64,000 bases of DNA. Source: Affinundibacterium macrobrachii (GTDB lineage: Bacteria; Pseudomonadota; Gammaproteobacteria; Burkholderiales; Burkholderiaceae_D). The stretch covers positions 372,001 through 436,000 of the forward strand of contig NZ_BMYT01000002.1 of NCBI RefSeq assembly GCF_014652415.1, written 5' to 3'. Position 1 is the stretch's first letter, and every line of letters begins with the position of its first letter. The translations under genes were made by a program, and so were the position numbers. The notes under the pieces were generated by a model. It was not told the origin of the DNA. It was given only the letters and a program-made list of their open reading frames with translations, and made no database searches. Below, piece after piece: positions 1 through 64,000 of the stretch.

Positions 1-135
1 GATGCTCCCTCATTTGCCTCGATCAGTTATTTGCGCAAGGGCATCTTAGTAAATATTACCGTCACTGGCGTAGATGATAAATCGGCGATTGCATCTTGGA
101 ATAGCAAACTGGTGCAATTGAAACGCATTCCATGA
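1..135 (+). CDS. C-terminal end of an unidentified protein (partial)
   Basis: The reading frame starting at base 1 is open for 44 codons and ends at TGA 133-135. The start lies upstream of the window. The visible tail alternates hydrophobic and polar residues (ISYLRKGILVNITVTG) and ends in basic residues, like the last strands and helix of a small domain, possibly of a secreted or periplasmic protein. I do not recognise the family. The next gene begins about 100 bases downstream with its own strong ribosome-binding site, so the two need not be in one operon. Confidence 0.5.
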   Translation, partial: DAPSFASISYLRKGILVNITVTGVDDKSAIASWNSKLVQLKRIP

Positions 136-238
136 GACGAGATTTAGCGTCTACTTGGTGTCACAGCGTGACTTATTATTTGATGATCTTACCGACGATC
201 AGTGTCACGTTTATGGCATCTACTTGTAGGAGGCTCTG

Positions 239-736
239 GTGAGCAATCCGCAGCGCATAGCAAGCTACTGGGATTTGCTTGAGCCTATTTGGGATCAGAT
301 CGATATTTACACCAATCCCGAAACTTTTTTGGCGCAATTTGCCCAATTGCCGCAAGCAGTTGGCGATTTATATGCCGCTCATTGGCTAGTATCCGAAGTA
401 GTGAATGGTGCGTTTCCGCAGTTTTTCTCTAACTCAACAGGCGTGCTGGCACCAGAAGCGCTTATTGCTTTCCGAAGAATTGGTTTAACAGATGCTGCCG
501 ATATCACCGAAGCTTGTATGACATTTTTTGGTGACTCATATCCACGCGATCGCGCTGTGCGGGCAACGATGATTGATTGGGTTTGGGCAGAAACCTTATC
601 AGAAGACGATGAATATAATCTCGACATCTTGCTCGACTTATCTAGTCAATTCTTGGATGCGATTGGTAAGGATCAGAATGTATTCAATCTTGCTGCGGAT
701 GAATATGCAAACCGTTATCGTGCTAGCTTGAAATAA
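239..736 (+). CDS. DUF4375 (DMP19-like) domain protein
   Basis: A 165-residue acidic cytoplasmic protein. Residues 54-68 (VVNGAFPQFFSNSTG) match the conserved core of the DUF4375/DMP19 family, in which an N-G-(G/A)-F-x-Q-(Y/F)-F-x-N-S-x-G block follows a helical start. The family has no agreed biochemical role, and some members are DNA-mimic-like or immunity-like. The GTG start is chosen because TAGGAGG (227-233) sits 5 bases before it. The C-terminal part is rich in Asp and Glu (SEDDEYNLDILLDL). It stands alone between a partial gene and a PhzF gene. The family call is from memory of the motif. Confidence 0.7.
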   Translation: MSNPQRIASYWDLLEPIWDQIDIYTNPETFLAQFAQLPQAVGDLYAAHWLVSEVVNGAFPQFFSNSTGVLAPEALIAFRRIGLTDAADITEACMTFFGDSYPRDRAVRATMIDWVWAETLSEDDEYNLDILLDLSSQFLDAIGKDQNVFNLAADEYANRYRASLK

Positions 737-830
737 TTTGGCGGCTTCAATTTGTTATGAGAAACTCGATCTTTTAGTCGAATGTGCAAATCGATTATCA
801 TCACTCGCATGTTCAAGATCAGGAGTAAGG

Positions 831-1664
831 ATGCAAGTTCAAAAAATCGCTGCTTTTTCTGACGGTGAGGTTGGGGGAAATCCTGCAGGTGTATGTATCA
901 CCGAACAATTTCCAAGCGATAGCGAGATGCAGAAAATCGCGGCTGCAGTTGGATTTTCTGAAACCGTATTTGCGGTACCCATCGGTGCAGATTGGCGTGT
1001 TCGCTACTTTTCTCCAGAATCCGAAATACCATTCTGTGGTCATGCGACGATCGCGCTCGGGGCTGCATTGGCATTGCAACAAGGTAATGGCGTGTTTTCT
1101 CTACAGTTGAATCAAGCAGTGATTACGGTCGAGGGCAAATCAGAACCGGGACGAATTTCTGCCGCACTACAATCGCCACCAACGCGTAGCATGGTCGCTT
1201 CGCCGCAATTAGTTGCTGAAGCATTAGCGATGTTTGGATATCACGAAACGGATCTCGATCCACGGATTCCACCAGCGCGCATTCATGGTGGCGCAGATCA
1301 TTTGGTATTGGCGTTGAAGTCGCGATCTGCATTGAGTGCGATGCATTATGATCTGGCGGCAGGTCGTGTTTGGATGAATCGCGAAGCTTTAGTGACGATT
1401 TTATTTGTGTTTGCGGAGAGCAATCAGTTGTTCCACACGCGCAATGCGTTTGCTTCTGGAGGGGTGTTAGAAGACCCCGCAACTGGCGCTGCTAGCGCAG
1501 CATTTGCCGGTTATTTGCGTGACTTAGCTTGGCCCCATGCTGGTCATATCGATCTTGTGCAAGGTGAGGACATGGGCATGCGTTCTTGTATTGCCGCTGA
1601 TTTTAGTGCTGAACTTGGTAGTTCAATTCGTGTTTCTGGTCGAGCCCGACTGATCGTTAATTGA
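831..1664 (+). CDS. PhzF family isomerase/epimerase-like protein
   Basis: A PhzF-fold protein of 277 residues, within the usual 260-300 range. The family has two similar halves with a diaminopimelate-epimerase-like fold. In PhzF itself the active acid is a Glu near residue 45, and here GFSET places Glu44 there. FCGHAT (68-73) and EDPATGAA in the second half are the two conserved glycine-rich blocks. The ATG at 831 is preferred over an upstream GTG because AGGAG (821-825) precedes it and the family N-terminus (VQKIAAFSD, GGNPAGV) begins there. The substrate is unknown, since most homologues are not phenazine enzymes. A second PhzF gene lies at 45680-46558. Confidence 0.85.
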   Translation: MQVQKIAAFSDGEVGGNPAGVCITEQFPSDSEMQKIAAAVGFSETVFAVPIGADWRVRYFSPESEIPFCGHATIALGAALALQQGNGVFSLQLNQAVITVEGKSEPGRISAALQSPPTRSMVASPQLVAEALAMFGYHETDLDPRIPPARIHGGADHLVLALKSRSALSAMHYDLAAGRVWMNREALVTILFVFAESNQLFHTRNAFASGGVLEDPATGAASAAFAGYLRDLAWPHAGHIDLVQGEDMGMRSCIAADFSAELGSSIRVSGRARLIVN

Positions 1665-1852
1665 ATAAGCGTCTCTATAAAATTTTATCCGCACTGAATA
1701 ATTGTTGCGACCAAGGTTTTTTCGTAAATCTTGATAATGTGCAAATTGCAAAAAATGACTTACCATAGCCGCCTGCGCGAACTGGTGTCATTCGTCGCCA
1801 ATTGCTCGCGGATTTTTTCTACTATTCATCTCGCATTTTCAATTCCGCTTCT

Positions 1853-3121
1853 ATGACAGATAAATTGAATCAAGATAAGTTACCCACGCCCGTCGCCGCC
1901 ATCGCAAGCGCTGCGAAAGAAACCGCAAAATTGATGGCTGCTGATGGTGAACTCAGAAAAGGCTATGGCATCGTTAGTGGCGTATGGGCATTAGGATTAG
2001 CGATTTTGTGCCTGCTCGGTGTGTTGGCATTTCATTTTCCGCAGTATTTGACGACGCCTGAATTACGGCGTCAGTATTCCCCTGATTTGATTCGTCATTT
2101 GATGTTCGCCGCCTTGGTGTTATCTGGATCGATTAGCTTGGTGAATTTGATTTTGAACCGTGCTCGCAGCATTAATGCTGTCGCGGGTTTGCTGGTATTA
2201 ATTAGTGTCTTACTAGGCGGATCACACGTGCCAGTTGACGATTTTCCAGATCACACGCCGTATATCGGCTTGGATTGGTTTATCTTAGATTTGCTAGGTT
2301 CGACCTTGATTTTTGTCGGCTTAGAAAAGCTTTTCCCTTTATATCGTGGTCAACCGATTTTTAGAAAAGAGTGGCAAACCGATTTGGTGCATTTTGCGGT
2401 CAATCACTTCATCATTGGCCTGGCCTTATTGACGGTCAACTTCTTGATACACAAGATTTTTGGTTGGATTGCGATTCCTGCGCTGCAAGAATTAGTACAG
2501 GCTATTCCTTTTGTACTGCAACTGATTCTGTGTATTTTTGTTGCTGATCTGGCGCAGTATTGGACGCATCGCGCTTATCATGAAGTACCATTTTTATGGC
2601 GATTCCATGCGGTGCATCACAGCACCAAGACGATGGATTGGTTAGCGGGGTCACGTATGCATATTTTGGAATTGATCGTCACGCGCGTTTTGGTTTTAGG
2701 TAGTTTGTATGTGCTTGGTTTTGAAAAAACCGTGATGGATGTCTATATCATCGTCGTTGGATTCCAGGCAGTCTTTAATCATGCCAATGTGCATCTTCCT
2801 TGGGGGCCGCTCAAATATGTGATCGTGACGCCAGATTTTCATCATTGGCATCATTCCTCCGACGAGATCGCTATCGATAAAAACTATGCGGCGCATTTCT
2901 CGTTTATTGATTATTTGTTTGGAAGCGCGATTAAAGGACAAACTGGCTTCCCCAAAAACTATGGTGTATTTGGTGATTACATGCCGGATGGATTTACTGC
3001 ACAACAGCGTTTTCCTTTCCATGTTGATCCATATCGCGCAGGCACCGCGGCACGTCTACGTTCACAACGTCGCAAACGCGATGCTGGTAAAGCGGGTGCG
3101 CGTGCTACCGACCAAGAATAA
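1853..3121 (+). CDS. sterol desaturase / fatty acid hydroxylase family membrane protein
   Basis: A 422-residue integral membrane protein of the fatty-acid hydroxylase superfamily, which uses a di-iron centre bound by histidines. The His motifs are visible in order: HRAYH, HAVHH and, later, HHWHH, with N-H-A-N-V-H between. The N-terminal 170 residues add several hydrophobic segments before the catalytic domain. The C-terminal tail is strongly basic (RLRSQRRKRD). I chose ATG 1853. An earlier TTG at 1802 would add 17 residues and has no better ribosome-binding site. The substrate (hopanoid, sterol-like lipid or fatty acid) cannot be told. An HD hydrolase gene follows after 23 bases. Confidence 0.85.
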   Translation: MTDKLNQDKLPTPVAAIASAAKETAKLMAADGELRKGYGIVSGVWALGLAILCLLGVLAFHFPQYLTTPELRRQYSPDLIRHLMFAALVLSGSISLVNLILNRARSINAVAGLLVLISVLLGGSHVPVDDFPDHTPYIGLDWFILDLLGSTLIFVGLEKLFPLYRGQPIFRKEWQTDLVHFAVNHFIIGLALLTVNFLIHKIFGWIAIPALQELVQAIPFVLQLILCIFVADLAQYWTHRAYHEVPFLWRFHAVHHSTKTMDWLAGSRMHILELIVTRVLVLGSLYVLGFEKTVMDVYIIVVGFQAVFNHANVHLPWGPLKYVIVTPDFHHWHHSSDEIAIDKNYAAHFSFIDYLFGSAIKGQTGFPKNYGVFGDYMPDGFTAQQRFPFHVDPYRAGTAARLRSQRRKRDAGKAGARATDQE

Positions 3122-3144
3122 AATCCTTTGTATGTGAAAGCAAG

Positions 3145-3738
3145 ATGATTGCCATGCAAACCAATCCCATGCTGCAGCAACTCAACTTTTTGCGTGAGAT
3201 TGATCGCCTAAAATCGGTGATACGGCAATCCCCTTTGTTAGACCAAAGCCGCAAAGAAAATAGCGCTGAACACTCTTGGCATTTAGCGATGTATGCTTTG
3301 CTGCTACATGATCACGCGCATAGTCCCGTCAATCTAATGCGCGTCATCAAGATGCTGTTGATTCACGACATTGTTGAAGTGGATGTCGGTGACACGCCGA
3401 TTCATAGCGGTGCTTCGCCGCAAGATCAAGCGCTACAAGAGCAACAAGCCGCTAAACGTTTGTTTGGTTTATTACCCGTAGCGCAAGGCGCCGAGCTACA
3501 TGATTTATGGTGTGAATTCGAAGCTGCCAGCACCGACGATGCCAAGTTTGCGAAAGCGCTAGATCGCGTGCAACCTTTGCTAATCAATGTCGCCACCAAT
3601 GGCGGTACTTGGGCTGAAAATAATGTTAATTTAGAGATGGTGCTACAACGCTATGGCCCGATAATTGAACGCGGATCACCCGCTTTGTGGGCGCATTGTG
3701 AACAAGCAGCGCGCGCGCATTTCGCAGCAAAGGCGTGA
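3145..3738 (+). CDS. HD-domain hydrolase, YfbR/HDDC2-like (probable 5'-nucleotidase)
   Basis: A 197-residue HD-superfamily metal-dependent phosphohydrolase. Metal ligands are visible as His43 (SAEHSWH), the His74-Asp75 pair (LLIHD) followed by IVEVDVGDTP, and a later ALDRVQP block with the last Asp. The order and the Glu after HD match the YfbR/HDDC2 branch, which removes phosphate from deoxynucleoside monophosphates. That function is from the family, not shown here. Two alternative ATGs lie close behind the chosen start (3154 and 3168). The next gene begins only 15 bases later, so the genes from here to 4528 are probably co-transcribed. Confidence 0.8.
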   Translation: MIAMQTNPMLQQLNFLREIDRLKSVIRQSPLLDQSRKENSAEHSWHLAMYALLLHDHAHSPVNLMRVIKMLLIHDIVEVDVGDTPIHSGASPQDQALQEQQAAKRLFGLLPVAQGAELHDLWCEFEAASTDDAKFAKALDRVQPLLINVATNGGTWAENNVNLEMVLQRYGPIIERGSPALWAHCEQAARAHFAAKA

Positions 3739-3752
3739 AGGAGTTAGGAATC

Positions 3753-4076
3753 ATGGATAAATTTCAGGCAGAACAAGCGGCGGATGCTTTAATTTCTTCT
3801 GCTTCGCAAGAGCGAGAAGATCAACGCAGTCAGAGAAGTGTAGCGGCATTCGCACAGCATGAAAAACGCAAGATCGCTTGGGCTGGATTGGCTGGCTTTG
3901 CGATCGGTGCAATCACCGCACATTATCTACAAGTGCCAATCGTGCGCGGTGGCTTTTGGGGAACGATGTTGCTTAGTTTGCCAACTACCGTTTGGGTGCT
4001 GATAAGCATTCAAAAGCACCGCAAAGACAGTGCAGAAACTGCGGCTTCCGCCGCACAAAAGACCGATTTCGAATAA
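3753..4076 (+). CDS. small membrane protein, unknown
   Basis: A 107-residue protein. The N-terminal half is polar and charged (EREDQRSQRSVAAFAQHEKRK). It is followed by two hydrophobic stretches (about residues 42-60 and 68-88) that look like membrane helices, then a short polar tail. ATG 3753 is used because AAGGAG (3738-3743) lies in front of it at good spacing. The last base of its stop codon is the first base of the next start (TAATG at 4074-4078), which implies translational coupling. I do not recognise a family. Confidence 0.6.
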   Translation: MDKFQAEQAADALISSASQEREDQRSQRSVAAFAQHEKRKIAWAGLAGFAIGAITAHYLQVPIVRGGFWGTMLLSLPTTVWVLISIQKHRKDSAETAASAAQKTDFE

Positions 4077-4528
4077 TGAAGCAATTGATTTTTACAAAGG
4101 GCTCGGGCAAGCACGATCAGATGGACGTGGTGTTGGACGGCGTTTCGGTAGAAACGATTAATTGTCCAAAACAAGACATCATTCCGCATGACATGGTGCA
4201 TTACGGTGTCGAAAGCATCTTGCACAAACGTGGTTTTGTGAATCGCATTTTGCATGGCGAAGCTGCCTCGTTTCAAATGCAAGCCGACGCCGAGAGTGAC
4301 GGCGTAGAACGCTTGGTGGAAGTGTTTCAGGCAGACGGCTGGTCTGGTTGGATTAGCCAAGCAGCGGATATGCTGGCGCTGTATCAAGTGACTTGCCATG
4401 CACGGCAATGTACGCCTTTAGCATTAGATGAAAATGATATTGAAGCCGTCCGCAACAAATTATTGGAACTCAGCGCACAATGGCAGGCGGTGTCGATTGG
4501 CGATAGTTTGAAACTAGATTTTGTGTAA
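4076..4528 (+). CDS. conserved hypothetical protein
   Basis: A 150-residue soluble protein without signal peptide. Its start overlaps the stop of the membrane-protein gene before it by one base, and that arrangement fixes the start at ATG 4076. Visible features are a His/Asp-containing first half (IIPHDMVHYGVESILHKRGFVNRI), a central region predicted to be helical, and two cysteines around residue 105. The first lines (MKQLIFTKGSGKHDQMDV) look like a beta hairpin. I know of no function. Coupling to a small membrane protein suggests the pair acts together. Confidence 0.6.
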   Translation: MKQLIFTKGSGKHDQMDVVLDGVSVETINCPKQDIIPHDMVHYGVESILHKRGFVNRILHGEAASFQMQADAESDGVERLVEVFQADGWSGWISQAADMLALYQVTCHARQCTPLALDENDIEAVRNKLLELSAQWQAVSIGDSLKLDFV

Positions 4529-4550
4529 TTCGAATTCACGAGGATGAGCA

Positions 4551-5012
4551 ATGCACGATCGTCAAACTAATCAAAAACGCACTAGCTCACTTGTACTACT
4601 ATTGTGCCCGCTGCCATTTTTGCTCGGCTGTTTGATGATGGTTGCTGCCTTTTGGCAGAATGACGCCGATTACGTTTTCGGAAGACTAAAGACAGTTGAT
4701 GCTATCTTGATCGATGTAGGGCCAGCACATCCATCATCAGGTAGACCACGCTTTTTCCCCACTTTTCGTCTATCTGATGGACAGGTTTTAAAGTTAGAAA
4801 ATGCGATGGTCGCAGATGAGATTCCACCCGCTAATCAAACTGTGCAATTGCGTTGTAGCCTACGCAAATCAGGTCACTGCAAGACGCCAGCAAGCCCAGA
4901 TATCGATCCCGTTTTCTATGCGATTGCGGCTTTGTGGATGGCTTTAACGTTGGTGATTACAGTTGCGATGTGGCGAACTTTGTATTATCGCTTGCTTGTC
5001 CGTGCAAGCTGA
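4551..5012 (+). CDS. DUF3592-like membrane protein
   Basis: A 153-residue protein with a membrane helix at each end (about residues 13-35 and 122-142) and a soluble middle. The middle contains a strand-rich segment with the pattern A-x-L-I-D-V-G followed by R-F-F-P-T-F-R. That layout recalls DUF3592 proteins, where two helices flank a small beta domain. The similarity is by eye only. Two cysteines (about 100 and 108) in the loop could form a disulphide. AGGA at 4541-4544 precedes ATG 4551. The gene lies 22 bases after the preceding one. Confidence 0.55.
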   Translation: MHDRQTNQKRTSSLVLLLCPLPFLLGCLMMVAAFWQNDADYVFGRLKTVDAILIDVGPAHPSSGRPRFFPTFRLSDGQVLKLENAMVADEIPPANQTVQLRCSLRKSGHCKTPASPDIDPVFYAIAALWMALTLVITVAMWRTLYYRLLVRAS

Positions 5013-5096
5013 ATAGTCAAAGCAAGCCCACTAAACGAGCAAATCGAACAAAACAAACCGAATAAAACAAATCGCGCAAAACCAGAGGAGAGAGCG

Positions 5097-5471
5097 ATGG
5101 AACACAAAGTATCCGACATTGGCCAAATCGCCATCACAGTCAGCGATGTTTCGCAGGCCTTAGTGTTTTACCGTGACGTGCTTGGTCTGGAATTTTTATT
5201 CAGCCCCGCACCAACCTTAGCATTTCTGCGCGCAGGCTCGGTGCGAATTATGCTCAGCACACCACAAGGCGCAGGCCCTGTTGGCGCTAATTCCGTGTTG
5301 TATTTTAAAGTGAACCAGATAGAAAACGTCTTCAACGCAATCGTCCAGCGCGGCGCTCAAGTAGAACGCCCACCGCAATTAGCTGCACAAATGCCCGATC
5401 ACGCGCTATGGATAGGATTTGTGCGTGATCCTGATGGAAATTTAGTTGGGGTGATGGAAGAGAAACGGTGA
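5097..5471 (+). CDS. VOC family (glyoxalase/bleomycin-resistance-like) protein
   Basis: A 124-residue single-domain vicinal-oxygen-chelate protein. The two paired beta-alpha-beta-beta-beta modules are visible: IGQIAITVSDVSQALVFYRD opens the first with the usual V-x-D-x-x-x-x-x-x-F-Y-x-x-x-L-G-L pattern, and NSVLYFKVNQIENVFNAI opens the second. The ending F-V-R-D-P-D-G-N-L-V-G-V-M-E-E is the canonical C-terminal metal-ligand Glu strand. Members bind a metal and act on diverse substrates, and which one cannot be said. A purine-rich ribosome-binding site (GAGGAGAGAG) precedes ATG 5097. Confidence 0.85.
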   Translation: MEHKVSDIGQIAITVSDVSQALVFYRDVLGLEFLFSPAPTLAFLRAGSVRIMLSTPQGAGPVGANSVLYFKVNQIENVFNAIVQRGAQVERPPQLAAQMPDHALWIGFVRDPDGNLVGVMEEKR

Positions 5472-5778
5472 GTGTTTGAGTGTTGGGTATCATCAATTTA
5501 TATTCTGTTTAGTCGTAACAATAAAACTGAACAGAAAGTAGGAGTTTTTTGTTGATGTGGAGTGGGGCTATTTGAAGTGTTCGTGTAATTACTACCGTAC
5601 GAATTAACTGTACTTCTGACCGAATGTTTAAATCGAGCCTTTACTGAGCATTACTAAACTAAGCTAAGCCTGATGCGGACTTTCAGACGAATTAAATAAA
5701 TTGCCAGTTTTTTTTATAGTCGGTTATTTTTACAACTTGTCATACTAATTTAGGTTAAATACCCACACCGAGGATTGA
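5472..5778 (+). other. intergenic region with an AT-rich hairpin
   Basis: No gene is supported in these 307 bases. An imperfect inverted repeat, arms 5503-5513 and 5526-5536, can form an 11-bp stem with one G-T type mismatch and a 12-base loop, and T residues follow at 5545-5550. It may end transcription of the VOC gene, but it is not a textbook terminator. The rest is AT-rich and probably contains the promoter of the gene at 5779. Confidence 0.35.
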
Positions 5779-6168
5779 ATGGAAGATTTTGGCACTAGAA
5801 GACATGCATCACTTAAAGATAAATTAGCTGCTGAGGCGGTGGTGGAGCGTGTTTATCTTGCGGTGGAGCAGCTTTGCATTGGACAAGGAGATGTGAGGAA
5901 ACGTCTTATTACGTCAATACTGACTTTGATTCCACTTCGAGAGTGTGAGTTTCCCGAATGTGTTCAAATGGACTTTGATTGGGTTATTCGCGAATCAACA
6001 AAGTACAAGTCAAAATACCCACAATTTCAAGGTGATCTGGAAGTGACGATGATGCGCATTCGAAATACAACAGGTCAGAAAATCGCACAAAGAATATTTC
6101 ATATTTATTCATCAATCCAGAGCATTAGAGGCTTTCCGCTTCTGGAGTATCGTGCGCAGGACGAGTAG
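5779..6168 (+). CDS. hypothetical protein
   Basis: A 129-residue soluble protein with no recognisable signal peptide or membrane helix. The N-terminal half (DKLAAEAVVERVYLAVEQLC) looks helical, followed by a region with R-K-R-L-I-T and W-V-I-R-E-S. The start has a GAGGA ribosome-binding site (5769-5773). Base composition is lower in GC than the housekeeping genes, which fits the accessory character of 5.5-7.4 kb. I do not recognise a family. The next gene on the same strand begins 162 bases downstream. Confidence 0.5.
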   Translation: MEDFGTRRHASLKDKLAAEAVVERVYLAVEQLCIGQGDVRKRLITSILTLIPLRECEFPECVQMDFDWVIRESTKYKSKYPQFQGDLEVTMMRIRNTTGQKIAQRIFHIYSSIQSIRGFPLLEYRAQDE

Positions 6169-6330
6169 ACATCTTTGAGCGTATGGCACCGATTACAACA
6201 GATGCCCAGTATTTGTCGCCCGAAGAAAGAAAAATTGTGCCCTAGCATCGTGGTCAAAGCCGCTTCGACATACGGCCAAAACTGGACTTCTAGTAAGCAG
6301 GCCTCCTTTGCATAGTGCGTTAGGATACAC

Positions 6331-6765
6331 ATGGAACCTTGGAATATTAACGAAACTCGTCAGCATATTGCACGCTTATTTGGTCGTGACCAATTGCTAG
6401 TTGCAAAGGACAGTCTTCGATCTATAGATGATCGCATGACTTACGCTGCGATTCACTATCAAGATGCGGCGAATCTGATTGATGCTTACGTTAACGAACA
6501 TCTAAAAAACGCTTCGCTGTTTGAAGTTCTGTATCTCGACGATGAGAATTTCTCGACTGACTTCAATTTCTTCATTCGTAAAGTTGGAGCGCATCTTATT
6601 GCATGTATCCAAAGCATTCATACGTTACCAGACATACTAGCTCACGCAATTTACTACTCATTAGCCATTAATTTGACTCAGAAACCCATTAAAGAGCGAA
6701 TGATCACTGCATCGTCTGTGGGAAAGAGGCATTGGAAATTTCTGACGCGAATTCATTACGTCTGA
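6331..6765 (+). CDS. HEPN-like orphan protein, N-terminal part (frame-disrupted)
   Basis: The first 144 codons of what looks like one protein of about 242 residues. TAGGA (6321-6325) precedes ATG 6331. The sequence is helical and rich in hydrophobic heptads (IHTLPDILAHAIYYSLAINL). After about residue 131 it changes into an unconvincing tail (KRHWKFLTRIHYV) and stops, while the -1 frame continues with protein-like sequence to 7058. The joined product resembles HEPN-type helical proteins such as the Cthe_2314 group, because the continuation contains an N-x-S-K-H-R-S-I-I block. That assignment is tentative. Confidence 0.45.
   Translation: MEPWNINETRQHIARLFGRDQLLVAKDSLRSIDDRMTYAAIHYQDAANLIDAYVNEHLKNASLFEVLYLDDENFSTDFNFFIRKVGAHLIACIQSIHTLPDILAHAIYYSLAINLTQKPIKERMITASSVGKRHWKFLTRIHYV
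6720..6726 (+). other. in-frame -1 slippery heptamer G GGA AAG
   Basis: Read in the frame of the upstream gene, the bases are (gt)G GGA AAG, the X-XXY-YYZ pattern that lets two tRNAs re-pair one base back. A -1 slip here continues exactly into the frame of the downstream segment and gives a natural junction (SSVGKEALEISDANS). Six bases further on, TGGAAATT (6733-6740) can pair with AATTTCCA (6792-6799), a weak 8-bp stem with a long loop. This may be a programmed shift, a mutation or an assembly error. The sequence alone cannot decide. Confidence 0.35.
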
Positions 6766-7058
6766 AACTCATTGAAATTACAAATGGTGTTAATTTCCAT
6801 CATCTTTCCGCTCTTGCCAATCATTCAAAACATAGAAGTATTATTTTTCCGTCGATGAACGAAGATTGGACAGGGTTACGTGCGGAGCGCCATTCGGTGA
6901 TGTTTTCAGCGTTTGAGTACGATGGAACTTCATTTATGCAAGTTTCGGCTAAGGAATTCTTGGTGGAGGAGAGTGACCGTTGTTTCAAGTTGGTTATTCA
7001 AGCGGGTCATATGCTGAATGATGTCCTACGGCATCGTTTACCTGAATATAAGGCTTGA
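6732..7058 (+). CDS. HEPN-like orphan protein, C-terminal part (-1 frame)
   Basis: About 108 codons in the frame one base behind the upstream gene, open from 6693 to the stop at 7058. It has no convincing start of its own: the only candidate is a TTG at 6732 without a ribosome-binding site, inside the upstream gene. The content continues the helical protein with LRLKLIEITNG, then an HHLSALANHSKHRSII block that recalls the R/K-H-R region of some HEPN-like families, and ends in a helix with MLNDVLRHRLPEY. I interpret it as the second half of one protein. Confidence 0.45.
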   Translation: MEISDANSLRLKLIEITNGVNFHHLSALANHSKHRSIIFPSMNEDWTGLRAERHSVMFSAFEYDGTSFMQVSAKEFLVEESDRCFKLVIQAGHMLNDVLRHRLPEYKA

Positions 7059-7121
7059 AAATGATGCGCACTTCTTCACGTCTCTAGGTCTTACTGAAAT
7101 GTGTACGTACCTTTTTTGTTA

Positions 7122-7417
7122 ATGGTAAAAAATTGTATGGTTAAGCAAAAAACCTTTGTATCAATTTCTCTTCTTTTGGGCGGTGGAGAACACAAGCTTT
7201 TTATTTAATCTTAAAGCACTTTTTTGGTTCTTATGCCGTCTATGTAAATGCTTTGATTTGGTTGTTTTTTGGGGGACTATTAATCGGTTCCTCTATTAAA
7301 GATTTACGAGCAAGTCCAACTAATTCTACCAATCAAGAATGCGATAAAAAGACTTTTGTACTTGGAAGACTTAGAAATCGGATTTCTCGAAAGAAGAGAA
7401 AACAGAATGGCGTATAG
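7122..7417 (+). pseudogene. possible frame-disrupted small membrane protein
   Basis: An ATG-started frame (7122, also ATG 7137) reads MVKQKTFVSISLL and then stops near 7208. The -1 frame reads on from the same place with F-G-R-W-R-T-Q-A-F, two hydrophobic segments (GSYAVYVNALIWLFFGGLLIGSSI) and a basic tail ending at TAG 7415-7417. Joined, they would make a protein of about 98 residues with membrane helices. The shift must lie near the CTTCTTTTGGG stretch around 7175-7185. The rest of the 391-base gap between 7058 and 7450 shows nothing else. Low confidence: it could be chance. Confidence 0.3.
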
Positions 7418-7449
7418 GTGATCGCTTGAGGTTAAAACGCCTGTTAATG

Positions 7450-8568
7450 TTATCCTCCTTCAACTGGCACCCGCAAGTCATCCAAATAATCACGCGCAAT
7501 ATTCACACTGCACGACACGCCTAGATGCTGTCTTTGGGTTTGCAACCATTGCTCGGCGCAGGTTTTTCCAAGATCACGTAATTGGTAAATTAAATGCGCA
7601 TCCGTTTGAGATTTACTGGCAGCGGAATAGGCTTCGAGTTCTTCGCCGCCGTCGATGCGATGCATGAGGACGTCTTTGTAGCGCGTCGGGTCTAGCTTGC
7701 CTTCCGCTAGTAGGCGTTTCACAAAATCAATCGCGCGCATTTCTGCGATGAGGGCGGCGTTAAAGGTCATTTCGTTGAGTCTGTCCAAAATATCGCTCGA
7801 CGTTTTTGGCAAACTGTCGCGATGGATAGGATTGATTTGTACCAGCATCACGTCGCGGCTTTTGCATTCGTAAATTAAGGGATGAATTGCTGGGTTACCG
7901 GAATAGCCGCCATCCCAATAATGCTCACCTTCGATCTCGACCGCTTGAAATACCGTGGGCAGACAGGCAGATGCCATCAGTGCGTCGGCAGTCAAACGCT
8001 TGCCGCTAAAAATCTCGGCTTTGCCATTGCTGACCTTGGTGGCTACTACAAACACTTTCATCAATTTGCAGTTTGCTACACGCTCAAAATCGATGTGGTT
8101 TTGTAGAAAAGCTTTTAAGGGATTGATATCTAAAGGATTGCTTTGATACGGCGAGACCGCGTTGCTCCACATACTGCCTATCGATTCTGAGATGAGTTGC
8201 GCAGGCGAGGGTGCGCCGACCAGCGCTGCCATGCCGCCAAATATCATATCGAACGGTACGCGTTGCGCTTGCACCAGGCTATTTGATAAAGCGCCCATCT
8301 GAATCACGCCATCCCAAAAATCTTTGAGTGATTGCCGCGCTGCTTCGCGCTTTGCTAGATCAGATTTTTTATCGGCAAGCGCAAAGCCATGCGCCATCGC
8401 GACCGCATTCATCGCACCAGCGCTGGTGCCACTGATGCCTTCAAACTGAATCTGTCCGTCGTCTAATAAGCTATCCAATACGCCCCAAGTAAATGCACCG
8501 TGTGAACCGCCACCTTGTAGTGCGAGATTAACGATTGGTCGTTGATTAGCTTTGGCATTCACACTCAC
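7450..8568 (-). CDS. patatin-like phospholipase family protein
   Basis: A 372-residue patatin-fold serine hydrolase, expected to act as a lipid acyl hydrolase. The oxyanion-hole glycine stretch GGGSHGAFTWG is at 19-29, the nucleophile elbow G-T-S-A-G puts Ser49 at the active site, and the second catalytic residue is Asp219 in W-D-G-G. No signal peptide is visible, so it should be cytoplasmic or peripheral on the inner membrane, like RssA-type patatins. The start at 8568 fits the family, in which the Gly-rich loop lies close to the N-terminus. It is divergent from the DNA-alkylation-repair gene, with 161 bases between starts. Confidence 0.88.
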   Translation of the reverse strand: MSVNAKANQRPIVNLALQGGGSHGAFTWGVLDSLLDDGQIQFEGISGTSAGAMNAVAMAHGFALADKKSDLAKREAARQSLKDFWDGVIQMGALSNSLVQAQRVPFDMIFGGMAALVGAPSPAQLISESIGSMWSNAVSPYQSNPLDINPLKAFLQNHIDFERVANCKLMKVFVVATKVSNGKAEIFSGKRLTADALMASACLPTVFQAVEIEGEHYWDGGYSGNPAIHPLIYECKSRDVMLVQINPIHRDSLPKTSSDILDRLNEMTFNAALIAEMRAIDFVKRLLAEGKLDPTRYKDVLMHRIDGGEELEAYSAASKSQTDAHLIYQLRDLGKTCAEQWLQTQRQHLGVSCSVNIARDYLDDLRVPVEGG

Positions 8569-8729
8569 AGATGTCCTCTTGAATCTTTTGTTGAAGTTGC
8601 GCGTTGGTCGAAAACAACGCGAACAGAGTATAGCCCTTGTTGAAATTCAGGTGTACTAGCTTGTTGTCAGACACGATTCTGATAAGCTAAGCGCTAGTCT
8701 TGAATCAAACGGCTTCAAAAGGTGGATAA

Positions 8730-9449
8730 ATGAATACAAGTGATGCAGTCCAACAGGTCGTCGCACAGCTCCAATCCTTGGGGCTCGATTCTTATCGCAA
8801 TACGATGTTGAAGCATGGCGCGCAAGAGCCCATCCTTGGTGTCAAGATCGATGAGATGAAGAAGCTGATGAAGCCATACAAAAATGATTTGGGATTTGCT
8901 TGCGCCTTATTTGATACCGGCATTTATGACGCGCAGTACATGGCGGGTTTGCTAGCCGATGGCAGCAAAATGACAGAAGCGCAATTACAGCATTGGGTTG
9001 AAAACGCCAATTCGCACGGCATACGCGAATACAGCGTGGCGTGGGTGACCGCAGAAAGCCCACATGCAATGCCATTAGCACTCACTTGGATCGATTCCCC
9101 TAATCCAGAAATCGCAGCGACGGGCTGGAATGTATTGAGTAGTTATGTTGCTGTGACAGCAGATAGTCAATTAGATTTGCGCTTATTGCATACGCTACTC
9201 AAGCGTGTCGAGAGCGACATCCACCAAGCACCAAATCGCGTGCCTTATTGTATGAATGGCTTTGTAATTGCTCTTGGCTCGTATGTTGTCGAGTTAAGCA
9301 AGCAGGCTTTAGAAGCTGGTCGGCGAATAGGTCAAGTCAATGTTGATATGGGTGAAACCGCCTGCAAAATTCCATTTGCACCAGATTACATCGATAAAGT
9401 TAGTCAGCGCGGAAGTGTGGGTAAGAAGCGCAAGACAGCTAAGTGTTGA
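8730..9449 (+). CDS. DNA alkylation repair protein, AlkD/HEAT-like
   Basis: A 239-residue all-helical protein matching the DNA-alkylation-repair (AlkD-like) family in length and pattern. The N-terminal V-x-x-L-x-x-L-G-L-D-S-Y-R opening leads to VKIDEMKKLMKPYK, the conserved beginning of the HEAT-like array. Later repeats contain W-V-E-N-A-N-S-H-G-I-R-E-Y and W-x-x-S-P-N-P-E-I-A-A-T-G-W. The C-terminal tail is Lys/Arg-rich (SVGKKRKTAKC), as common in members. AlkD excises positively charged alkyl purines, but many homologues are untested. ATG 8730 follows a GGTGGA motif. Confidence 0.8.
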   Translation: MNTSDAVQQVVAQLQSLGLDSYRNTMLKHGAQEPILGVKIDEMKKLMKPYKNDLGFACALFDTGIYDAQYMAGLLADGSKMTEAQLQHWVENANSHGIREYSVAWVTAESPHAMPLALTWIDSPNPEIAATGWNVLSSYVAVTADSQLDLRLLHTLLKRVESDIHQAPNRVPYCMNGFVIALGSYVVELSKQALEAGRRIGQVNVDMGETACKIPFAPDYIDKVSQRGSVGKKRKTAKC

Positions 9450-9535
9450 GCCTCGTATTCAATTGAGCCACCACAGCGTTTTGCGCCCAATTGGCATGGA
9501 ATCACTTTTTATCATGCCGATTCGTTTTGATAAAT

Positions 9536-10027
9536 CTAGGCACATTCATAGCAAACGATTTCTTCGAGATTGCCAGTCTCATCCATCGTAAATAGATTGA
9601 AAACATCAAAGTAATCTTCAGGATTTTCTATCTCGTCTTCGATCAGATCCTCGTAGTTTTCAATACCTTGATACGAATATTCAACAACAATTTTGCTTGG
9701 ATTATCTTGGATACGCTTGGGCTCGAGCGTGCCTACTTTTGCACAATTGTCGCCATTCATTCCGTCCCAACCATGTTTGTCGGGTGAGAATATCTCTTCT
9801 CTTTTTTCACAAACAGGGCAAGCAAGAACGATGGGGGCTAAATGCATTTTCCCATTGTGTGAGGCGAACACATGCAGCATTGGATTGCCGCAAGAACACA
9901 AGATCTGTTTGCTCAAAAATTCTTTTGAAACAGCCCAATCTGATTTGGCATTTGTCGCATCAACCAGCGTAAATGTGCCAAAGCAACGAGGTTTTTTGCC
10001 TATAAATTCGTCATAAATGTCGGACAT
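9536..10027 (-). CDS. hypothetical protein with zinc-ribbon-like cysteine pairs
   Basis: A 163-residue soluble protein of unknown family. Cysteine pairs C-S-C-G (about residues 44-47) and C-P-V-C (70-73) are spaced like a zinc ribbon, and a third pair, C-Y-E-C, forms the very C-terminus. The second half is very acidic (YEDLIEDEIENPEDYFDVF). Acidic single-domain proteins of this kind are often immunity or antitoxin-like, but nothing in the neighbourhood proves that. The stop of the gene upstream on the same strand (10031) lies 3 bases before this start, so the two form one unit. Confidence 0.55.
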   Translation of the reverse strand: MSDIYDEFIGKKPRCFGTFTLVDATNAKSDWAVSKEFLSKQILCSCGNPMLHVFASHNGKMHLAPIVLACPVCEKREEIFSPDKHGWDGMNGDNCAKVGTLEPKRIQDNPSKIVVEYSYQGIENYEDLIEDEIENPEDYFDVFNLFTMDETGNLEEIVCYECA

Positions 10028-10030
10028 GGA

Positions 10031-10378
10031 TTACTCTTTTAGTCTGTTTAGTTCAGCGAGGGAGTGGTAAAGGAATCTTGTTAGATCTATTTTCAGAAAA
10101 TCTGTCCCCCCGCAATAAATCTCAACACCCTTATCGAGGCAACTTAGCCACTTCATGCTGTCAAACATCGTCTTGATCGTAGGCGTACCGGTCTTTAGTT
10201 CAGCACGTTCGCCATTGACCATTAAAGCGAACCAATTTCGACCTGCCACATTGGGTACTTCACCCTTGTGAAAAGTACCGACTTGTATGATCTCGGTAGG
10301 AATCATGTCGACTGTCATTGCCATCGAGATGGGCAGTCCAAGAAATAGTGACGATAAAAGTGGTTTTGCTAAAGGCAT
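10031..10378 (-). CDS. hypothetical secreted protein
   Basis: A 115-residue protein with a probable signal peptide (PLAKPLLSSLFLGLPISMAM) followed by a small domain with two cysteines about 8 residues apart (LSCLDKGVEIYCGG), perhaps a disulphide. ATG 10378 is selected because GAGGA lies just before it. A longer frame to 10411 lacks this support. It sits directly before the acidic zinc-ribbon-like gene, with a 3-base gap. I do not recognise a family. An IS1182-type element begins about 120 bases upstream of its start. Confidence 0.5.
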   Translation of the reverse strand: MPLAKPLLSSLFLGLPISMAMTVDMIPTEIIQVGTFHKGEVPNVAGRNWFALMVNGERAELKTGTPTIKTMFDSMKWLSCLDKGVEIYCGGTDFLKIDLTRFLYHSLAELNRLKE

Positions 10379-10499
10379 GATGTCCTCATTCAATTTATGC
10401 GGAGGCGTCAAAGTTGGGTGTTGCTGTCATACACGTGTTACATAGTCTAACGAAGCTGTATAAAAACCCAAAAACCAAGCAAAGCATGCGCTGGCGTCT

Positions 10500-12228
10500 C
10501 TGGATTTTTCATAGGATTAGTAAAAATTAATTTCATAAGCGGCAATGTGCCACAAAGCGGCTATCTAAGGCAAGTACGGGGAGGCGACTTGAGCTTTCTT
10601 CTCGACCTCTTTGTTCACATCGCGTATCGATGATGCGCTAATTTTTCGATGTTATGAACCAGGCAGTACAGATGCCATTGCGTATTCACTTTCTTTTGCC
10701 CACGCAGCGTAAAGCGATCGAGCTTTTTGTTATAACGAAGATTGCCAAATACAGGTTCGACGGTTGCGAGTCTTCTACTGTATTGTTTGCGACCTTCGAC
10801 GCTATCGATTCGTTGCTTCATTGCTTCGGTATAGCGCATCGGTGACACTTGATTCTTATGGAAGATCGCTACTTGTCGCACCTGTGTTTTGTCCGGTGTC
10901 CGCAAGCACTGTTGACGAAGTTCACATGGCAGGCAATCGCGTTTTGCACCAGTGAATTTATGGTGCTGCCTCCCATTCACGGTGCAATGACTACCATTGC
11001 TGTAAAGGCGCTTTCCTGCAGGACAAATGGCACAATTCTCTTCAACGAGATGCGTAAAATCGCTTGGCCTAAAAAGGCCTTTTCGTTCTTGGTTGGGATT
11101 CGCTTTATTCCACAATGGGTCGGGCAATTGTTTGTATTTACTTTGTTCTTTAAAACGTTCATCACGTCTGCGCATAAGACCATCGGCAATCAGCGCAGGA
11201 ATACCTTGCTCAAACAATGCTTTCACATTTGCTTCGCTATGGTAGCCTGCGTCAGCGGTAATCACGGTATCGCGTTGTCGAACTTGGGTTGTTTGTTCAA
11301 TCATCGGTAGCAGAATACTTTGCTCACTGCCCGAACTGTGCGCTTGCGCAGCCACGATAATCTGATCTTGACTATCGACCGCTGCAACCGCGGTGTAGCC
11401 TTGAATGACGCCTTTGGAGGTAGCCATCTTGGCGCTTTCATTGTCGGTCACATTACTTTTACGAATGCTGCCTTTTTCGCTTTTACGTTCTGCATTCGTC
11501 GCCAAAAATGTGCGAATGCGTGACGCTTCATGTTGTAGTTTGCGAATCTGTTTTTGCTCCCGTTTGTTGATCTCTGATGACTCTTGATCGTTACCTTGGT
11601 GCGACGCCATGATCCGCTTGATCGCCTTTTCCATGCGGTCTGCCTCATGTGCGAGTTCAGCATGTGTTCCACTGCGCTGTTTGGATGCATTGCTAGGGAG
11701 CTTCACACCATCAATCGCAAACATCTGCCCACCAATCAAACCCTGACGCTGACAAATCATCAGTACTTGGGTGAAGAGCTGCGCAATTTCTTTTTCCAAT
11801 TCGCGAATGAATTTGGCGATCGTCGTGAACTGTGGCGCGCTGTCACCCGAGATCGCCATGAACAGGACATTCTCACGACAAGCACGTTCAATCGCCCGGC
11901 TTGAATTCATCCCTCGACTGTACGCGAGCAGGATGATCTTTAACATCACAGTAGGATCATAAGCAGGTGCGCCTGTTTCATCGTTGCGATAGCGAGCCAC
12001 GATGGCAGCACAATCAATTTCTTGATCGATGAGGTAATCCAAAGCAAACTCAAAACTACCTGGTGTCAACTGCGCCTGTAAATCGATCGGAATAAATCGT
12101 GGTTGTCGATCGATGACTTTGAATCGTGCCATACTCCCTCCTCGTCGGTTGAGGTTTGAACGTATACCTCGTTGAGGTCGTTTACATCGTTTGGGAATTT
12201 TTTTGTGGTTGAAGGACTAAAAATACAG
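10500..12228 (-). mobile_element. IS1182-family insertion sequence (ends approximate)
   Basis: A single-gene insertion sequence. The transposase is full length and uninterrupted, so the copy may be active. The proposed ends come from a partial inverted match: CTGGATTTTT at 10500-10509 and, on the other strand, CTGTATTTTT ending at 12228. A second candidate pair, GCTGTAT at 10455 and at about 12229, cannot be excluded. The total of about 1.7 kb fits the family. I could not find a convincing direct target repeat. A small perfect hairpin (CGGCAG-C-CTGCCG, 12254-12266) lies just outside the right end. Confidence 0.6.
10615..12132 (-). CDS. IS1182 family transposase
   Basis: A DDE transposase of 505 residues. 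The N-terminal half contains the DUF772-type segment with Y-D-P-T-V-M-L-K-I-I-L-L-A-Y-S-R-G, typical of IS1182 and IS5-like enzymes. Catalytic acidic residues are visible in F-A-I-D-G-V-K-L, T-A-D-A-G-Y-H-S and T-V-E-P-V-F-G-N-L-R. The middle has a cysteine cluster (CAICP, CLPCELRQQC) belonging to the DDE_Tnp_1_6 region. The frame is intact from ATG 12132, which follows a GGAGGGAG ribosome-binding site. Many small frames on the opposite strand inside this gene are shadows. Confidence 0.93.
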   Translation of the reverse strand: MARFKVIDRQPRFIPIDLQAQLTPGSFEFALDYLIDQEIDCAAIVARYRNDETGAPAYDPTVMLKIILLAYSRGMNSSRAIERACRENVLFMAISGDSAPQFTTIAKFIRELEKEIAQLFTQVLMICQRQGLIGGQMFAIDGVKLPSNASKQRSGTHAELAHEADRMEKAIKRIMASHQGNDQESSEINKREQKQIRKLQHEASRIRTFLATNAERKSEKGSIRKSNVTDNESAKMATSKGVIQGYTAVAAVDSQDQIIVAAQAHSSGSEQSILLPMIEQTTQVRQRDTVITADAGYHSEANVKALFEQGIPALIADGLMRRRDERFKEQSKYKQLPDPLWNKANPNQERKGLFRPSDFTHLVEENCAICPAGKRLYSNGSHCTVNGRQHHKFTGAKRDCLPCELRQQCLRTPDKTQVRQVAIFHKNQVSPMRYTEAMKQRIDSVEGRKQYSRRLATVEPVFGNLRYNKKLDRFTLRGQKKVNTQWHLYCLVHNIEKLAHHRYAM

Positions 12229-12320
12229 CCTCAACGTAGAAATTGAGCCGAAAACGGCAGCCTGCCGACGGTTTATGCCGCGGCTTTTGCACAAGAGCGA
12301 CCTATTGCATTTTGTGTTGG

Positions 12321-12596
12321 CTACGCACAGAGATGCTTGTACTTGCTTGATACGCATGTGATTGCCGGAGCATAGAGAACTAGCATCAGCCCTACGGCGC
12401 TAAGCGGTACTAGCGCAAACACCTTACTCCAGCCAGTCAGCTTCCCAATTTCGATGTTCCCTGCAGAGATTGTGATTCTTGGAGCAAAGCAGCCGTACAG
12501 GCAAGCACACAGGAAAAACAGACCAAAGAATCGCGTGACACCGATAGCGCCGAACCAATGGTCGGTCGCAAGGGTAAGTGCAAAGACGATCGCCAT
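12321..12596 (-). CDS. small membrane protein, unknown
   Basis: A 91-residue protein with three hydrophobic segments (about residues 1-10, 20-38 and 57-78) separated by short polar loops. The frame is open a few codons further upstream (VLGNHLHKYIG), with no start codon there. The real N-terminus may therefore have been longer and lost, or it may begin at ATG 12596. It lies between the IS element and a second small membrane-protein gene on the same strand. No family recognised. Confidence 0.4.
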   Translation of the reverse strand: MAIVFALTLATDHWFGAIGVTRFFGLFFLCACLYGCFAPRITISAGNIEIGKLTGWSKVFALVPLSAVGLMLVLYAPAITCVSSKYKHLCA

Positions 12597-12651
12597 TCCG
12601 ATGTATTTGTGCAGATGATTTCCTAGGACCTAATGAAGAGTGCGGACGTCA

Positions 12652-13056
12652 TTATTGAGCCCCAGACGACCGTTCTGTTATGTTGCGTTTCTTGATCCAA
12701 AACCACCATAGCGAGAAAATCATTGCTGCATAGAGAAATAGAATGCTTAGTAAGCCCCCATCTTCTTGCGTTACCTCATACATCCCATTTGAATCGGTTG
12801 TGACGGTCACTGTCTCAGATGAAATTGGATCTGCCTTGATAATCAGATATGTATTTGAACGTTTTTCATAAGAGCCACTATATTCAGATTTCATTCCAGA
12901 AAGAAAAACCATTTCTCCGTGGTATTTGGATAGAGCCGTCTTCGCTTCTGGCCAAGGATATAGAAAGCCATAGAGTGCCATAAGCGGCAAAAGTAGCAAG
13001 ACCACAGGGCTAAGGTACTTAAAGAAGGTCAAGAAGAATTTTTTTATCATTTGCAT
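12652..13056 (-). CDS. hypothetical membrane protein
   Basis: A 134-residue protein with a membrane helix near each end (about 15-33 and 99-117) and a periplasm-sized loop between, which contains Y-x-G-x-M and a strand-rich segment (TYLIIKADPISSETVTVTT). The short cytoplasmic tail is basic and then polar. The layout is the same as in the gene at 4551, two helices around a small beta domain, but I see no sequence match between them. It is a lower-GC gene inside the accessory stretch downstream of the IS element. Confidence 0.5.
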   Translation of the reverse strand: MQMIKKFFLTFFKYLSPVVLLLLPLMALYGFLYPWPEAKTALSKYHGEMVFLSGMKSEYSGSYEKRSNTYLIIKADPISSETVTVTTDSNGMYEVTQEDGGLLSILFLYAAMIFSLWWFWIKKRNITERSSGAQ

Positions 13057-13161
13057 GGGTGATCCAAGACACAGAACGATTGAGTTGAGAGGCGCGCGCC
13101 TCGAAACGTAAATTCGAAAAAAGGCTAATTTGCGCGCGCTTTTCGAACGATTTGTTATGCA

Positions 13162-13650
13162 TCAGACAGCCACCATTTCTGATGTGCAACGCGGCAAAAT
13201 GCTTTTGATCGTAGCAGCGAAACTTTGGCAATCAAAATCTTTCGGCTTTCTTTTAGCATTTTCGATGCGTTCCACCGCAACAATTAATGCAGTATTTAAC
13301 TTAATCAATTGTTCTTCAATCGACAGATCCTTTACGTCTTTCCATTCAATCTGTCCAACAGAAATAAGTTGCTTGGTCTTCGGACGAAAGGACATAAAAT
13401 CGCGAGTGTCTTTGAACCAACGCCCCCACTCCTCAAGCTCTGCAATCTCTAAACCAAAAACAAACTCTTCTATGGAACTTCCGAAGGATAAGTTTGCAAG
13501 CTCCGACACCAAGAAATCTTCAAATTTAGGAATGCAAATCCGCCACAAACCAGTTTCCTGCGTAGCACCGTAGTAAATGGGTAGATCGGTTTTCGAATGA
13601 CCTTCGAAAATTACCTCACCACCTGATGTCGTCGCTACTCTAAATTTCAT
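13162..13650 (-). CDS. hypothetical protein
   Basis: A 162-residue soluble acidic protein. The N-terminal strands (MKFRVATTSGGEVIFEGHS) and central E-F-V-F-G-L-E-I-A-E-L-E-E-W look like a small alpha/beta domain, and the end is basic and helical (IVAVERIENAKRKPKDF). No catalytic pattern is obvious. It resembles the small orphan proteins common around toxin and immunity loci, but no toxin gene is visible nearby. Upstream of its start lies a 371-base region before hemE. Confidence 0.5.
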   Translation of the reverse strand: MKFRVATTSGGEVIFEGHSKTDLPIYYGATQETGLWRICIPKFEDFLVSELANLSFGSSIEEFVFGLEIAELEEWGRWFKDTRDFMSFRPKTKQLISVGQIEWKDVKDLSIEEQLIKLNTALIVAVERIENAKRKPKDFDCQSFAATIKSILPRCTSEMVAV

Positions 13651-14021
13651 GATGCATAACGTGTTTTCCGCGACAGTTCGTCGAATAAACCCGACACAGT
13701 TCGCATAAAAAATTCAATAAATATTCGTGAAACCCTTTTCTAGCAGGGCTCTTCAGGAATCCACTACATATTTAATTAGTATTAAATTTTCTATGAAAAC
13801 CGTCACTGATAAAGATGGCCATTCTATCAAGCCGTTTGGTCGAGTCAAGCGAACAATGCATGTGATGTCGGAGCGTCTTGTGGGGCAGAGTGGTTAGGGC
13901 GAATCTTTATCTTTCCTTGGCATTCGGAGCACCCGCACCTCCTTTGACATTTTACGTATGCGGTTTGGGCTGAGATCAGGGATAATAGCGGATTACCTAT
14001 ATTGCTCTGTGAAAGCACGCT
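13651..14021. other. intergenic region, one very short frame only
   Basis: No gene of normal size is supported. On the plus strand ATG 13793 opens a 34-codon frame ending at TAG 13895-13897, which could be a leftover of a longer gene, but it has no ribosome-binding site and no recognised similarity. The hemE promoter should lie in the last 100 bases. I see no clear -35/-10 pair. Confidence 0.3.
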
Positions 14022-15110
14022 ATGTCTAACCAATTTGCTCCGCTTAAAAACGATACCTTTTTACGCGCTTTAATGCGTCAAGAAACCGAGTACACACCCT
14101 TGTGGCTGATGCGTCAGGCGGGGCGTTATTTGCCGGAATATCGTGCTACGCGTAAGGGGGCGGGTTCGTTTATGAGCTTGGCGAAAAATCCTGATTTTGC
14201 GACGGAAGTAACGATCCAACCATTAGATCGCTTCAAGCTCGACGCGGCGATTTTGTTTTCAGATATTTTGACCGTGCCTGATGCGATGGGCTTGGGTTTG
14301 TATTTTGAAGAAGGCGAAGGTCCGAAGTTTGAACGTCCTTTGAAGGATGAAAAATCTATTTTGGATTTGAAAGTGCCAGAAGAGGGCAGCTTGCAATATG
14401 TGTTTGATGCCGTGACGCAGATCCGTCGTACTTTGGATGGACGTGTTCCTTTGATCGGTTTTTCTGGCAGCCCATGGACTTTGGCTTGTTATATGGTGGA
14501 AGGGCAGGGTTCGCGCGAGTTTCATGGTGTGAAGACTTTGATGTACAAGCGTCCTGATTTGATGGATCGCATTTTGACTTTAAATGCGGAAGCGGTGGCG
14601 ACCTATTTGAATGCACAGATCGATGCAGGTGCGCAGGCGGTGATGATTTTTGATAGCTGGGGCGGTGCTTTGGCAGACGGGGCATATCAACGTTTTTCAT
14701 TGAAGTACATGCAAGATGTGGTCAGCAAATTGCAAAAAGAAAAAGATGGCAAGCGCATTCCTTGTATCGTGTTCACCAAAGGCGGTGGTCTGTGGTTAGA
14801 AGATATCGCGAATATTGGCGCTGATGCCTTGGGCTTGGATTGGACTGTGAATCTTGGTCAGGCACGTGCGCGTGTCGGTGACAAAGTAGCATTGCAAGGC
14901 AATCTCGACCCAGCCGTCTTATTCGCTGAGCCTGATCAAATTCGTAAAGAGGTCACAGCAGCTTTGCATTCTTATGGCAAACCTAGTGCGGGTCATGGAC
15001 ATGTTTTCAATTTGGGACATGGTATCTCGCAATTTACTTCACCGGATGCGGTCAGTGTCTTGGTTGAAACTGTGCATGAAGTGAGTCGTCAACAACGACA
15101 AGCCTCCTGA
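14022..15110 (+). CDS. hemE: uroporphyrinogen decarboxylase
   Basis: HemE removes four acetate carboxyl groups from uroporphyrinogen III to give coproporphyrinogen III in haem synthesis, in the cytoplasm. The 362-residue length matches the family. Signature 1 ([16 protein letters not shown]) is at 27-42, and the second signature, [13 protein letters not shown], is near 147. Conserved D-S-W-G-G and G-N-L-D-P-A blocks follow. The C-terminal [12 protein letters not shown] is canonical. ATG 14022 gives the usual N-terminus. It is followed by priA after a 546-base gap containing many DnaA-box-like sites. Confidence 0.98.
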
Positions 15111-15289
15111 TCTGCTGATGATTGGTCTTCGACCTTGTGAAATTATTGAGTTTAAACAAGGTCGTGGTTCAAGTGGTTTGGGAATGGTGTGTGTTTGGAT
15201 CGAAAGTGCTGCCTGGGTTTTGTGTAGGATTTTCAAGCAGCATTAGTGCTGAAAAGCCATATTGAATGTGTAAGCTTGAAGTTTCGTCA

Positions 15290-15600
15290 TGTTGCTGTGC
15301 AAAACATAATACTCATGCGGCTTCGCGAACATAATCGTGGATAGAACAAGTAATTTCGCGGTGGATAAGTCTGGTTTAGGACTAGATTTTTTAGTAGTTA
15401 TTCACAAAAAAGACACACGAAAAAATAATATGAAAATTTGTTTTTTGCTTCAAACTGTTTTTTCTAAGTCGTTGTTTATAAACAGATTTTTTTGTGCATC
15501 GCAATTGTGCATTCTGTTGAAACCCGCATAGAGACTAGGTTGGCGGCTTGTCAAGATACCTTTGTCCACAAAGTTATCCACAGTTTGTGTGGATAGAGTA
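15290..15600. other. DnaA-box cluster with AT-rich tract, candidate replication-origin-like region
   Basis: Between hemE and priA I find three exact matches to TTWTNCACA: 15296-15304 (minus), 15398-15406 (plus, TTATTCACA) and 15574-15582 (plus, TTATCCACA). Three one-mismatch sites lie at 15360-15368 (minus), 15562-15570 (plus) and 15588-15596 (minus). An AT-rich stretch (about 15418-15492) lies among them. No convincing gene occupies the region. The frame at 15337-15531 has neither ribosome-binding site nor protein-like composition. A hairpin with arms 15131-15138 and 15156-15163 follows hemE. The region could be oriC, a DnaA-titrating site, or DnaA control of priA. Confidence 0.45.
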
Positions 15601-15656
15601 AAAAGAGCTTATGAAACCGATAGTTAGCGCATTACCTCAAGCCTTACATTAAGTTC

Positions 15657-17681
15657 GTGGAACCTATTTACCTCACTATTGCTTTAGATACCCCTCTTGA
15701 CAGGTTATTTGATTACCGTTGGGAGCCGGTTGCGGATGCTCCTTTGCCACAAGTTGGGCAAATCGCCTTGGTGCCGTTTGGACGGCAAGAAATCGCTGGT
15801 CTAATTTTGGCAGTAACAACGCAGACTGACGTTCCTGCCGACAAAATCAAGTCGGTACTGGCAGTGCGCCATCAATGTCCCGCATTGGATAGCCGATGGA
15901 TAGATTTATGTCGATTCGCCGCCGATTACTATCAACGGCCTTTAGGTGAGGTCGCGATTCCGGCATTGCCCAAAAACTTGCGTGTGCCGAAAGCAACTTC
16001 ACTGGAACGCAATTTAAAAAAGTTAGCAAAGCTGACTGCAGCGCAGGATGCACGCGCGGTTCAAGAGCCTGCCTTAAATGTACAGCAGCAGAATGCGGTG
16101 GATACTATTTCTGCCAAAACCGCATTTGCAGCATATTTGTTACATGGCGTGACTGGCAGTGGTAAAACCGAAGTTTATTTGCAAACAGCAGCACGGGTGT
16201 TGGCGCAGAATCAACAAGCACAAGTCTTGATTTTGGTTCCCGAGATTAATTTGACACCGCAATTAGAAAGCAATATTCGTGGTCGGTTTCCGGGTTTGCA
16301 GATCGCAACTTTACACAGCGGTATGGCAGAAGGTGAGCGCCTACTCCATTGGTTGGCCGCGCACACTGGTCAGGCGAGAATTATTCTCGGCACCCGATTG
16401 GCCATTTTGTCGTCTTTGCCACATCTTAGATTGATCGTGATCGACGAGGAACATGATCCTTCTTATAAACAACAAGAAGGTCTGCGCTATTCTGCCCGCG
16501 ATTTGGCTGTGTGGCGGGCACACCAACTAGGCATTCCGGTGGTGTTGGGTTCCGCTACACCATCCTTGGAAACCTGGCAGCACGCCAAAGCTGGGCGTTA
16601 TCAAAAACTAGAGCTAACTGAGCGCGCTGTGCAGTCCGCTGTTTTGCCGGTCGTTAAGATTATTAATACGGAAAGAGAAAAGCCTTCCGAGGGTTTAACG
16701 CAGAGATTAGTGTCAGCGATTCGACAGCGTTTAGAGAAAGGTGAGCAATCACTACTGTTTTTGAATCGTCGTGGTTATGCGCCCGTGATTCATTGCGATG
16801 CCTGTGGTTGGATTAGCAATTGCACGCGTTGTACCGCGCATTTGGTCATGCATAAGTTGGACAAGAAATTGCGCTGCCATCATTGTGGTCTGGAGCAAAG
16901 AATTCCGCGCGCTTGCCCAACTTGTGGCAATGTCGATTTGCAACCACTGGGGCGTGGCACGCAAAGATTAGAAGAAGGCTTACAAGCGATTTTCCCGGAA
17001 GCCCGAGTTTTTCGGATTGATGCTGATTCAACCCGACTCAAAGGCAGCGCCGAAGCTGCGTTTGATACCGTGCATCGCGGTGAAGTGGATATTTTGATTG
17101 GTACTCAAATGGTGGCAAAAGGGCATGACTTTAAAAATCTTACCCTAGTGGCGGCACTGAATCCCGATAGTGCGTTGTTTTCTCAAGATTTTCGTGCCAG
17201 TGAACGCTTGTTTGCGCAATTGATGCAGGTGGCTGGGCGTGCTGGACGTGCTGCGCAAAAAGAGGGGGGCAATGCAAGCGAGGTGCTGATACAGACGCGT
17301 TATCCAGATCATCCTTTGTATCACGCTTTGATGGCGCATAATTATCAGGGGTTTGCGGATGATCTTTTAGAAGAACGTCAACAAGCAGCGATGCCGCCAT
17401 TTATTTATCAAGCTTTATTTCGTGCCGAAGCGAAAGAATTGGAAACGGCAATTTTGTTTTTGAAAGAGGCGGCAAATTGCACACCGCATGCGGGAATCAC
17501 GATCAATGATCCAATTCCGATGACGATGACAAGGGTACATAATGTTGATCGCGCCCAGTTATTGATCGAATCAAGCTCACGTCCGGCCTTGCAGGCTTTT
17601 CTCAAAGTATGGATTGCTGATTTGCGCGCACTGAAGACGCGTGTGAAGTGGGGGGTGGAAATTGATCCGGTGGATATTTAG
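15657..17681 (+). CDS. priA: primosomal replication restart helicase PriA
   Basis: PriA recognises stalled forks and reloads the replisome, acting as a 3'-5' superfamily-2 helicase. The 674-residue protein has the N-terminal DNA-binding part (1-100), Walker A G-V-T-G-S-G-K-T (164-171), the D-E-E-H box (264-267) and a GSATPSLE motif. It also has the two zinc-binding cysteine clusters (CDACGWISNCTRC, then CHHCG and CPTCG) characteristic of PriA. The GTG at 15657 is used because the family N-terminus begins directly there. It is a little shorter than the E. coli enzyme. A strong DnaA-box pair lies 60-85 bases before the start. Confidence 0.97.
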   Translation: MEPIYLTIALDTPLDRLFDYRWEPVADAPLPQVGQIALVPFGRQEIAGLILAVTTQTDVPADKIKSVLAVRHQCPALDSRWIDLCRFAADYYQRPLGEVAIPALPKNLRVPKATSLERNLKKLAKLTAAQDARAVQEPALNVQQQNAVDTISAKTAFAAYLLHGVTGSGKTEVYLQTAARVLAQNQQAQVLILVPEINLTPQLESNIRGRFPGLQIATLHSGMAEGERLLHWLAAHTGQARIILGTRLAILSSLPHLRLIVIDEEHDPSYKQQEGLRYSARDLAVWRAHQLGIPVVLGSATPSLETWQHAKAGRYQKLELTERAVQSAVLPVVKIINTEREKPSEGLTQRLVSAIRQRLEKGEQSLLFLNRRGYAPVIHCDACGWISNCTRCTAHLVMHKLDKKLRCHHCGLEQRIPRACPTCGNVDLQPLGRGTQRLEEGLQAIFPEARVFRIDADSTRLKGSAEAAFDTVHRGEVDILIGTQMVAKGHDFKNLTLVAALNPDSALFSQDFRASERLFAQLMQVAGRAGRAAQKEGGNASEVLIQTRYPDHPLYHALMAHNYQGFADDLLEERQQAAMPPFIYQALFRAEAKELETAILFLKEAANCTPHAGITINDPIPMTMTRVHNVDRAQLLIESSSRPALQAFLKVWIADLRALKTRVKWGVEIDPVDI

Positions 17682-17925
17682 ATTTAAGCATTTTGATTTG
17701 TAGTTCTTAGTCTCTCGATATCAAATTGAGCGTGCCGAATGCACAAAATATCAGCGTTGATTTTGCAACTCAATTGCATTAAGGCATAATGTTGGAAACT
17801 CTTATTCGCATTTTGAGGAAGTTGATTGTGAACTGCAAAGGGAAAAAATCAACAAACTACGCAAGCAAATCACACATAAGTAATCAGCAAGCAATTCGCA
17901 AGCTTAATGTAAGTAAAAGACCCGC

Positions 17926-18447
17926 ATGAAAACTAAGCAAAGTATTCCTATTGTGCCAATTTCAGATAAAGCTGATATGGCTGAAATCGAGGCCAAACTT
18001 CGCGCTGCACAGGTGCGCGTGACGCAAGCGAGATTAGAAGTATTGGCTTTGTTGTGTGCTCAACATCGCGCCATGTCGCACACAGAAATGCAAGACGCGA
18101 TGCCGCAAATGGATAGAGTTACCTTGTATCGTGCGCTCGATTGTCTGACGGAAGCTGGTTTAGCGCACAAGATTGCTAGTGATGATCGTGTCTTTCGTTT
18201 TAGCGCGGGTAGTGAAATGGCACAAACCACGAGCACGCATGTCGCAGGTGCTCATGCGCAACATCATCATGGGCATTTTAAGTGTACACGCTGTGCCAAA
18301 GTGTTTTGTCTAGAGCAGCCCGATACGAATCACAGCTTGCGCGACCAACTGCAGGAAACCTTAGCCTCGACAGCGCTTAAAGGATTTCAAAGTCACGATA
18401 TTGAAGTCACCATCAAAGGATGGTGTGATCAATGTAGTGCAGCGTAA
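17926..18447 (+). CDS. zur: Fur family transcriptional regulator, probably Zur
   Basis: A 173-residue Fur-superfamily repressor. The winged-helix DNA-binding part covers about 20-95 (RVTQARLEVLALL, then DRVTLYRALDCLTEAGL). The metal region has HHHGHFKC (113-120), with C-T-R-C at 120-123 and C-D-Q-C at 167-170, the structural zinc site. Calling it Zur rather than Fur is inference from its neighbours: a COG0523 GTPase 26 bases downstream and a ZnuD-like receptor nearby. I see no clear palindromic Zur box in front of these genes. Long N-terminal extension (about 20 residues) before the conserved domain. Confidence 0.8.
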   Translation: MKTKQSIPIVPISDKADMAEIEAKLRAAQVRVTQARLEVLALLCAQHRAMSHTEMQDAMPQMDRVTLYRALDCLTEAGLAHKIASDDRVFRFSAGSEMAQTTSTHVAGAHAQHHHGHFKCTRCAKVFCLEQPDTNHSLRDQLQETLASTALKGFQSHDIEVTIKGWCDQCSAA

Positions 18448-18473
18448 TTTCATCTCAATTATCGACATTCATC

Positions 18474-19520
18474 ATGGCATTAATTCCAACGACCATACTG
18501 ACCGGCTTTCTTGGTGCTGGCAAAACGACATTGTTAAATCGCATTCTGCAAGAGCAGCACGGCTATAAGATCGCCGTGATAGAAAACGAGTTTGGCCAAG
18601 AAAATATTGATAATGAAATCTTGGTGCAAGACAGCAATGAGCAAATTATCGAAATGAATAATGGCTGTATTTGCTGCACGGTGCGCGGGGATTTGATCGT
18701 CGCCTTGAATACCTTAACGCAAAGAAGAAATGCAGGTGAATTGCAATTTGATCGCATTATTATTGAAACTACCGGCTTGGCAAATCCTGGTCCAGTGGCA
18801 CAGACTTTCTTCGTGGATGAAGAAGTTGGTTTGCATTACATGCTCGATGCGGTAGTGACCGTGGTCGATGCCAAACATGGCATGATGCAGTTAGACGAAC
18901 ATGAAGAAGCGCAGCGGCAGATCGGTTTTGCTGACAAGATTTTGTTATCCAAAGCAGATTTAGTGAGTGCTGAAGAATTAGCCTTGTTAAAGAATCGCAT
19001 TATTCGAATGAATCCACGTGCGCCAATCAAGGCGGTTGATTTTGGCAAAATCGCCATTAGCGAAGTGCTGGATTTGAAAGGCTTTAATTTAAATGCAAAG
19101 TTAGAGCTTGACCCAGATTTTTTGGCAGCAGAAGAACATCACGATCACGAACATCATCATGACGAACATTGTCACGATGATTGTACACATGCGCATCATG
19201 ACCACCATCATGCACGTCACTCTGATGAAGTTGCGGCCTTTGTCTATAAAACTACCCGTCCTTTTAATACCGAAAAGCTAGATTATTATCTTGGTGGATT
19301 GGTCCAAGTGTATGGTCCACGCATGCTTCGTTATAAAGGAGTGTTGTATATGGAACACGCTGATCGCAAGGTCATTTTCCAAGGGGTACACCAAATTATG
19401 GGTACTGACATAGGAGGAAAATGGGCGGAAGATGAAATCAAAGAAAGTAAAATGGTCTTTATTGGTAAAAATTTACCGAAAGAGATTTTTATTCAAGGTT
19501 TGGAGCAATGTTTGGTATAA
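18474..19520 (+). CDS. COG0523 (CobW/ZigA-like) metal-handling GTPase
   Basis: A 348-residue G3E-family GTPase. Walker A G-F-L-G-A-G-K-T-T is at 11-19. The metal-binding C-I-C-C (65-68) lies in the conserved M-N-N-G-C-I-C-C block. The guanine-specificity region follows as LLSKADLV. Between the GTPase and the C-terminal CobW_C domain lies a His-rich stretch with two Cys (about 222-248), a likely zinc store or sensor. Zinc-regulated members transfer zinc to client enzymes under limitation. Its position directly after the zur-like gene (26 bases) supports that role. A cobalamin role is unlikely, as no cob genes are near. Confidence 0.85.
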   Translation: MALIPTTILTGFLGAGKTTLLNRILQEQHGYKIAVIENEFGQENIDNEILVQDSNEQIIEMNNGCICCTVRGDLIVALNTLTQRRNAGELQFDRIIIETTGLANPGPVAQTFFVDEEVGLHYMLDAVVTVVDAKHGMMQLDEHEEAQRQIGFADKILLSKADLVSAEELALLKNRIIRMNPRAPIKAVDFGKIAISEVLDLKGFNLNAKLELDPDFLAAEEHHDHEHHHDEHCHDDCTHAHHDHHHARHSDEVAAFVYKTTRPFNTEKLDYYLGGLVQVYGPRMLRYKGVLYMEHADRKVIFQGVHQIMGTDIGGKWAEDEIKESKMVFIGKNLPKEIFIQGLEQCLV

Positions 19521-19698
19521 ACTAGCGCCCTATTGAATTGAAACAGACGCTTTTCTGTCTTGATTGAATAGATTTGTATGCGGAACAAGCACGCTATATA
19601 CTTGTCCTTGAGGGAAAGTGTCGGTAGCAACATTCCAATAAAGAAGAGTGTTCGGCCGCACTTGCGTATATTAACCTGTTGTATCGAAAGTAAGCGAA

Positions 19699-20154
19699 GT
19701 GGCAACTAAATCATCTAAATCAACAGCACCTGCTGGTGCTCCTGCAGCCCTCCTCACAGAAGAAGAAATCTTGAAGATGGGCGAGAAGGACTACATGAAT
19801 GACGCACAATTGGCGTTTTTCAAAGCCCGTCTGCAACAACTTGAAAAAGATTTGCTGAAGAATGCCGACGAAACGACTGAGCATTTGCGTGAAACGGTCT
19901 TAGTACCAGATCCAGCAGATCGCGCCACGATCGAGGAAGAACATTCTTTAGAATTGCGTACCCGTGATCGTGAACGTAAATTGTTGCGTAAAGTGCAGCA
20001 GTCGATTGCCGCAATTGATGCTGGCGAATATGGCTGGTGCGAAGAAACTGGCGAACCAATTGGTGTTCCTCGCTTAATGGCACGTCCAACGGCAACGCTT
20101 TCTTTAGAAGCGCAACAACGCCGTGAGTTAAAGCAAAAATTGTACGGTGACTAA
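19699..20154 (+). CDS. dksA: RNA polymerase-binding transcription factor DksA (Cys-poor)
   Basis: DksA inserts a coiled coil into the RNA polymerase secondary channel and, with ppGpp, re-programmes stable-RNA promoters. In this 151-residue form the coiled coil spans about 35-105, with the tip D-P-A-D-R-A near 72-77. The globular part reads W-C-E-E-T-G-E-P-I-G, then S-L-E-A where the second cysteine pair should be. Only one of four zinc-finger cysteines remains, so it should not need zinc, like the DksA2 class. This is common in Burkholderiales. It stands 178 bases after the COG0523 gene, and a strong terminator follows. Confidence 0.95.
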   Translation: MATKSSKSTAPAGAPAALLTEEEILKMGEKDYMNDAQLAFFKARLQQLEKDLLKNADETTEHLRETVLVPDPADRATIEEEHSLELRTRDRERKLLRKVQQSIAAIDAGEYGWCEETGEPIGVPRLMARPTATLSLEAQQRRELKQKLYGD

Positions 20155-20190
20155 GCCAGTTCACTGGTTGATGAAGCTGGTTAATCAAAG

Positions 20191-20220
20191 AATGCGCAGA
20201 ATTCACTGCGCATTTTTTTA
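20191..20220 (+). terminator. rho-independent terminator of dksA
   Basis: AATGCGCAG (20191-20199) and CTGCGCATT (20206-20214) form a perfect 9-bp stem with a 6-base loop, followed by T residues to 20219. It lies 37 bases after the dksA stop. Confidence 0.9.
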
Positions 20221-20369
20221 TTCGATAGCTGCAACTTCATTGCAAAAATGTAGTCGAATGCCAAGAACCGCGCTCGGCGTAAATTTACGCCAGTTGAGCT
20301 TCTTTTTCTGATTACGGTAAAATCCGCAAACATATTTTTGGAATAATCGCACTACTTTGCATAAACCGC

Positions 20370-20747
20370 ATGTCCGACTTGACGATAAAACACCGACGAC
20401 TTAAAGCCATTGTCCTGCTATGGACCATGTTGCTCGTGTTATTGTCAGCACAATGGCTGGGCTTTGCGCATCGGATGTCACATATCAGTACTAATACTGG
20501 TGAGGTGATGTCCTTGGCTTCCGATGGTAGCCAGTATCTGGGCATTCAAAAACTCAGTAATGCCAATGAATCGAGCCTGCATTCTTGTCTGCTATTTGAT
20601 GCAGCTTGCATTAGCGATGGTTTGCAGCACAGTGTTCTTATATTGTTGGCGACCGCTTTGCCTGATTTTCCTGCCGTGCAGGAGAGTCAACCCGTCTGGT
20701 TAGCCTCGTTTTATGCCAACTTTTCTAGTCGCGCCCCACCTTTCTGA
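20370..20747 (+). CDS. DUF2946-like small secreted or membrane protein
   Basis: A 125-residue protein with one N-terminal hydrophobic helix (about 14-32, probable signal anchor) and a periplasmic remainder. It contains H-S-C-L-L-F-D-A-A-C and ends in S-R-A-P-P-F. A short His/Cys block and a proline-rich end following a single helix are what I remember of DUF2946-type proteins, often found beside TonB-receptor genes for metal uptake. Here the ZnuD-like receptor follows after 92 bases on the same strand. His residues at 44-48 (HRMSH) could bind metal. Function unknown. Confidence 0.6.
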   Translation: MSDLTIKHRRLKAIVLLWTMLLVLLSAQWLGFAHRMSHISTNTGEVMSLASDGSQYLGIQKLSNANESSLHSCLLFDAACISDGLQHSVLILLATALPDFPAVQESQPVWLASFYANFSSRAPPF

Positions 20748-20839
20748 AAACAAGCTGTTAAGACTATTTTTTTAAAGTCATATTGTTGACCACGAGTCCT
20801 CATATTGACGCTTTTCGCTATTTGTTTTCAGGAATTCCT

Positions 20840-22834
20840 ATGTTATTACAACGCACTTTGTTAGCCGCTGCCGTTTGTGCAGCATTCGCACCATTCAGCG
20901 CACAAGCGCAATCGACCACCACTGTGACTGTTTCCGCCAATCCCTTGGGGAAAGAAGAAAGTTTGCAGATTTTGAGCCCGACAAAGATCTTGTCAGGTTC
21001 TGAGTTGCGTTCGAAGATCGGAAGCTCCTTGGGCGAAACTTTAGGCAGTGAATTGGGGGTGAGTGCTTCTGGTTTCGGTGCTGGTGCATCGCGCCCGATT
21101 ATTCGTGGTTTGGAAGGGCCGCGCGTAAAGATTTTGCAAAACGGAATGACGGTAGCCGATGTTTCTGGTTTATCTAACGACCACGCTGTCGCAAGCGAAA
21201 CCGCAAGTTCGCAACAAATCGAAATTTTGCGTGGTCCGGCAGCACTGTTGTATGGAAGCGGTGCGATTGGCGGTTTAGTGAATGTCGTCGACGGACGCAT
21301 TCCGACTAGTTTAAGCAAACAGTTAAACGGTGAGTTTGAAGTGAAATACGTTGGTGTGAACGCCGAAAAAAGCGCTTCATTTTTCTTGGATGGCTCCATC
21401 AACGATATCGCATTGCACTTAGACGGTAATAGTCGTGATACCAAAGACTATAAGATTCCTGGGTTTGCAGATGCGCACGGTGAAGGCGAAATGAAAGGAC
21501 GTCTATCCAATAGCTTTACGCGTGAACATAGCTTGGGATTTGGAGCGACTTTGATCAAACCATGGGGGCATATTGGTGCGTCGATACAAAACATGCAGGA
21601 TGTGTACGGTATCCCTACCGAGGAAATGTCGTATATCGATCTCGATCAAACCCGTTTTGATATAGATGCCGCGGTCTTCAAACCTTTTTTGGCGTTTGAT
21701 ACATTTAAATTTAAATTAGGTTCAACCGATTATCAACATACCGAGAAACTACAAGACGGCACGCCAGCAACCAATTTCAAAAACCGTACCTTGGAAACCC
21801 GTACAAGTTTGTCTCATACAAATTGGAATGGCTGGGAAGGCAGTCTTGGTGTTCAGACTGAACATGCGAACTTTTCTGCATTGTCTGCCGAAACTGGTCG
21901 TGCCGATACGGTGCCAACCACACGTAGCACTTCTAATGCTGTCTTCTTGGTAGAACAAAAGAACTTTGGCCCCGTGACACTTAGTGGTGGTGGTCGCATC
22001 GAACAAGTGAAGCGTCAACCAAAAGCCGAGTTTAATTTGCCTCAGCGCGAATTTAATTTACATTCGTTTTCTGTCGGTGGCTTGATCCCAGTTGCGAATG
22101 GTTATGCGGTTGTGACCAGCTTGTCCACAGCACAGCGCGCACCAACCACCGAAGAGTTGTATTCAAACGGACCGCATGAATCGACCTTAACTTTTGACAT
22201 TGGTAATCATCAATTAAAGAGTGAGAAATCAAGAAATCTTGAGTTGAGTTTGCAAAAGACATCAGGCTTGGTGCAATGGAAGATCAATGCGTTTGTGAAT
22301 AAAGTCGATAATTATGTATTTGGCGAAATTGACGGCCTACGTGTCGATGAAGAAGGACATGAAGATCCTGATGGTGAATTTACGCAGCGTTTTTGGAAGC
22401 AAGCGAAAGCAACAATTCGTGGTGGTGAAGCTGAGATTTCATATAACCAATTTGGTGAAGGATTTTCTATTCGTGGATTCGCAGATACATCGCGCGGGAC
22501 TTTGTCCGCACGTGGCAGTTTGCCTTTGCAGCCAGCGAATCGTATAGGAGTCGATCTCGGTTATCGTAGCGGACCGTGGCGTAACACAATCAGCGTATTA
22601 CACGCGCAAAAACAAGATCGTTTAGCAACTTCGGAAACTTATGTGACACCGTCTTTTACGAAAGTCGATTTGAATGTTACCTATACTCATCCGTATATGA
22701 ATACGCAGATCACTTGGTTCGCGCAAGTGAAGAATTTATTGAACCAAGATATTCGATTGGCGACTTCCGTATTGAAAGAGACAGTGCCACAACCTATGCG
22801 TGGATTTATTGCAGGTATGCGCGTTAATTTCTAG
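20840..22834 (+). CDS. znuD: TonB-dependent outer-membrane receptor, ZnuD-like
   Basis: A 664-residue receptor with a signal peptide (about 24 residues, ending AQAQ). The plug domain contains the strongly conserved block GFGAGASRPIIRGLEGPRV, then S-N-D-H-A-V-A, Q-Q-I-E-I-L-R-G-P-A-A-L-L-Y-G-S-G-A-I-G-G, and a C-terminal beta-barrel ending in aromatic F. The GASRPIIRGLEGPRVKIL pattern is that of the ZnuD zinc receptors. ATG 20840 is chosen over a TTG at 20783 because CAGGAAT precedes it and a clean signal peptide follows. An extracellular loop with EEGHEDPDGE could bind metal. Zinc as substrate rests on family and neighbours. Confidence 0.85.
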   Translation: MLLQRTLLAAAVCAAFAPFSAQAQSTTTVTVSANPLGKEESLQILSPTKILSGSELRSKIGSSLGETLGSELGVSASGFGAGASRPIIRGLEGPRVKILQNGMTVADVSGLSNDHAVASETASSQQIEILRGPAALLYGSGAIGGLVNVVDGRIPTSLSKQLNGEFEVKYVGVNAEKSASFFLDGSINDIALHLDGNSRDTKDYKIPGFADAHGEGEMKGRLSNSFTREHSLGFGATLIKPWGHIGASIQNMQDVYGIPTEEMSYIDLDQTRFDIDAAVFKPFLAFDTFKFKLGSTDYQHTEKLQDGTPATNFKNRTLETRTSLSHTNWNGWEGSLGVQTEHANFSALSAETGRADTVPTTRSTSNAVFLVEQKNFGPVTLSGGGRIEQVKRQPKAEFNLPQREFNLHSFSVGGLIPVANGYAVVTSLSTAQRAPTTEELYSNGPHESTLTFDIGNHQLKSEKSRNLELSLQKTSGLVQWKINAFVNKVDNYVFGEIDGLRVDEEGHEDPDGEFTQRFWKQAKATIRGGEAEISYNQFGEGFSIRGFADTSRGTLSARGSLPLQPANRIGVDLGYRSGPWRNTISVLHAQKQDRLATSETYVTPSFTKVDLNVTYTHPYMNTQITWFAQVKNLLNQDIRLATSVLKETVPQPMRGFIAGMRVNF

Positions 22835-23256
22835 ATTGAGATTTCTGCGGAAGTTTGACGTGCGGGGGAGGCCTGGGCTTTCCCCTACATTTACGTGGGG
22901 CTAAGCAAGATAAGCAAGTAGTGATAAGTATTTTTCTCTATTGTTTTTTGTATTGAACGCTTGTTCTAATGAGTGCTCAAATTATTGGCAATGCTGATGT
23001 ACTCGAATGCTTTTCTTGGAGTGATTTCGCTGAGCTCGACAGATTTTTTGTCCAATATCAGATTTTGATACAAAAATTTTCAAATCGCTTTTGTTTTCCG
23101 GTGTGCTAAGTGAGCAAAACTGCTCGATTTCCGACTATACTTAGAATTAGTTATCGAATCTTGATTTGAAGCATTTCAAAAACGAGTACAAGCTGGTCTG
23201 TTTACAAGATTGATCGGACAAGATTTTTGCATCATTTAATCAAAAGTTAGGTTGCC
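22835..23256. other. intergenic region, no supported gene
   Basis: About 420 bases between the receptor and the STAS-type gene. A 46-codon frame opens at ATG 22969 and ends at 23109, but it has no ribosome-binding site and no recognisable similarity. A GC-rich short repeat (GGGGAGG ... CCCC, about 22863-22885) could be part of the receptor's transcript end. The rest is AT-rich and probably holds the promoter of the downstream gene. Confidence 0.3.
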
Positions 23257-24660
23257 GTGGGGATTTTTAAGCTTTTCGGAAAGAAGCCTGGTCGTGAAGA
23301 GCAAACAAACTCTGAAAAACCAGCTTCTAAAAAATCGCGAGTGAAGGGTCAAAATACCGTCATTGGACAAGTCCAAGATGACGAGGCCTTGACACATGCG
23401 ATGACCGAGAAAAAGCATATCGCGCGTGCCACCGAAAGAAAAATCGATGCGATTGAATTTGAAATGTCGCGCGATATGGGCAGACCCAAATCTGTACCCT
23501 CTAAAGTTGTTAACGATACGCCGCTAACCCGCACCGCTCCAAATCAATTTCACACCGATTTTGTCGCAACAGATTTTCAAAGTACCGTTGCGCTCGGCAT
23601 GCAAACCACGGAACTTATTCTTGGCCATACCGATTTACAAGCAGCGCCAATGGCGCAGATTGAGTCGGTGCCGCTGTTGGAAGAGGCGGCGATTTTGTTT
23701 GCCACTGGTCAAACTAAAGTTGCTGAGCATATGCTGCGCAGTGCGATTGATCAGGACAATTTAGGAAACGCCACGCCTTTAGCTTGGTTCATGTTATTCG
23801 ATCTGTATCAGATTGAACAAAATCAATATGCGTTTGAAAGCCTGTCCTTGGACTACGCAGGCAAGTACGAAACTTCGCCGCCTGTTTGGCGCAATTCTGA
23901 GATCAACCTAGATGCCGAAGAAAAGAAGGATGAAGGCGCAGTTCCAAGTTTAACTTTCCCCTCCAAGCTTGATGGCGAAATTATCAAGTTATTGCAAAAA
24001 TTAAGCACCTTTAGCGAGACTAGCAAGGTCTTGAAACTTGATTTTGGACGCGTTAAGACCGTCGATCCGGTTGGTTGCGGTTTGTTATTGCGTGCGATTC
24101 GTAACCTACAAAAATCTAAGCACGATTTAGTTTTGGTCGCTGCACAAAATTTGACTGAACAAATTCGTTCTATTTTGGAAGTCGGTCGCCGTGATGAGAC
24201 CGAAGCACCTTGGTTGTTATTGCTTGAGATTTTGCAATTATTGCAGCTCAAAGAAGTATTCGAAGAAGCTAGTATTGATTACTGCGTGACCTTTGAAGTC
24301 TCGCCACCAGCTTATGAAGCACCCACTAGCAAAATCACCACGGCTACGACCGAAGTTGTTAGCGAAGAAGAAAATACTGATCGATTCCTAATGCCTAAAT
24401 CAATTGAAGGCAGTACAGAGGCATTGGTTAAACAGATTACCGCTTTTGCAAAAGATCACCAGACTATCATTCTTGATTGCTCGCAGTTGGATCGTGTTGA
24501 GTTTGGTGCATCAGCGCAGCTATTAAATGGTCTTGTGCCTATTTCTAGTAGCAAAGAAAAATCGGTGCAATTTCATGAAGTGAACTATTTGGTTATGCAT
24601 TTGTTTAATGCAATGGGACTAAAGAACGTCGCTGCCATCTTCCCGCGTAAGCAATCTTAA
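23257..24660 (+). CDS. STAS-domain-like protein upstream of hslVU
   Basis: A 467-residue soluble protein starting at GTG 23257. The N-terminal 60 residues are basic and low-complexity (KKPGREEQTNSEKPASKKS). The middle (about 130-215) is helical and TPR-like (LLEEAAILFATGQTKVAEHML). Two beta/alpha modules resemble STAS domains, one around residues 230-345 (VLKLDFGRVKTVDPVGCGLLL) and one at the C-terminus (TIILDCSQLDRVEFGASAQLL). STAS domains bind partners or nucleotides in anti-sigma systems, and no kinase partner is visible. It lies 130 bases upstream of hslV. In related genomes I recall such a gene in this position. Confidence 0.6.
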   Translation: MGIFKLFGKKPGREEQTNSEKPASKKSRVKGQNTVIGQVQDDEALTHAMTEKKHIARATERKIDAIEFEMSRDMGRPKSVPSKVVNDTPLTRTAPNQFHTDFVATDFQSTVALGMQTTELILGHTDLQAAPMAQIESVPLLEEAAILFATGQTKVAEHMLRSAIDQDNLGNATPLAWFMLFDLYQIEQNQYAFESLSLDYAGKYETSPPVWRNSEINLDAEEKKDEGAVPSLTFPSKLDGEIIKLLQKLSTFSETSKVLKLDFGRVKTVDPVGCGLLLRAIRNLQKSKHDLVLVAAQNLTEQIRSILEVGRRDETEAPWLLLLEILQLLQLKEVFEEASIDYCVTFEVSPPAYEAPTSKITTATTEVVSEEENTDRFLMPKSIEGSTEALVKQITAFAKDHQTIILDCSQLDRVEFGASAQLLNGLVPISSSKEKSVQFHEVNYLVMHLFNAMGLKNVAAIFPRKQS

Positions 24661-24680
24661 GCTGATTCAATGGCCTTAGC

Positions 24681-24708
24681 CTTGTAATTAGCGAAAAACA
24701 CCCCATTT
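24681..24708 (+). promoter_or_regulatory. sigma-32-type heat-shock promoter of hslVU
   Basis: CTTGTAA (24681-24687), a 13-base spacer and CCCCATTT (24701-24708) match the sigma-32 consensus (CTTGAAA, 11-16 bases, CCCCATNT) with one mismatch. The hslV start follows about 80 bases downstream, which fits heat induction of the HslVU protease. Confidence 0.8.
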
Positions 24709-24790
24709 CCGTATTTCTCAGCACTTCAAACTGATTGATGAAGTCGCTTTCGCCTATGCTTTTATTCGGCGGCAATTCTACGAGGATATT

Positions 24791-25327
24791 ATGGAACAAT
24801 TTCACGGCACCACAATTCTGACTGTACGCAGAGGCAATGTGGTGGCATTAGGCGGTGACGGACAAGTCACTTTGGGTAATATTGTGATGAAGGGTACGGC
24901 GCGTAAAGTGCGTAAGCTATATCACAATAAAGTACTGGCTGGGTTTGCTGGCGGCACTGCCGATGCATTCACGCTGATTGAGCGTTTTGAGGCGAAGCTA
25001 GAGAAACATCAAGGACACCTAATGCGCGCATCGGTTGAATTGGCAAAAGACTGGCGCACTGACCGCATGCTACGTCGCCTTGAGGCGATGCTATTGGTTG
25101 CCGATAAAGACACGACCCTAGTGATCACTGGAAATGGTGATGTGTTAGAGCCGAATGACGGCATTGGTGCGATCGGATCTGGCGGTACATTTGCGCAATC
25201 TGCGGCAATCGCCTTGTATCAGAATACCGATCTATCTCCGGTGGAAATTGTTAAGAAATCGTTGACGATTGCTGGTGAGCTTTGCATCTATACCAACCTC
25301 TCTCACACTATTGAGACCCTAGAATAA
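24791..25327 (+). CDS. hslV: ATP-dependent protease proteolytic subunit HslV
   Basis: HslV forms the proteolytic double ring of the HslVU (ClpYQ) protease. It is an N-terminal threonine protease: the pro-peptide MEQFHG is removed, leaving T-T-I at the active N-terminus (Thr7). Conserved G-D-G-Q-V-T-L-G-N and [11 protein letters not shown] follow, and I-G-S-G-G closes the site. Its 178 residues are normal. The hslU start lies 26 bases downstream. A sigma-32-like promoter precedes it. Confidence 0.98.
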
Positions 25328-25353
25328 GTAATGTATTTGATATTGAGATCAAG

Positions 25354-26697
25354 ATGATGAACATGACTCCGCAGGAAATCGTTTCCGAATTAGACAAGCA
25401 TGTGGTTGGCCAAGATAAAGCGAAACGTGCCGTTGCAATTGCATTGCGTAATCGTTGGCGCCGTCAGCAAGTGGCAGAACCCTTGCGTTACGAAATTACA
25501 CCGAAAAATATTTTGATGATAGGACCGACCGGTGTCGGTAAAACTGAGATCGCACGTCGATTAGCAAAACTTGCTGATGCGCCATTTATCAAAATTGAAG
25601 CAACCAAGTTTACCGAAGTTGGCTATGTCGGGCGCGATGTTGACACGATTATTCGTGATCTCGTCGATATCGGGATTAAGCAAACACGCGAAGCTGCCAT
25701 GCGTAAAGTGAGGACGCGTGCTGAAGATGCTGCAGAAGACAGAATTCTAGATGTGCTATTGCCGCCAGCGAGAGATTTTGGCATTGGGCAAGATGCCGCA
25801 ATTGACAACAACTCCACAGATAATGCGACACGCCAAACCTTTAGAAAGCGCTTGCGTGAAGGGCAGTTAGACGATAAAGAAATCGATATTGAAGTTGCTG
25901 ATGCCGCGCCGCAAATGGAAATTATGGCGCCTCCAGGTATGGAAGAAATGACTGAACAGATCAAGTCTATGTTTTCTGGTGTCGGTGCTGGTCGTAAAAA
26001 ATCGCGCCGTTTGAAGATCAAAGATGCTTTGAAATTAATGATTGAGGAAGAGGCCGCGAAACTCGTGAACGAAGAAGAGTTAAAGCAAGCGGCAATCAAA
26101 AATGTGGAGCAAAACGGGATCGTGTTTTTAGACGAAATTGATAAGATCGCGTCACGCTCGGAATCAGGTAGTGCCGAAGTGTCTCGTGCTGGGGTGCAGC
26201 GAGATTTGCTGCCACTGGTAGAAGGCACCACGGTAAATACCAAGTTTGGCATGATCAAAACCGATCATATTTTATTCATCGCATCGGGCGCGTTTCATTT
26301 TGCTAAGCCTTCAGATTTGATCCCTGAATTACAAGGCCGTTTCCCTATTCGGGTTGAGCTAGAATCTTTGTCGATCGCTGATTTCGAACGCATCTTAACC
26401 AGTACGGATGCCTGTTTGACACGTCAGTACGAAGCACTTTTGGCGACCGAAGGCGTCAAGATTGAGTTCTTGCCAGAAGGAATCCAACGCTTAGCGGGTA
26501 TCGCTTATTCGGTTAATGAGACCACGGAAAATATCGGCGCACGTCGTCTATACACGGTGATGGAAAAACTGCTAGAAGAGATCTCATTTGACGCGCATCA
26601 AAATAGCGGAAAGACGGTGGTGATTGATGCTGCTTATGTAGAGCAACGATTGCAAGCCTTGTCGGTGAATGAAGATTTATCGCGTTATGTATTGTAG
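25354..26697 (+). CDS. hslU: ATP-dependent protease ATPase subunit HslU
   Basis: HslU unfolds substrates and feeds them into HslV. The 447-residue AAA+ protein has Walker A G-P-T-G-V-G-K-T (57-64), the pore-type motif G-Y-V-G-R-D near 90, an insertion (I) domain of about 110 residues, and Walker B I-V-F-L-D-E-I-D near 255. It ends in S-R-Y-V-L, the tail that docks into HslV. The gene follows hslV after 26 bases, so both should share one mRNA. Confidence 0.98.
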
Positions 26698-26737
26698 GAT
26701 GGAGCAGACCGATTGATGCGGTAAAGTGGAGAGTAGG

Positions 26738-26932
26738 ATGGCAAATAAGACTTTAGGCACACGTCAAAAATTGGTGTTTCGCCTCGATCCTGCTCAAAGC
26801 AAGCCGCGCAATCATGTTGTCGCACTTGCCAAACGTGGCGGTGCTGGTAGTCATCAGAAAAATGCGGCGGCATTGCGACAAGCACAGAAACAAGCCTTAA
26901 AGAAATTGCCAATCGACACGGAACAGGATTAA
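26738..26932 (+). CDS. small basic conserved protein
   Basis: A 64-residue basic protein (K/R-rich, with a G-G-A-G-S-H-Q-K-N block in the middle). It looks soluble and could bind nucleic acid or the ribosome, but there is no recognised domain. ATG 26738 has a GGAGAGTAGG purine stretch before it. It lies 40 bases after hslU on the same strand and may be read as part of the hslVU transcript. Confidence 0.6.
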   Translation: MANKTLGTRQKLVFRLDPAQSKPRNHVVALAKRGGAGSHQKNAAALRQAQKQALKKLPIDTEQD

Positions 26933-27021
26933 ACTGCAATTGCTTATTGCGTGAATGCAATATTGAGACCTGTGGGTAAATATTGCGGGGGTCTTAAGCT
27001 GGTTAAACAACGGAGTCTGAT

Positions 27022-27228
27022 ATGCCAGGCTGTAGAAAGCGTAAATGCTTGAATAAGTTTCGCCGACCTATGCGTAGGCGAGATTTGTTGACGCGGATGT
27101 TAGTCGACCTTGGTATGACCTACGCCGAGTCGTTCGGCGGTCTGAAAGCGATCGCATTTTTACGCGAGAAAAATGTACCCGAGCCGGTAATTACTCGGGT
27201 GATTGGCAACGATTATCCCTTATATTGA
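27022..27228 (+). CDS. small conserved hypothetical protein
   Basis: A 68-residue protein with a basic, Cys-containing first third ([19 protein letters not shown]) and a helical, more ordinary remainder ([20 protein letters not shown]). CGGAG at 27011-27015 supports ATG 27022. Its last 9 bases overlap the end of gpsA on the other strand (27220-27228). Function unknown. Its composition and good ribosome-binding site make it likely real. Confidence 0.55.
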
Positions 27229-28215
27229 TTCAGCCTTGGCGTCGCGCGATAGCAGGCGCTCTATCATTTCACGTGCTGCTACTTGTTCAAATAAGACGCC
27301 AGCGACCGCATCGGTAATTGGCATCTCTATGCGCAAATCGTGTGCTAAGGCTTTTACTGCTTGCGCACAACGAACCCCTTCGGCGACATGACCTAATTCT
27401 TGTACGATGAGGTCTAGGGATTTACCTTCTGCCAATGCAAGTCCTACTTTGCGGTTGCGAGAGAGATTGCCGGTACATGTTAGGATCAAATCACCGACAC
27501 CGGTCAGCCCCATCAAGGTTTCTAGACGCCCACCGAGCGCGGTAGAAAGTCGATTGATCTCTGCTAACCCTCGTGTCATCAGTGCGGCACGCGCGTTCAA
27601 ACCTAATCCCAAGCCGTCGGCAACACCAGTTGCGATTGCTAGAATATTTTTGACGGCGCCGCCAACTTCGACACCGACCACATCATCACTAGAATAAATA
27701 CGTAGATTAGGTCCATGTGCGGCATCAACCACCATGCGACAAAGCGTATTCGAACTTGAAGCTATCGTTAGCGCGCAAGGCAAGCCCTGTGCGACTTCTT
27801 GTGCAAACGAAGGGCCTGATAAAGCACCAGCTAGGATCTGATCTCCCAATTCTTGTTTGACCACTTGATGCGGAAGCAAGCGAGTTGATTCTTCAAAACC
27901 CTTGCATAGCCACACCACATTTTTGAGTGGGTAAGATTTGCACTGTTGCAAAATAGGTCGTAGGCCCGACACCGAACTGGCAATAATCAATAATCCATCG
28001 TCGAGCGCATGTCTTAGGGCTAAATCGAAGTCGGCACTCGCCTGTAAATTTGCCGGAAGTGGGAAACCTGGTAAGTAATGTTGATTTTCGCGCGCGACTT
28101 GTGCCGCCTCCATCGCAGCTTGATTGCGTCCCCACAAAATGACCTGATTTTTTGCTGCAAGTGAAATAGCTAAAGCAGTACCCCAAGCGCCAGCGCCGAG
28201 AACGGTAATTTTCAT
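27220..28215 (-). CDS. gpsA: NAD(P)-dependent glycerol-3-phosphate dehydrogenase
   Basis: GpsA reduces dihydroxyacetone phosphate to sn-glycerol-3-phosphate for phospholipid synthesis. The Rossmann motif [11 protein letters not shown] is at the N-terminus, followed by the C-K-G-F-E block, the S-G-P-S-F-A-Q-E-V region and the conserved [17 protein letters not shown] 28215 gives [16 protein letters not shown] six bases earlier is less likely. The 331-residue length is normal. It overlaps the small convergent gene at its 3' end. Confidence 0.98.
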
Positions 28216-28268
28216 CGTCAACCTAATTTAGCGGTGTGTTATAAGAGTGTGCAGATCAAAGGCGGAAC

Positions 28269-28721
28269 TTATAGTCCCCATACTTCGCTGGTTCGAACAA
28301 ATCCTGTTTGACCATCGCGGTGCTTTACTTTGACCCAAGCACCAATTGCCGGTTCTGCCATTTCTAACAAAACGTTTTTATCTGCGCTAAATACCATGCT
28401 CGCAGATTCTTCTGGTGCAACGCGAATCCTAGCAGTCGCGGTTTTGACGATTAAGTTGCGTCTTGGGATTAAATCTTTTGCCTCTACCCAACTGAGGTCG
28501 CCATTCATATCGCGCACGCGGCACCACGCACCTGAAGTCAGAATGATTTCGACTGGCATACCAGCAGGTGCCACATAGATTTTCATGCCACGTGCGGAAG
28601 GCGCGTCATACATGATGATAGGCGTCGCTCCAACGGAACGAAACTCGAGCGCAAAAGAAGAAGTGGAGACAGAACCCAATCCTAACAAAACCAGTATTGA
28701 TAGTCTGGAGATAAGGCGCAT
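28269..28721 (-). CDS. SH3-domain secreted protein
   Basis: A 150-residue protein with an N-terminal signal peptide (LSILVLLGLGSVSTSSFA) followed by two SH3b-like repeats: SVGATPIIMYDAPSARG...WVEAKDL and TATARIRVAPEESASMV...WVKVKHRDGQTGFV. Bacterial SH3 domains usually bind peptidoglycan or stabilise envelope proteins. No catalytic domain is attached. It lies 113 bases upstream of gpsA's start-side neighbour secB on the same strand. Confidence 0.75.
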   Translation of the reverse strand: MRLISRLSILVLLGLGSVSTSSFALEFRSVGATPIIMYDAPSARGMKIYVAPAGMPVEIILTSGAWCRVRDMNGDLSWVEAKDLIPRRNLIVKTATARIRVAPEESASMVFSADKNVLLEMAEPAIGAWVKVKHRDGQTGFVRTSEVWGL

Positions 28722-28754
28722 TGCGTAACCCTAGGATGAAGATCTAAAAGAGAA

Positions 28755-28788
28755 AACCCACTAGGTCTGGTTTCAGGCTTAGTGGGTT
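28755..28788 (-). terminator. rho-independent terminator downstream of secB (minus strand)
   Basis: Read on the minus strand, AACCCACTA (28788-28780) and TAGTGGGTT (28763-28755) form a 9-bp stem with a 16-base loop, followed by TTCTCTTTT. It lies 45 bases after the secB stop and before the SH3 gene. Confidence 0.75.
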
Positions 28789-28833
28789 CGTCAAGCAATT
28801 CATCGCGTAATGCTTAAATTGCGTACGCAACAA

Positions 28834-29325
28834 TTAGTGCGTAGTTGCAGCAGCTTCAGTGTTACCAGCTTCTGCAGCCAATCGAGCTTGTTCAGCCATA
28901 TTTGCTAAACGTTGTTGGTAGAAAGCTTCGAAGTTGATTTCTGTCAAATGAATCGGAGGGAAACCAGCGCGAGAAATTGCATCCGCTACGTTAGAACGCA
29001 GGTAAGGATAGATAATATTTGGGCAGCCGATGCCTAACAATGGATCCATTTGATCTTGTGGAATATTGCGCGCTTCGAAAATGCCTGCTTGTTTTGCTTC
29101 TACCAAGAAAGCAACTTTGTCTTTTACTTTAGCAGTAACAGTCACTGTCACAGTAGCTTCAACGATGCCTTCAGCCAATGGCTCTGCGCCTACGTCCAAT
29201 GTTACTTCGATGCTTGGTGCATCTTGTTCCAAGAAAATCGCTGGAGAGTTAGGTTGTTCGAGCGATAAATCTTTCAGATAAACGCGTTGAATTTGGAAAA
29301 TTGGCTGCAAATTTTGGTCTGACAT
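28834..29325 (-). CDS. secB: protein-export chaperone SecB
   Basis: SecB keeps pre-proteins unfolded and delivers them to SecA. The 163-residue protein has the family pattern: [19 protein letters not shown] near the start, V-E-A-K-Q-A-G-I-F in the middle, and the conserved [15 protein letters not shown] followed by [10 protein letters not shown]. The C-terminal tail is Ala/Glu-rich, as usual. In the typical order it is grouped with grxC and gpsA. Confidence 0.98.
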
Positions 29326-29520
29326 GTGACACTTTCTTAAAATTCTATAAATTAATCAGGAACAACTAGCTACTTACATAGGGACAATTGAAGAATATTC
29401 AAGTCCCATTCTGCCGTGATCCATGCGTGCTGCGAATAATTCATGCAAATAAACTATGCTGACTAACCAAGCAAACTGAGGTGACGAAACAGAATCAGCC
29501 TTCTATTGTAGCAAGCAGAG

Positions 29521-29560
29521 TGAAAAAACCGCAATCAAAGCCGCTTGTGCAGTGCGGTTT
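29521..29560 (-). terminator. probable rho-independent terminator of grxC (minus strand)
   Basis: On the minus strand AACCGCA (29559-29553) pairs with TGCGGTT (29533-29527) across a 19-base loop, and T residues follow at 29526-29521. It begins at the grxC stop codon. Confidence 0.65.
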
Positions 29561-29822
29561 ATGTTGGATTTAGCAGCGAATCAAGTTTTCCAGCACGGTC
29601 TAAGGCGGATAAATCGTCGAAACCACCGACATGTGTTTCTCCGATGTAAATTTGAGGCACGGTACGGCGCCCAGTTTTTTGCATCATCGCTTCGCGCACA
29701 GCAGGATCGAGATCAACTCTTACTTTCTCGATTTCTTCAACACCTTTTGATTTCAACAAACGTTCTGCCATGACACAATAAGGGCAAACAGCTGTGCTAT
29801 ACATTACTACATGGGCAACCAT
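29559..29822 (-). CDS. grxC: glutaredoxin 3
   Basis: A dithiol glutaredoxin of 87 residues that reduces disulphides with glutathione. The active site C-P-Y-C is at 13-16, followed by the cis-proline T-V-P-Q-I and the glutathione-binding G-G-F-D-D block. ATG 29822 is chosen because AAGGAG precedes it at good spacing. A GTG at 29828 would only add two residues. It lies 9 bases after the rhodanese gene stop on the same strand, so they are co-transcribed. Confidence 0.95.
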   Translation of the reverse strand: MVAHVVMYSTAVCPYCVMAERLLKSKGVEEIEKVRVDLDPAVREAMMQKTGRRTVPQIYIGETHVGGFDDLSALDRAGKLDSLLNPT

Positions 29823-29831
29823 GACCACTCC

Positions 29832-30233
29832 TTACTTGATTGTTGGTAAGCCTTGCGACTGCCAAGCCGCAACACCACCGTCTAAACTAAATGCTTTCTC
29901 AAAGCCGGCTTTATTTAAAATTGATACTGCAGAACTTGATCGTACACCGCTGGCACACACGGTGATGACGACATTGCCCTTTGATTTTTCAATTTCTTTT
30001 ATTCTTGATTCTAATTCTTTTAATGGAATGTTTTTTGCGCTTGGCAAGTGACCTGTCGCAAACTCTTCTGCGCTACGCACATCCAAGACCAAGGTTTTGG
30101 CTTGATTCATGTATTGAGTCGCTTGTAGTTGAGAGACTCTGGCGCCACGTCTTTGCAAGTTAGGAAGTAAAAGAGCCCCGCCAGAAATGATGGCGATAGA
30201 AAGCAGAAACAGATTGTCGCTAATGAAATTCAC
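29832..30233 (-). CDS. rhodanese-like domain protein, membrane-anchored
   Basis: A 133-residue protein with one N-terminal membrane helix (about 7-24) and a single rhodanese domain. The active-site loop is C-A-S-G-V-R-S with Cys93, and L-D-V-R-S-A-E-E-F-A-T-G-H is the conserved CH2A-type segment. Rhodaneses move sulphane sulphur, and the partner is unknown. It is the first gene of a rhodanese-grxC unit and stands back to back with gpmA. Confidence 0.9.
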   Translation of the reverse strand: MNFISDNLFLLSIAIISGGALLLPNLQRRGARVSQLQATQYMNQAKTLVLDVRSAEEFATGHLPSAKNIPLKELESRIKEIEKSKGNVVITVCASGVRSSSAVSILNKAGFEKAFSLDGGVAAWQSQGLPTIK

Positions 30234-30377
30234 AGTTTTCCCGCGTTAAGAATGGTTATAAGTGGTTAAAGACAAGCGCCTCATTATAAAATAGATGGCG
30301 AAATTAGTTTTAAACTGTTTTAAATATCAAGCACATTCTATCTTGTCCTTTTCAACCCCGTAATTTAAGCAAATATT

Positions 30378-31124
30378 ATGTATAAAATTGTATTGATGCG
30401 TCATGGCGAATCCACTTGGAATCTCGATAATCGTTTTACTGGTTGGACTGATGTTGATTTGACGGAGAAAGGCGTGGCAGAAGCGCGTCAAGCAGGAAAA
30501 CTTTTGAAAGAAGCTGGTTTTACATTTGATTTGGCGTATACCTCCGTCCTCAAACGTGCGATTCGCACACTGTGGGGTACTTTGGATGAGATGGATTTGA
30601 TGTGGTTGCCAGTGCAACATGATTGGCGTTTGAATGAGCGTCATTACGGTGCATTGCAAGGCTTGAATAAAGCGGAAACTGCGGCGAAGTACGGCGATGA
30701 ACAGGTTTTGGTATGGCGTCGTAGCTATGATACGCCACCGAATCCTTTAGATGAAAATGACGAGCGCACTTCTTTTAAAGATCCGCGTTATGCCGCATTA
30801 AAGCGTGAGCAAATTCCCTTAACCGAATGCTTAAAAGACACCGTCGCCCGGGTGGTTCCTGCTTGGGAAGATTCGATTGCGCCAGCAATTCGTTCAGGAA
30901 AACGTATTATTGTGTCGGCACACGGCAATAGTTTGCGTGCTTTGATCAAGATGTTAGATGGGATTAGTGATGAGGATATCGTCAACTTAAACATTCCTAA
31001 TGGACAACCATTGGTTTATGAGCTCGATGCGGATTTAAAACCAATTAAGAGTTATTACCTTGGCGATCAGGCAGCGATTGCAGCTGCTTTGGCAGCGGTC
31101 GCGAGTCAAGGGAAGTCGAAATAA
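30378..31124 (+). CDS. gpmA: 2,3-bisphosphoglycerate-dependent phosphoglycerate mutase
   Basis: GpmA interconverts 3- and 2-phosphoglycerate in glycolysis. The histidine-phosphatase signature [11 protein letters not shown] gives the phosphorylated His9. E-R-H-Y-G-A-L-Q-G is the second signature, and S-A-H-G-N-S-L-R-A holds the second catalytic His. 248 residues is the family length. envC starts 4 bases after its stop, so the pair is one operon. Confidence 0.98.
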
Positions 31125-31128
31125 TTTG

Positions 31129-32523
31129 ATGTTTTCCTTTTTGTTTCGTCACAGCTTGCGCGGCAAACGGCCTTTATCTCATTCGATAAAGGCCGCTTGC
31201 CTGCTTTGTTCACTTGGTCTTTGCTCGACTGTTTTGCTTTCTAATCCTGCATTTGCGCAAAGCGCACGTGCTAAGGAAAAGAAACAGGCGGAAGCGAGCC
31301 GCATAGAATTGCAGCAAAAATTAAAGGCGCTGAAAAAAGATATTAGCAAGACCGAGTCTGCGAAAGAAAAAGCCAGTGACGCCTTGGAAGAATCCGAACA
31401 GGCTATTTCTGAAGCCAATCGTTCGATTCGCGATTTGCAGCTTGAGCAGCAAGCGGCCAATGAGCACTTAAATCAATTAATCGCAGAGCAAGCCCGTTTA
31501 AGCGCACAAGTAGAACAGCAGAAAAAGCAATTGTCTGATTTTCTGCGACGGCAATATATGCACGGTGATAGTGACCGCATTAAATTACTTTTATCTGGCG
31601 ACAACCCAAATCGAATTAACCGTGATTTGCATTACATGAGTTATGTCTCGCAAACACAGGCAAAAATGATCGCCGCGTTACGTACCAGCTTGGAAGAAAT
31701 CGAAAAAAACAAACAAGCCGCGCAGGAAACCAAAGACGAGCTCGATGAAATCGCCCAAGAAGAGCGCGAACATAAACAAGGCTTAGAAAAAGAGAAAAAG
31801 CGTCACGCTGCATTGCTTTCACAATTGGCAAGCAAACTACATACGCAAAAGAAAGAAGCGGCGAGTTTGGAAAAAGACGAGCAACGTTTGAGCAATCTAG
31901 TTTCTCGTTTGAATAAATTGATGGAAGAGCAGGCCAGAGCAGAACAAGCGCGTTTGGCACAATTAGAAAAGCAGCGACAAGAGCGACTCGCACAAGAAAA
32001 AGCGCAACGTGAAAAAAATCAAGTTGCGGGCAAAAATTCAAGCAAGTCAGTGCCTGATGTCGAAGAAAACAAAGTTACCAAAGGCATGGTGGTTGAGCAA
32101 ACGCCAGTCGCCGGAATGTTTGATGGACGAGAATTTAATCGTCTTAAAGGGCAATTGTTTTTGCCAGTGAAGGGCGAGTTAATTGCCCGCTTTGGCACAA
32201 AGCGCGGTGATGGGCCGAGTTGGAAAGGCTTGTTTATCAAAGCCAATGAAGGTGCGGAAGTGAAGGCGGTCGCGGCTGGTAAAGTCGTGTTTGCCGAGTG
32301 GCTACGTGGTTTTGGCAATATGATTATTTTGGATCATGGCGGCCAATACTTGAGTCTTTATAGCAATGCGCAAGCGGTGTTAAAACATGCTGGCGATGTC
32401 GTGAAAGCAGGCGACACGATCGCCAATGCGGGCAACAGCGGCGGTAATGAAGAAACAGGTCTATACTTTGAAATGCGTTACAAAGGTCAGGTATTTGATC
32501 CGATGACATGGGTGCGCAAATAA
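31129..32523 (+). CDS. envC: EnvC-like murein hydrolase activator
   Basis: A secreted 464-residue protein with a signal peptide (CSLGLCSTVLLSNPAFAQS) and a long coiled coil (about 45-310) rich in K, E, Q and A. It ends in a C-terminal LytM/M23 domain (about 350-464). The LytM metal ligands are degenerate, with G-L-Y-F-E-M in place of H-L-H-F-E. This is as expected for EnvC, which does not cut peptidoglycan itself but activates the division amidases AmiA/B. The division role is from the family. ATG 31129 is 4 bases after gpmA. Confidence 0.88.
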   Translation: MFSFLFRHSLRGKRPLSHSIKAACLLCSLGLCSTVLLSNPAFAQSARAKEKKQAEASRIELQQKLKALKKDISKTESAKEKASDALEESEQAISEANRSIRDLQLEQQAANEHLNQLIAEQARLSAQVEQQKKQLSDFLRRQYMHGDSDRIKLLLSGDNPNRINRDLHYMSYVSQTQAKMIAALRTSLEEIEKNKQAAQETKDELDEIAQEEREHKQGLEKEKKRHAALLSQLASKLHTQKKEAASLEKDEQRLSNLVSRLNKLMEEQARAEQARLAQLEKQRQERLAQEKAQREKNQVAGKNSSKSVPDVEENKVTKGMVVEQTPVAGMFDGREFNRLKGQLFLPVKGELIARFGTKRGDGPSWKGLFIKANEGAEVKAVAAGKVVFAEWLRGFGNMIILDHGGQYLSLYSNAQAVLKHAGDVVKAGDTIANAGNSGGNEETGLYFEMRYKGQVFDPMTWVRK

Positions 32524-32698
32524 TACGAAATACGAGCAATCCTAATCATAGTGAATCGTGGCAGTTCACTTTAGCTAGTCAAATCTGAAATAGAGAATGG
32601 GTAGTTTTGGGGTGCGGAGCAGAATAGGTTTCCATGCTGAGTTTTCTAGGTTTAGTACGATAGATATAATTAAGTACGATTAAGGCGATTGCAAGAAA

Positions 32699-34165
32699 AT
32701 GGGCAGTAAATTAAAAAGTTTAGGCTTGGTTGGATTCGGCGTGGTTGTCGGAGTTGCAGCTTCGCTGCAATATTCTGCGCTCGCACAAAAAATGCAAGGT
32801 TTGCCTTTGCCATTAGAAAAACTCAGCGAGTTCACTGAAGTTTTCGGCATGATTAAGTCAGATTATGTTGAGGCGGTGGAGGACGAAAAATTATTGGACG
32901 AAGCGATCAACGGCATGTTTGGCGCATTAGATCCGCATTCTGCTTATTTAGACAAGAAAGCTTTCAAAGAATTACGCGAAGGTACAGAAGGAAAATTCAT
33001 CGGTTTGGGTCTAGAAGTCGGTATGGAAGATGGCTATGTGAAAGTCATCTCGCCAATTGAAGACTCGCCAGCTTCACGTGCCGGCATTTTGCCTAGTGAT
33101 TTAATTACTCGCATTGATGGTGTACCGATCAAAGGATTGAGCATCGATGACGCTGTTAAAAAAATGCGCGGTGAGCCGAACACAAAAATCACATTGACGA
33201 TTGCGCGTAAGACCGAGGATAAACCTATCGTCGTTACTTTAACGCGCGAGCTAATTAAACAACATAGTGTCAAAGCTAAAGTGGTCGAGCCAGGTTATGC
33301 ATGGCTGCGTATTTCGCAATTTCAAGAGCCAACACTAGACGACATGGTTAAGAAGATTAACGCGATCTATAGCCAAGAACCTGCGTTAAAAGGCTTGGTG
33401 TTGGATCTGCGTAATGATCCCGGCGGCGTATTACCTGGCGCGATTGGCGTTTCTGCGGCTTTCTTGCCGAAAGACGTGGCGGTGGTTTCTACTAATGGCC
33501 AAGTCGAAGATTCCAAGCGCATTTATTATGCCAAACGTGAATTTTATGCCGGCCGAGTTGGTAGCGATCCTTTAGCCAAGTTGCCCGCTGCGGTGAAGCA
33601 AGTACCGTTGGTGGTGTTGATTAATACGGGTTCTGCATCGGCGTCGGAAATTGTTGCTGGTGCTTTGCAAGATTATCGTCGTGCCACGATTTTAGGCACG
33701 CAAAGTTATGGTAAAGGTTCGGTACAGACTGTGCATCAAGTTACCGATGAGACTGCCATCAAGCTCACCACCGCACGTTACTACACACCGCTAGGGCGCG
33801 CGATCCAAGCCAAAGGTATACAACCGGATTTAAGGGTTGAAGAGACTGCCGATGGCGACGGCTTTAATGCATTGCGTTCTCGCGAGGCTGATCTGATCAA
33901 GCATTTGAGCAATGATAAAGAGGCCGAAGGCGAAACCACAGATCTTGATGAACTTGAAGAAGAAAAGCGTCTAATCGAATTAGCGAAGAAGAGCGTTCCT
34001 GTCGAGTTCGGCAGTAAAGAAGATTTTCAATTGCAGCAAGCCTTAAATCATTTAAAAGGTTTGCCAGTGAAAGTGACGCCTTTAAAAAAGTTAAAAGCTG
34101 AAACAGCCGCTAACGATGCTAACTTTTCTCCATCCAAAGCAAAGCCCAACGCACAAAAGAATTAA
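32699..34165 (+). CDS. ctpA: S41 family C-terminal processing protease CtpA/Prc-like
   Basis: A 488-residue periplasmic serine protease. It has an N-terminal signal or anchor helix (about 7-27), a PDZ domain (about 95-180, with S-P-A-S-R-A-G-I-L) and the S41 catalytic core. Catalytic Ser is in G-S-A-S-A-S-E-I-V and Lys in S-Y-G-K-G-S-V-Q. Such enzymes trim proteins and control peptidoglycan hydrolases, and it follows gpmA-envC as in related genomes. The acidic C-terminal 90 residues look flexible. Start ATG 32699. Confidence 0.93.
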   Translation: MGSKLKSLGLVGFGVVVGVAASLQYSALAQKMQGLPLPLEKLSEFTEVFGMIKSDYVEAVEDEKLLDEAINGMFGALDPHSAYLDKKAFKELREGTEGKFIGLGLEVGMEDGYVKVISPIEDSPASRAGILPSDLITRIDGVPIKGLSIDDAVKKMRGEPNTKITLTIARKTEDKPIVVTLTRELIKQHSVKAKVVEPGYAWLRISQFQEPTLDDMVKKINAIYSQEPALKGLVLDLRNDPGGVLPGAIGVSAAFLPKDVAVVSTNGQVEDSKRIYYAKREFYAGRVGSDPLAKLPAAVKQVPLVVLINTGSASASEIVAGALQDYRRATILGTQSYGKGSVQTVHQVTDETAIKLTTARYYTPLGRAIQAKGIQPDLRVEETADGDGFNALRSREADLIKHLSNDKEAEGETTDLDELEEEKRLIELAKKSVPVEFGSKEDFQLQQALNHLKGLPVKVTPLKKLKAETAANDANFSPSKAKPNAQKN

Positions 34166-34291
34166 TGCGTCAGTTTGAGTCAATCAAGATGCGTCAAAAT
34201 GAATGCATGCATCTATGATTGCGATATAGATACTTGCATGTTGTTACTGACTGTAGCGCTTTTTTGCAGCAGTCTTAGTTGAAGAATTCCT

Positions 34292-35047
34292 ATGAACGAC
34301 GATCAATTATTGCGTTACTCGCGGCATATTTTGCTAGATCAAATTGGCATCGAGGGGCAGCAAAAACTATTGGATGCGCGCGTCTTGGTACTTGGCGCAG
34401 GCGGACTCGGTTCGCCAGCTGCTTTGTATTTAGCGAGTGCCGGCATCGGTCATTTGACGATAGTCGATGATGATGAAGTTGACTTGACCAATCTTCAGCG
34501 GCAGATCTTGCACACTACGGAGCGTGTCGGTCAGAGTAAGGTTGCATCTGCCAAGTTGAGCCTACAGCAAATTAATCCTGAAGTACAAGTTGAGGCAATT
34601 CAGGAGCGTTTGCAAGGTGATCGTTTGCGTGATTTGATTCGTGCTGCGGATGTGGTGTTGGATTGCAGCGATAACTTTGACACGCGGCATGCCGTGAATG
34701 CTGCCTGTGTTGAATTTGCGACTCCTTTGGTTTCTGGTGCTGCGATTTCTTTTGATGGGCAGATTAGTGTGTTTGATAGCCGCAAGCAAGATGCCGCTTG
34801 CTACGCATGTTTATTTCCAGCCGAGCAGCGTGTTGAAGAAGTACGTTGTTCGACGATGGGCGTGTTCGCCCCTTTGGTGGGTATCATCGGCACAATGCAA
34901 GCGGCTGAAGCCTTAAAGTTGGTGATGGGTCTGGGTCAAAGTCTACAAGGCCGACTGATGCTACTTGATGCGATGCACATGGAGTGGACCACGATCACGG
35001 TACCTAAAAATCAAGAATGTTCTGTTTGTGGGCAATCGCACCCTTAG
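34292..35047 (+). CDS. moeB: MoeB/ThiF family adenylyltransferase
   Basis: An E1-like enzyme of 251 residues that adenylates the C-terminal glycine of MoaD or ThiS. The nucleotide-binding G-A-G-G-L-G-S-P is near 34-41, D-D-D-E-V-D-L-T-N-L-Q-R-Q-I-L-H is the conserved ATP-contact segment, and C-Y-A-C (about 167-170) and C-S-V-C bind zinc. Whether it serves molybdopterin or thiamine synthesis cannot be told from the sequence, but the length and C-x-x-C pair match MoeB. It converges on the PabBC gene with a 6-base gap. Confidence 0.88.
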   Translation: MNDDQLLRYSRHILLDQIGIEGQQKLLDARVLVLGAGGLGSPAALYLASAGIGHLTIVDDDEVDLTNLQRQILHTTERVGQSKVASAKLSLQQINPEVQVEAIQERLQGDRLRDLIRAADVVLDCSDNFDTRHAVNAACVEFATPLVSGAAISFDGQISVFDSRKQDAACYACLFPAEQRVEEVRCSTMGVFAPLVGIIGTMQAAEALKLVMGLGQSLQGRLMLLDAMHMEWTTITVPKNQECSVCGQSHP

Positions 35048-35053
35048 TTTGCA

Positions 35054-36907
35054 TTAGCAAAGTTTTGCTTGCATTGCGCCACGTAAGGCGTTGCAGATGA
35101 TGATCTCATCTGCGCGTTTTAATTCATCAAGACTAAGCGAGCGTTCAATTGCTTGTAGTTTGGGATCTTCTAATAAGACACTGCGCATCACACCGGGTAA
35201 CACGCCATCATCTAGTGGTGGCGTGAACCACTGTGTACCAAGGCGCACGAATAAATTGCTGCGACCACCTTCGGTTATATGGCCGTTGGCATTGACGAAT
35301 AAGCTATCGAACGCGCCGAGTGATTCTGCTTGTTTCCAAGCGCGATCGTAAATTGCGCGGTGGCTACTTTTATGTGCCAGAAAAACAGTCGAAGTGGTAC
35401 AAGGCTCTGGGCTGATCATCAGTTTAACTGGCTCGGTGATCGGTGTTAGCTCCACATACTGTATGTGGATTTCACCATCAGGTTTAAGCGACAAACGTAG
35501 CCGATATGGCTTAGCAGCTTGTAGCTGTGAACAAGCTTGTTTAAGCGCATCTTGAAGCGCCGTTTTATCAAACACAAAAGCAAAATAATTTGCGGATTTT
35601 TCTAAGCGATTGAGATGACGTTCTAGATGCCGACAGCCATCCTCATACGTCGCATAAATTGTTTCGAACAAATGAAAATCTGGACGTAAACCGGTTAAGA
35701 ACTTAGCCTTCAACGCACATTCAGCAAACTCCTCGTGCGCTTTGCTATCAAATACGATACCTGCGCCTACCCCCATTACACCGGTGCGACAGCCATTCAC
35801 ATCTTCCGCTTGCAAAGCTAAAGTACGAATCGGCACAGACAAACAGAAGTCACCAATTTGCTCAGATGAGGCGGGCGGGTCAAACCAACCAATTGCCCCT
35901 GTATAGATACCCCGATCCTCGATTTCAATTTCACGAATGATTTCCATCGTTCGATGTTTCGGTGCGCCAGTGATCGAGCCGCATGGGAACAATGCTGACA
36001 TGATCGTGTCTAGTCTCAGATCATCACGTAAGCGTGCGCTGATTGTTGACGTCATTTGCAATACGCTGGTGAAGCGCTGCACCTCAAATAAGGCGGGAAC
36101 TTTGACTGAGCCTGTTTCTGCGATACGTCCTAAATCATTGCGTAATAGATCAACGATCATTAAATTTTCGGCACGGTTTTTAGGATCAAGACTGAGTTGT
36201 TCTGCAATCACGCGATCTTGTTCGTCATCACCGCTTGCGGCGGCGGTACCTTTCATCGGCTTCGCGATCAATTGTCCTTGTTGATGACGGATAAATAATT
36301 CAGGTGATAGTGACAAAATTGCGTCGCCATTCGGCAATGCGATAAACGCAGCAAAAGGTACCGGTTGTCGCAAGCGTAGAGCTCGATATAACGCGACGGC
36401 GGAACCGTAAGTTTCAAAGTGGAGTCGATAGGTGTAATTGACTTGATAGGTATCACCTGCCGCGATGTAAGCGCGAATTTTTTCGATGGCGTTCGTAAAT
36501 TCGTCTTGATCAACGTTTGCGCGAATCGCACGTATGCCCGCGACTTCTTGCGCAGATTGTTGTGCTAGCCAATCGCTGACTTGCTGTTTCGTCCAATGCT
36601 GACATTGACGAAAGATCAGTAATTGCGTTCCTGGATGAACAAATTTTTGTGGCGTGCGAGAGGAAATTGCATGTAATTGGGCACCCGTTTCATACGCCAA
36701 TACCGCCAGTACAAAGTATCCAGCATCCAGTGCCTGTTGCGCTTTTGTCCATAGTTGTGACCAATGATCGGCGTTGGGACATTCCACATGCTCGATTAAG
36801 TCGCTATAGAAACGGGAGTTCGCCTCATCGCTTTGCGCATCATCAAGTAGTGCGAAGCAGTGCTGAACTGAGTTGAGAATGCGGGTCGTTGTTGAAGAGC
36901 TGGACAC
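35054..36907 (-). CDS. pabB: fused aminodeoxychorismate synthase component I and 4-amino-4-deoxychorismate lyase (PabB-PabC)
   Basis: One 617-residue protein with two enzymes of folate synthesis. Residues 1 to about 400 are a chorismate-binding (PabB) domain, with E-T-G-A-Q-L-H, K-P-M-K-G-T-A-A, A-E-N-L-M-I-V-D-L-L-R-N-D-L-G-R and the C-G-S-I-T-G-A-P-K-H-R-T-M-E-I-I block. The last 200 are a class-IV aminotransferase (PabC) domain with F-E-T-I-Y-A-T-Y, L-E-R-H-L-N-R-L and T-E-G-G-R-S-N-L-F-V. It makes p-aminobenzoate, with the glutamine amidotransferase (PabA) encoded elsewhere. GTG start at 36907. Confidence 0.93.
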   Translation of the reverse strand: MSSSSTTTRILNSVQHCFALLDDAQSDEANSRFYSDLIEHVECPNADHWSQLWTKAQQALDAGYFVLAVLAYETGAQLHAISSRTPQKFVHPGTQLLIFRQCQHWTKQQVSDWLAQQSAQEVAGIRAIRANVDQDEFTNAIEKIRAYIAAGDTYQVNYTYRLHFETYGSAVALYRALRLRQPVPFAAFIALPNGDAILSLSPELFIRHQQGQLIAKPMKGTAAASGDDEQDRVIAEQLSLDPKNRAENLMIVDLLRNDLGRIAETGSVKVPALFEVQRFTSVLQMTSTISARLRDDLRLDTIMSALFPCGSITGAPKHRTMEIIREIEIEDRGIYTGAIGWFDPPASSEQIGDFCLSVPIRTLALQAEDVNGCRTGVMGVGAGIVFDSKAHEEFAECALKAKFLTGLRPDFHLFETIYATYEDGCRHLERHLNRLEKSANYFAFVFDKTALQDALKQACSQLQAAKPYRLRLSLKPDGEIHIQYVELTPITEPVKLMISPEPCTTSTVFLAHKSSHRAIYDRAWKQAESLGAFDSLFVNANGHITEGGRSNLFVRLGTQWFTPPLDDGVLPGVMRSVLLEDPKLQAIERSLSLDELKRADEIIICNALRGAMQAKLC

Positions 36908-37217
36908 AATATATACGCCTGAATCGAATGCACGTTAGTTTACCTGTAGATTGCTATTCTTGCAGCAGTGCCAGAATTTTTGATGGAATGTGAATAAAAG
37001 TAAAACTTGATGCGAATTAAAGAAAATAACTGCAACCAAATTGTGCCTGCTGCGTTAGCAGTGGAGAGTCGCTATAAGTCCGAATAAACGCGTTATAATG
37101 CGCGGACAAAGTGGCTCTATAAGCAGTCCTCAAGATGATAATTTGGTGGAGACTGCCAGCTACACATACAAAGTTTTACTTGGGTTGTCCTATTCATTCG
37201 CTCACTATACTAAAGCC
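36908..37217. promoter_or_regulatory. divergent intergenic region with a TATAAT box
   Basis: This 310-base region separates pabBC (minus) from the TPR-type gene (plus). TATAAT at 37094-37099 is a perfect -10 hexamer for the plus strand, and no matching -35 is seen 17 bases upstream. It would give a leader of about 110 bases, within which GCAGTC (about 37115-37120) and GACTGC can pair. No gene and no known riboswitch were recognised. Confidence 0.5.
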
Positions 37218-38468
37218 ATGATAAAAAAATCTCCTATCGCCTTGGCGGCACTCATTTTAGCCCTTGGAACTGCATCGGTTTCTGTACTTCCAGTGACTGC
37301 GCAAGCGCAAACTGCCGAAGAAAAAGCAAAGAAAGAAGTCATTCGTAGTGAATGGTCTAAGCCGTACACAGAAATTCAAAAGCTGATTGGTGAAAAACAA
37401 TACCAAGCTGCTTTAGAAAAAGTTGCGGCATTAGATGCCTCTGACAAGAAAACAGATTACGAAGTATTTTTCTTGCATCGTACACGCGCTGCAATTGCCT
37501 CTGGTATGGGCGATAACGTCGCCTTGGCGAAGAGTTTTGATGCAATGATCGGCAGTGAGTTTTTGCCACCAGCGGATAAGTTGCGTTTCATGGAAGGTAT
37601 GGCAGGAACTTTCTATAACTTGAAACAATATGCGGAATCACAAGTGTGGACTAAGCGCTATTTAGCTGCTAACCCAAGCAACACAATGATGCAAGATTTG
37701 ATGGTACAAAATTACTACTTAGCAGATGATTTTACGAACGCTTTAAAAGAAGTCAAAGCGCAAGTAGCGAGTGATGAACAGGCTGGTAAAGTACCAGACG
37801 AAAAACGTTTGCGTTTATTGCACGGTTCTGCAATGAAATTGAAAGACATCGATTCTTCAACGCAAGCTTTAGAGTTATTAGTGAAATATCATCCAACCAA
37901 AGAATATTGGGCGGATTTGATGTATCGTCTGATTAGTAAGCAAGGTTTTAGTGATCGTTTGCGTTTAGATTGGTATCGTTTGATGTTGGCAAATGAGAAC
38001 CTAGAAGACGATACGCAATATATGGAAATGGCAGAGATCGCCTTGTTGGCTGGTTTGCCATTAGAAGCAAAAAATATTGTCGACGCAGCCTACAAAGCAG
38101 GCTATTTCGGCAAAGGCAAAAATGCAGCTAAGCATAAGCCTTTGCAAGACAAAGCGAATAAACAAGCGGCTGATGATGCGAAAACCTTGGATGCTGGCGA
38201 AGCTGCAGCGAAAGCCACCAAGACTGGTTTAGCGATGACCAATATGGGCTATAACTTTGTCACTTACGGACAATATGAACGTGGTATCGCTTTGATCGAA
38301 GCTGGTTTAGCAAAAGGTGGTTTGAAATACCCAGAGGAAGCGAAGCTGCACTTAGGTATCGCTTATCACAAGGCGGGTAACAAAGCCAAAGCCGCTGAAG
38401 TGTTAAAAACGGTGCAAGGAAATGATGGTGCGGTCGAATTGGCTCGCTACTGGACTTACATGAAATAA
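37218..38468 (+). CDS. secreted protein with TPR-like repeats
   Basis: A 416-residue protein with a signal peptide (residues 1 to about 28, ending AQAQ) and a long helical body with TPR-like helix pairs (for example AYKAGYFGKGKNAAKH and YGQYERGIALIEAGLAKG). The body is rich in A, K and E. ATG 37218 gives the signal peptide at once, and an upstream frame to 37098 has no ribosome-binding site. No enzyme motif is seen. It may organise envelope proteins. A strong terminator lies 29 bases after the stop. Confidence 0.65.
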   Translation: MIKKSPIALAALILALGTASVSVLPVTAQAQTAEEKAKKEVIRSEWSKPYTEIQKLIGEKQYQAALEKVAALDASDKKTDYEVFFLHRTRAAIASGMGDNVALAKSFDAMIGSEFLPPADKLRFMEGMAGTFYNLKQYAESQVWTKRYLAANPSNTMMQDLMVQNYYLADDFTNALKEVKAQVASDEQAGKVPDEKRLRLLHGSAMKLKDIDSSTQALELLVKYHPTKEYWADLMYRLISKQGFSDRLRLDWYRLMLANENLEDDTQYMEMAEIALLAGLPLEAKNIVDAAYKAGYFGKGKNAAKHKPLQDKANKQAADDAKTLDAGEAAAKATKTGLAMTNMGYNFVTYGQYERGIALIEAGLAKGGLKYPEEAKLHLGIAYHKAGNKAKAAEVLKTVQGNDGAVELARYWTYMK

Positions 38469-38496
38469 GTGTGATTATTGTCTAGAAATTGCCTAG

Positions 38497-38535
38497 AAAA
38501 AAAGCAGTAAAGATTTCGTCTTTACTGCTTTTTTA
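38497..38535. terminator. bidirectional rho-independent terminator
   Basis: AAGCAGTAAAGA and TCTTTACTGCTT form an 11-12 bp stem with a short TTTCG loop, flanked by A-tracts on the left and T-tracts on the right. It can serve both the TPR-type gene and the opposing Lrp gene. Confidence 0.9.
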
Positions 38536-38581
38536 TTTGTGTTAACCCGTTATTTCGTGATTTTGCTGCGTGAACTTATTT

Positions 38582-39040
38582 CTATTTGATTGGTAAGGCA
38601 GTGGTGTTCTTTACTTCTTCCATCACTGCATAAGTATGTGTTTCGCGCACACCACTTAATTGAAGTAGTGATTTACCGAGGAAGTCGCGATAAGCATTCA
38701 TGTCTTTAACGCGTGCTTTGACTAGGTAATCGAATCCACCGGCAACCATGTGGCACTCTAAAACTTCGGGAATGGCTTGGACTCCGCGTTTAAATGCATC
38801 GAACACATCTGGTGTGGTGCGGTCTAATACCACTTCGATAAAAACCAAGAGCGCTACATCGAGTAAGTGTGGATTAAGTTGGGCGGTATAGCCTAGAATG
38901 TAGTTTGATTCTTGCAATTTGCGAACACGTTCCAAGCATGCTGCTGGGGACAAGTTAACGCGCGTAGCAAGTTCTACATTACTGATGCGGCCGTCATTCT
39001 GTAATTCGGCCAAGATTCTTTTACTGATTTTGTCTAGCAT
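38582..39040 (-). CDS. Lrp/AsnC family transcriptional regulator
   Basis: A 152-residue leucine-responsive-type regulator. The winged helix-turn-helix is at 1-60 (DKISKRILAELQNDGRISNVELA, then LSPAACLERVRKLQ), and the RAM ligand domain follows (EVLECHMVAGGFDYLVKARVKD). It stands back to back with putA, 173 bases away. This recalls proteobacteria where an Lrp-type protein (PutR) activates putA in response to proline, but that role is inference. The intergenic gap should hold both promoters and its operator. ATG 39040. Confidence 0.93.
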   Translation of the reverse strand: MLDKISKRILAELQNDGRISNVELATRVNLSPAACLERVRKLQESNYILGYTAQLNPHLLDVALLVFIEVVLDRTTPDVFDAFKRGVQAIPEVLECHMVAGGFDYLVKARVKDMNAYRDFLGKSLLQLSGVRETHTYAVMEEVKNTTALPIK

Positions 39041-39213
39041 AAGAAGGCATTGTTAGTAGTAGTTGAGTAATTATTACGTGTGATTTGAGGCTTGTTAATA
39101 ATATTTGGTGGAATTGTCGCACAAAATAGAATATTTCGATATACCTCAGAATTTCCAGAATTAATCCTCGCCAATGATCTATACAATTAAATCATATTTG
39201 CTTTTATAAATAA

Positions 39214-42200
39214 ATGATGAATCCTTCCATGAATCCAACCACAAGCAACATGCCTTTCCACGCCTTGCAGCAAGAATTGCTAGCAAATCCATCTGCATTA
39301 CGAGTCAAAATTACTGAAGCTTATCGTCGCGACGAAGCCGAGGCGGTTGCTTGGTTGTTAGAAAATTTGCAGGAAATACCCGCAGCAAAAAACAACATTC
39401 ATGAGCTCGCGAAGAAATTGGTTAGCTCTGTGCGCCAACAACGTACGCGCGCCTCTGGTGTGGATGCGCTGATGCATGAATTTTCTTTGTCATCGGAAGA
39501 GGGCGTGGCCTTGATGTGTTTGGCAGAAGCATTATTGCGGATTCCTGATGCGGCGACTAAAGATAGATTGATCGCTGACAAAATTAGTAAAGGCGATTGG
39601 CGCAAGCATTTAGGCGAATCGCCTTCCTTGTTTGTGAATGCGGCGACTTGGGGTTTGCTGGTCACAGGCAAATTGGTCAGCACCAATAGCGATCAAGGTT
39701 TGGGTTCGGCATTAACGCGTTTGATCGCAAAAGGCGGTGAGCCATTGATTCGTAAAGGCGTCGATTTGGCGATGCGTATGTTGGGCAACCAATTCGTCAC
39801 AGGTCAAACCATTGATGAAGCCTTAAAAAACAGCCAAGACAATGAAGCGCGCGGCTATCGTTATTCTTACGATATGTTGGGCGAAGCGGCATTGACTATG
39901 CACGACGCTGCGTTTTACTACAAAGCTTACGAAACCGCGATTCACGCGATTGGTAAAGCATCGAATGGTCGTGGCATCAAAGATGGCCCAGGTATTTCTG
40001 TCAAACTTTCGGCTTTACATCCACGTTATTCACGTGCGCAACGTGCGCGCACGATGGAAGAATTACTACCACTGTTGAAAAAACTCTTAGTTTTAGCGAA
40101 GCAGTACAACATTGGTTTGAACATCGATGCGGAAGAGACCGATCGCTTGGAATTGTCCTTAGATTTAATGGAAGCATTGGCTTTCGATAAAGACTTAGAC
40201 GGCTTTGAAGGCATAGGTTTCGTGGTACAAGCCTACCAAAAACGCTGTCCATTCGTGATTGATTATTTAATTGATTTAGCGCGTCGTAGTGGCCGTAAAT
40301 TTATGGTGCGTTTGGTCAAAGGTGCGTATTGGGATTCTGAAATCAAACGTGCGCAAGTCGATGGCATGCCAGGTTTCCCCGTCTATACACGTAAGGTTTA
40401 TACCGATGTGTCTTACCTGATGTGTGCGCAAAAATTGTTGGCGGTCACCGATGTGATTTACCCACAATTCGCAACGCATAATGCCTTAACTTTGTCGACG
40501 ATTTATAGCTGGGCGCAAGAAGCTAAAGTCACGGATTACGAATTCCAATGTCTGCACGGCATGGGCGAAACTTTGTACGATCAAGTGGTGGGCGCAGATA
40601 AGTTGAACAAGCCTTGCCGCATTTATGCACCAGTCGGTTCGCATCAAACTTTGTTGGCGTATTTGGTTCGTCGTTTGTTAGAAAACGGTGCAAACTCGTC
40701 CTTCGTGAATCAAATCGTCGACGAAAAGATCTCGATTGATTCTTTGATTGAAGATCCAATCAGCATTGCAAGCAAGCTCGCTGGAAAAATGCATAGTGGG
40801 ATTAATTTACCAGCGAATTTGTTTGGCAAAGAACGCCAAAATTCTGCGGGTATGGATTTCAGCAATGAACTGCAATTGCAAAAAATCAGCGCGCATTTCA
40901 GCGCATTCAGCCAGCAAGCCTTAACAGCAACGCCGCTATTGGCTGGCACGGTGTCAGCAACAAGCGCACGTCCAGTTCTGAATCCAGCTAACCATAGCGA
41001 CGTGGTTGGTCAAGTCATCGAAGCCGATGCCAATGATGTACAAACCGCCTTGGCAGCAGCACAAGCGTATGCAGCAGAATGGCAAAATCAAACGCCAGCG
41101 GCACGTGCCGCGTGCTTGAGTAAAGCGGGTGATTTGTTAGAAGCACAGACTTTAGATTTCATGGCTTTAGCGATTCGCGAAGCAGGTAAATCCTTACCGA
41201 ATGCTTTAGCCGAAGTGCGTGAAGCAGTCGATTTCTTGCGTTACTACGCAGCACAAGTTGAAAATCAGCCGCAAACGCAGGCATTGGGTCCGGTGGTCTG
41301 CATCAGCCCATGGAACTTCCCACTCGCGATTTTTATCGGCGAAGTCAGTGCCGCTTTGGCAGCAGGCAATGTGGTGTTAGCAAAGCCAGCGGAACAAACA
41401 CCTTTGATCGCCCATCGCGCGATTCAACTGATGCACGAAGCAGGCGTGCCAGCGGGTGCTTTGCAATTCTTACCAGGTACGGGCGAAGTCGTTGGTGCGC
41501 AATTGGTGGCAGATAGCCGCGTTAAAGGCGTGATTTTTACCGGCTCGACAGAAGTTGCGCAAATCATTAATCGTACTTTGGCAAAACGCTCGGTCGCAGA
41601 AGGCATCGATATTCCATTGATTGCTGAAACCGGTGGTCAAAATGCGATGATCGTCGATAGTAGTGCTTTGCCAGAACAAGTGGTGAATGATGTGTTGTCA
41701 TCGGCCTTTGACAGCGCGGGTCAGCGTTGTTCGGCTTTGCGTGTATTGTGCTTGCAAGAAGATATCGCCGATAAAACTTTGGAAATGTTGCGCGGTGCGA
41801 TGCAAGAATTGCGTGTCGGTATTCCTGATCGTTTGGCAACCGATATTGGTCCTGTGATTGATGCCGAAGCGCAAAAAAATCTGCAAAGTCATATCGACGC
41901 GATGCGTGGTAAAGCCAAATCGTTCTACAGTTTAGAGTTACCTGCAAGTTGCAGCAACGGTACCTTCGTGGCACCAACTGTGATGGAAATTAATTCCTTG
42001 TCTGAATTGACGAAAGAAGTGTTTGGTCCGGTCTTGCACGTTTTGCGCTACCACCGCGATCAATTGCCAGCCTTGGTGGACGCGATTAACGCGACCGGTT
42101 TTGGTTTAACTTTGGGCGTACATTCGCGCATCGATGAAACAATTGAATTCATCACCCAACGTGCGCATGTCGGCAATATTTATGTGAACCGCAATATCGT

Positions 42201-42873
42201 CGGTGCAGTGGTTGGTGTGCAGCCTTTCGGTGGCGAAGGTAAATCTGGCACGGGTCCTAAAGCAGGCGGTCCTTTGTATCTGAAGCGTTTGCAACATAAT
42301 CCGAACATGAGCTTCAGTGGCAATACGGTCTACGAGAAACAAGCGCCAGTTGCTTTGGATGCGTTCACCGTCTGGGCGAAAACCCATGGTCATGCCGATG
42401 TCGCTTTGTTGGCGGATCAATATGCACGTCAAAACCCTTACAAGATGACGATGTTGTTACCTGGCCCAACCGGTGAAACTAATACACTGGCATTTGCTTC
42501 ACGCGGTAGCGTGTTCTGTGCAGCGAGTGATGTCGCGACTTTGCTCAATCAAATCGCAGCGGTACTTGCCACAGGTAATACCGTCGTTTTGGAAGAAAAA
42601 ACCAAGGCTTTATTACCAGCTGATTTACCAAAATTGGTCAGTGATGCGATCAGCGTTGGTACTTCTGAGCACGTGCATTTTGCTTTGCTTGGCCGTGATA
42701 TTGCAGCCAATTACAAAGTCGTTTTAGCGCAGCAAACCGGTGCGATTGTTTGTATCGCAGAATGCGATGCGAAGACTGAATTGCCTTTATGGCGTTTAGT
42801 CGCAGAACGTGCTTTGTGTGTGAACACGACTGCGGCGGGTGGTAATGCGAGCTTGATGAGTTTGCAGAGCTAA
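39214..42873 (+). CDS. putA: bifunctional proline dehydrogenase / L-glutamate-5-semialdehyde dehydrogenase PutA
   Basis: A 1219-residue enzyme that oxidises proline to glutamate, the first step FAD-dependent and the second NAD-dependent. The proline dehydrogenase barrel covers about 200-510 (with S-V-K-L-S-A-L-H-P-R-Y, the D-A-E-E-T-D-R-L-E-L-S-L block and LVKGAYWDSE). The aldehyde dehydrogenase domain covers about 560-1010 (I-S-P-W-N-F-P-L-A-I-F, A-E-T-G-G-Q-N-A-M, catalytic Cys in S-A-G-Q-R-C-S-A-L-R). A C-terminal domain of about 200 residues follows. Compared with the 1320-residue E. coli type, the N-terminal ribbon-helix-helix DNA-binding domain is missing, consistent with control by the divergent Lrp-type protein. 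Confidence 0.96.
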   Translation: MMNPSMNPTTSNMPFHALQQELLANPSALRVKITEAYRRDEAEAVAWLLENLQEIPAAKNNIHELAKKLVSSVRQQRTRASGVDALMHEFSLSSEEGVALMCLAEALLRIPDAATKDRLIADKISKGDWRKHLGESPSLFVNAATWGLLVTGKLVSTNSDQGLGSALTRLIAKGGEPLIRKGVDLAMRMLGNQFVTGQTIDEALKNSQDNEARGYRYSYDMLGEAALTMHDAAFYYKAYETAIHAIGKASNGRGIKDGPGISVKLSALHPRYSRAQRARTMEELLPLLKKLLVLAKQYNIGLNIDAEETDRLELSLDLMEALAFDKDLDGFEGIGFVVQAYQKRCPFVIDYLIDLARRSGRKFMVRLVKGAYWDSEIKRAQVDGMPGFPVYTRKVYTDVSYLMCAQKLLAVTDVIYPQFATHNALTLSTIYSWAQEAKVTDYEFQCLHGMGETLYDQVVGADKLNKPCRIYAPVGSHQTLLAYLVRRLLENGANSSFVNQIVDEKISIDSLIEDPISIASKLAGKMHSGINLPANLFGKERQNSAGMDFSNELQLQKISAHFSAFSQQALTATPLLAGTVSATSARPVLNPANHSDVVGQVIEADANDVQTALAAAQAYAAEWQNQTPAARAACLSKAGDLLEAQTLDFMALAIREAGKSLPNALAEVREAVDFLRYYAAQVENQPQTQALGPVVCISPWNFPLAIFIGEVSAALAAGNVVLAKPAEQTPLIAHRAIQLMHEAGVPAGALQFLPGTGEVVGAQLVADSRVKGVIFTGSTEVAQIINRTLAKRSVAEGIDIPLIAETGGQNAMIVDSSALPEQVVNDVLSSAFDSAGQRCSALRVLCLQEDIADKTLEMLRGAMQELRVGIPDRLATDIGPVIDAEAQKNLQSHIDAMRGKAKSFYSLELPASCSNGTFVAPTVMEINSLSELTKEVFGPVLHVLRYHRDQLPALVDAINATGFGLTLGVHSRIDETIEFITQRAHVGNIYVNRNIVGAVVGVQPFGGEGKSGTGPKAGGPLYLKRLQHNPNMSFSGNTVYEKQAPVALDAFTVWAKTHGHADVALLADQYARQNPYKMTMLLPGPTGETNTLAFASRGSVFCAASDVATLLNQIAAVLATGNTVVLEEKTKALLPADLPKLVSDAISVGTSEHVHFALLGRDIAANYKVVLAQQTGAIVCIAECDAKTELPLWRLVAERALCVNTTAAGGNASLMSLQS

Positions 42874-42900
42874 ATTTCGAGTTGAGCCATAGGAAGCAAT

Positions 42901-43431
42901 GTGCTGGAAAGAGCTATCACGAAAAAAGAAGCGGTGAGTTTAGTAGTTATGCTTGAAGCAGGATTAATCAGTCATGAACACTATTTTTGCTGGGCTGACG
43001 AGAGAATCAGGTTAGAGGACGCGCCTGATTTTTGGCTGTTGGAACTTGCGGCAACGAAAGACCCAAAGACTGCCATTAGCCTTTTGAATTCATACGCTTA
43101 TTCCGAGCCATTTGAAGAATTTGCATCGGAAGAGTGTAATGACGAATTCGTTGCTGCAGAGTGGATTCGATATAAAAAAAGTGACATTTCGTGGGCTACG
43201 TTTCTTATCGAGTGTGGAGATTACACAGATGTTAATTGCGCGAGAGAAGATTGCGAGTACTTTTTTTACAAGCTAAACGATCTTGAAAGTTCGCAATTTT
43301 CAAAGTCATTGGAAGAAAAGCAAAGCGCAATTATTTTTAAGAGATTCTCAGATGTTATTCAGAGAGTTGAACATAAATATATTGAGTTTTTACCATATCT
43401 AAGAACATATCGTGAAACGTACATGGCTTAG
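42901..43431 (+). CDS. hypothetical protein
   Basis: A 176-residue acidic soluble protein starting at GTG 42901 with an AGGAAG motif before it. It opens with a helical segment (TKKEAVSLVVMLEAGLIS) and contains aromatic-rich acidic parts (YFCWADERIRLEDAPDFWLLELA). Overall it resembles the small acidic immunity-like proteins found singly between housekeeping genes, but no toxin is visible. Its GC content is lower than the flanking putA. It starts 27 bases after putA and is ended by a strong terminator. Confidence 0.5.
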   Translation: MLERAITKKEAVSLVVMLEAGLISHEHYFCWADERIRLEDAPDFWLLELAATKDPKTAISLLNSYAYSEPFEEFASEECNDEFVAAEWIRYKKSDISWATFLIECGDYTDVNCAREDCEYFFYKLNDLESSQFSKSLEEKQSAIIFKRFSDVIQRVEHKYIEFLPYLRTYRETYMA

Positions 43432-43517
43432 CAAAGTGTCGGAAGGGATAAATCTACGCTTTGCTTAGGTTTTCTCCTGAGTAAGAAATAAGATTCAAAA
43501 TTAGATTCTTTTGAATC

Positions 43518-43557
43518 GAAAAAAGCCGCAGCACTAATTTGGGCTGCGGCTTTTTTA
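43518..43557. terminator. bidirectional rho-independent terminator
   Basis: AAAAAAGCCGCAGC (43519-43532) and GCTGCGGCTTTTTT (43543-43556) form a 14-base inverted repeat with a 10-base loop, with an A-tract and a T-tract on the two sides. It separates the convergent genes ending at 43431 and 43602. Confidence 0.92.
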
Positions 43558-43601
43558 TGTCTACTGAATTTGAAATTAAAACGAAGACTGAATTTAGATT
43601 C

Positions 43602-45158
43602 CTATTTCAACAAACTAGGTGCAGGCAGAGCTGGTCGCGCTTGTTCAAACGCATAACCCATCTTCAATAAACTCGCATCGCTCCATGCTCCTGCAAAGAA
43701 AGACAAGCCAACTGGCAAACCTTTCACCAAGCCCATAGGCACCGTCAAATGTGGATAACCTGCAATGGCTGCCGGAGAACTTGCACTGCCAGTGATGGCA
43801 TCGCCCTTTTTATAATTGATATCCCAAGCTGGGCCCGTGGTTGGTGCGATCAAGGCGTCGAGTTGATGTTTTTTGAGCGCGGCATCGATACCTTCTGGGC
43901 CAGACAGTCGCTTTGCGCGCTCACTTGCTTCAAGATACGCCTTGTCGCTTAAGGGACCTTTGGCTTGCGCCTGCTGCATGATTTCTTGTCCAAAATGCGG
44001 CATCACTTGCTTCGCGTTTTTCTTATTAAATGCCATTACATCGGCCATGCTACGGGTACTTACGCTGGTTGGAGTAGTGGCGAGATAGGCATTTAAGTCG
44101 GCTTTAAAATCGTAGAGCAAGACGGTATATTCATCTTTGCCAGTCTTTTCCAGATGCGGAATTTCTACTTGATCAATGATGATGGCGCCTTGTGCTTTTA
44201 AGATCTCGACGCTGCGGTTAAATAGGGCCAAGGTTTGTTTGTCATAGCCTTGGACCAATTTGCTGACAATGCCGATGCGTTTGCCTTTGAGCGCTTGCGT
44301 GTCGAGACCTTGGGTGTAATCGGTTTTGTGTTGATCCGCATCTTTGGTTGCAGCATCGTTAGCATCGCTACCTGCAATCACATTCATCAATAGCGCGGTG
44401 TCGCGTACCGTTAAAGTCATAGGACCAGCGGTATCTTGGCTGTGTGAAAGCGGTACTACGCCGCTGCGACTCACCAAACCTAAAGTCGGTTTGAATCCGA
44501 CCAAACCATTCACTGCTGCTGGGCAGACGATGGAGCCATCAGTTTCAGTCCCGATTGCGGCGGGGATTAGGCGCGCTGCTACCGCCGCACCGGAGCCAGA
44601 GCTAGAACCGCAGGGTGTTTTATTTAGATTATAGGGATTGCGGGTTTGTCCGCCTGCGCTACTCCAACCGCTGGTGGATTTGGTCGAGCGGAAATTTGCC
44701 CATTCACTCAAATTGGTTTTGCCAGCCAGTACCGCACCCGCGGCGCGTAATTTAGCAACCAAGAAGGCGTCGCTGCTAGCGATGTTATTTGCCAATGCAA
44801 GTGAGCCAGCGGTAGTTGGCATGCCTTGAATCGCGATATTGTCTTTGACCATGATTGGCAAACCTTGTAACAGCAAACGTGGATTACGATTTTTGTCGGC
44901 TTGCTCAGCGTCTTGTTTGGCTTCGCTACGCACAGCACTGATAGCGCCCACGCGCGGATTGAGTTGTGCATGGCGGCCTTGGTATTGCTCTAAAACTTTG
45001 ACTGCTGTGGTTTTTCCAGATTGCAAGTCTTGTTTGATTTGATGCAAATCTTCATTACTTTGTGCATGAATTGCGCCACTTAGCGTGATGCAAGCAAGTG
45101 CAACGCTGAGTTGAATATTGAGTGCAAGTAGCCGTTGGCGAGTGAATTGTTGTTGCAT
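43602..45158 (-). CDS. secreted amidase, amidase-signature family
   Basis: A 518-residue amidase-signature enzyme with a signal peptide (residues 14 to about 32). The Ser-cisSer-Lys triad is visible: Lys105 in V-K-D-N, the G-S-S-S-G-S-G block (184-190) with the cis-Ser, and nucleophile Ser209 in E-T-D-G-S-I. The C-terminal part has G-P-A-W-D-I-N and P-H-L-T-V-P-M-G, as in GatA-like and 6-aminohexanoate-type hydrolases. The signal peptide implies a periplasmic substrate, which is not known. No transport gene is close. Confidence 0.9.
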   Translation of the reverse strand: MQQQFTRQRLLALNIQLSVALACITLSGAIHAQSNEDLHQIKQDLQSGKTTAVKVLEQYQGRHAQLNPRVGAISAVRSEAKQDAEQADKNRNPRLLLQGLPIMVKDNIAIQGMPTTAGSLALANNIASSDAFLVAKLRAAGAVLAGKTNLSEWANFRSTKSTSGWSSAGGQTRNPYNLNKTPCGSSSGSGAAVAARLIPAAIGTETDGSIVCPAAVNGLVGFKPTLGLVSRSGVVPLSHSQDTAGPMTLTVRDTALLMNVIAGSDANDAATKDADQHKTDYTQGLDTQALKGKRIGIVSKLVQGYDKQTLALFNRSVEILKAQGAIIIDQVEIPHLEKTGKDEYTVLLYDFKADLNAYLATTPTSVSTRSMADVMAFNKKNAKQVMPHFGQEIMQQAQAKGPLSDKAYLEASERAKRLSGPEGIDAALKKHQLDALIAPTTGPAWDINYKKGDAITGSASSPAAIAGYPHLTVPMGLVKGLPVGLSFFAGAWSDASLLKMGYAFEQARPALPAPSLLK

Positions 45159-45248
45159 GAAGTCTCCTATCTTTATTGTTGTTTAGTCAGTGTTGTTGAC
45201 GCAGTTTTTATAAATTGGTGGCTTTTGATTGGATGAGTGCAGGATGAT

Positions 45249-45629
45249 TTAGTTCATCCATGGCAGGACTTGCTTACTAAGCGCGACCATCAAGATGTAG
45301 GCAAAGCAAATTAGTGCGAGTACGAAACTGAGATTCTGCGCCTGTGGACTGCTGGCGCGTTTGATCGCAAACGTACCAGCAAAGATATACGCCAATAGCG
45401 CGAGTATTTTGGCAGCCAACCAAGTCTGTTCGAAAGGATTGATGCTGGCAATAATCGCCATCCCGATTGCACTTGCTAACAATATGGTGTCAATTGTATG
45501 TGGAAGAATTCTGACCCACTTTTTTTGTAACATACTTGGGTTTTGCTTACGCCAATAAAAGCGCGTAACGAACAGAATCAGGCTGAGAGTAATGCAAGTT
45601 AGGTGTAAGTGTTTAAGCGGTAGGTACAT
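45249..45629 (-). CDS. SirB2 family membrane protein
   Basis: A 126-residue protein with four membrane helices covering almost the whole length. The pattern L-K-H-L-H-L-T-C-I at the start and L-P-H-T-I-D-T-I-L-L-A in the middle matches the SirB2 family. That family was named for a role in invasion-gene expression but has no clear molecular function. The gene stands between the amidase and the PhzF gene, all on the minus strand. Confidence 0.85.
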   Translation of the reverse strand: MYLPLKHLHLTCITLSLILFVTRFYWRKQNPSMLQKKWVRILPHTIDTILLASAIGMAIIASINPFEQTWLAAKILALLAYIFAGTFAIKRASSPQAQNLSFVLALICFAYILMVALSKQVLPWMN

Positions 45630-45679
45630 GATGTCGTTTGAAGTTATTGAGGCGATTTCATTTTATTGGATAATCACTT

Positions 45680-46558
45680 TTATTGCTGCGGCATCGCTTC
45701 TAACCTACCTGCGCTGACACCCCACACGCCACCGCTGGCCAGAATCTCGCCATGACTGTTTTGATTTACGGTTAAACGGCTTGGTCGTTGGCGGAAACGG
45801 CCTTGTTGAATATGAATTGTTTGATCCGGCTTAACAAGTTGATGTGCGTAAAGATAGACAGCAGCAGGGCCTGCGGCACTGCCGGTAGCGATATCTTCGA
45901 CCTTGCCGGCATTGTCCCAAGTGCGAATTTCATGGTTTTGGATATCAAAGATGAACAAAAATTTCGCATGGAGTTTAGCTAGTTCTTGTTCGAGATTCTT
46001 ACCCGAAAAATGTACCTTATCGATTGCGCCGCTGTGTATCGGCAGGATCAAATAATCTAAGCCGGTGGAAATCACTTGAGGAGGGCATGTATCAAGCAAA
46101 TCGCTAGCTTGCAAACCGATTTTTTGCAACACCCCGCTGACAGCTTGTTGCGATAGTGGCGCTTGGATTTGCGGCTTGCCTTGATTCATTTGACATAGAT
46201 AGTGGTCAGCAAGATGCTTACTCGTCACTGCAATGGTTCGCTCTCCAACGCGGATAGACCAAGTGCATTCTTGCAGATCTTCAGCGTGAGTGCGATGCAA
46301 GATTGCAGCCGCGCCTAGCAGAGGATGACCAGCAAAAGGCAATTCTTCTTCCACCGTAAAGATTCTGGCGTTGGCACTGTACTCTTTGCCTGCTTGGATT
46401 TGCGACAGAAAGATCGATTCAAATTGCTGCATCTCTTGCGTGAGCGTTTGCATAAATTGAGAAGACCAATTTTCTGTATCTAAAAACACGGCTAATCCAT
46501 TACCACTAAAGGCTCGTTCGGCGAATACATCGACGTGAAAATAGTTGTAATTCCGCAT
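45680..46558 (-). CDS. PhzF family protein (second copy)
   Basis: A 292-residue PhzF-fold protein, the second in this window. V-D-V-F-A-E-R-A-F-S-G-N-G-L-A-V-F opens the first half, the active Glu falls in the M-Q-Q-F-E-S-I-F-L block, L-P-F-A-G-H-P-L-L-G is the Gly/His motif, and E-D-I-A-T-G-S-A-A-G-P-A opens the second half. ATG 46558 with GAGAGAGGA before it is preferred to a longer frame from 46621. It is diverged from the gene at 831 and probably acts on another substrate. Confidence 0.85.
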   Translation of the reverse strand: MRNYNYFHVDVFAERAFSGNGLAVFLDTENWSSQFMQTLTQEMQQFESIFLSQIQAGKEYSANARIFTVEEELPFAGHPLLGAAAILHRTHAEDLQECTWSIRVGERTIAVTSKHLADHYLCQMNQGKPQIQAPLSQQAVSGVLQKIGLQASDLLDTCPPQVISTGLDYLILPIHSGAIDKVHFSGKNLEQELAKLHAKFLFIFDIQNHEIRTWDNAGKVEDIATGSAAGPAAVYLYAHQLVKPDQTIHIQQGRFRQRPSRLTVNQNSHGEILASGGVWGVSAGRLEAMPQQ

Positions 46559-46615
46559 TTTTATCCTCTCTCTTTTTATTCGCACTGTAAACTCGGCATG
46601 CAATCCTGAGACGCT

Positions 46616-46645
46616 GCTCACGTCGAATCACTTAGTGACGTGAGC
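46616..46645. repeat. perfect 9-bp inverted repeat
   Basis: GCTCACGTC (46616-46624) and GACGTGAGC (46637-46645) are inverted copies separated by 12 bases that themselves contain CAC...GTG. It lies between the S41 peptidase stop and the PhzF start. No T-tract follows, so it may be an operator or an mRNA hairpin rather than a terminator. Confidence 0.5.
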
Positions 46646-46672
46646 GCATTGACGATTATTCAGTAATACAGA

Positions 46673-48376
46673 TTACTCGTTAATATTTTTTATCGCTGCG
46701 AGTAAGACAGTATCCTGTCCAGCATGGAAATCAGCAATCGTTGGTCGCACTAGGTGATGCGGTTGAATACCCACGCCAACAAATGCTTTTCCATCAGGAT
46801 AGCTATCCAACTTGGTACATACGCGTGCCATTCCACCGCCAGGTAAGTCAAAAAATAAAGGCTGTCCTGTACTGCCCCCGGTCGCTTCACCAATAATTTT
46901 TCCTCTTTGCATTAAATCAAAGGCAAGGCTAAAGTCTTCTGCCGCCGAATAGGTGCGGGCAGACGTGAGCACCACCACTTTTCCAGCAAATTGATGTTGC
47001 GGGTCTGCTGCTTCTAGTGATTGTGGGAAGTGATGTAAAGATTCAGGATTGCCCCATGCACGTAGACTAGGCTTGTAATCGCGGGTGGCCGCTGCACTGG
47101 TAGCAAAGTCTTGTTTAGCGATGGTACTGAGAATCTTGAAGCCGACACCACCATCACCGCCACCATTCTCACGAACGTCGAAGATGATCGCTTTGGCTTT
47201 ACTGATTTCCGAGAATGCTTTCAAATACGCGACGGCAGCAGTATCGTCATCAAAGCTATTCAGTGCAACATGGGCAATATTATTCGGCAGCATGCGCCAA
47301 GAAAAAGCTGGCAGGCCAGATAAAGCCTTATTTCGTTCTTTAAAACTAACTCGGTCGATCTTGATTTGATGGCGCTTGCCTTGCGTATCACGCACTTCTA
47401 ATAGTGGCTTCTCCTTGGCCGATCCCTTTAAGAATTCATACGAATACATACGTGTTTCTAAGTCTTGCGGCGTAGAAGCACTGGCGTAGGGAGCAAGATC
47501 ATTGCGCGCATAATCGTGCACATCTCGGTGATTGACTTCGAGAATTTCTGTGCCCGCTACCAGCCCTTGTTTGATGAGTTGCTGATCGCCGACTTCGGTA
47601 ATGAAAACCCGGCCTTCAATTAGGCGTGTGCGAATCTTTGTAACAGCGAAGTCGGATTCATACAGCTCATCGGGCGCATAGACATTGGTGTGACCATCTT
47701 TCAATAGTGCACACATCTCCATCAATAATTTATAGTATTCCAGCGTACTCTTAGACGCGCGAACTTTCGGCAGGTAGCGTTGATAGACGGCATCCCAATC
47801 GAGTTCGCGTAAGGTATTGGTGTAGACGAAGTTGTATTTTACTTCTGACCAAAATTTAGATAAGCCAGCGACTTTTTCATCCACGCTGAGATTGGCCTTG
47901 TAAGCGGTTTTCCAAACGCTGGAATTCCATAAACGGCCAAGGAATTCGGCACGTTTCTGCATCGATAGCATCAGGCCTCCCCAGCGCGGATCTTGCCGTA
48001 AGCTTTGTAAATCACCGTCTTGTTGACTATGTTTAACATCGACAAATCCCGCATCTATTGCACGCTGTAGCCACGTGAATGCGAGATCGACATTGCCCTT
48101 TAAAGCATGGGCACAAGCAGCGTTATAGGCATAACTGCCGACTTCGGGCGCGGCATTGGCGATTCTTTGAAAAAGCTCAGCAGCGTTGGCGAATTCCTTC
48201 TTCTCTAAGGCCATTTGCGCTTCTTTTTCTAACCGTGCTAAATCTAGTTTGCTAATTGCCGCTGTGTTGGCCTGCTGTGCATGACTACATGCAGCGATGA
48301 ATGGCGTGGCATATAGCAAGCCGCAAATGGCACTGCTAATCACTTTTTTTGTCAAGTTTTTACGAAACATCCGCAT
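46673..48376 (-). CDS. S41 family peptidase with N-terminal TPR segment
   Basis: A 567-residue protein. ATG 48376 is chosen because AGGATCA precedes it. The N-terminus (KVISSAICGLLYATPFIAACSHA) looks like a signal peptide, possibly with a lipobox-like A-A-C. A TPR-type pair follows (about 60-120: EFANAAELFQRIANAAPEVG, then LKGNVDLAFTWLQRAIDAGF), then a region typical of Tricorn/S41-core proteins and the S41 catalytic domain. The serine is probably the one in S-A-R-T-Y-S-A-A-E-D. It is probably periplasmic. The native substrate is unknown, and S41 with a TPR prefix is unusual. Confidence 0.8.
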   Translation of the reverse strand: MRMFRKNLTKKVISSAICGLLYATPFIAACSHAQQANTAAISKLDLARLEKEAQMALEKKEFANAAELFQRIANAAPEVGSYAYNAACAHALKGNVDLAFTWLQRAIDAGFVDVKHSQQDGDLQSLRQDPRWGGLMLSMQKRAEFLGRLWNSSVWKTAYKANLSVDEKVAGLSKFWSEVKYNFVYTNTLRELDWDAVYQRYLPKVRASKSTLEYYKLLMEMCALLKDGHTNVYAPDELYESDFAVTKIRTRLIEGRVFITEVGDQQLIKQGLVAGTEILEVNHRDVHDYARNDLAPYASASTPQDLETRMYSYEFLKGSAKEKPLLEVRDTQGKRHQIKIDRVSFKERNKALSGLPAFSWRMLPNNIAHVALNSFDDDTAAVAYLKAFSEISKAKAIIFDVRENGGGDGGVGFKILSTIAKQDFATSAAATRDYKPSLRAWGNPESLHHFPQSLEAADPQHQFAGKVVVLTSARTYSAAEDFSLAFDLMQRGKIIGEATGGSTGQPLFFDLPGGGMARVCTKLDSYPDGKAFVGVGIQPHHLVRPTIADFHAGQDTVLLAAIKNINE

Positions 48377-48675
48377 GACTTTGATCCTATTTTGTGCGTC
48401 AAAAATTAAACAAACTGAAACAGGCAAGAGTGTAAACATCTGAAGCGCGATAGAAAAGTAAAAATATAATAATTTAAGCAATTGTATGGAACATGTAACT
48501 TGCGATCGATAGTTCAACATAAATAGATGGTGAATAGCGGGATTTGCCCATTATTTACCCCGTATTTGCTGAGTAAAGTCAGTGCATGTCGTAGTGAATT
48601 TTCGCGTTGTTTTCAGCAGATTTCGATTATCATGCGGGCTGTGACTTTGTAATCATTTTTGATTTGGATAGGTTT

Positions 48676-49161
48676 ATGAAACTTGCTTCTTCTTTATTGT
48701 TGGTCGTGTCTAGCGTATTCGCGCACTCTGCATTTGCTCAAGGTACTGCGAGCGCAACTGCCGACGCCACTGCAGCCAGCACACCACAAACGACTGCGCC
48801 CGCACCTTTACATCTGACCAAGTTAGGCATTATTGATAATGTGATTGGTACCGGTGATGAAGTTGTGAACGGTGCTATCGTTGAAGTGCATTACACCGGT
48901 TGGTTGTACAACCATAAAGCATGGAATTTACGTGGCGCACAATTCGATACTTCACGCGATAGCGGAACCCCTTTACAAGTAATGGTGGGCGCCAAGCAAG
49001 TGATTCGTGGTTGGGATATGGGATTATTAGGAATGAAAGTCGGTGGCAAACGCACATTGATGATCCCAGCATACCTCGGTTATAGCACGCAAGGTTCTGG
49101 CAATATTCCACCGAATACGCATTTGGTTTTTGAAGTTGAACTTGTTTCACTCAAAAAATAA
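48676..49161 (+). CDS. FKBP-type peptidyl-prolyl cis-trans isomerase, secreted
   Basis: A 161-residue protein with a signal peptide (1 to about 22) and a Thr/Ala/Pro-rich linker (about 23-45), then one FKBP domain. The FKBP core is visible: [43 protein letters not shown] and the final [13 protein letters not shown]. It probably helps fold periplasmic proteins. ATG 48676 follows GGATAGG. It stands back to back with the S41 gene. Confidence 0.93.
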
Positions 49162-49168
49162 AAAAACG

Positions 49169-49369
49169 ATGGCACGCAGTTTACAAGGCAAGACTTTAGA
49201 AGCGATCTTGACCGAATTGCTTGAGGTGTACGGCTGGGACGGCTTGGCACATAGAATCGCGATTCAATGCTTTATCAACGATCCTAGCATCAAATCGAGC
49301 CTCAAATTTTTGCGTAAAACGGCTTGGGCTAGAGCAAAACTGGAGATGCTGTATTTGAGTTTACCCTAA
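49169..49369 (+). CDS. DUF2132 (VF530-like) small protein
   Basis: A 66-residue protein. The block [11 protein letters not shown] followed by [21 protein letters not shown] is characteristic of the VF530/DUF2132 family, thought to bind DNA, whose biological role is not known. It begins 7 bases after the FKBP stop and shares the transcript. Confidence 0.85.
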
Positions 49370-49477
49370 TGCTTAGTTGACCTGTGATTCGCTCAAAATT
49401 GACAGTGACTTAAGCTGCGCCCATACTCTACTTACTAGTTAACAGACCACTTTAATCGCAGTAAAAAAGGAATTCGT

Positions 49478-49963
49478 ATGACCCTTCGTATCATCGCCAC
49501 AGGTGGCACATTTGATAAACATTATGATGAATTGGCTGGTAAGCTGACTTTTCATGAAAGTCATTTGCCTGAGGTATTAAAACGTGCGCGCTTGACGGTG
49601 CCGGTTGAATTGGAAGTGCGTCCTTTAATTGATTCGCTCGATATGGTTGATCAAGATCGCAAAGAAATTCTAGCATCTTGCGAAAAGTCACCAGAGAAGG
49701 CGATCGTGATTATTCATGGTACCGATACCATGCGCGAAACTGCTCATGTGTTAGGTGCCGCGAAGCTTGATAAGGTGATCGTATTTACTGGTGCGATGAT
49801 TCCTTATGGTGTAACGAATTCAGATGCATTTTTTAATCTTGGCTTCGCTTGTGCTGCCGCCCAGCTCATGCCTGCTGGAGTGTATGTGGCGATGAACGGT
49901 CAAGTTTTCCCTTGGGATAATGTGAAAAAAGATCGTAGTGTGGGCGTGTTTGTTCCTAACTAA
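49478..49963 (+). CDS. asparaginase N-terminal-domain protein (single-domain)
   Basis: A 161-residue protein with only the N-terminal domain of the asparaginase/glutaminase family. The first catalytic motif is G-G-T-F-D-K with Thr11, and the second is H-G-T-D-T-M with Thr82 and Asp83. Classical type I and II enzymes are about 330-350 residues, so the second domain is missing. Short versions are known as a separate group, and whether they are active is unclear. RBS AAAAAGGAATT precedes ATG 49478. No signal peptide, so cytoplasmic. Confidence 0.85.
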   Translation: MTLRIIATGGTFDKHYDELAGKLTFHESHLPEVLKRARLTVPVELEVRPLIDSLDMVDQDRKEILASCEKSPEKAIVIIHGTDTMRETAHVLGAAKLDKVIVFTGAMIPYGVTNSDAFFNLGFACAAAQLMPAGVYVAMNGQVFPWDNVKKDRSVGVFVPN

Positions 49964-50082
49964 TTCGACCATAGGCGAGACAGTGGAAGTCTACAGTGGC
50001 GTTGTTTTACCCGTGCTTCATCATCAACTTGCACTATTTTTGCAAACGCATTACCAATCATTTTAATTTCTAGACGCCGATC

Positions 50083-50592
50083 ATGAAACGCCTACTCTCC
50101 ATTCTGTTCTGCTGCAGCTTGTTCATACTTGCTGGCTGTCAAAAAAATGTACAAGTGCGTTTCGATTCGGTGTATTTTTTCCAAACAGAAGAAGACTTAC
50201 AAAAGAAGAAAATTAATCTCGAACAGCTATCGCAATACACTAGAAACTTACAGACCCAAGTCGCCAAAGTGATGCAAAAAGGGCAGACCACACCGGGCAA
50301 TGGTTATGTGGTGGTGGCAGTGCGATCTGACCAAGAAGTGGCAGTGTGGTTAGATATGGAGCCTGTACTGCATGAATACTACGATTACGAAATCGTCGAG
50401 GCGATAAAAAAAATGCGCCCATTTGATGTCGATACTGGCATCGTCGTGTTCGCGATTAAGATGGCAATTGATACGCCCAAACACACCACCAAAGCGATTC
50501 CAGAGCCAAAAGACTGGATAGACGCGAAGAAAAAAGTTGGTGATCCGAATGACGTTGAACAAGTCGTGCTGTCGATTTGGCCGGAAGAGTAG
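50083..50592 (+). CDS. putative lipoprotein
   Basis: A 169-residue protein with an N-terminal signal that ends in the lipobox L-A-G-C (Cys19), so it should be attached to the outer or inner membrane. The mature part shows a basic helical stretch (LQKKKINLEQLSQYTRN), a strand-rich middle (GYVVVAVRSDQEVAVWLDM) and a charged C-terminus. No known domain recognised. The next gene starts 38 bases downstream. Confidence 0.7.
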   Translation: MKRLLSILFCCSLFILAGCQKNVQVRFDSVYFFQTEEDLQKKKINLEQLSQYTRNLQTQVAKVMQKGQTTPGNGYVVVAVRSDQEVAVWLDMEPVLHEYYDYEIVEAIKKMRPFDVDTGIVVFAIKMAIDTPKHTTKAIPEPKDWIDAKKKVGDPNDVEQVVLSIWPEE

Positions 50593-50630
50593 GTTTTTGG
50601 TCGCATTACTTTCTCTGTTGGCTTTCGCTA

Positions 50631-50915
50631 ATGTCGAACCTATCAATTATTCAAAGACTCGAAATGTCATTAGCCTCTTATGAGCGCGATGAAGTCACGC
50701 GTGATGATTTCGTACAATTCTTATCCAGTAGCATTCTTGCACTAGAAGGTGTGCCAGACAGTGTCCGTCATGAGCTACGTAATTATCAAAAAGAAATTGA
50801 GATAGAAGGCTATCTTGAGGATGAAGAGTTCGAAGCAAACACAATTGAGGTAAAAGAGAGTCTTGCAATCTGGCTTAAATCGTTGAAGTTGAAGTATTGT
50901 GGTGGAAATTGCTAA
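50631..50915 (+). CDS. small acidic protein, unknown
   Basis: A 94-residue helical, acidic protein (YERDEVTRDDFVQFL, then YLEDEEFEANTIEVKES). ATG 50631 is chosen. A frame from 50577 has no ribosome-binding site. Two cysteines lie at the C-terminus (YCGGNC). It resembles the short acidic partners of toxins, but nothing here shows a toxin. It lies 38 bases after the lipoprotein gene. Confidence 0.5.
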   Translation: MSNLSIIQRLEMSLASYERDEVTRDDFVQFLSSSILALEGVPDSVRHELRNYQKEIEIEGYLEDEEFEANTIEVKESLAIWLKSLKLKYCGGNC

Positions 50916-51001
50916 CATTGCATTCGAAAATGGAGTTTGCTTGGGCGTTTTCAAACTTCTACTTATCTATCAGCGCGCCTTTTAATTTAACGTATTAACC
51001 C

Positions 51002-52306
51002 ATGCACATCCAAAAAGTTTTATATCTGGGTTATGTCTGGCCAGAGCCGAATTCGTCTGCGGCTGGCAGTCGAACCATGGCGTTTTTACGTTTGTTTCGT
51101 GCGCAAAATTGGCAAGTCATATTCGCCTCAGTTGCGGCACTGTCACCGCATCGTGCTGATCTCTCTGCATTACAGATTGAAGAAAAACAGTTAGCGCTTA
51201 ATTGCGATAGTTTCGATCAATTTGTGCGTGATTACCAACCTGATTTGGTGGTATTTGATCGCTTCTTTACTGAGGAACAATTTGCTTGGCGGGTCGAGCG
51301 TCAAGTACCAAATGCATTACGCGTATTAGATACTTGCGATTTGCATAGTTTGCGCGAAGCACGCCATCAATTATTAAAGCAGACTTTGCAAGCGTACCCA
51401 AATGAGCGCGAAAGACAAGCGGTATTGCAGCCCAGCTCTGATCGTGCAAGCTTGGTACAGCAAATGGCGCAAAGTGACTTGGCCTTACGTGAAATTGCGG
51501 CGATTTATCGCTGTGATCTGAGTTTGATGATTTCGCGATTTGAAACCGAATTATTGCGTGATGCTTTCGCTTTACCGAGTTATCTATTATGCGAAAACAA
51601 TTTAATGCTGACAGCAAGGGCTGGTAGCTCGCCAGATTTTCAGCAGCGACAAGGGTTTGTCAGTATTGGTAATTTCCGACACGCGCCAAATTGGGATGCG
51701 GTGCTGTATTTGAAGCAAGCGGTGTGGCCGCGCTTGCGTGCCAAGATGGCTGATGCACAAATTGATGTGTATGGCTCGTATCCACCGCCGAAGGCGATTG
51801 CCCTGCATCAGCCTGAGCAAGGTTTTCATATGCGGGGTTGGGCAGATGATGCGCAACAAGTGATGGCGGCGGCGCGCGTGTGTCTTGCACCGATTCGTTT
51901 TGGTGCGGGAATTAAAGGTAAATTGGCGGATGCGATGGCTGCTGGTACACCTAGTGTAACGACGCGTATAGGTGCGGAATCGATGCATGGTGATCTGCAT
52001 TGGGGTGGCGCGATCGCTGATCACTTAGATGATTTTGTGGACGCCGCGATTCGATTAGCGAGCGATCAGACGGAATGGCAATTGGCGCAACAACGTGGAC
52101 AACAAATCTTGCAACAGCATTTTGATCACGACACCGCAGCAAGCGATTTTATTGGCGCTATTCTGCAAGCACGTGAACAACAGGCAGTGCGACGATTACA
52201 AAACTTTACCGGCGCGATGTTACGACATCACAGTATGAAAAGTACGCAGTATATGTCGCAATGGATACAACTAAAAAATCAAGGCATGACATCCGATCCG
52301 GCATGA
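51002..52306 (+). CDS. glycosyltransferase, GT4-like C-terminal domain
   Basis: A 434-residue glycosyltransferase of the GT-B type. The N-terminal domain reads V-L-Y-L-G-Y-V-W-P-E-P-N-S-S-A-A-G-S-R-T. The C-terminal half contains FVSIGNFRHAPNWDAVLYLK, L-A-P-I-R-F-G-A-G-I-K-G-K-L-A-D-A-M-A-A-G-T-P-S-V-T-T and an acidic end. This resembles enzymes that build cell-surface glycans, and the acceptor is unknown. No other polysaccharide genes are near. It ends 2 bases before the convergent GGDEF-EAL gene. Confidence 0.8.
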   Translation: MHIQKVLYLGYVWPEPNSSAAGSRTMAFLRLFRAQNWQVIFASVAALSPHRADLSALQIEEKQLALNCDSFDQFVRDYQPDLVVFDRFFTEEQFAWRVERQVPNALRVLDTCDLHSLREARHQLLKQTLQAYPNERERQAVLQPSSDRASLVQQMAQSDLALREIAAIYRCDLSLMISRFETELLRDAFALPSYLLCENNLMLTARAGSSPDFQQRQGFVSIGNFRHAPNWDAVLYLKQAVWPRLRAKMADAQIDVYGSYPPPKAIALHQPEQGFHMRGWADDAQQVMAAARVCLAPIRFGAGIKGKLADAMAAGTPSVTTRIGAESMHGDLHWGGAIADHLDDFVDAAIRLASDQTEWQLAQQRGQQILQQHFDHDTAASDFIGAILQAREQQAVRRLQNFTGAMLRHHSMKSTQYMSQWIQLKNQGMTSDPA

Positions 52307-52308
52307 AT

Positions 52309-55300
52309 TTATTCGTCTGGATCTGATGCGGTTAATAAGAATTGATGATCGCTAGAATCGCCAGCGAGTAAGGCATCTAAGCCTTCGATAGGAATCGGTT
52401 TAGAGTATAAATAGCCTTGGAAGGTCAGGCAGTTATGATCGATCAAGAAGCGTCTTTGCGCGACCGTTTCGACACCTTCGGCAATTACATCCAAACCGAG
52501 ATTTAAACCCAAAGAAATAATCGCCCGCACAATCGTCGCGTCGTTTTCATCATCATTCAAATCACGTACAAAGGACTGATCAATTTTTAATTGATTGAGC
52601 GGCAGTTTTTGCAGATAGGCGAGCGAAGAATAGCCAGTACCAAAATCATCCATAGAAAAGGCGATACCGAGTTTTTTCAATTGCTGCATTTTCTCGGTGG
52701 TCGCATCGACATTATCCAGAATCGTACTTTCAGTGAGTTCGATTTTGAGTCGACTTGGGTTAATATTGTGTAGACGCACGATCTCCGTCACCGTTTCGAC
52801 AAAATTACTTTGTTGGAATTGCTTTGCACTGACGTTAACAGCCAAACTTAAATGCGCGGTTTTCGGATTGCGCCCCCATTTTTTTAATTGATTGCAGGCA
52901 GTTTCTAACACCCAGGTGCCGATAGGAATAATCAAACCAGTTTGCTCTGCCACTGGAATAAATTCTAAGGGTGAGATAAAACCGCGATCAGGATGTATCC
53001 AACGTAATAAAGCTTCCGCGCCAATCACATTACCATCCGCATCGACCTGAATTTGGTAATACAACTGGAATTGTTCTAGCGCTAACGCCACGCGTAGATT
53101 TGATTCCAACATCATTTTGACGACTAACACCGCTTGCATCGCTGGATCGAAGAAGCGAACGGCATTGCGCCCAGAAGTTTTGGCTTCATACATCGCGGTA
53201 TCGGCGCGTTTGAACAGGTCTTTGACTGTGACATCGCCACCCTGGAATAGACAGACGCCGATACTTCCCGCACCGTGATGAATAAAATCAGTGATTTGGT
53301 AAGGCTCATTTAACAAAAGACGAATTTTTTCTGCGATCTTGTCGGCTTGCATCACCGCTTCATTGCGATCATGACTAAGTGCCTGTAGCACCACCACAAA
53401 TTCATCACCGCCAAGGCGGGCCACGGTATCACTCTCGCGTACACAAGTTTGTAAGCGTTGCGCGGCTTCGATCAATAACAGATCACCGGCGTCATGACCA
53501 CGTGTGTCATTGAGTGTTTTAAAGTTGTCGAGATCGATAAACAAAATCGCGCTATACGATTCGTCGCGCTGGTTCATAGCGATTAAATGCTGCAATCTAT
53601 CCATCAAGAGACGACGATTTGGTAGATGCGTGAGCGGGTCATAAAACGCTAAATTCAGAATCTCATCTTCATAGCCTTTATGCCGACTGATATCGGTGAA
53701 CGAACCGATGTAGTTGGTAATCATGCCGCTATCATTGGCAATCGCAGTCATGGTAATCATCTGCGGAAAGATATCGCCATCTTTGCGTGCAGCCCACAGC
53801 TCGCCTTGCCAGAATCGATGCTGATCTAAGGATTGGTAAATTTTGTTGAAGAATTCTTCGTCTTGCTGCGGCGTGACCAACATCGGAAGAGGCTTATCCA
53901 CCAATTCATGCATATCGAATCCGGTAATACGTGCGTAGGCTTGGTTGATACGCAATACGCGCCAATGATTATCGGTAACGAAAATCCCTTCTTGTGATTC
54001 AAACGTAATCGCCGCAACGCGCAGATCTTGTTCGGCAATTTTACGTTCAGTGATGTCGCTAATGAAACAGTGCCATAGCGTACTGCCTTCTGCACTTTCT
54101 AGTTCTGGTAAGGCATCTAGAAATAACCAACGAATACTGCCATCACGACGCTGATAGCGAAACTCCATTTGATAGGGGCTTAAATGCTTGGTTGCATATT
54201 CGTGATTTTGTAGAAAAGTTTTTTTGTCGGCGTTATCGATGCGCGTCACTAAGATCGATGCATTCAGGCGGATTTCTTCGACACTTACCTCAAACATGGT
54301 TTCGATCGCATCACTTGCATACAGGATAGAAGTCGTGCGATCGCGGTGAATCCGGTATTGCATGACCACGCCAGGTAAGCGCGAAGCGACTTTATTAATT
54401 CGATCAAACGAATCCTTTAACTCATTACTAGCTTGCGTTCGTTCAGATTGCAGCGCATTGATGAGTAGTGCGGTCATCGACATGGTGCCGATGTATAGCC
54501 AGATAATGATCGAGCTCTCAGTCGGATCGAGTGATTGAAATGGGCCGCGCCCATTGTAGGTGGCGATGATGGCAAAAGCGCATGAACCCAATACAGTAAT
54601 CGCGGTGAATAGGTTGCCAAGTCGAATTGCAGCCCAGATCATGACCGCCATCGCGATGAAAGTCAGTTGCAATGGGCTATTTTTCGTTAAGAAAATCAAC
54701 CAATGTGATACAGCAAAAAAGCACACAAAGATTAAGGTTTCTTCGTAAATCAGCTTGGTTCGGATGCCACCGCGATGTAATGCAAATAATAGCGGTGCCA
54801 GTAATAAGATGCCCGCCATATCACCGGCCCACCAACTGATCCAGGCAAATTTGGGTTGTTCAAAATTGCCAGAGTGCCATAAGATAAAACAGCCCAGACT
54901 AGCAGAGATGCTCATGCCAAGGGCGCTACCGACAAAAAAGCGCAAGACATCTTCGCGACGCGGGAAATGTACTGAAAAGTGTTTCTTATTTAAGTACCAA
55001 GCGATGGCTGCAGGTGCGAGGGTGTTCCCCAGTGCCATGACCGAAGCACCATAAAGTGCTACGTCAGTGATTAAATTTAAACTGAGTGCAGCCAGAAAAA
55101 TAGGGATACACATCACGAATCCCCAGCGCAGTAGCGCGACCAGTGCAATCCCGCTTGGTAGCCAGATCAAGGTCAGGTTCGGGGTCATGAAGGGAAAGTT
55201 TAAGCTAATGCCACCAGCCAAGAAAAATGCACAAAAAACCAAAAATAGACGCAGGCTGAAATGCAGGCGGCTAACATTGGCTTGAGCGTTTTGAAAAACT

Positions 55301-55311
55301 TGTGGTGGCAT
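52309..55311 (-). CDS. MASE1-PAS-PAS-GGDEF-EAL cyclic-di-GMP protein
   Basis: A 1000-residue inner-membrane protein for cyclic-di-GMP turnover. An N-terminal MASE1 sensor with about eight membrane helices (residues 15-290) comes first. Two PAS domains (about 305-420 and 425-545) follow. The GGDEF domain (about 560-715) has an intact G-G-D-E-F and an R-x-x-D inhibitory site five residues upstream (R-E-S-D-T-V-A-R-L-G-G-D-E-F). The EAL domain (about 725-985) has G-A-E-A-L-L-R-W and D-D-F-G-T-G-Y-S-S. Both activities look possible. It is probably triggered by an unknown membrane ligand. Confidence 0.92.
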   Translation of the reverse strand: MPPQVFQNAQANVSRLHFSLRLFLVFCAFFLAGGISLNFPFMTPNLTLIWLPSGIALVALLRWGFVMCIPIFLAALSLNLITDVALYGASVMALGNTLAPAAIAWYLNKKHFSVHFPRREDVLRFFVGSALGMSISASLGCFILWHSGNFEQPKFAWISWWAGDMAGILLLAPLLFALHRGGIRTKLIYEETLIFVCFFAVSHWLIFLTKNSPLQLTFIAMAVMIWAAIRLGNLFTAITVLGSCAFAIIATYNGRGPFQSLDPTESSIIIWLYIGTMSMTALLINALQSERTQASNELKDSFDRINKVASRLPGVVMQYRIHRDRTTSILYASDAIETMFEVSVEEIRLNASILVTRIDNADKKTFLQNHEYATKHLSPYQMEFRYQRRDGSIRWLFLDALPELESAEGSTLWHCFISDITERKIAEQDLRVAAITFESQEGIFVTDNHWRVLRINQAYARITGFDMHELVDKPLPMLVTPQQDEEFFNKIYQSLDQHRFWQGELWAARKDGDIFPQMITMTAIANDSGMITNYIGSFTDISRHKGYEDEILNLAFYDPLTHLPNRRLLMDRLQHLIAMNQRDESYSAILFIDLDNFKTLNDTRGHDAGDLLLIEAAQRLQTCVRESDTVARLGGDEFVVVLQALSHDRNEAVMQADKIAEKIRLLLNEPYQITDFIHHGAGSIGVCLFQGGDVTVKDLFKRADTAMYEAKTSGRNAVRFFDPAMQAVLVVKMMLESNLRVALALEQFQLYYQIQVDADGNVIGAEALLRWIHPDRGFISPLEFIPVAEQTGLIIPIGTWVLETACNQLKKWGRNPKTAHLSLAVNVSAKQFQQSNFVETVTEIVRLHNINPSRLKIELTESTILDNVDATTEKMQQLKKLGIAFSMDDFGTGYSSLAYLQKLPLNQLKIDQSFVRDLNDDENDATIVRAIISLGLNLGLDVIAEGVETVAQRRFLIDHNCLTFQGYLYSKPIPIEGLDALLAGDSSDHQFLLTASDPDE

Positions 55312-55551
55312 TATGCAGTTTTATTAAACTTAGAATAACCTCTGCATTATGCGCGAAAGCGCCGTCAAAAAACATTCCTGATGGCAAATTTTTGTCAATT
55401 TAAGACGTTGTGCAGCAATCCATTTTTTTGTGTTGTAGATTGTCCAAGCAATTAGAAAAATCGGATCATTTTTTAGGCGAGCCGACAGTAAGGAAATCCT
55501 TATAGCAATTTGAACGATAGCCTCACTGTAATCGCTACACAAACGCCCCAA

Positions 55552-57108
55552 TTAACTTTGCAAATGACGACTTTGGCGTTTTGGGCTCGCTTTATGATTC
55601 GCGTTATCGTTGCTTGGCGCCTTTGCTGTGCTTGGCCGATTGTCTGAGCGCAAGACTTCGGGGCTTTGCTTGTGTTTGGCGTCGCCAGCGTAATCTTTAC
55701 CTATCATCGTCAAAGCTTCTTGCTGTGGCATGCCTCGTTCTTGACACAGCCACTGCGTGACCAAATTAGCTAGGCGGTCTAAGGCAATTTTATGCGTTGC
55801 GTCGGTTTTGGCGTAAATCCAATCCGATAGCGCCATAAAATTTTCAAATGGGGCATCTGCCAAAATGACCGGCAAAGTGTGGCTAAAACGACCAGAATTG
55901 GCGATTAAGTCCCAGTAGCGTGCAAAACGTACTAATTTTTGCATCTCGGCAAATGGCACATCTTTGTTCGCCAAAATAGTGTAGGGCGGGTAAGGATCAA
56001 AGCGCATGCCGAACTCTTCGGTGTGACGAATAATCGGCGTCCCGCGTAGTCGCTTCAAAATACCAAATTGAATTTCATGCGGCCCTAATGCATACAGTTG
56101 ATTAAAACCTGTTGCGAAACTGTTTACCGTCTCGCCCGGTAAGCCAGCAATCAAATCCACATGCAAATGGGCTTTTGAGTGTTGGCACAACCATTGGATG
56201 TTTTCTGCCGCCTTCGCATTGTCTTGCTTACGGCTGATACGGCTTTGTACTTCTGGGTTGAAACTTTGAATACCAATTTCAAATTGCAAACTGCCGTCTG
56301 GGAATTTTTGTATGCCTGCTTTGAGCGCGTCTGGCAAGTGATCTGGTACTACTTCGAAGTGGGCAAATACCGGATCGTCTGGGTTGGCTTCGAGTTTATC
56401 GAGAAAAAACTGCATGATCTTTAAACTGGTTTTGATGTTCAGATTAAAGGTGCGATCAACAAATTTAAATAAACGTGCGCCTCGTGCATGCAGTTTTTCC
56501 ATCTCTGCTAAGAAGCGGTCGATATCAAAAGGCCAAGCAGTTTTATCCAGTGCGGATAAACAAAATTCACATTTGAACGGACATCCGCGCGAGGCTTCAA
56601 CATACAGCGTGCGGGTTTGTATGTCTTTGTCAGTGTAATAATCGTATGGTAATTGCAATTCATCAAGCTTGGCTTGTACCCCAGCGTGAATTTTCATTAA
56701 AGGCTTAGGACCATTTAGGATCTGTTGGCAGAGTGCGGCGAAACTGATATCGCCCCAGCCAGTAATCACATAATCCGCTAAGCCAACAATTGTTTGCTCT
56801 TGCGTTTCGTATGAGACTTCAGGGCCGCCCAACACAATAATCACTTCAGGCGCAACGCGCTTTATCAACGCCACCAAGCGCGTGGTCTCTTCGACATTCC
56901 AGATGTACACGCCAAAGCCAATAATTAACTTTTCATCCGCGCGTTGCCAGCTCAATAAGCGCTCCAATAAGTCGGTTGTTTTGGCACCGATTACGAATTC
57001 TTGTAGATGGGTTTGCGATTGCAATTCGCCCATATTCGCATACAGGTAACGTAAGCCCATCGAAGCGTGAGCATAGCGGGCGTTTAAGGTGGACAGCAGG
57101 ATGGTCAT
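55552..57108 (-). CDS. B12-binding domain radical SAM protein (DUF4080-like)
   Basis: A 518-residue radical SAM enzyme. The N-terminal half is a cobalamin-binding fold (L-N-A-R-Y-A-H-A-S-M-G, then G-F-G-V-Y-I-W-N-V and V-I-V-L-G-G-P-E-V-S). The iron-sulphur motif is C-P-F-K-C-E-F-C in G-C-P-F-K-C-E-F-C-L. A C-terminal region with a large insertion follows and ends in a Pro/Ala/Lys-rich tail. The group is known as B12-binding radical SAM with DUF4080, function unknown (many methylate inactive carbons). No metabolic partner is adjacent, so the substrate cannot be inferred. Confidence 0.88.
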   Translation of the reverse strand: MTILLSTLNARYAHASMGLRYLYANMGELQSQTHLQEFVIGAKTTDLLERLLSWQRADEKLIIGFGVYIWNVEETTRLVALIKRVAPEVIIVLGGPEVSYETQEQTIVGLADYVITGWGDISFAALCQQILNGPKPLMKIHAGVQAKLDELQLPYDYYTDKDIQTRTLYVEASRGCPFKCEFCLSALDKTAWPFDIDRFLAEMEKLHARGARLFKFVDRTFNLNIKTSLKIMQFFLDKLEANPDDPVFAHFEVVPDHLPDALKAGIQKFPDGSLQFEIGIQSFNPEVQSRISRKQDNAKAAENIQWLCQHSKAHLHVDLIAGLPGETVNSFATGFNQLYALGPHEIQFGILKRLRGTPIIRHTEEFGMRFDPYPPYTILANKDVPFAEMQKLVRFARYWDLIANSGRFSHTLPVILADAPFENFMALSDWIYAKTDATHKIALDRLANLVTQWLCQERGMPQQEALTMIGKDYAGDAKHKQSPEVLRSDNRPSTAKAPSNDNANHKASPKRQSRHLQS

Positions 57109-57424
57109 AAATTAATTACATTGCGAGGCGCATTAGTGGCATGAATAGCGTTGATGGCAAATCTCGCCACTCTCAGGGCTTTCAGAAAGGCCACATTGTA
57201 CGCTGGCAAGCCGTTTCTGGCGTGATGCAGACCCATTTCTTGATCGGTATTGTTACAAAATATATTCGCCAGCGCATTTTGTGTCTTCGACCCCGTGTTT
57301 CTGCATTTCGTCGCAAGTTGATGGAAAGCGCAAATGGTGCTGGCTATAGTTCAACCATCGACGCAGGTCGAACCAAGTAAAAACCTAAATTAATCTGACT
57401 AATCTCAATAAAGGAGTATGCAAA
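57109..57424. other. intergenic region with no firm gene
   Basis: A 79-codon frame (57141-57380, plus) is open, but its product is Arg-rich with no ribosome-binding site at ATG 57141 and no recognised similarity, so I do not call it. The last 50 bases contain AAAGGAG (57410-57416) serving the gene at 57425. Promoters of that gene and of the radical SAM gene should lie here. Confidence 0.35.
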
Positions 57425-57736
57425 ATGAAAACGACATTTACGACTAAAGTCATCATCGCAACGGCATCTAGTTTCGTGCTAATGGGTTCTGCGCATGGCT
57501 TTCAAGCGAAACAGAGTGAAGCAGCTAAAGTGAACACTCTAAAGACACAACAAGTAACAGTGTCAGCAAAACGCATGAGCCCTGAAGAAAAATTGGCATT
57601 TGATTTGCAATCGACTGGCATGCAAACAGTCATCATCAGTGCTAAACGTTTGACTGCGGAACAAAAATTAGCAATGGACGCACAAGATCGTGCATGGCAA
57701 ACAGCATCCAAAAGTAAAGCGAATTTGAAGGGCTAA
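57425..57736 (+). CDS. small secreted protein with a duplicated motif
   Basis: A 103-residue protein with a signal peptide (1 to about 25, ending SAHGF). The mature part contains two copies of one motif: QQVTVSAKRMSPEEKLAFDL at 42-61 and QTVIISAKRLTAEQKLAMDA at 67-86. They share S-A-K-R, E-x-K-L-A and D at equal positions with a period of 25 residues. The V-T-V-S-A-K-R motif resembles a beta strand followed by a helix. A strong AAAGGAG ribosome-binding site precedes ATG 57425. No family recognised. Its position beside signalling genes may be chance. Confidence 0.65.
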   Translation: MKTTFTTKVIIATASSFVLMGSAHGFQAKQSEAAKVNTLKTQQVTVSAKRMSPEEKLAFDLQSTGMQTVIISAKRLTAEQKLAMDAQDRAWQTASKSKANLKG

Positions 57737-58035
57737 TCTTGAGAGGCTATTGCATGAAGATCGTGTTCAAACCAAGAGTGTGTCTTGTTTGAATCGACTT
57801 GGTAGTTAGCATGACAATTGACCGTACCAAGTTTTATTACACCAGTTTATTCGGTGCGATTTTCACACTTCATTCACACTCTTCATATTGCGTGTACAAA
57901 TCGAAGTCTTTTTTCAGTTAGGTTGAAAAATGATTGAGCAAAATCGAGAAGACTTTGATTTATACGTGCATAAAAATTCAGCATAAAAAATCATAAATCG
58001 ACAGATTCCTATGGTTGTTATCCTTAGCCTATGAT

Positions 58036-59004
58036 TCAGGAATCGGGCAATAATTCTGCGCCAAATATGCGGTGACGGCCATGTTCTTTGGCTTTATATA
58101 ATTGCGTATCCGCTAAATTAATCAGACTATTTGCACTGCCATGTGCTTTTTCTGGTTTACAACCAATACCAAGACTCACCGTCACAAACGGCGCGACCGA
58201 AGAAGTGGCGTGTTCGATTTGTAAATCGAAGACATCTTTGCGTATGGTTTCTGCCAGCTGCATCGCGCCAGCGAATCCGGTGTCAGGAAGTAGGCAAACA
58301 AATTCTTCGCCACCATAGCGAGCAATATTGTCACCAGATCGCATTAGACTTGTCTTTAAAGTCTTGGCGACGCGGCGTAAACAATCGTCACCAGCTTGAT
58401 GTCCATAATGATCATTGAAGCGCTTGAAAAAATCTACATCGAGCATCACTAAACTGAGTGCAGTTTGATTCCGAATGGCGCGTCCCATTTCGGCGTTGAC
58501 GCGCTCGTCAAAGAAACGTCGATTGTGTACCCCAGTTAACCCGTCGAGATAAGCCCAACTGCGTAGCAAGTCGGACTGCGCTTTTAACATTAAGTGAGTT
58601 TTAATGCGGGCGCGCACGATACGCGGATTGATAGGCTTCGAAATAAAATCAACCGCGCCTAGATCGAGACCTTTTTCTTCGGCAGATTCGTCCGTCTGTG
58701 CGGTGATAAAGATCACCGGAATATCGCGCGTGATGGAATCTGCTTTCAGTCGTTGACACACTTGATAGCCATCCATTTCTGGCATGACCAAATCTAATAA
58801 AACTAAATCAGGCTGTTTAGATGCACATAAGGCCAAGGCTTGCGCACCACTGGTTGCCATCAATACCTGATAGTCATGCGAAAGAATTTGGTACAACACT
58901 TGAATATTCGCAGCTTGGTCATCCACAACGAGTAGCCGTGGTTTACTTGGCAAAGGAAATAAGTCCTCACTTGGATGCGGCGGTTGATAGGTATTCGCAG
59001 TCAC
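58036..59004 (-). CDS. response regulator with GGDEF domain (diguanylate cyclase)
   Basis: A 322-residue protein with a receiver domain (about 24-140: acidic pocket Asp28-Asp29, phospho-acceptor Asp71 in L-L-L-D-L-V-M-P) and a GGDEF domain (about 155-320) with intact G-G-E-E-F. R-S-G-D, five residues before it, forms the R-x-x-D product-inhibition site. It should make cyclic-di-GMP when phosphorylated, in the PleD manner. GTG 59004 overlaps the stop of the hybrid kinase gene by 4 bases (59001-59004), indicating translational coupling and a functional pair. Confidence 0.92.
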   Translation of the reverse strand: MTANTYQPPHPSEDLFPLPSKPRLLVVDDQAANIQVLYQILSHDYQVLMATSGAQALALCASKQPDLVLLDLVMPEMDGYQVCQRLKADSITRDIPVIFITAQTDESAEEKGLDLGAVDFISKPINPRIVRARIKTHLMLKAQSDLLRSWAYLDGLTGVHNRRFFDERVNAEMGRAIRNQTALSLVMLDVDFFKRFNDHYGHQAGDDCLRRVAKTLKTSLMRSGDNIARYGGEEFVCLLPDTGFAGAMQLAETIRKDVFDLQIEHATSSVAPFVTVSLGIGCKPEKAHGSANSLINLADTQLYKAKEHGRHRIFGAELLPDS

Positions 59005-62000
59005 TTGGGGAGCCCTTCTAGCAATTCATTACTGAGAGTTTGTGCAAGCTTGAAATCGAGCATGGAAATGGCGTTTTCGATCGGCCGTAATTGCGAACCA
59101 AACCGTTTTTCAAAGCGTTTTTGTAAATCAAGGATGGTTTCAGTAGCAGCCATATCAGCGTTATCGAGTTGTTCTGCTAACTCTAATAAACCACGCCGGA
59201 AAGTTACTGGATCAAAATCCTTGTCAGTATCATCGACCGATTGATAGGTAGCGCTCGGTGGTTTGATGGCCTCATTCCGTTGCACCAAATAACGTGCCAA
59301 TTCTGCGAGTTGTAACTCAAGATCATGAATTAGTTCACAGCTTTCTTGTATGCATAGACGCGCGCTTGCTATTTGTTTTTCTTGATGCGCTTGCACCAGC
59401 TTTTTCTCGATTTCCGCAAATATTTTCGCATGACCATTGGCTCCTAGTGTGCCGGATAAGCCTTTGACAGTGTGTAGATGGCGCAGTGCAGTGTTGATGT
59501 GATCAGGTACACAGCTCAGTAATTGTTTAGGCAAGTCTTGTAGATCTTTGCGGAACATGTCTAGCATACGTAAATAGACATCGGTTCGACCGCCAATGCG
59601 GTTCAACGCTGGATAAATATCAAATCCAAGTTGCTTTGCAGTAGTGGTTAATTCTAGGTCTTCCGGTATCGTTAAATTGCTATGGTCACGGTTGACTTCA
59701 TCATCACGCGATGTGTGTCGCAAAATAACTTGAATCAAATTTTGTAAATCAAATGGTTTGCCTACGTGATCATTTAAACCTGCCTCTAAACAAGCGATGC
59801 GATCTGATTCCATGACATTGGCTGACATCGCAATGATCGGTAAATTGGTGCGTCGCATTTCACCACGAATTTTCCGAGTCGCCGTGAAGCCATCCATCAC
59901 AGGCATTTGCAAATCCATTAAAACCAAATCAAACGGACGTCGTTCGCTAGAAATAATTTCAATCGCTTCTAAACCATGCTGCGCGAGCATCACTAATGCG
60001 CCTTCCGCCTCTAATAATTCGCGTGCAACCTGTTGATTATTTAGATTGTCTTCGACCAACAGAACGCGCAAATCTAGCAAGGGCTTGATTGCTTCGTTTG
60101 TTACGTTGTCGCTTTGTTCATCGACACCGCGTAAGTTGTCAGCAAGTTTGCGCGCATTGACGGGTTTGAACAGAACGCGATCAAACAGTAATTGATCTTT
60201 GAGTGATGCGCGTTGGAATAAACCTCGTTCGGTTTCTCGCAGCAACAGCAGCATGGTTTGTGATGCGGCATGCGCAATGGCGCGGATTTCGCGAATCACA
60301 CTCCAACCATCGGCTTCAATACTGTCCCAATCAATCAGAATCGCTTGGTAATTCGTCGGCTCATTGCGTAATGCTTCGAGTGCCGCTTGACTACTGTCGA
60401 CAAAATCGGTGGTATAGGAGAGCTCTTGGCACGCGGCTTTTAGGTGTTCGCGCACAAATAGATTGGCTTCTGCGATTAACAAATGGCGCGATGCGTTTAC
60501 ATCTTGCTGATCAGTTTGTATTTGTTGGTTCTCTGCAATCGGCAATTGAATTTTAAAATGGAAGCAGGATCCCACACCAATTGCACTTTCTACTTCTAGG
60601 CTGCCACCCATCATTTCTACCAAGCCTTGGCTAATCGCAATGCCCAAACCTGAGCCACCAAAACGTCGTGTGGTTGATGCTTCGGCTTGCGTAAAGCCGG
60701 TAAAAATTTTCTGATGATTTTCTGGTGCAATACCGATACCGGTATCCTTCACTAAAAAGTGTAGATGAACACTTTCGGTTGATTTTTCCAATACACGAAT
60801 TGCGATCACAACTTCACCTTGTTCGGTGAATTTGACCGCATTACTACCCAGATTCGTCAGCACTTGTCGCAAACGCATGGCATCACCGACCAGACGCGCT
60901 GGAACTTGCGGATCAATATCAAATAGAATATCGACCGGTTTATTGTTGAGATTCATGAACAACAAATCCGACAGTTCTAGCAATAGCTGATCTAGTTTGA
61001 AAGGGTGTGGGTCGAGTGTCATTTTGCCGGCTTCAACTTTAGAAATATCTAAAATGTCATTCAGCAAATTAAGCAAAGATCGTGCAGCACCTTCGGTTTT
61101 GCTAGCGTAATCATTCTGTTGCGGTGATAGTGGGGTTTTACGTAGCAAACTGAGCATGCCCAAAATCGCGTTCATCGGTGTGCGAATTTCATGGCTCATA
61201 TTTGCTAAGAAAGCCGACTTGGCTTGATTGGCGTCGTCCGCCGCTTGTTTAGCTAGCCGTAAGGCTTCTTCCGCTTGATATTGCAAAGTGATGTCACGAT
61301 TGATCCCGGTGACTAAGATAGGCGTGCCATGCTCGTCGCGTTCGATGCCGCCAGCCGATTGTATGTACCGGATACCCTTGCTGGGGCTGATGATACGAAA
61401 TACTGGGCTATAACTTTGATTTCCTGCAATCGCCGCTGCCAAGTGAGCTTCGGTTTCGGCCAAATCGTCGGGATGCACTTTGGCCCGCCAAAAGTCATAG
61501 AATAATTTGTTTTTCCTGAGATTGAGTGGAATTTCATAAATCTCGAACATTCTGTCATTGAAAACCAGCTCATCGGTACGTAGATCACGGCTCCAAATGC
61601 CAAGCTCAGCAATTTCTGCCGCCTTGGTCAGTTGATCGCGAACAGCTACCAGCAGTTGCGTACTTTTCTGTAATTCAGCTTCAGCCTTTTTACGCTCAGT
61701 GATATCCATCTGCGTACCAGAGACCCACTCGGGTTTTCCGGTTGTGGTGTAGGACGAAATTCTGCCGCGCGTCAGTACCCAAATCCAGTTGCCATTCTTA
61801 TGTTTTAAGCGATTTTCACACTCGTAATATGGCAGGCTATGGGCAAAATGTTTTTGCATCAGGGCTTTGGCTTTTTGCAGATCGTCGGGATGTGTCAAGT
61901 TGTCCCAAGTCTGTACTGTTGGCGTCCCTAATTCATTTAATTCATAGCCAATCTGATCTGCCCAACGCTCATTCAAACGCATCTCGCCTGTGACGACATT

Positions 62001-63983
62001 CCATTCCCAAGTGCCTACATTGGTACCTTCAATGATATGCGCCAAGGCAGATCGTTGATTGGCTAAGCGGCTAGCAGCTTTCTTACTAGCAGTGATATCG
62101 GTACGGATAGAAATGTATTTTTCGATTTGTCCTTTTTCATTTTTGAAGGGGGCGATAAACGTATCGACCCAATACAAACTACCGGTTTTGGTGCGATTGC
62201 AAACTTCGCCACGCCAAGGTGTGCCGGTGGAAATCGTGCGCCACATATTCGACAGAAAGTCGGGCGATTGCACGCCGGTTGCGACGATTTTGTGATTACC
62301 TTCTAAAATTTCTTCACGCGTGTAACCACTAATGCGGCAGTAAGCTTGATTGACTTCGATGATGCGACCTTCATGATTGGCGATAGACACAATCGCATGC
62401 ATATTTAAGGTGCTGAGTAAGGCATCGCTATCGCGTAATGCGGCTTGTAGACGTTGTTCCGCCAATTTATTATTGGTCACATCGGTGCAAATCGCGATGT
62501 ATTTTTCGATGACGCCATCGGTATTTTTAAATGGGGCGATAAAGGTATCGACCCAGTACAGCCTTTGGTCGCGTGCGCGATTACAAACCTCGCCGCGCCA
62601 TGGCGTTCCGTTAGAAATATCACGCCAGATATCTGACCAAAACGCGTTATCGTGTTCTTTCGAACTGATAATTCGATGATTTTGACCAATCAAGGCTTCG
62701 CGGCTGTAGCCACTAATTCGACAAAACGCCTCATTGACATCAATAATTTCACCGCTCGCATCGGTTACAGAAACGATTGCATGCATGTTTAGAGTGCTGA
62801 GCAAGGCATCCTTGTCGCGTTCTGCGGCATCGAGCTTTTTCTGTATTTGCTCATTGAAGCTGAGCTGCATCTTCAATAAGGAAGCGAGCAAAGTGCTGAT
62901 TAGGCTCATCGCAACGAAAAATGCGATCGGTATGGTTCTGTGTAAGTTCGATTCAAATAGTGGGGTGCTGGCGATGGTCAACTTAAAATCACGTTTATGA
63001 AAGGTGATCACGCGGGTGCTGGAGAACATCGCCTTTTTTATTTGTAAGCCATGTTCTTTGGTATCTGATTTATCGGTTAGCTTGTTCACTGCATTCTTAC
63101 TCAGAAAGCGTGTGATTTCAGAGCCATTAAACGCTGCTGTATTTTCTAACTGGAATTGCACGATGTCGTTGTCGACATCGGCAATTGACGACATCAATTC
63201 TTCTAGAAAAATGGGGGCATAGACGACACCGATTACGCTCGTTTGCCGTGTCTCTACGCTATCGTGGACAGAGGCGTTTTGGTATACCGGTACAAATAAC
63301 AAAAGACTGGCTTTTTTCTCGGCTTTTGGTGGTGCATATATTAAAGAACTGATGCTTGGCAAACCAGAATTGATGGCTGCTTCAATCGCATCTCGACGTC
63401 GACGATCAGAACCAAAATCAGTTCCTGGAACGAAATGATTGCGGTAGGGCGATTCAAAATACTTCGCTAGATAGCGGGTATCGGTCTCGTTCGGGTCAAA
63501 TTCTTGTAATTTGAAGTCACTTCTGCCATTGCGTTGTTGCTGACTTAGGTAGTTATCTACCTCGGCTTTTTTTACTTTCTCAATAAAACCAAAGCCGCGT
63601 ACGCCAGGGTACTCAGTGCCGAGATCATGTGTTTTAATGGCGGCACTAAATTCTGCCGCGCTTAGTTGTTGATTGACGCCAAATAGACTTTTAATTCCAT
63701 TTAAGCCAAATATCGGGGTAGAAAATCGTTGCTCGATTTCGTTGGTGAGCCGCTCTGCTTTATTTTTAAACTCATTTTCGAGCTTATTTTTTTCGTTATG
63801 ATTCAGCCACCAAGTGCCTGCGGTTGCAAAGCACATGCCTAGAATAAAGATGGCAGTGGGGAGATATTTGGGTAATAACCACTGCTTTGTGAGCCAGAAT
63901 TTCTTCACGAAAATCAGTCCATGCAGGTCGATGCGATTAAGAATTTTTAAGTATTGCGGGGTTTTGATATTGCCGTCAATCAA
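59001..63983 (-). CDS. hybrid sensor histidine kinase: CHASE, PAS repeats, HisKA, HATPase, two REC, Hpt
   Basis: At least 1660 residues. After TM1 (about 37-55) comes a CHASE-type periplasmic sensor (about 95-330), then TM2 (about 345-365). Four PAS/PAC modules span about 385-895, the first two nearly duplicated. The HisKA domain has F-L-A-N-M-S-H-E-I-R-T-P, followed by an ATPase (G-T-G-I-G-I-A-P and G-G-S-G-L-G-I-A). The first receiver is degenerate in its acidic pocket (I-A-E-A-N), and the second is canonical (V-E-D-N, M-D-L-Q-M-P-V-M-D-G). A C-terminal Hpt has H-T-V-K-G. The frame remains open to the window edge upstream of TTG 63983. GTG 63908 would start just before TM1. Confidence 0.88.
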   Translation of the reverse strand: MIDGNIKTPQYLKILNRIDLHGLIFVKKFWLTKQWLLPKYLPTAIFILGMCFATAGTWWLNHNEKNKLENEFKNKAERLTNEIEQRFSTPIFGLNGIKSLFGVNQQLSAAEFSAAIKTHDLGTEYPGVRGFGFIEKVKKAEVDNYLSQQQRNGRSDFKLQEFDPNETDTRYLAKYFESPYRNHFVPGTDFGSDRRRRDAIEAAINSGLPSISSLIYAPPKAEKKASLLLFVPVYQNASVHDSVETRQTSVIGVVYAPIFLEELMSSIADVDNDIVQFQLENTAAFNGSEITRFLSKNAVNKLTDKSDTKEHGLQIKKAMFSSTRVITFHKRDFKLTIASTPLFESNLHRTIPIAFFVAMSLISTLLASLLKMQLSFNEQIQKKLDAAERDKDALLSTLNMHAIVSVTDASGEIIDVNEAFCRISGYSREALIGQNHRIISSKEHDNAFWSDIWRDISNGTPWRGEVCNRARDQRLYWVDTFIAPFKNTDGVIEKYIAICTDVTNNKLAEQRLQAALRDSDALLSTLNMHAIVSIANHEGRIIEVNQAYCRISGYTREEILEGNHKIVATGVQSPDFLSNMWRTISTGTPWRGEVCNRTKTGSLYWVDTFIAPFKNEKGQIEKYISIRTDITASKKAASRLANQRSALAHIIEGTNVGTWEWNVVTGEMRLNERWADQIGYELNELGTPTVQTWDNLTHPDDLQKAKALMQKHFAHSLPYYECENRLKHKNGNWIWVLTRGRISSYTTTGKPEWVSGTQMDITERKKAEAELQKSTQLLVAVRDQLTKAAEIAELGIWSRDLRTDELVFNDRMFEIYEIPLNLRKNKLFYDFWRAKVHPDDLAETEAHLAAAIAGNQSYSPVFRIISPSKGIRYIQSAGGIERDEHGTPILVTGINRDITLQYQAEEALRLAKQAADDANQAKSAFLANMSHEIRTPMNAILGMLSLLRKTPLSPQQNDYASKTEGAARSLLNLLNDILDISKVEAGKMTLDPHPFKLDQLLLELSDLLFMNLNNKPVDILFDIDPQVPARLVGDAMRLRQVLTNLGSNAVKFTEQGEVVIAIRVLEKSTESVHLHFLVKDTGIGIAPENHQKIFTGFTQAEASTTRRFGGSGLGIAISQGLVEMMGGSLEVESAIGVGSCFHFKIQLPIAENQQIQTDQQDVNASRHLLIAEANLFVREHLKAACQELSYTTDFVDSSQAALEALRNEPTNYQAILIDWDSIEADGWSVIREIRAIAHAASQTMLLLLRETERGLFQRASLKDQLLFDRVLFKPVNARKLADNLRGVDEQSDNVTNEAIKPLLDLRVLLVEDNLNNQQVARELLEAEGALVMLAQHGLEAIEIISSERRPFDLVLMDLQMPVMDGFTATRKIRGEMRRTNLPIIAMSANVMESDRIACLEAGLNDHVGKPFDLQNLIQVILRHTSRDDEVNRDHSNLTIPEDLELTTTAKQLGFDIYPALNRIGGRTDVYLRMLDMFRKDLQDLPKQLLSCVPDHINTALRHLHTVKGLSGTLGANGHAKIFAEIEKKLVQAHQEKQIASARLCIQESCELIHDLELQLAELARYLVQRNEAIKPPSATYQSVDDTDKDFDPVTFRRGLLELAEQLDNADMAATETILDLQKRFEKRFGSQLRPIENAISMLDFKLAQTLSNELLEGLPK

Positions 63984-64000
63984 ATATTTCTTTTGGGAAG

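Follow-up and report, generated by a model that had tools for sequence, protein, structure and literature searches.

An initial annotation of this DNA, made from the letters alone, drew attention to a cluster of DnaA boxes in the gap between hemE and priA, raising the question of whether the gap is a replication origin or a second DnaA-binding region, either a titration site or a DnaA switch on priA. The window analysed here is a stretch of 64,000 nucleotides from Affinundibacterium macrobrachii, C2:372001-436000 of a draft genome of 4.27 Mb in 20 contigs, and 456 kb of contig C2 (C2:200,001-656,000) were read in all. Positions without a contig prefix are those of the window.

DnaA boxes in the hemE-priA gap

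The gap lies between hemE (uroporphyrinogen decarboxylase, 14022..15110, + strand; NCBIfam TIGR01464, 415.6 bits, above cut-off), whose closest named relatives are from Undibacterium at 97% identity, and priA (replication restart helicase, 15657..17681, +; NCBIfam NF004067 and TIGR00595, above cut-offs). Three exact TTWTNCACA sites had been claimed for it and are present, as TTTTGCACA at 15296..15304 (-), TTATTCACA at 15398..15406 (+) and TTATCCACA at 15574..15582 (+). The three one-mismatch sites claimed alongside them are all there as well, but their true number is five: TTATCCACC at 15360..15368 (-), an overlapping pair TTATAAACA at 15473 (-) and 15476 (+), TTGTCCACA at 15562..15570 (+) and CTATCCACA at 15588..15596 (-). 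The group of one perfect box with two near sites within 35 bases, also pointed out at the start, is found at 15562-15596, and the reported AT-rich stretch corresponds to 15407-15464, with 78% AT compared with 62% across the whole gap.

With 2 points for each exact site and 1 for each one-mismatch site, 15290-15600 has a score of 11; dinucleotide shuffles average 1.59 +/- 1.31, and none of 2000 reaches 11. This bears out the earlier estimate that so many boxes would rarely arise by chance, and confirms that the cluster is real. Searching for TTATCCACA with up to one mismatch, 15290-15600 ranks first among 300-bp clusters across the 456 kb of C2; with exact TTWTNCACA only, its 3 sites tie with clusters at 335.7 and 336.8 kb. 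Over its full length the window shows no enrichment of boxes (10 exact sites, 8.5 expected). Neither a hemE terminator nor a clear priA promoter stands above chance in the gap, RNA folding of the hemE tail gives z = -1.82, and no conserved RNA was detected in the window at gathering scores. A few kb before hemE, a 505-aa open reading frame (10615-12132, -) is transposase-like by reading, with a local dip in GC skew.

A conserved frame of boxes around an IHF-type site

The hemE-priA gap could be cut from 108 of 110 loci, and these gaps share a frame of four boxes: alpha (+), beta (+), gamma (+) 12 bp after beta, and delta (-) 14 bp after gamma. In the window alpha is TTATTCACA (TTATGCACA in many relatives), beta TTGTCCACA, gamma TTATCCACA and delta CTATCCACA, with alpha and beta each one mismatch from TTATCCACA. 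Alpha, beta and gamma occur in 101 of the 108 gaps and, by the same rule, are missing from 7, so the boxes are kept in orthologous gaps, a check that the initial annotation had proposed. The boxes at 15296 and 15360 fall outside this module; each has a counterpart in place in 6 of the 108 gaps, the window's own counted. The beta-gamma-delta part is doubled in 19 of the 108, among them gaps of Duganella, Rugamonas, Pseudoduganella, Collimonas and other Oxalobacteraceae. Tandem modules were seen at loci L047, L053, L058 and others of the Oxalobacteraceae, the copy near priA having an alpha-IHF distance one helical turn shorter in L047 and L066. At 15519-15529, 33 bp before beta, the window also carries GAAACCCGCAT, which most Undibacterium rows retain in full or nearly so and the other aligned rows do not.

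A further 23 loci were taken from separate families of the order. There hemE and priA are adjacent in 18, of which 13 carry frame boxes (one of them gamma and delta only) and the other 5 are gaps of at most 138 bp. Combined, 114 of 126 gaps carry 154 modules and 12 carry none, five of these 12 being no longer than 138 bp; the 126 include near-duplicates (L103 is the window, and L104-L132 overlap L023-L035 in species), so the counts are not independent. Delta is absent (at least 5 mismatches) in 41 of the 154 modules, which implies that in several families the DARS core discussed below is incomplete while alpha, the IHF site and gamma are kept.

Between alpha and beta lies a feature that the initial annotation had missed together with the fixed spacing, namely an IHF-type site, AAACAACGACTTA at 15465..15477 (-), which is one mismatch from WATCAANNNNTTR and has exact equivalents in many relatives. 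It starts 67 bp after the start of alpha and 109 bp before that of gamma. Across the 154 modules, WATCAANNNNTTR occurs exactly between alpha and beta in 92 (1.9 in shuffles) and with up to one mismatch in 151 (37.2 in shuffles); at the fixed place itself, 92 modules match the consensus exactly, 53 with one mismatch and 9 with two. In the 145 modules with at most one mismatch there, the site starts 107-110 bp before gamma.

The distance on the other side of the IHF site varies in a restricted way. From lineage to lineage, the AT-rich spacer separating alpha from the IHF site (15407..15464 in the window) changes length by increments of about 10.5 bp, the alpha-to-IHF distances of the 145 modules, many of them from close relatives, being 55-58 bp (38 modules), 66-69 (88) or 75-78 (19) and nowhere else. 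Their vector length is R = 0.907 at 10.5 bp, the best of seven periods tried; for alpha-to-gamma distances the best period is 11 bp (0.845), with 0.817 at 10.5 bp. Classes of 57, 65-69 and 76-79 recur across separate families. Because the alpha-IHF classes are phased at 10.5 bp, it looks as though the number of helical turns varies between lineages and the face of the helix is kept, with alpha in a fixed phase to the IHF site. The genome itself encodes IHF-alpha, IHF-beta and Hda, all three of which pass the cut-off of one or more NCBIfam models; an HU-like protein is also encoded but scores below the NCBIfam cut-offs.

Predicted role in DnaA control

Scanning E. coli K-12 at datA, DARS1, DARS2 and oriC, we found that DARS1 (bioD-uvrB gap, NC_000913 813,107-813,141) and DARS2 (rppH-mutH gap, NC_000913 ~2,969,135-2,969,256) each hold a triple of boxes spaced by 12 and 14 bp with one box opposite, the DARS2 core having been picked by this spacing from a gap in which a weaker 10/14 triple is also present. 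The same triple is formed in the window by beta, gamma and delta at 15562(+), 15574(+) and 15588(-), in the positions of DARS boxes III, II and I, and no other DARS-like triple occurs in the 456 kb of C2. A spacing common to both DARS cores, with box I opposite, is also described in the portion of the literature available to us (PMC5742627). As in DARS2, an IHF consensus precedes the core; of the several IHF-like matches in DARS2, one with a single mismatch starts 99 bp ahead of box II, roughly a turn closer than the 107-110 bp of the module. A pure datA analogue had been our first reading, which was revised once the DARS core was compared.

Taken together, we think it probable that the gap has some DnaA-IHF control role of the DARS/datA class. 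Its best explanation, on which our confidence is evenly balanced, is a chromosomal DARS-type DnaA control site extended by an IHF site and an additional DnaA box. Bending of the spacer by IHF would close a loop of set helical phase, bringing DnaA on alpha into contact with DnaA on beta-gamma-delta, and the resulting complex may alter the nucleotide state of DnaA. Within the loop, the head-to-head gamma-delta pair would assemble ADP-DnaA and aid the release of ADP, regenerating initiation-competent ATP-DnaA. Since the site would be copied soon after oriC fires, its dosage could be expected to track initiation closely.

The direction of action is the least certain step, and we favour reactivation over ATP hydrolysis only tentatively. 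The exact DARS core argues for reactivation of ADP-DnaA. Inactivation or a mixed role is suggested by the resemblance of the left half to datA, by the proximity to oriC and by the 41 of 154 modules that have lost delta. Several observations count against the DARS reading: besides the absence of delta and the near-oriC place, 12 of the 126 gaps have no module, the window's own IHF match has one mismatch, E. coli DARS2 shows no same-orientation counterpart of alpha, the best alpha-to-gamma period is 11 bp rather than 10.5, and the DARS2 gap also holds the weaker 10/14 triple.

The main alternative is a datA-type site, at which IHF would join DnaA on alpha to DnaA on beta so that DnaA-ATP is hydrolysed and initiation is shut down after firing; we judge this unlikely, if still a serious contender. 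In datA (NC_000913 ~4,392,744-4,392,926), box 2, the IHF motif and box 3 are separated by 65 and 97 bp, and in the window alpha, the IHF site and beta by 67 and 97 bp, with the same orientations throughout, so that two same-direction boxes of high-affinity type appear to flank a putative IHF site at set distances and beta takes the position of datA box 3. The excerpted text of one datA study states that the spacings from box 2 to the IBS and from the IBS to box 3 matter, and that datA lies on the origin side of the chromosome (PMC4585315), as the module does. The preservation of alpha, the IHF site and gamma where delta has been lost would also fit. However, beta is often the weaker box, with 2 mismatches in 30 and 3 mismatches in 4 of the 154 modules, and we identified no equivalent of datA box 7. 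At the place of gamma, datA has an opposite box and no same-direction one, whereas the module has the DARS-like triple, which is the more specific match in the window.

A combined history, in which the module is the ancestral form and E. coli datA (alpha-IHF-beta) and DARS2 (IHF-beta-gamma-delta) are its two halves, appears improbable. One oriC-side locus could then both inactivate and reactivate DnaA, with either IHF or the occupancy of delta deciding the direction.

The occurrence of the module elsewhere bears on the proposed link to priA. An alpha-IHF-gamma pattern, built from the order's modules with the IHF part relaxed, is present in 209 of 399 genomes of the order (99 of 158 genera) and in 157 of 369 genomes of the class, and in a phylum sample it was found in 14 of 150 rows, 13 of them among the 37 rows that belong to the class and 1 among the remaining 113. 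A reversed control pattern gave 0 among the matches listed for the 399 genomes of the order and 0 in the 369 of the class. These counts are lower bounds because only exact matches are scored; G033 and G029, of the same genus, give none. Outside the order there are 154 matching genomes (the 157 less 3 that belong to it); 32 loci were drawn from them, 20 hand-picked across families among the matches listed. They were chosen solely by alpha-IHF-gamma, leaving beta and delta as the parts independent of selection. Delta (at most one mismatch) sits at +14 in 23 of the 32, and no other offset between 9 and 39 has a match; beta, allowing up to two mismatches, is found at -12 in 30, and a single match lies at a different offset. 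The alpha-IHF distances outside the order are mostly 78-81, with a few of 68 and with 83 and 85 in two loci, a wider spread than within it.

If the module were a DnaA switch for priA, DnaA and IHF bound ahead of the gene would tie priA expression to the cell cycle. The beta-gamma-delta boxes end close to the gene, 61-95 bp before the priA start codon, and within the order priA follows in 30 of 30 loci examined and hemE is found at 29, these loci representing few families. Outside the order, a priA match accompanies 15 of the 32 loci and is absent from the other 17 (about 1.5 kb searched on either side; L355 and L370 end at a contig end), which by reading adjoin, for example, a hemW-like gene, aroE or xerC. 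The same internal spacing with and without priA nearby implies that the geometry is kept across different gene neighbourhoods, and the loci without priA argue against a site regulating only priA. Also speaking against it, the distance to priA varies widely (the nearest core lies roughly 18 to 290 bp before the gene) while the internal spacing is constant, and some genomes of the order (G358, G240, G270 and G059) carry two or three pattern matches at distant places. Moreover, E. coli has no priA-rpmE box at up to one mismatch, and promoter-like matches in the gap do not rise above chance (2, with 1.5 expected). We therefore regard the priA switch as quite improbable. Of the initial annotation's proposal, the second DnaA-binding region stands, and the switch on priA is disfavoured.

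Passive titration of DnaA near oriC, the other role then suggested, is in our view very unlikely. Dense boxes near the origin would serve it, and titration by the E. coli chromosome, with boxes accumulating towards the origin, is described in the available part of one study (PMC12371093). For titration, however, box number and affinity suffice, and an IHF site, helical phasing and an exact 12/14 triple are not needed.

Other groups of boxes came to light in the same searches. Some 21 kb upstream of the gap, C2:366,220-366,388 (L011 6220-6388) carries TTATCCACA, then TTGCCCACA 148 bp on and TTATCCACA a further 12 bp on, all in one direction, with IHF-like matches between them and no delta. Boxes 149-160 bp apart are found in Janthinobacterium sp. 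344 (G064:C20:276,042-276,517). Rugamonas aquatica has five copies of TTATCCACA in one direction within 700 bp (G062:C22:703,052-703,752), on a different contig from hemE-priA. Three genomes of 6.0 to 6.7 Mb from one family of the class (G857, G861 and G939; f210) have two distant pattern matches each.

Position relative to the replication origin

Within C2:200,001-656,000, the cumulative GC skew is lowest at C2:333,597 and the keto skew is lowest at 332,165, which places both minima about 54-55 kb upstream of the gap. Close to this minimum, outside the window and not adjoining dnaA, we find a candidate oriC at C2:335,660-336,950. It contains two modules in which TTATCCACA is followed by a spacer bearing GTTAAC and then by CTACTAC, at C2:335,660-335,695 and 336,751-336,786; they lie about 1.09 kb apart, flank a nucleosidase-like gene and are followed by AT-rich DNA. 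The outer boxes are 158 bp apart in each copy, and an IHF consensus, with a mismatch in one copy, is located 27 bp from the leftmost box. We take the arrangement at C2:335,660-336,786 to be that of a bacterial origin with a DnaA-trio. In its own genome, TTATCCACA-N(8-28)-CTACTAC occurs only at these two places (C2:335.7 and 336.8 kb); among 60 genomes, its own counted, the pattern is present in 19, and the reversed control matches 7 of 60 rows. Two parS-like sites, both perfect matches to the consensus, are found at C2:352,069 and 352,754. An origin beside dnaA was considered and rejected, since dnaA (C2:570,708-571,181) is 183 kb from the gap and the local skew dip there is only small.

Three relatives agree with this layout. 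In a one-contig relative (G013), the skew minimum (2,688,636) and three box-trio modules (2,686,621-2,688,226) occur together, 34-36 kb from the hemE-priA cluster. In Limnobacter the skew minimum is at 876,797, a box cluster at 873,497 and hemE-priA at 907,709. A Gallionellaceae genome has its minimum at 67,233, 7 kb from the edge of the stretch, with a box cluster at 67,431 and hemE-priA at 115,667. Support for the layout is drawn from these three only. Of the others, Massilia 9I has a noisy skew curve (minimum 3,624,210, 48 kb from the cluster), Denitromonas two dips of which the lower is 110 kb away, AB_14 a minimum near the edge of its stretch, G039 and G049 minima outside theirs, and G056 one 23 kb away.

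The candidate oriC and the hemE-priA module have DnaA boxes and an IHF consensus in common, and two boxes are 12 bp apart in one oriC copy. Unlike the module, the candidate oriC runs outward from its leftmost box to the CTACTAC trio and AT-rich DNA, with IHF 27 bp away. A box facing a DnaA-trio beside an AT-rich unwinding element is a mark of oriC, as is a place at the skew minimum. The gap, at 54 kb from the minimum, shows neither, with no CTACTAC trio, the only type scored, seen in it. An origin lies beside hemE in alphaproteobacteria, and the gap shares that neighbour along with dense boxes, an AT-rich stretch and a place in the origin region of the chromosome; still, with the skew minimum elsewhere, beside box-trio modules here and in G013 and near a box cluster in the other two relatives, a present or former chromosomal origin in the gap is exceedingly unlikely. 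The initial suspicion that the gap is a second DnaA-binding region and not oriC, for which cumulative GC skew had been named as a check, is upheld by the distant minimum and the conserved boxes. Of the outcomes it had named as refuting, a far-off skew minimum was indeed observed, which counts against oriC, while a lack of conservation of the boxes was contradicted.

Relation to known DnaA control sites

By setting the ATP state of DnaA, the non-coding switches datA and DARS control when replication takes place. In the parts of the literature available to us, they are treated in E. coli and its relatives (PMC4585315, PMC10950094, PMC5742627, PMC10380432, PMC8682772, PMC4245941), datA-like clusters are named in Bacillus subtilis and Streptomyces (PMC10950094), and the density of DnaA boxes near oriC is analysed in E. 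coli and Salmonella (PMC12371093). Like the kind of site proposed here, the boxes in these systems can repress or buffer initiation; unlike it, no IHF-phased unit is described in the available portions of the two reports (PMC10950094, PMC12371093), and the portion of PMC12371093 has 0 occurrences of hemE, priA, betaproteobacteria or Burkholder. Among the matches listed in a search of titles and abstract beginnings, in which 'datA' and 'data', and 'hemE' and 'heme', are indistinguishable, no publication describes a DnaA-IHF site between hemE and priA.

How far DARS itself extends is stated differently in different sources. Passages from two reviews have DARS-like sequences or the DARS2 spacing conserved in many proteobacteria, or in beta- or gammaproteobacteria near E. 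coli, while the available text of PMC4245941 itself is narrower, limiting both Fis and the DARS2 core to E. coli-related gammaproteobacteria. If our interpretation is true, DnaA-IHF control would extend to about half of the sampled genomes of the order (209/399) and to many members of the class, and natural variants of the module, whether doubled, delta-less or displaced by one helical turn, offer a way to assign functions to its parts, at the exact coordinates given here. The DARS sites of E. coli lie mid-arm, according to the excerpted text of PMC5742627, whereas the hemE-priA module is near oriC. Thus, a DnaA control site of this kind is known, and what would be new is the helically phased alpha box, the place near the origin, the tandem copies and the geometries of datA and DARS brought together in one unit.
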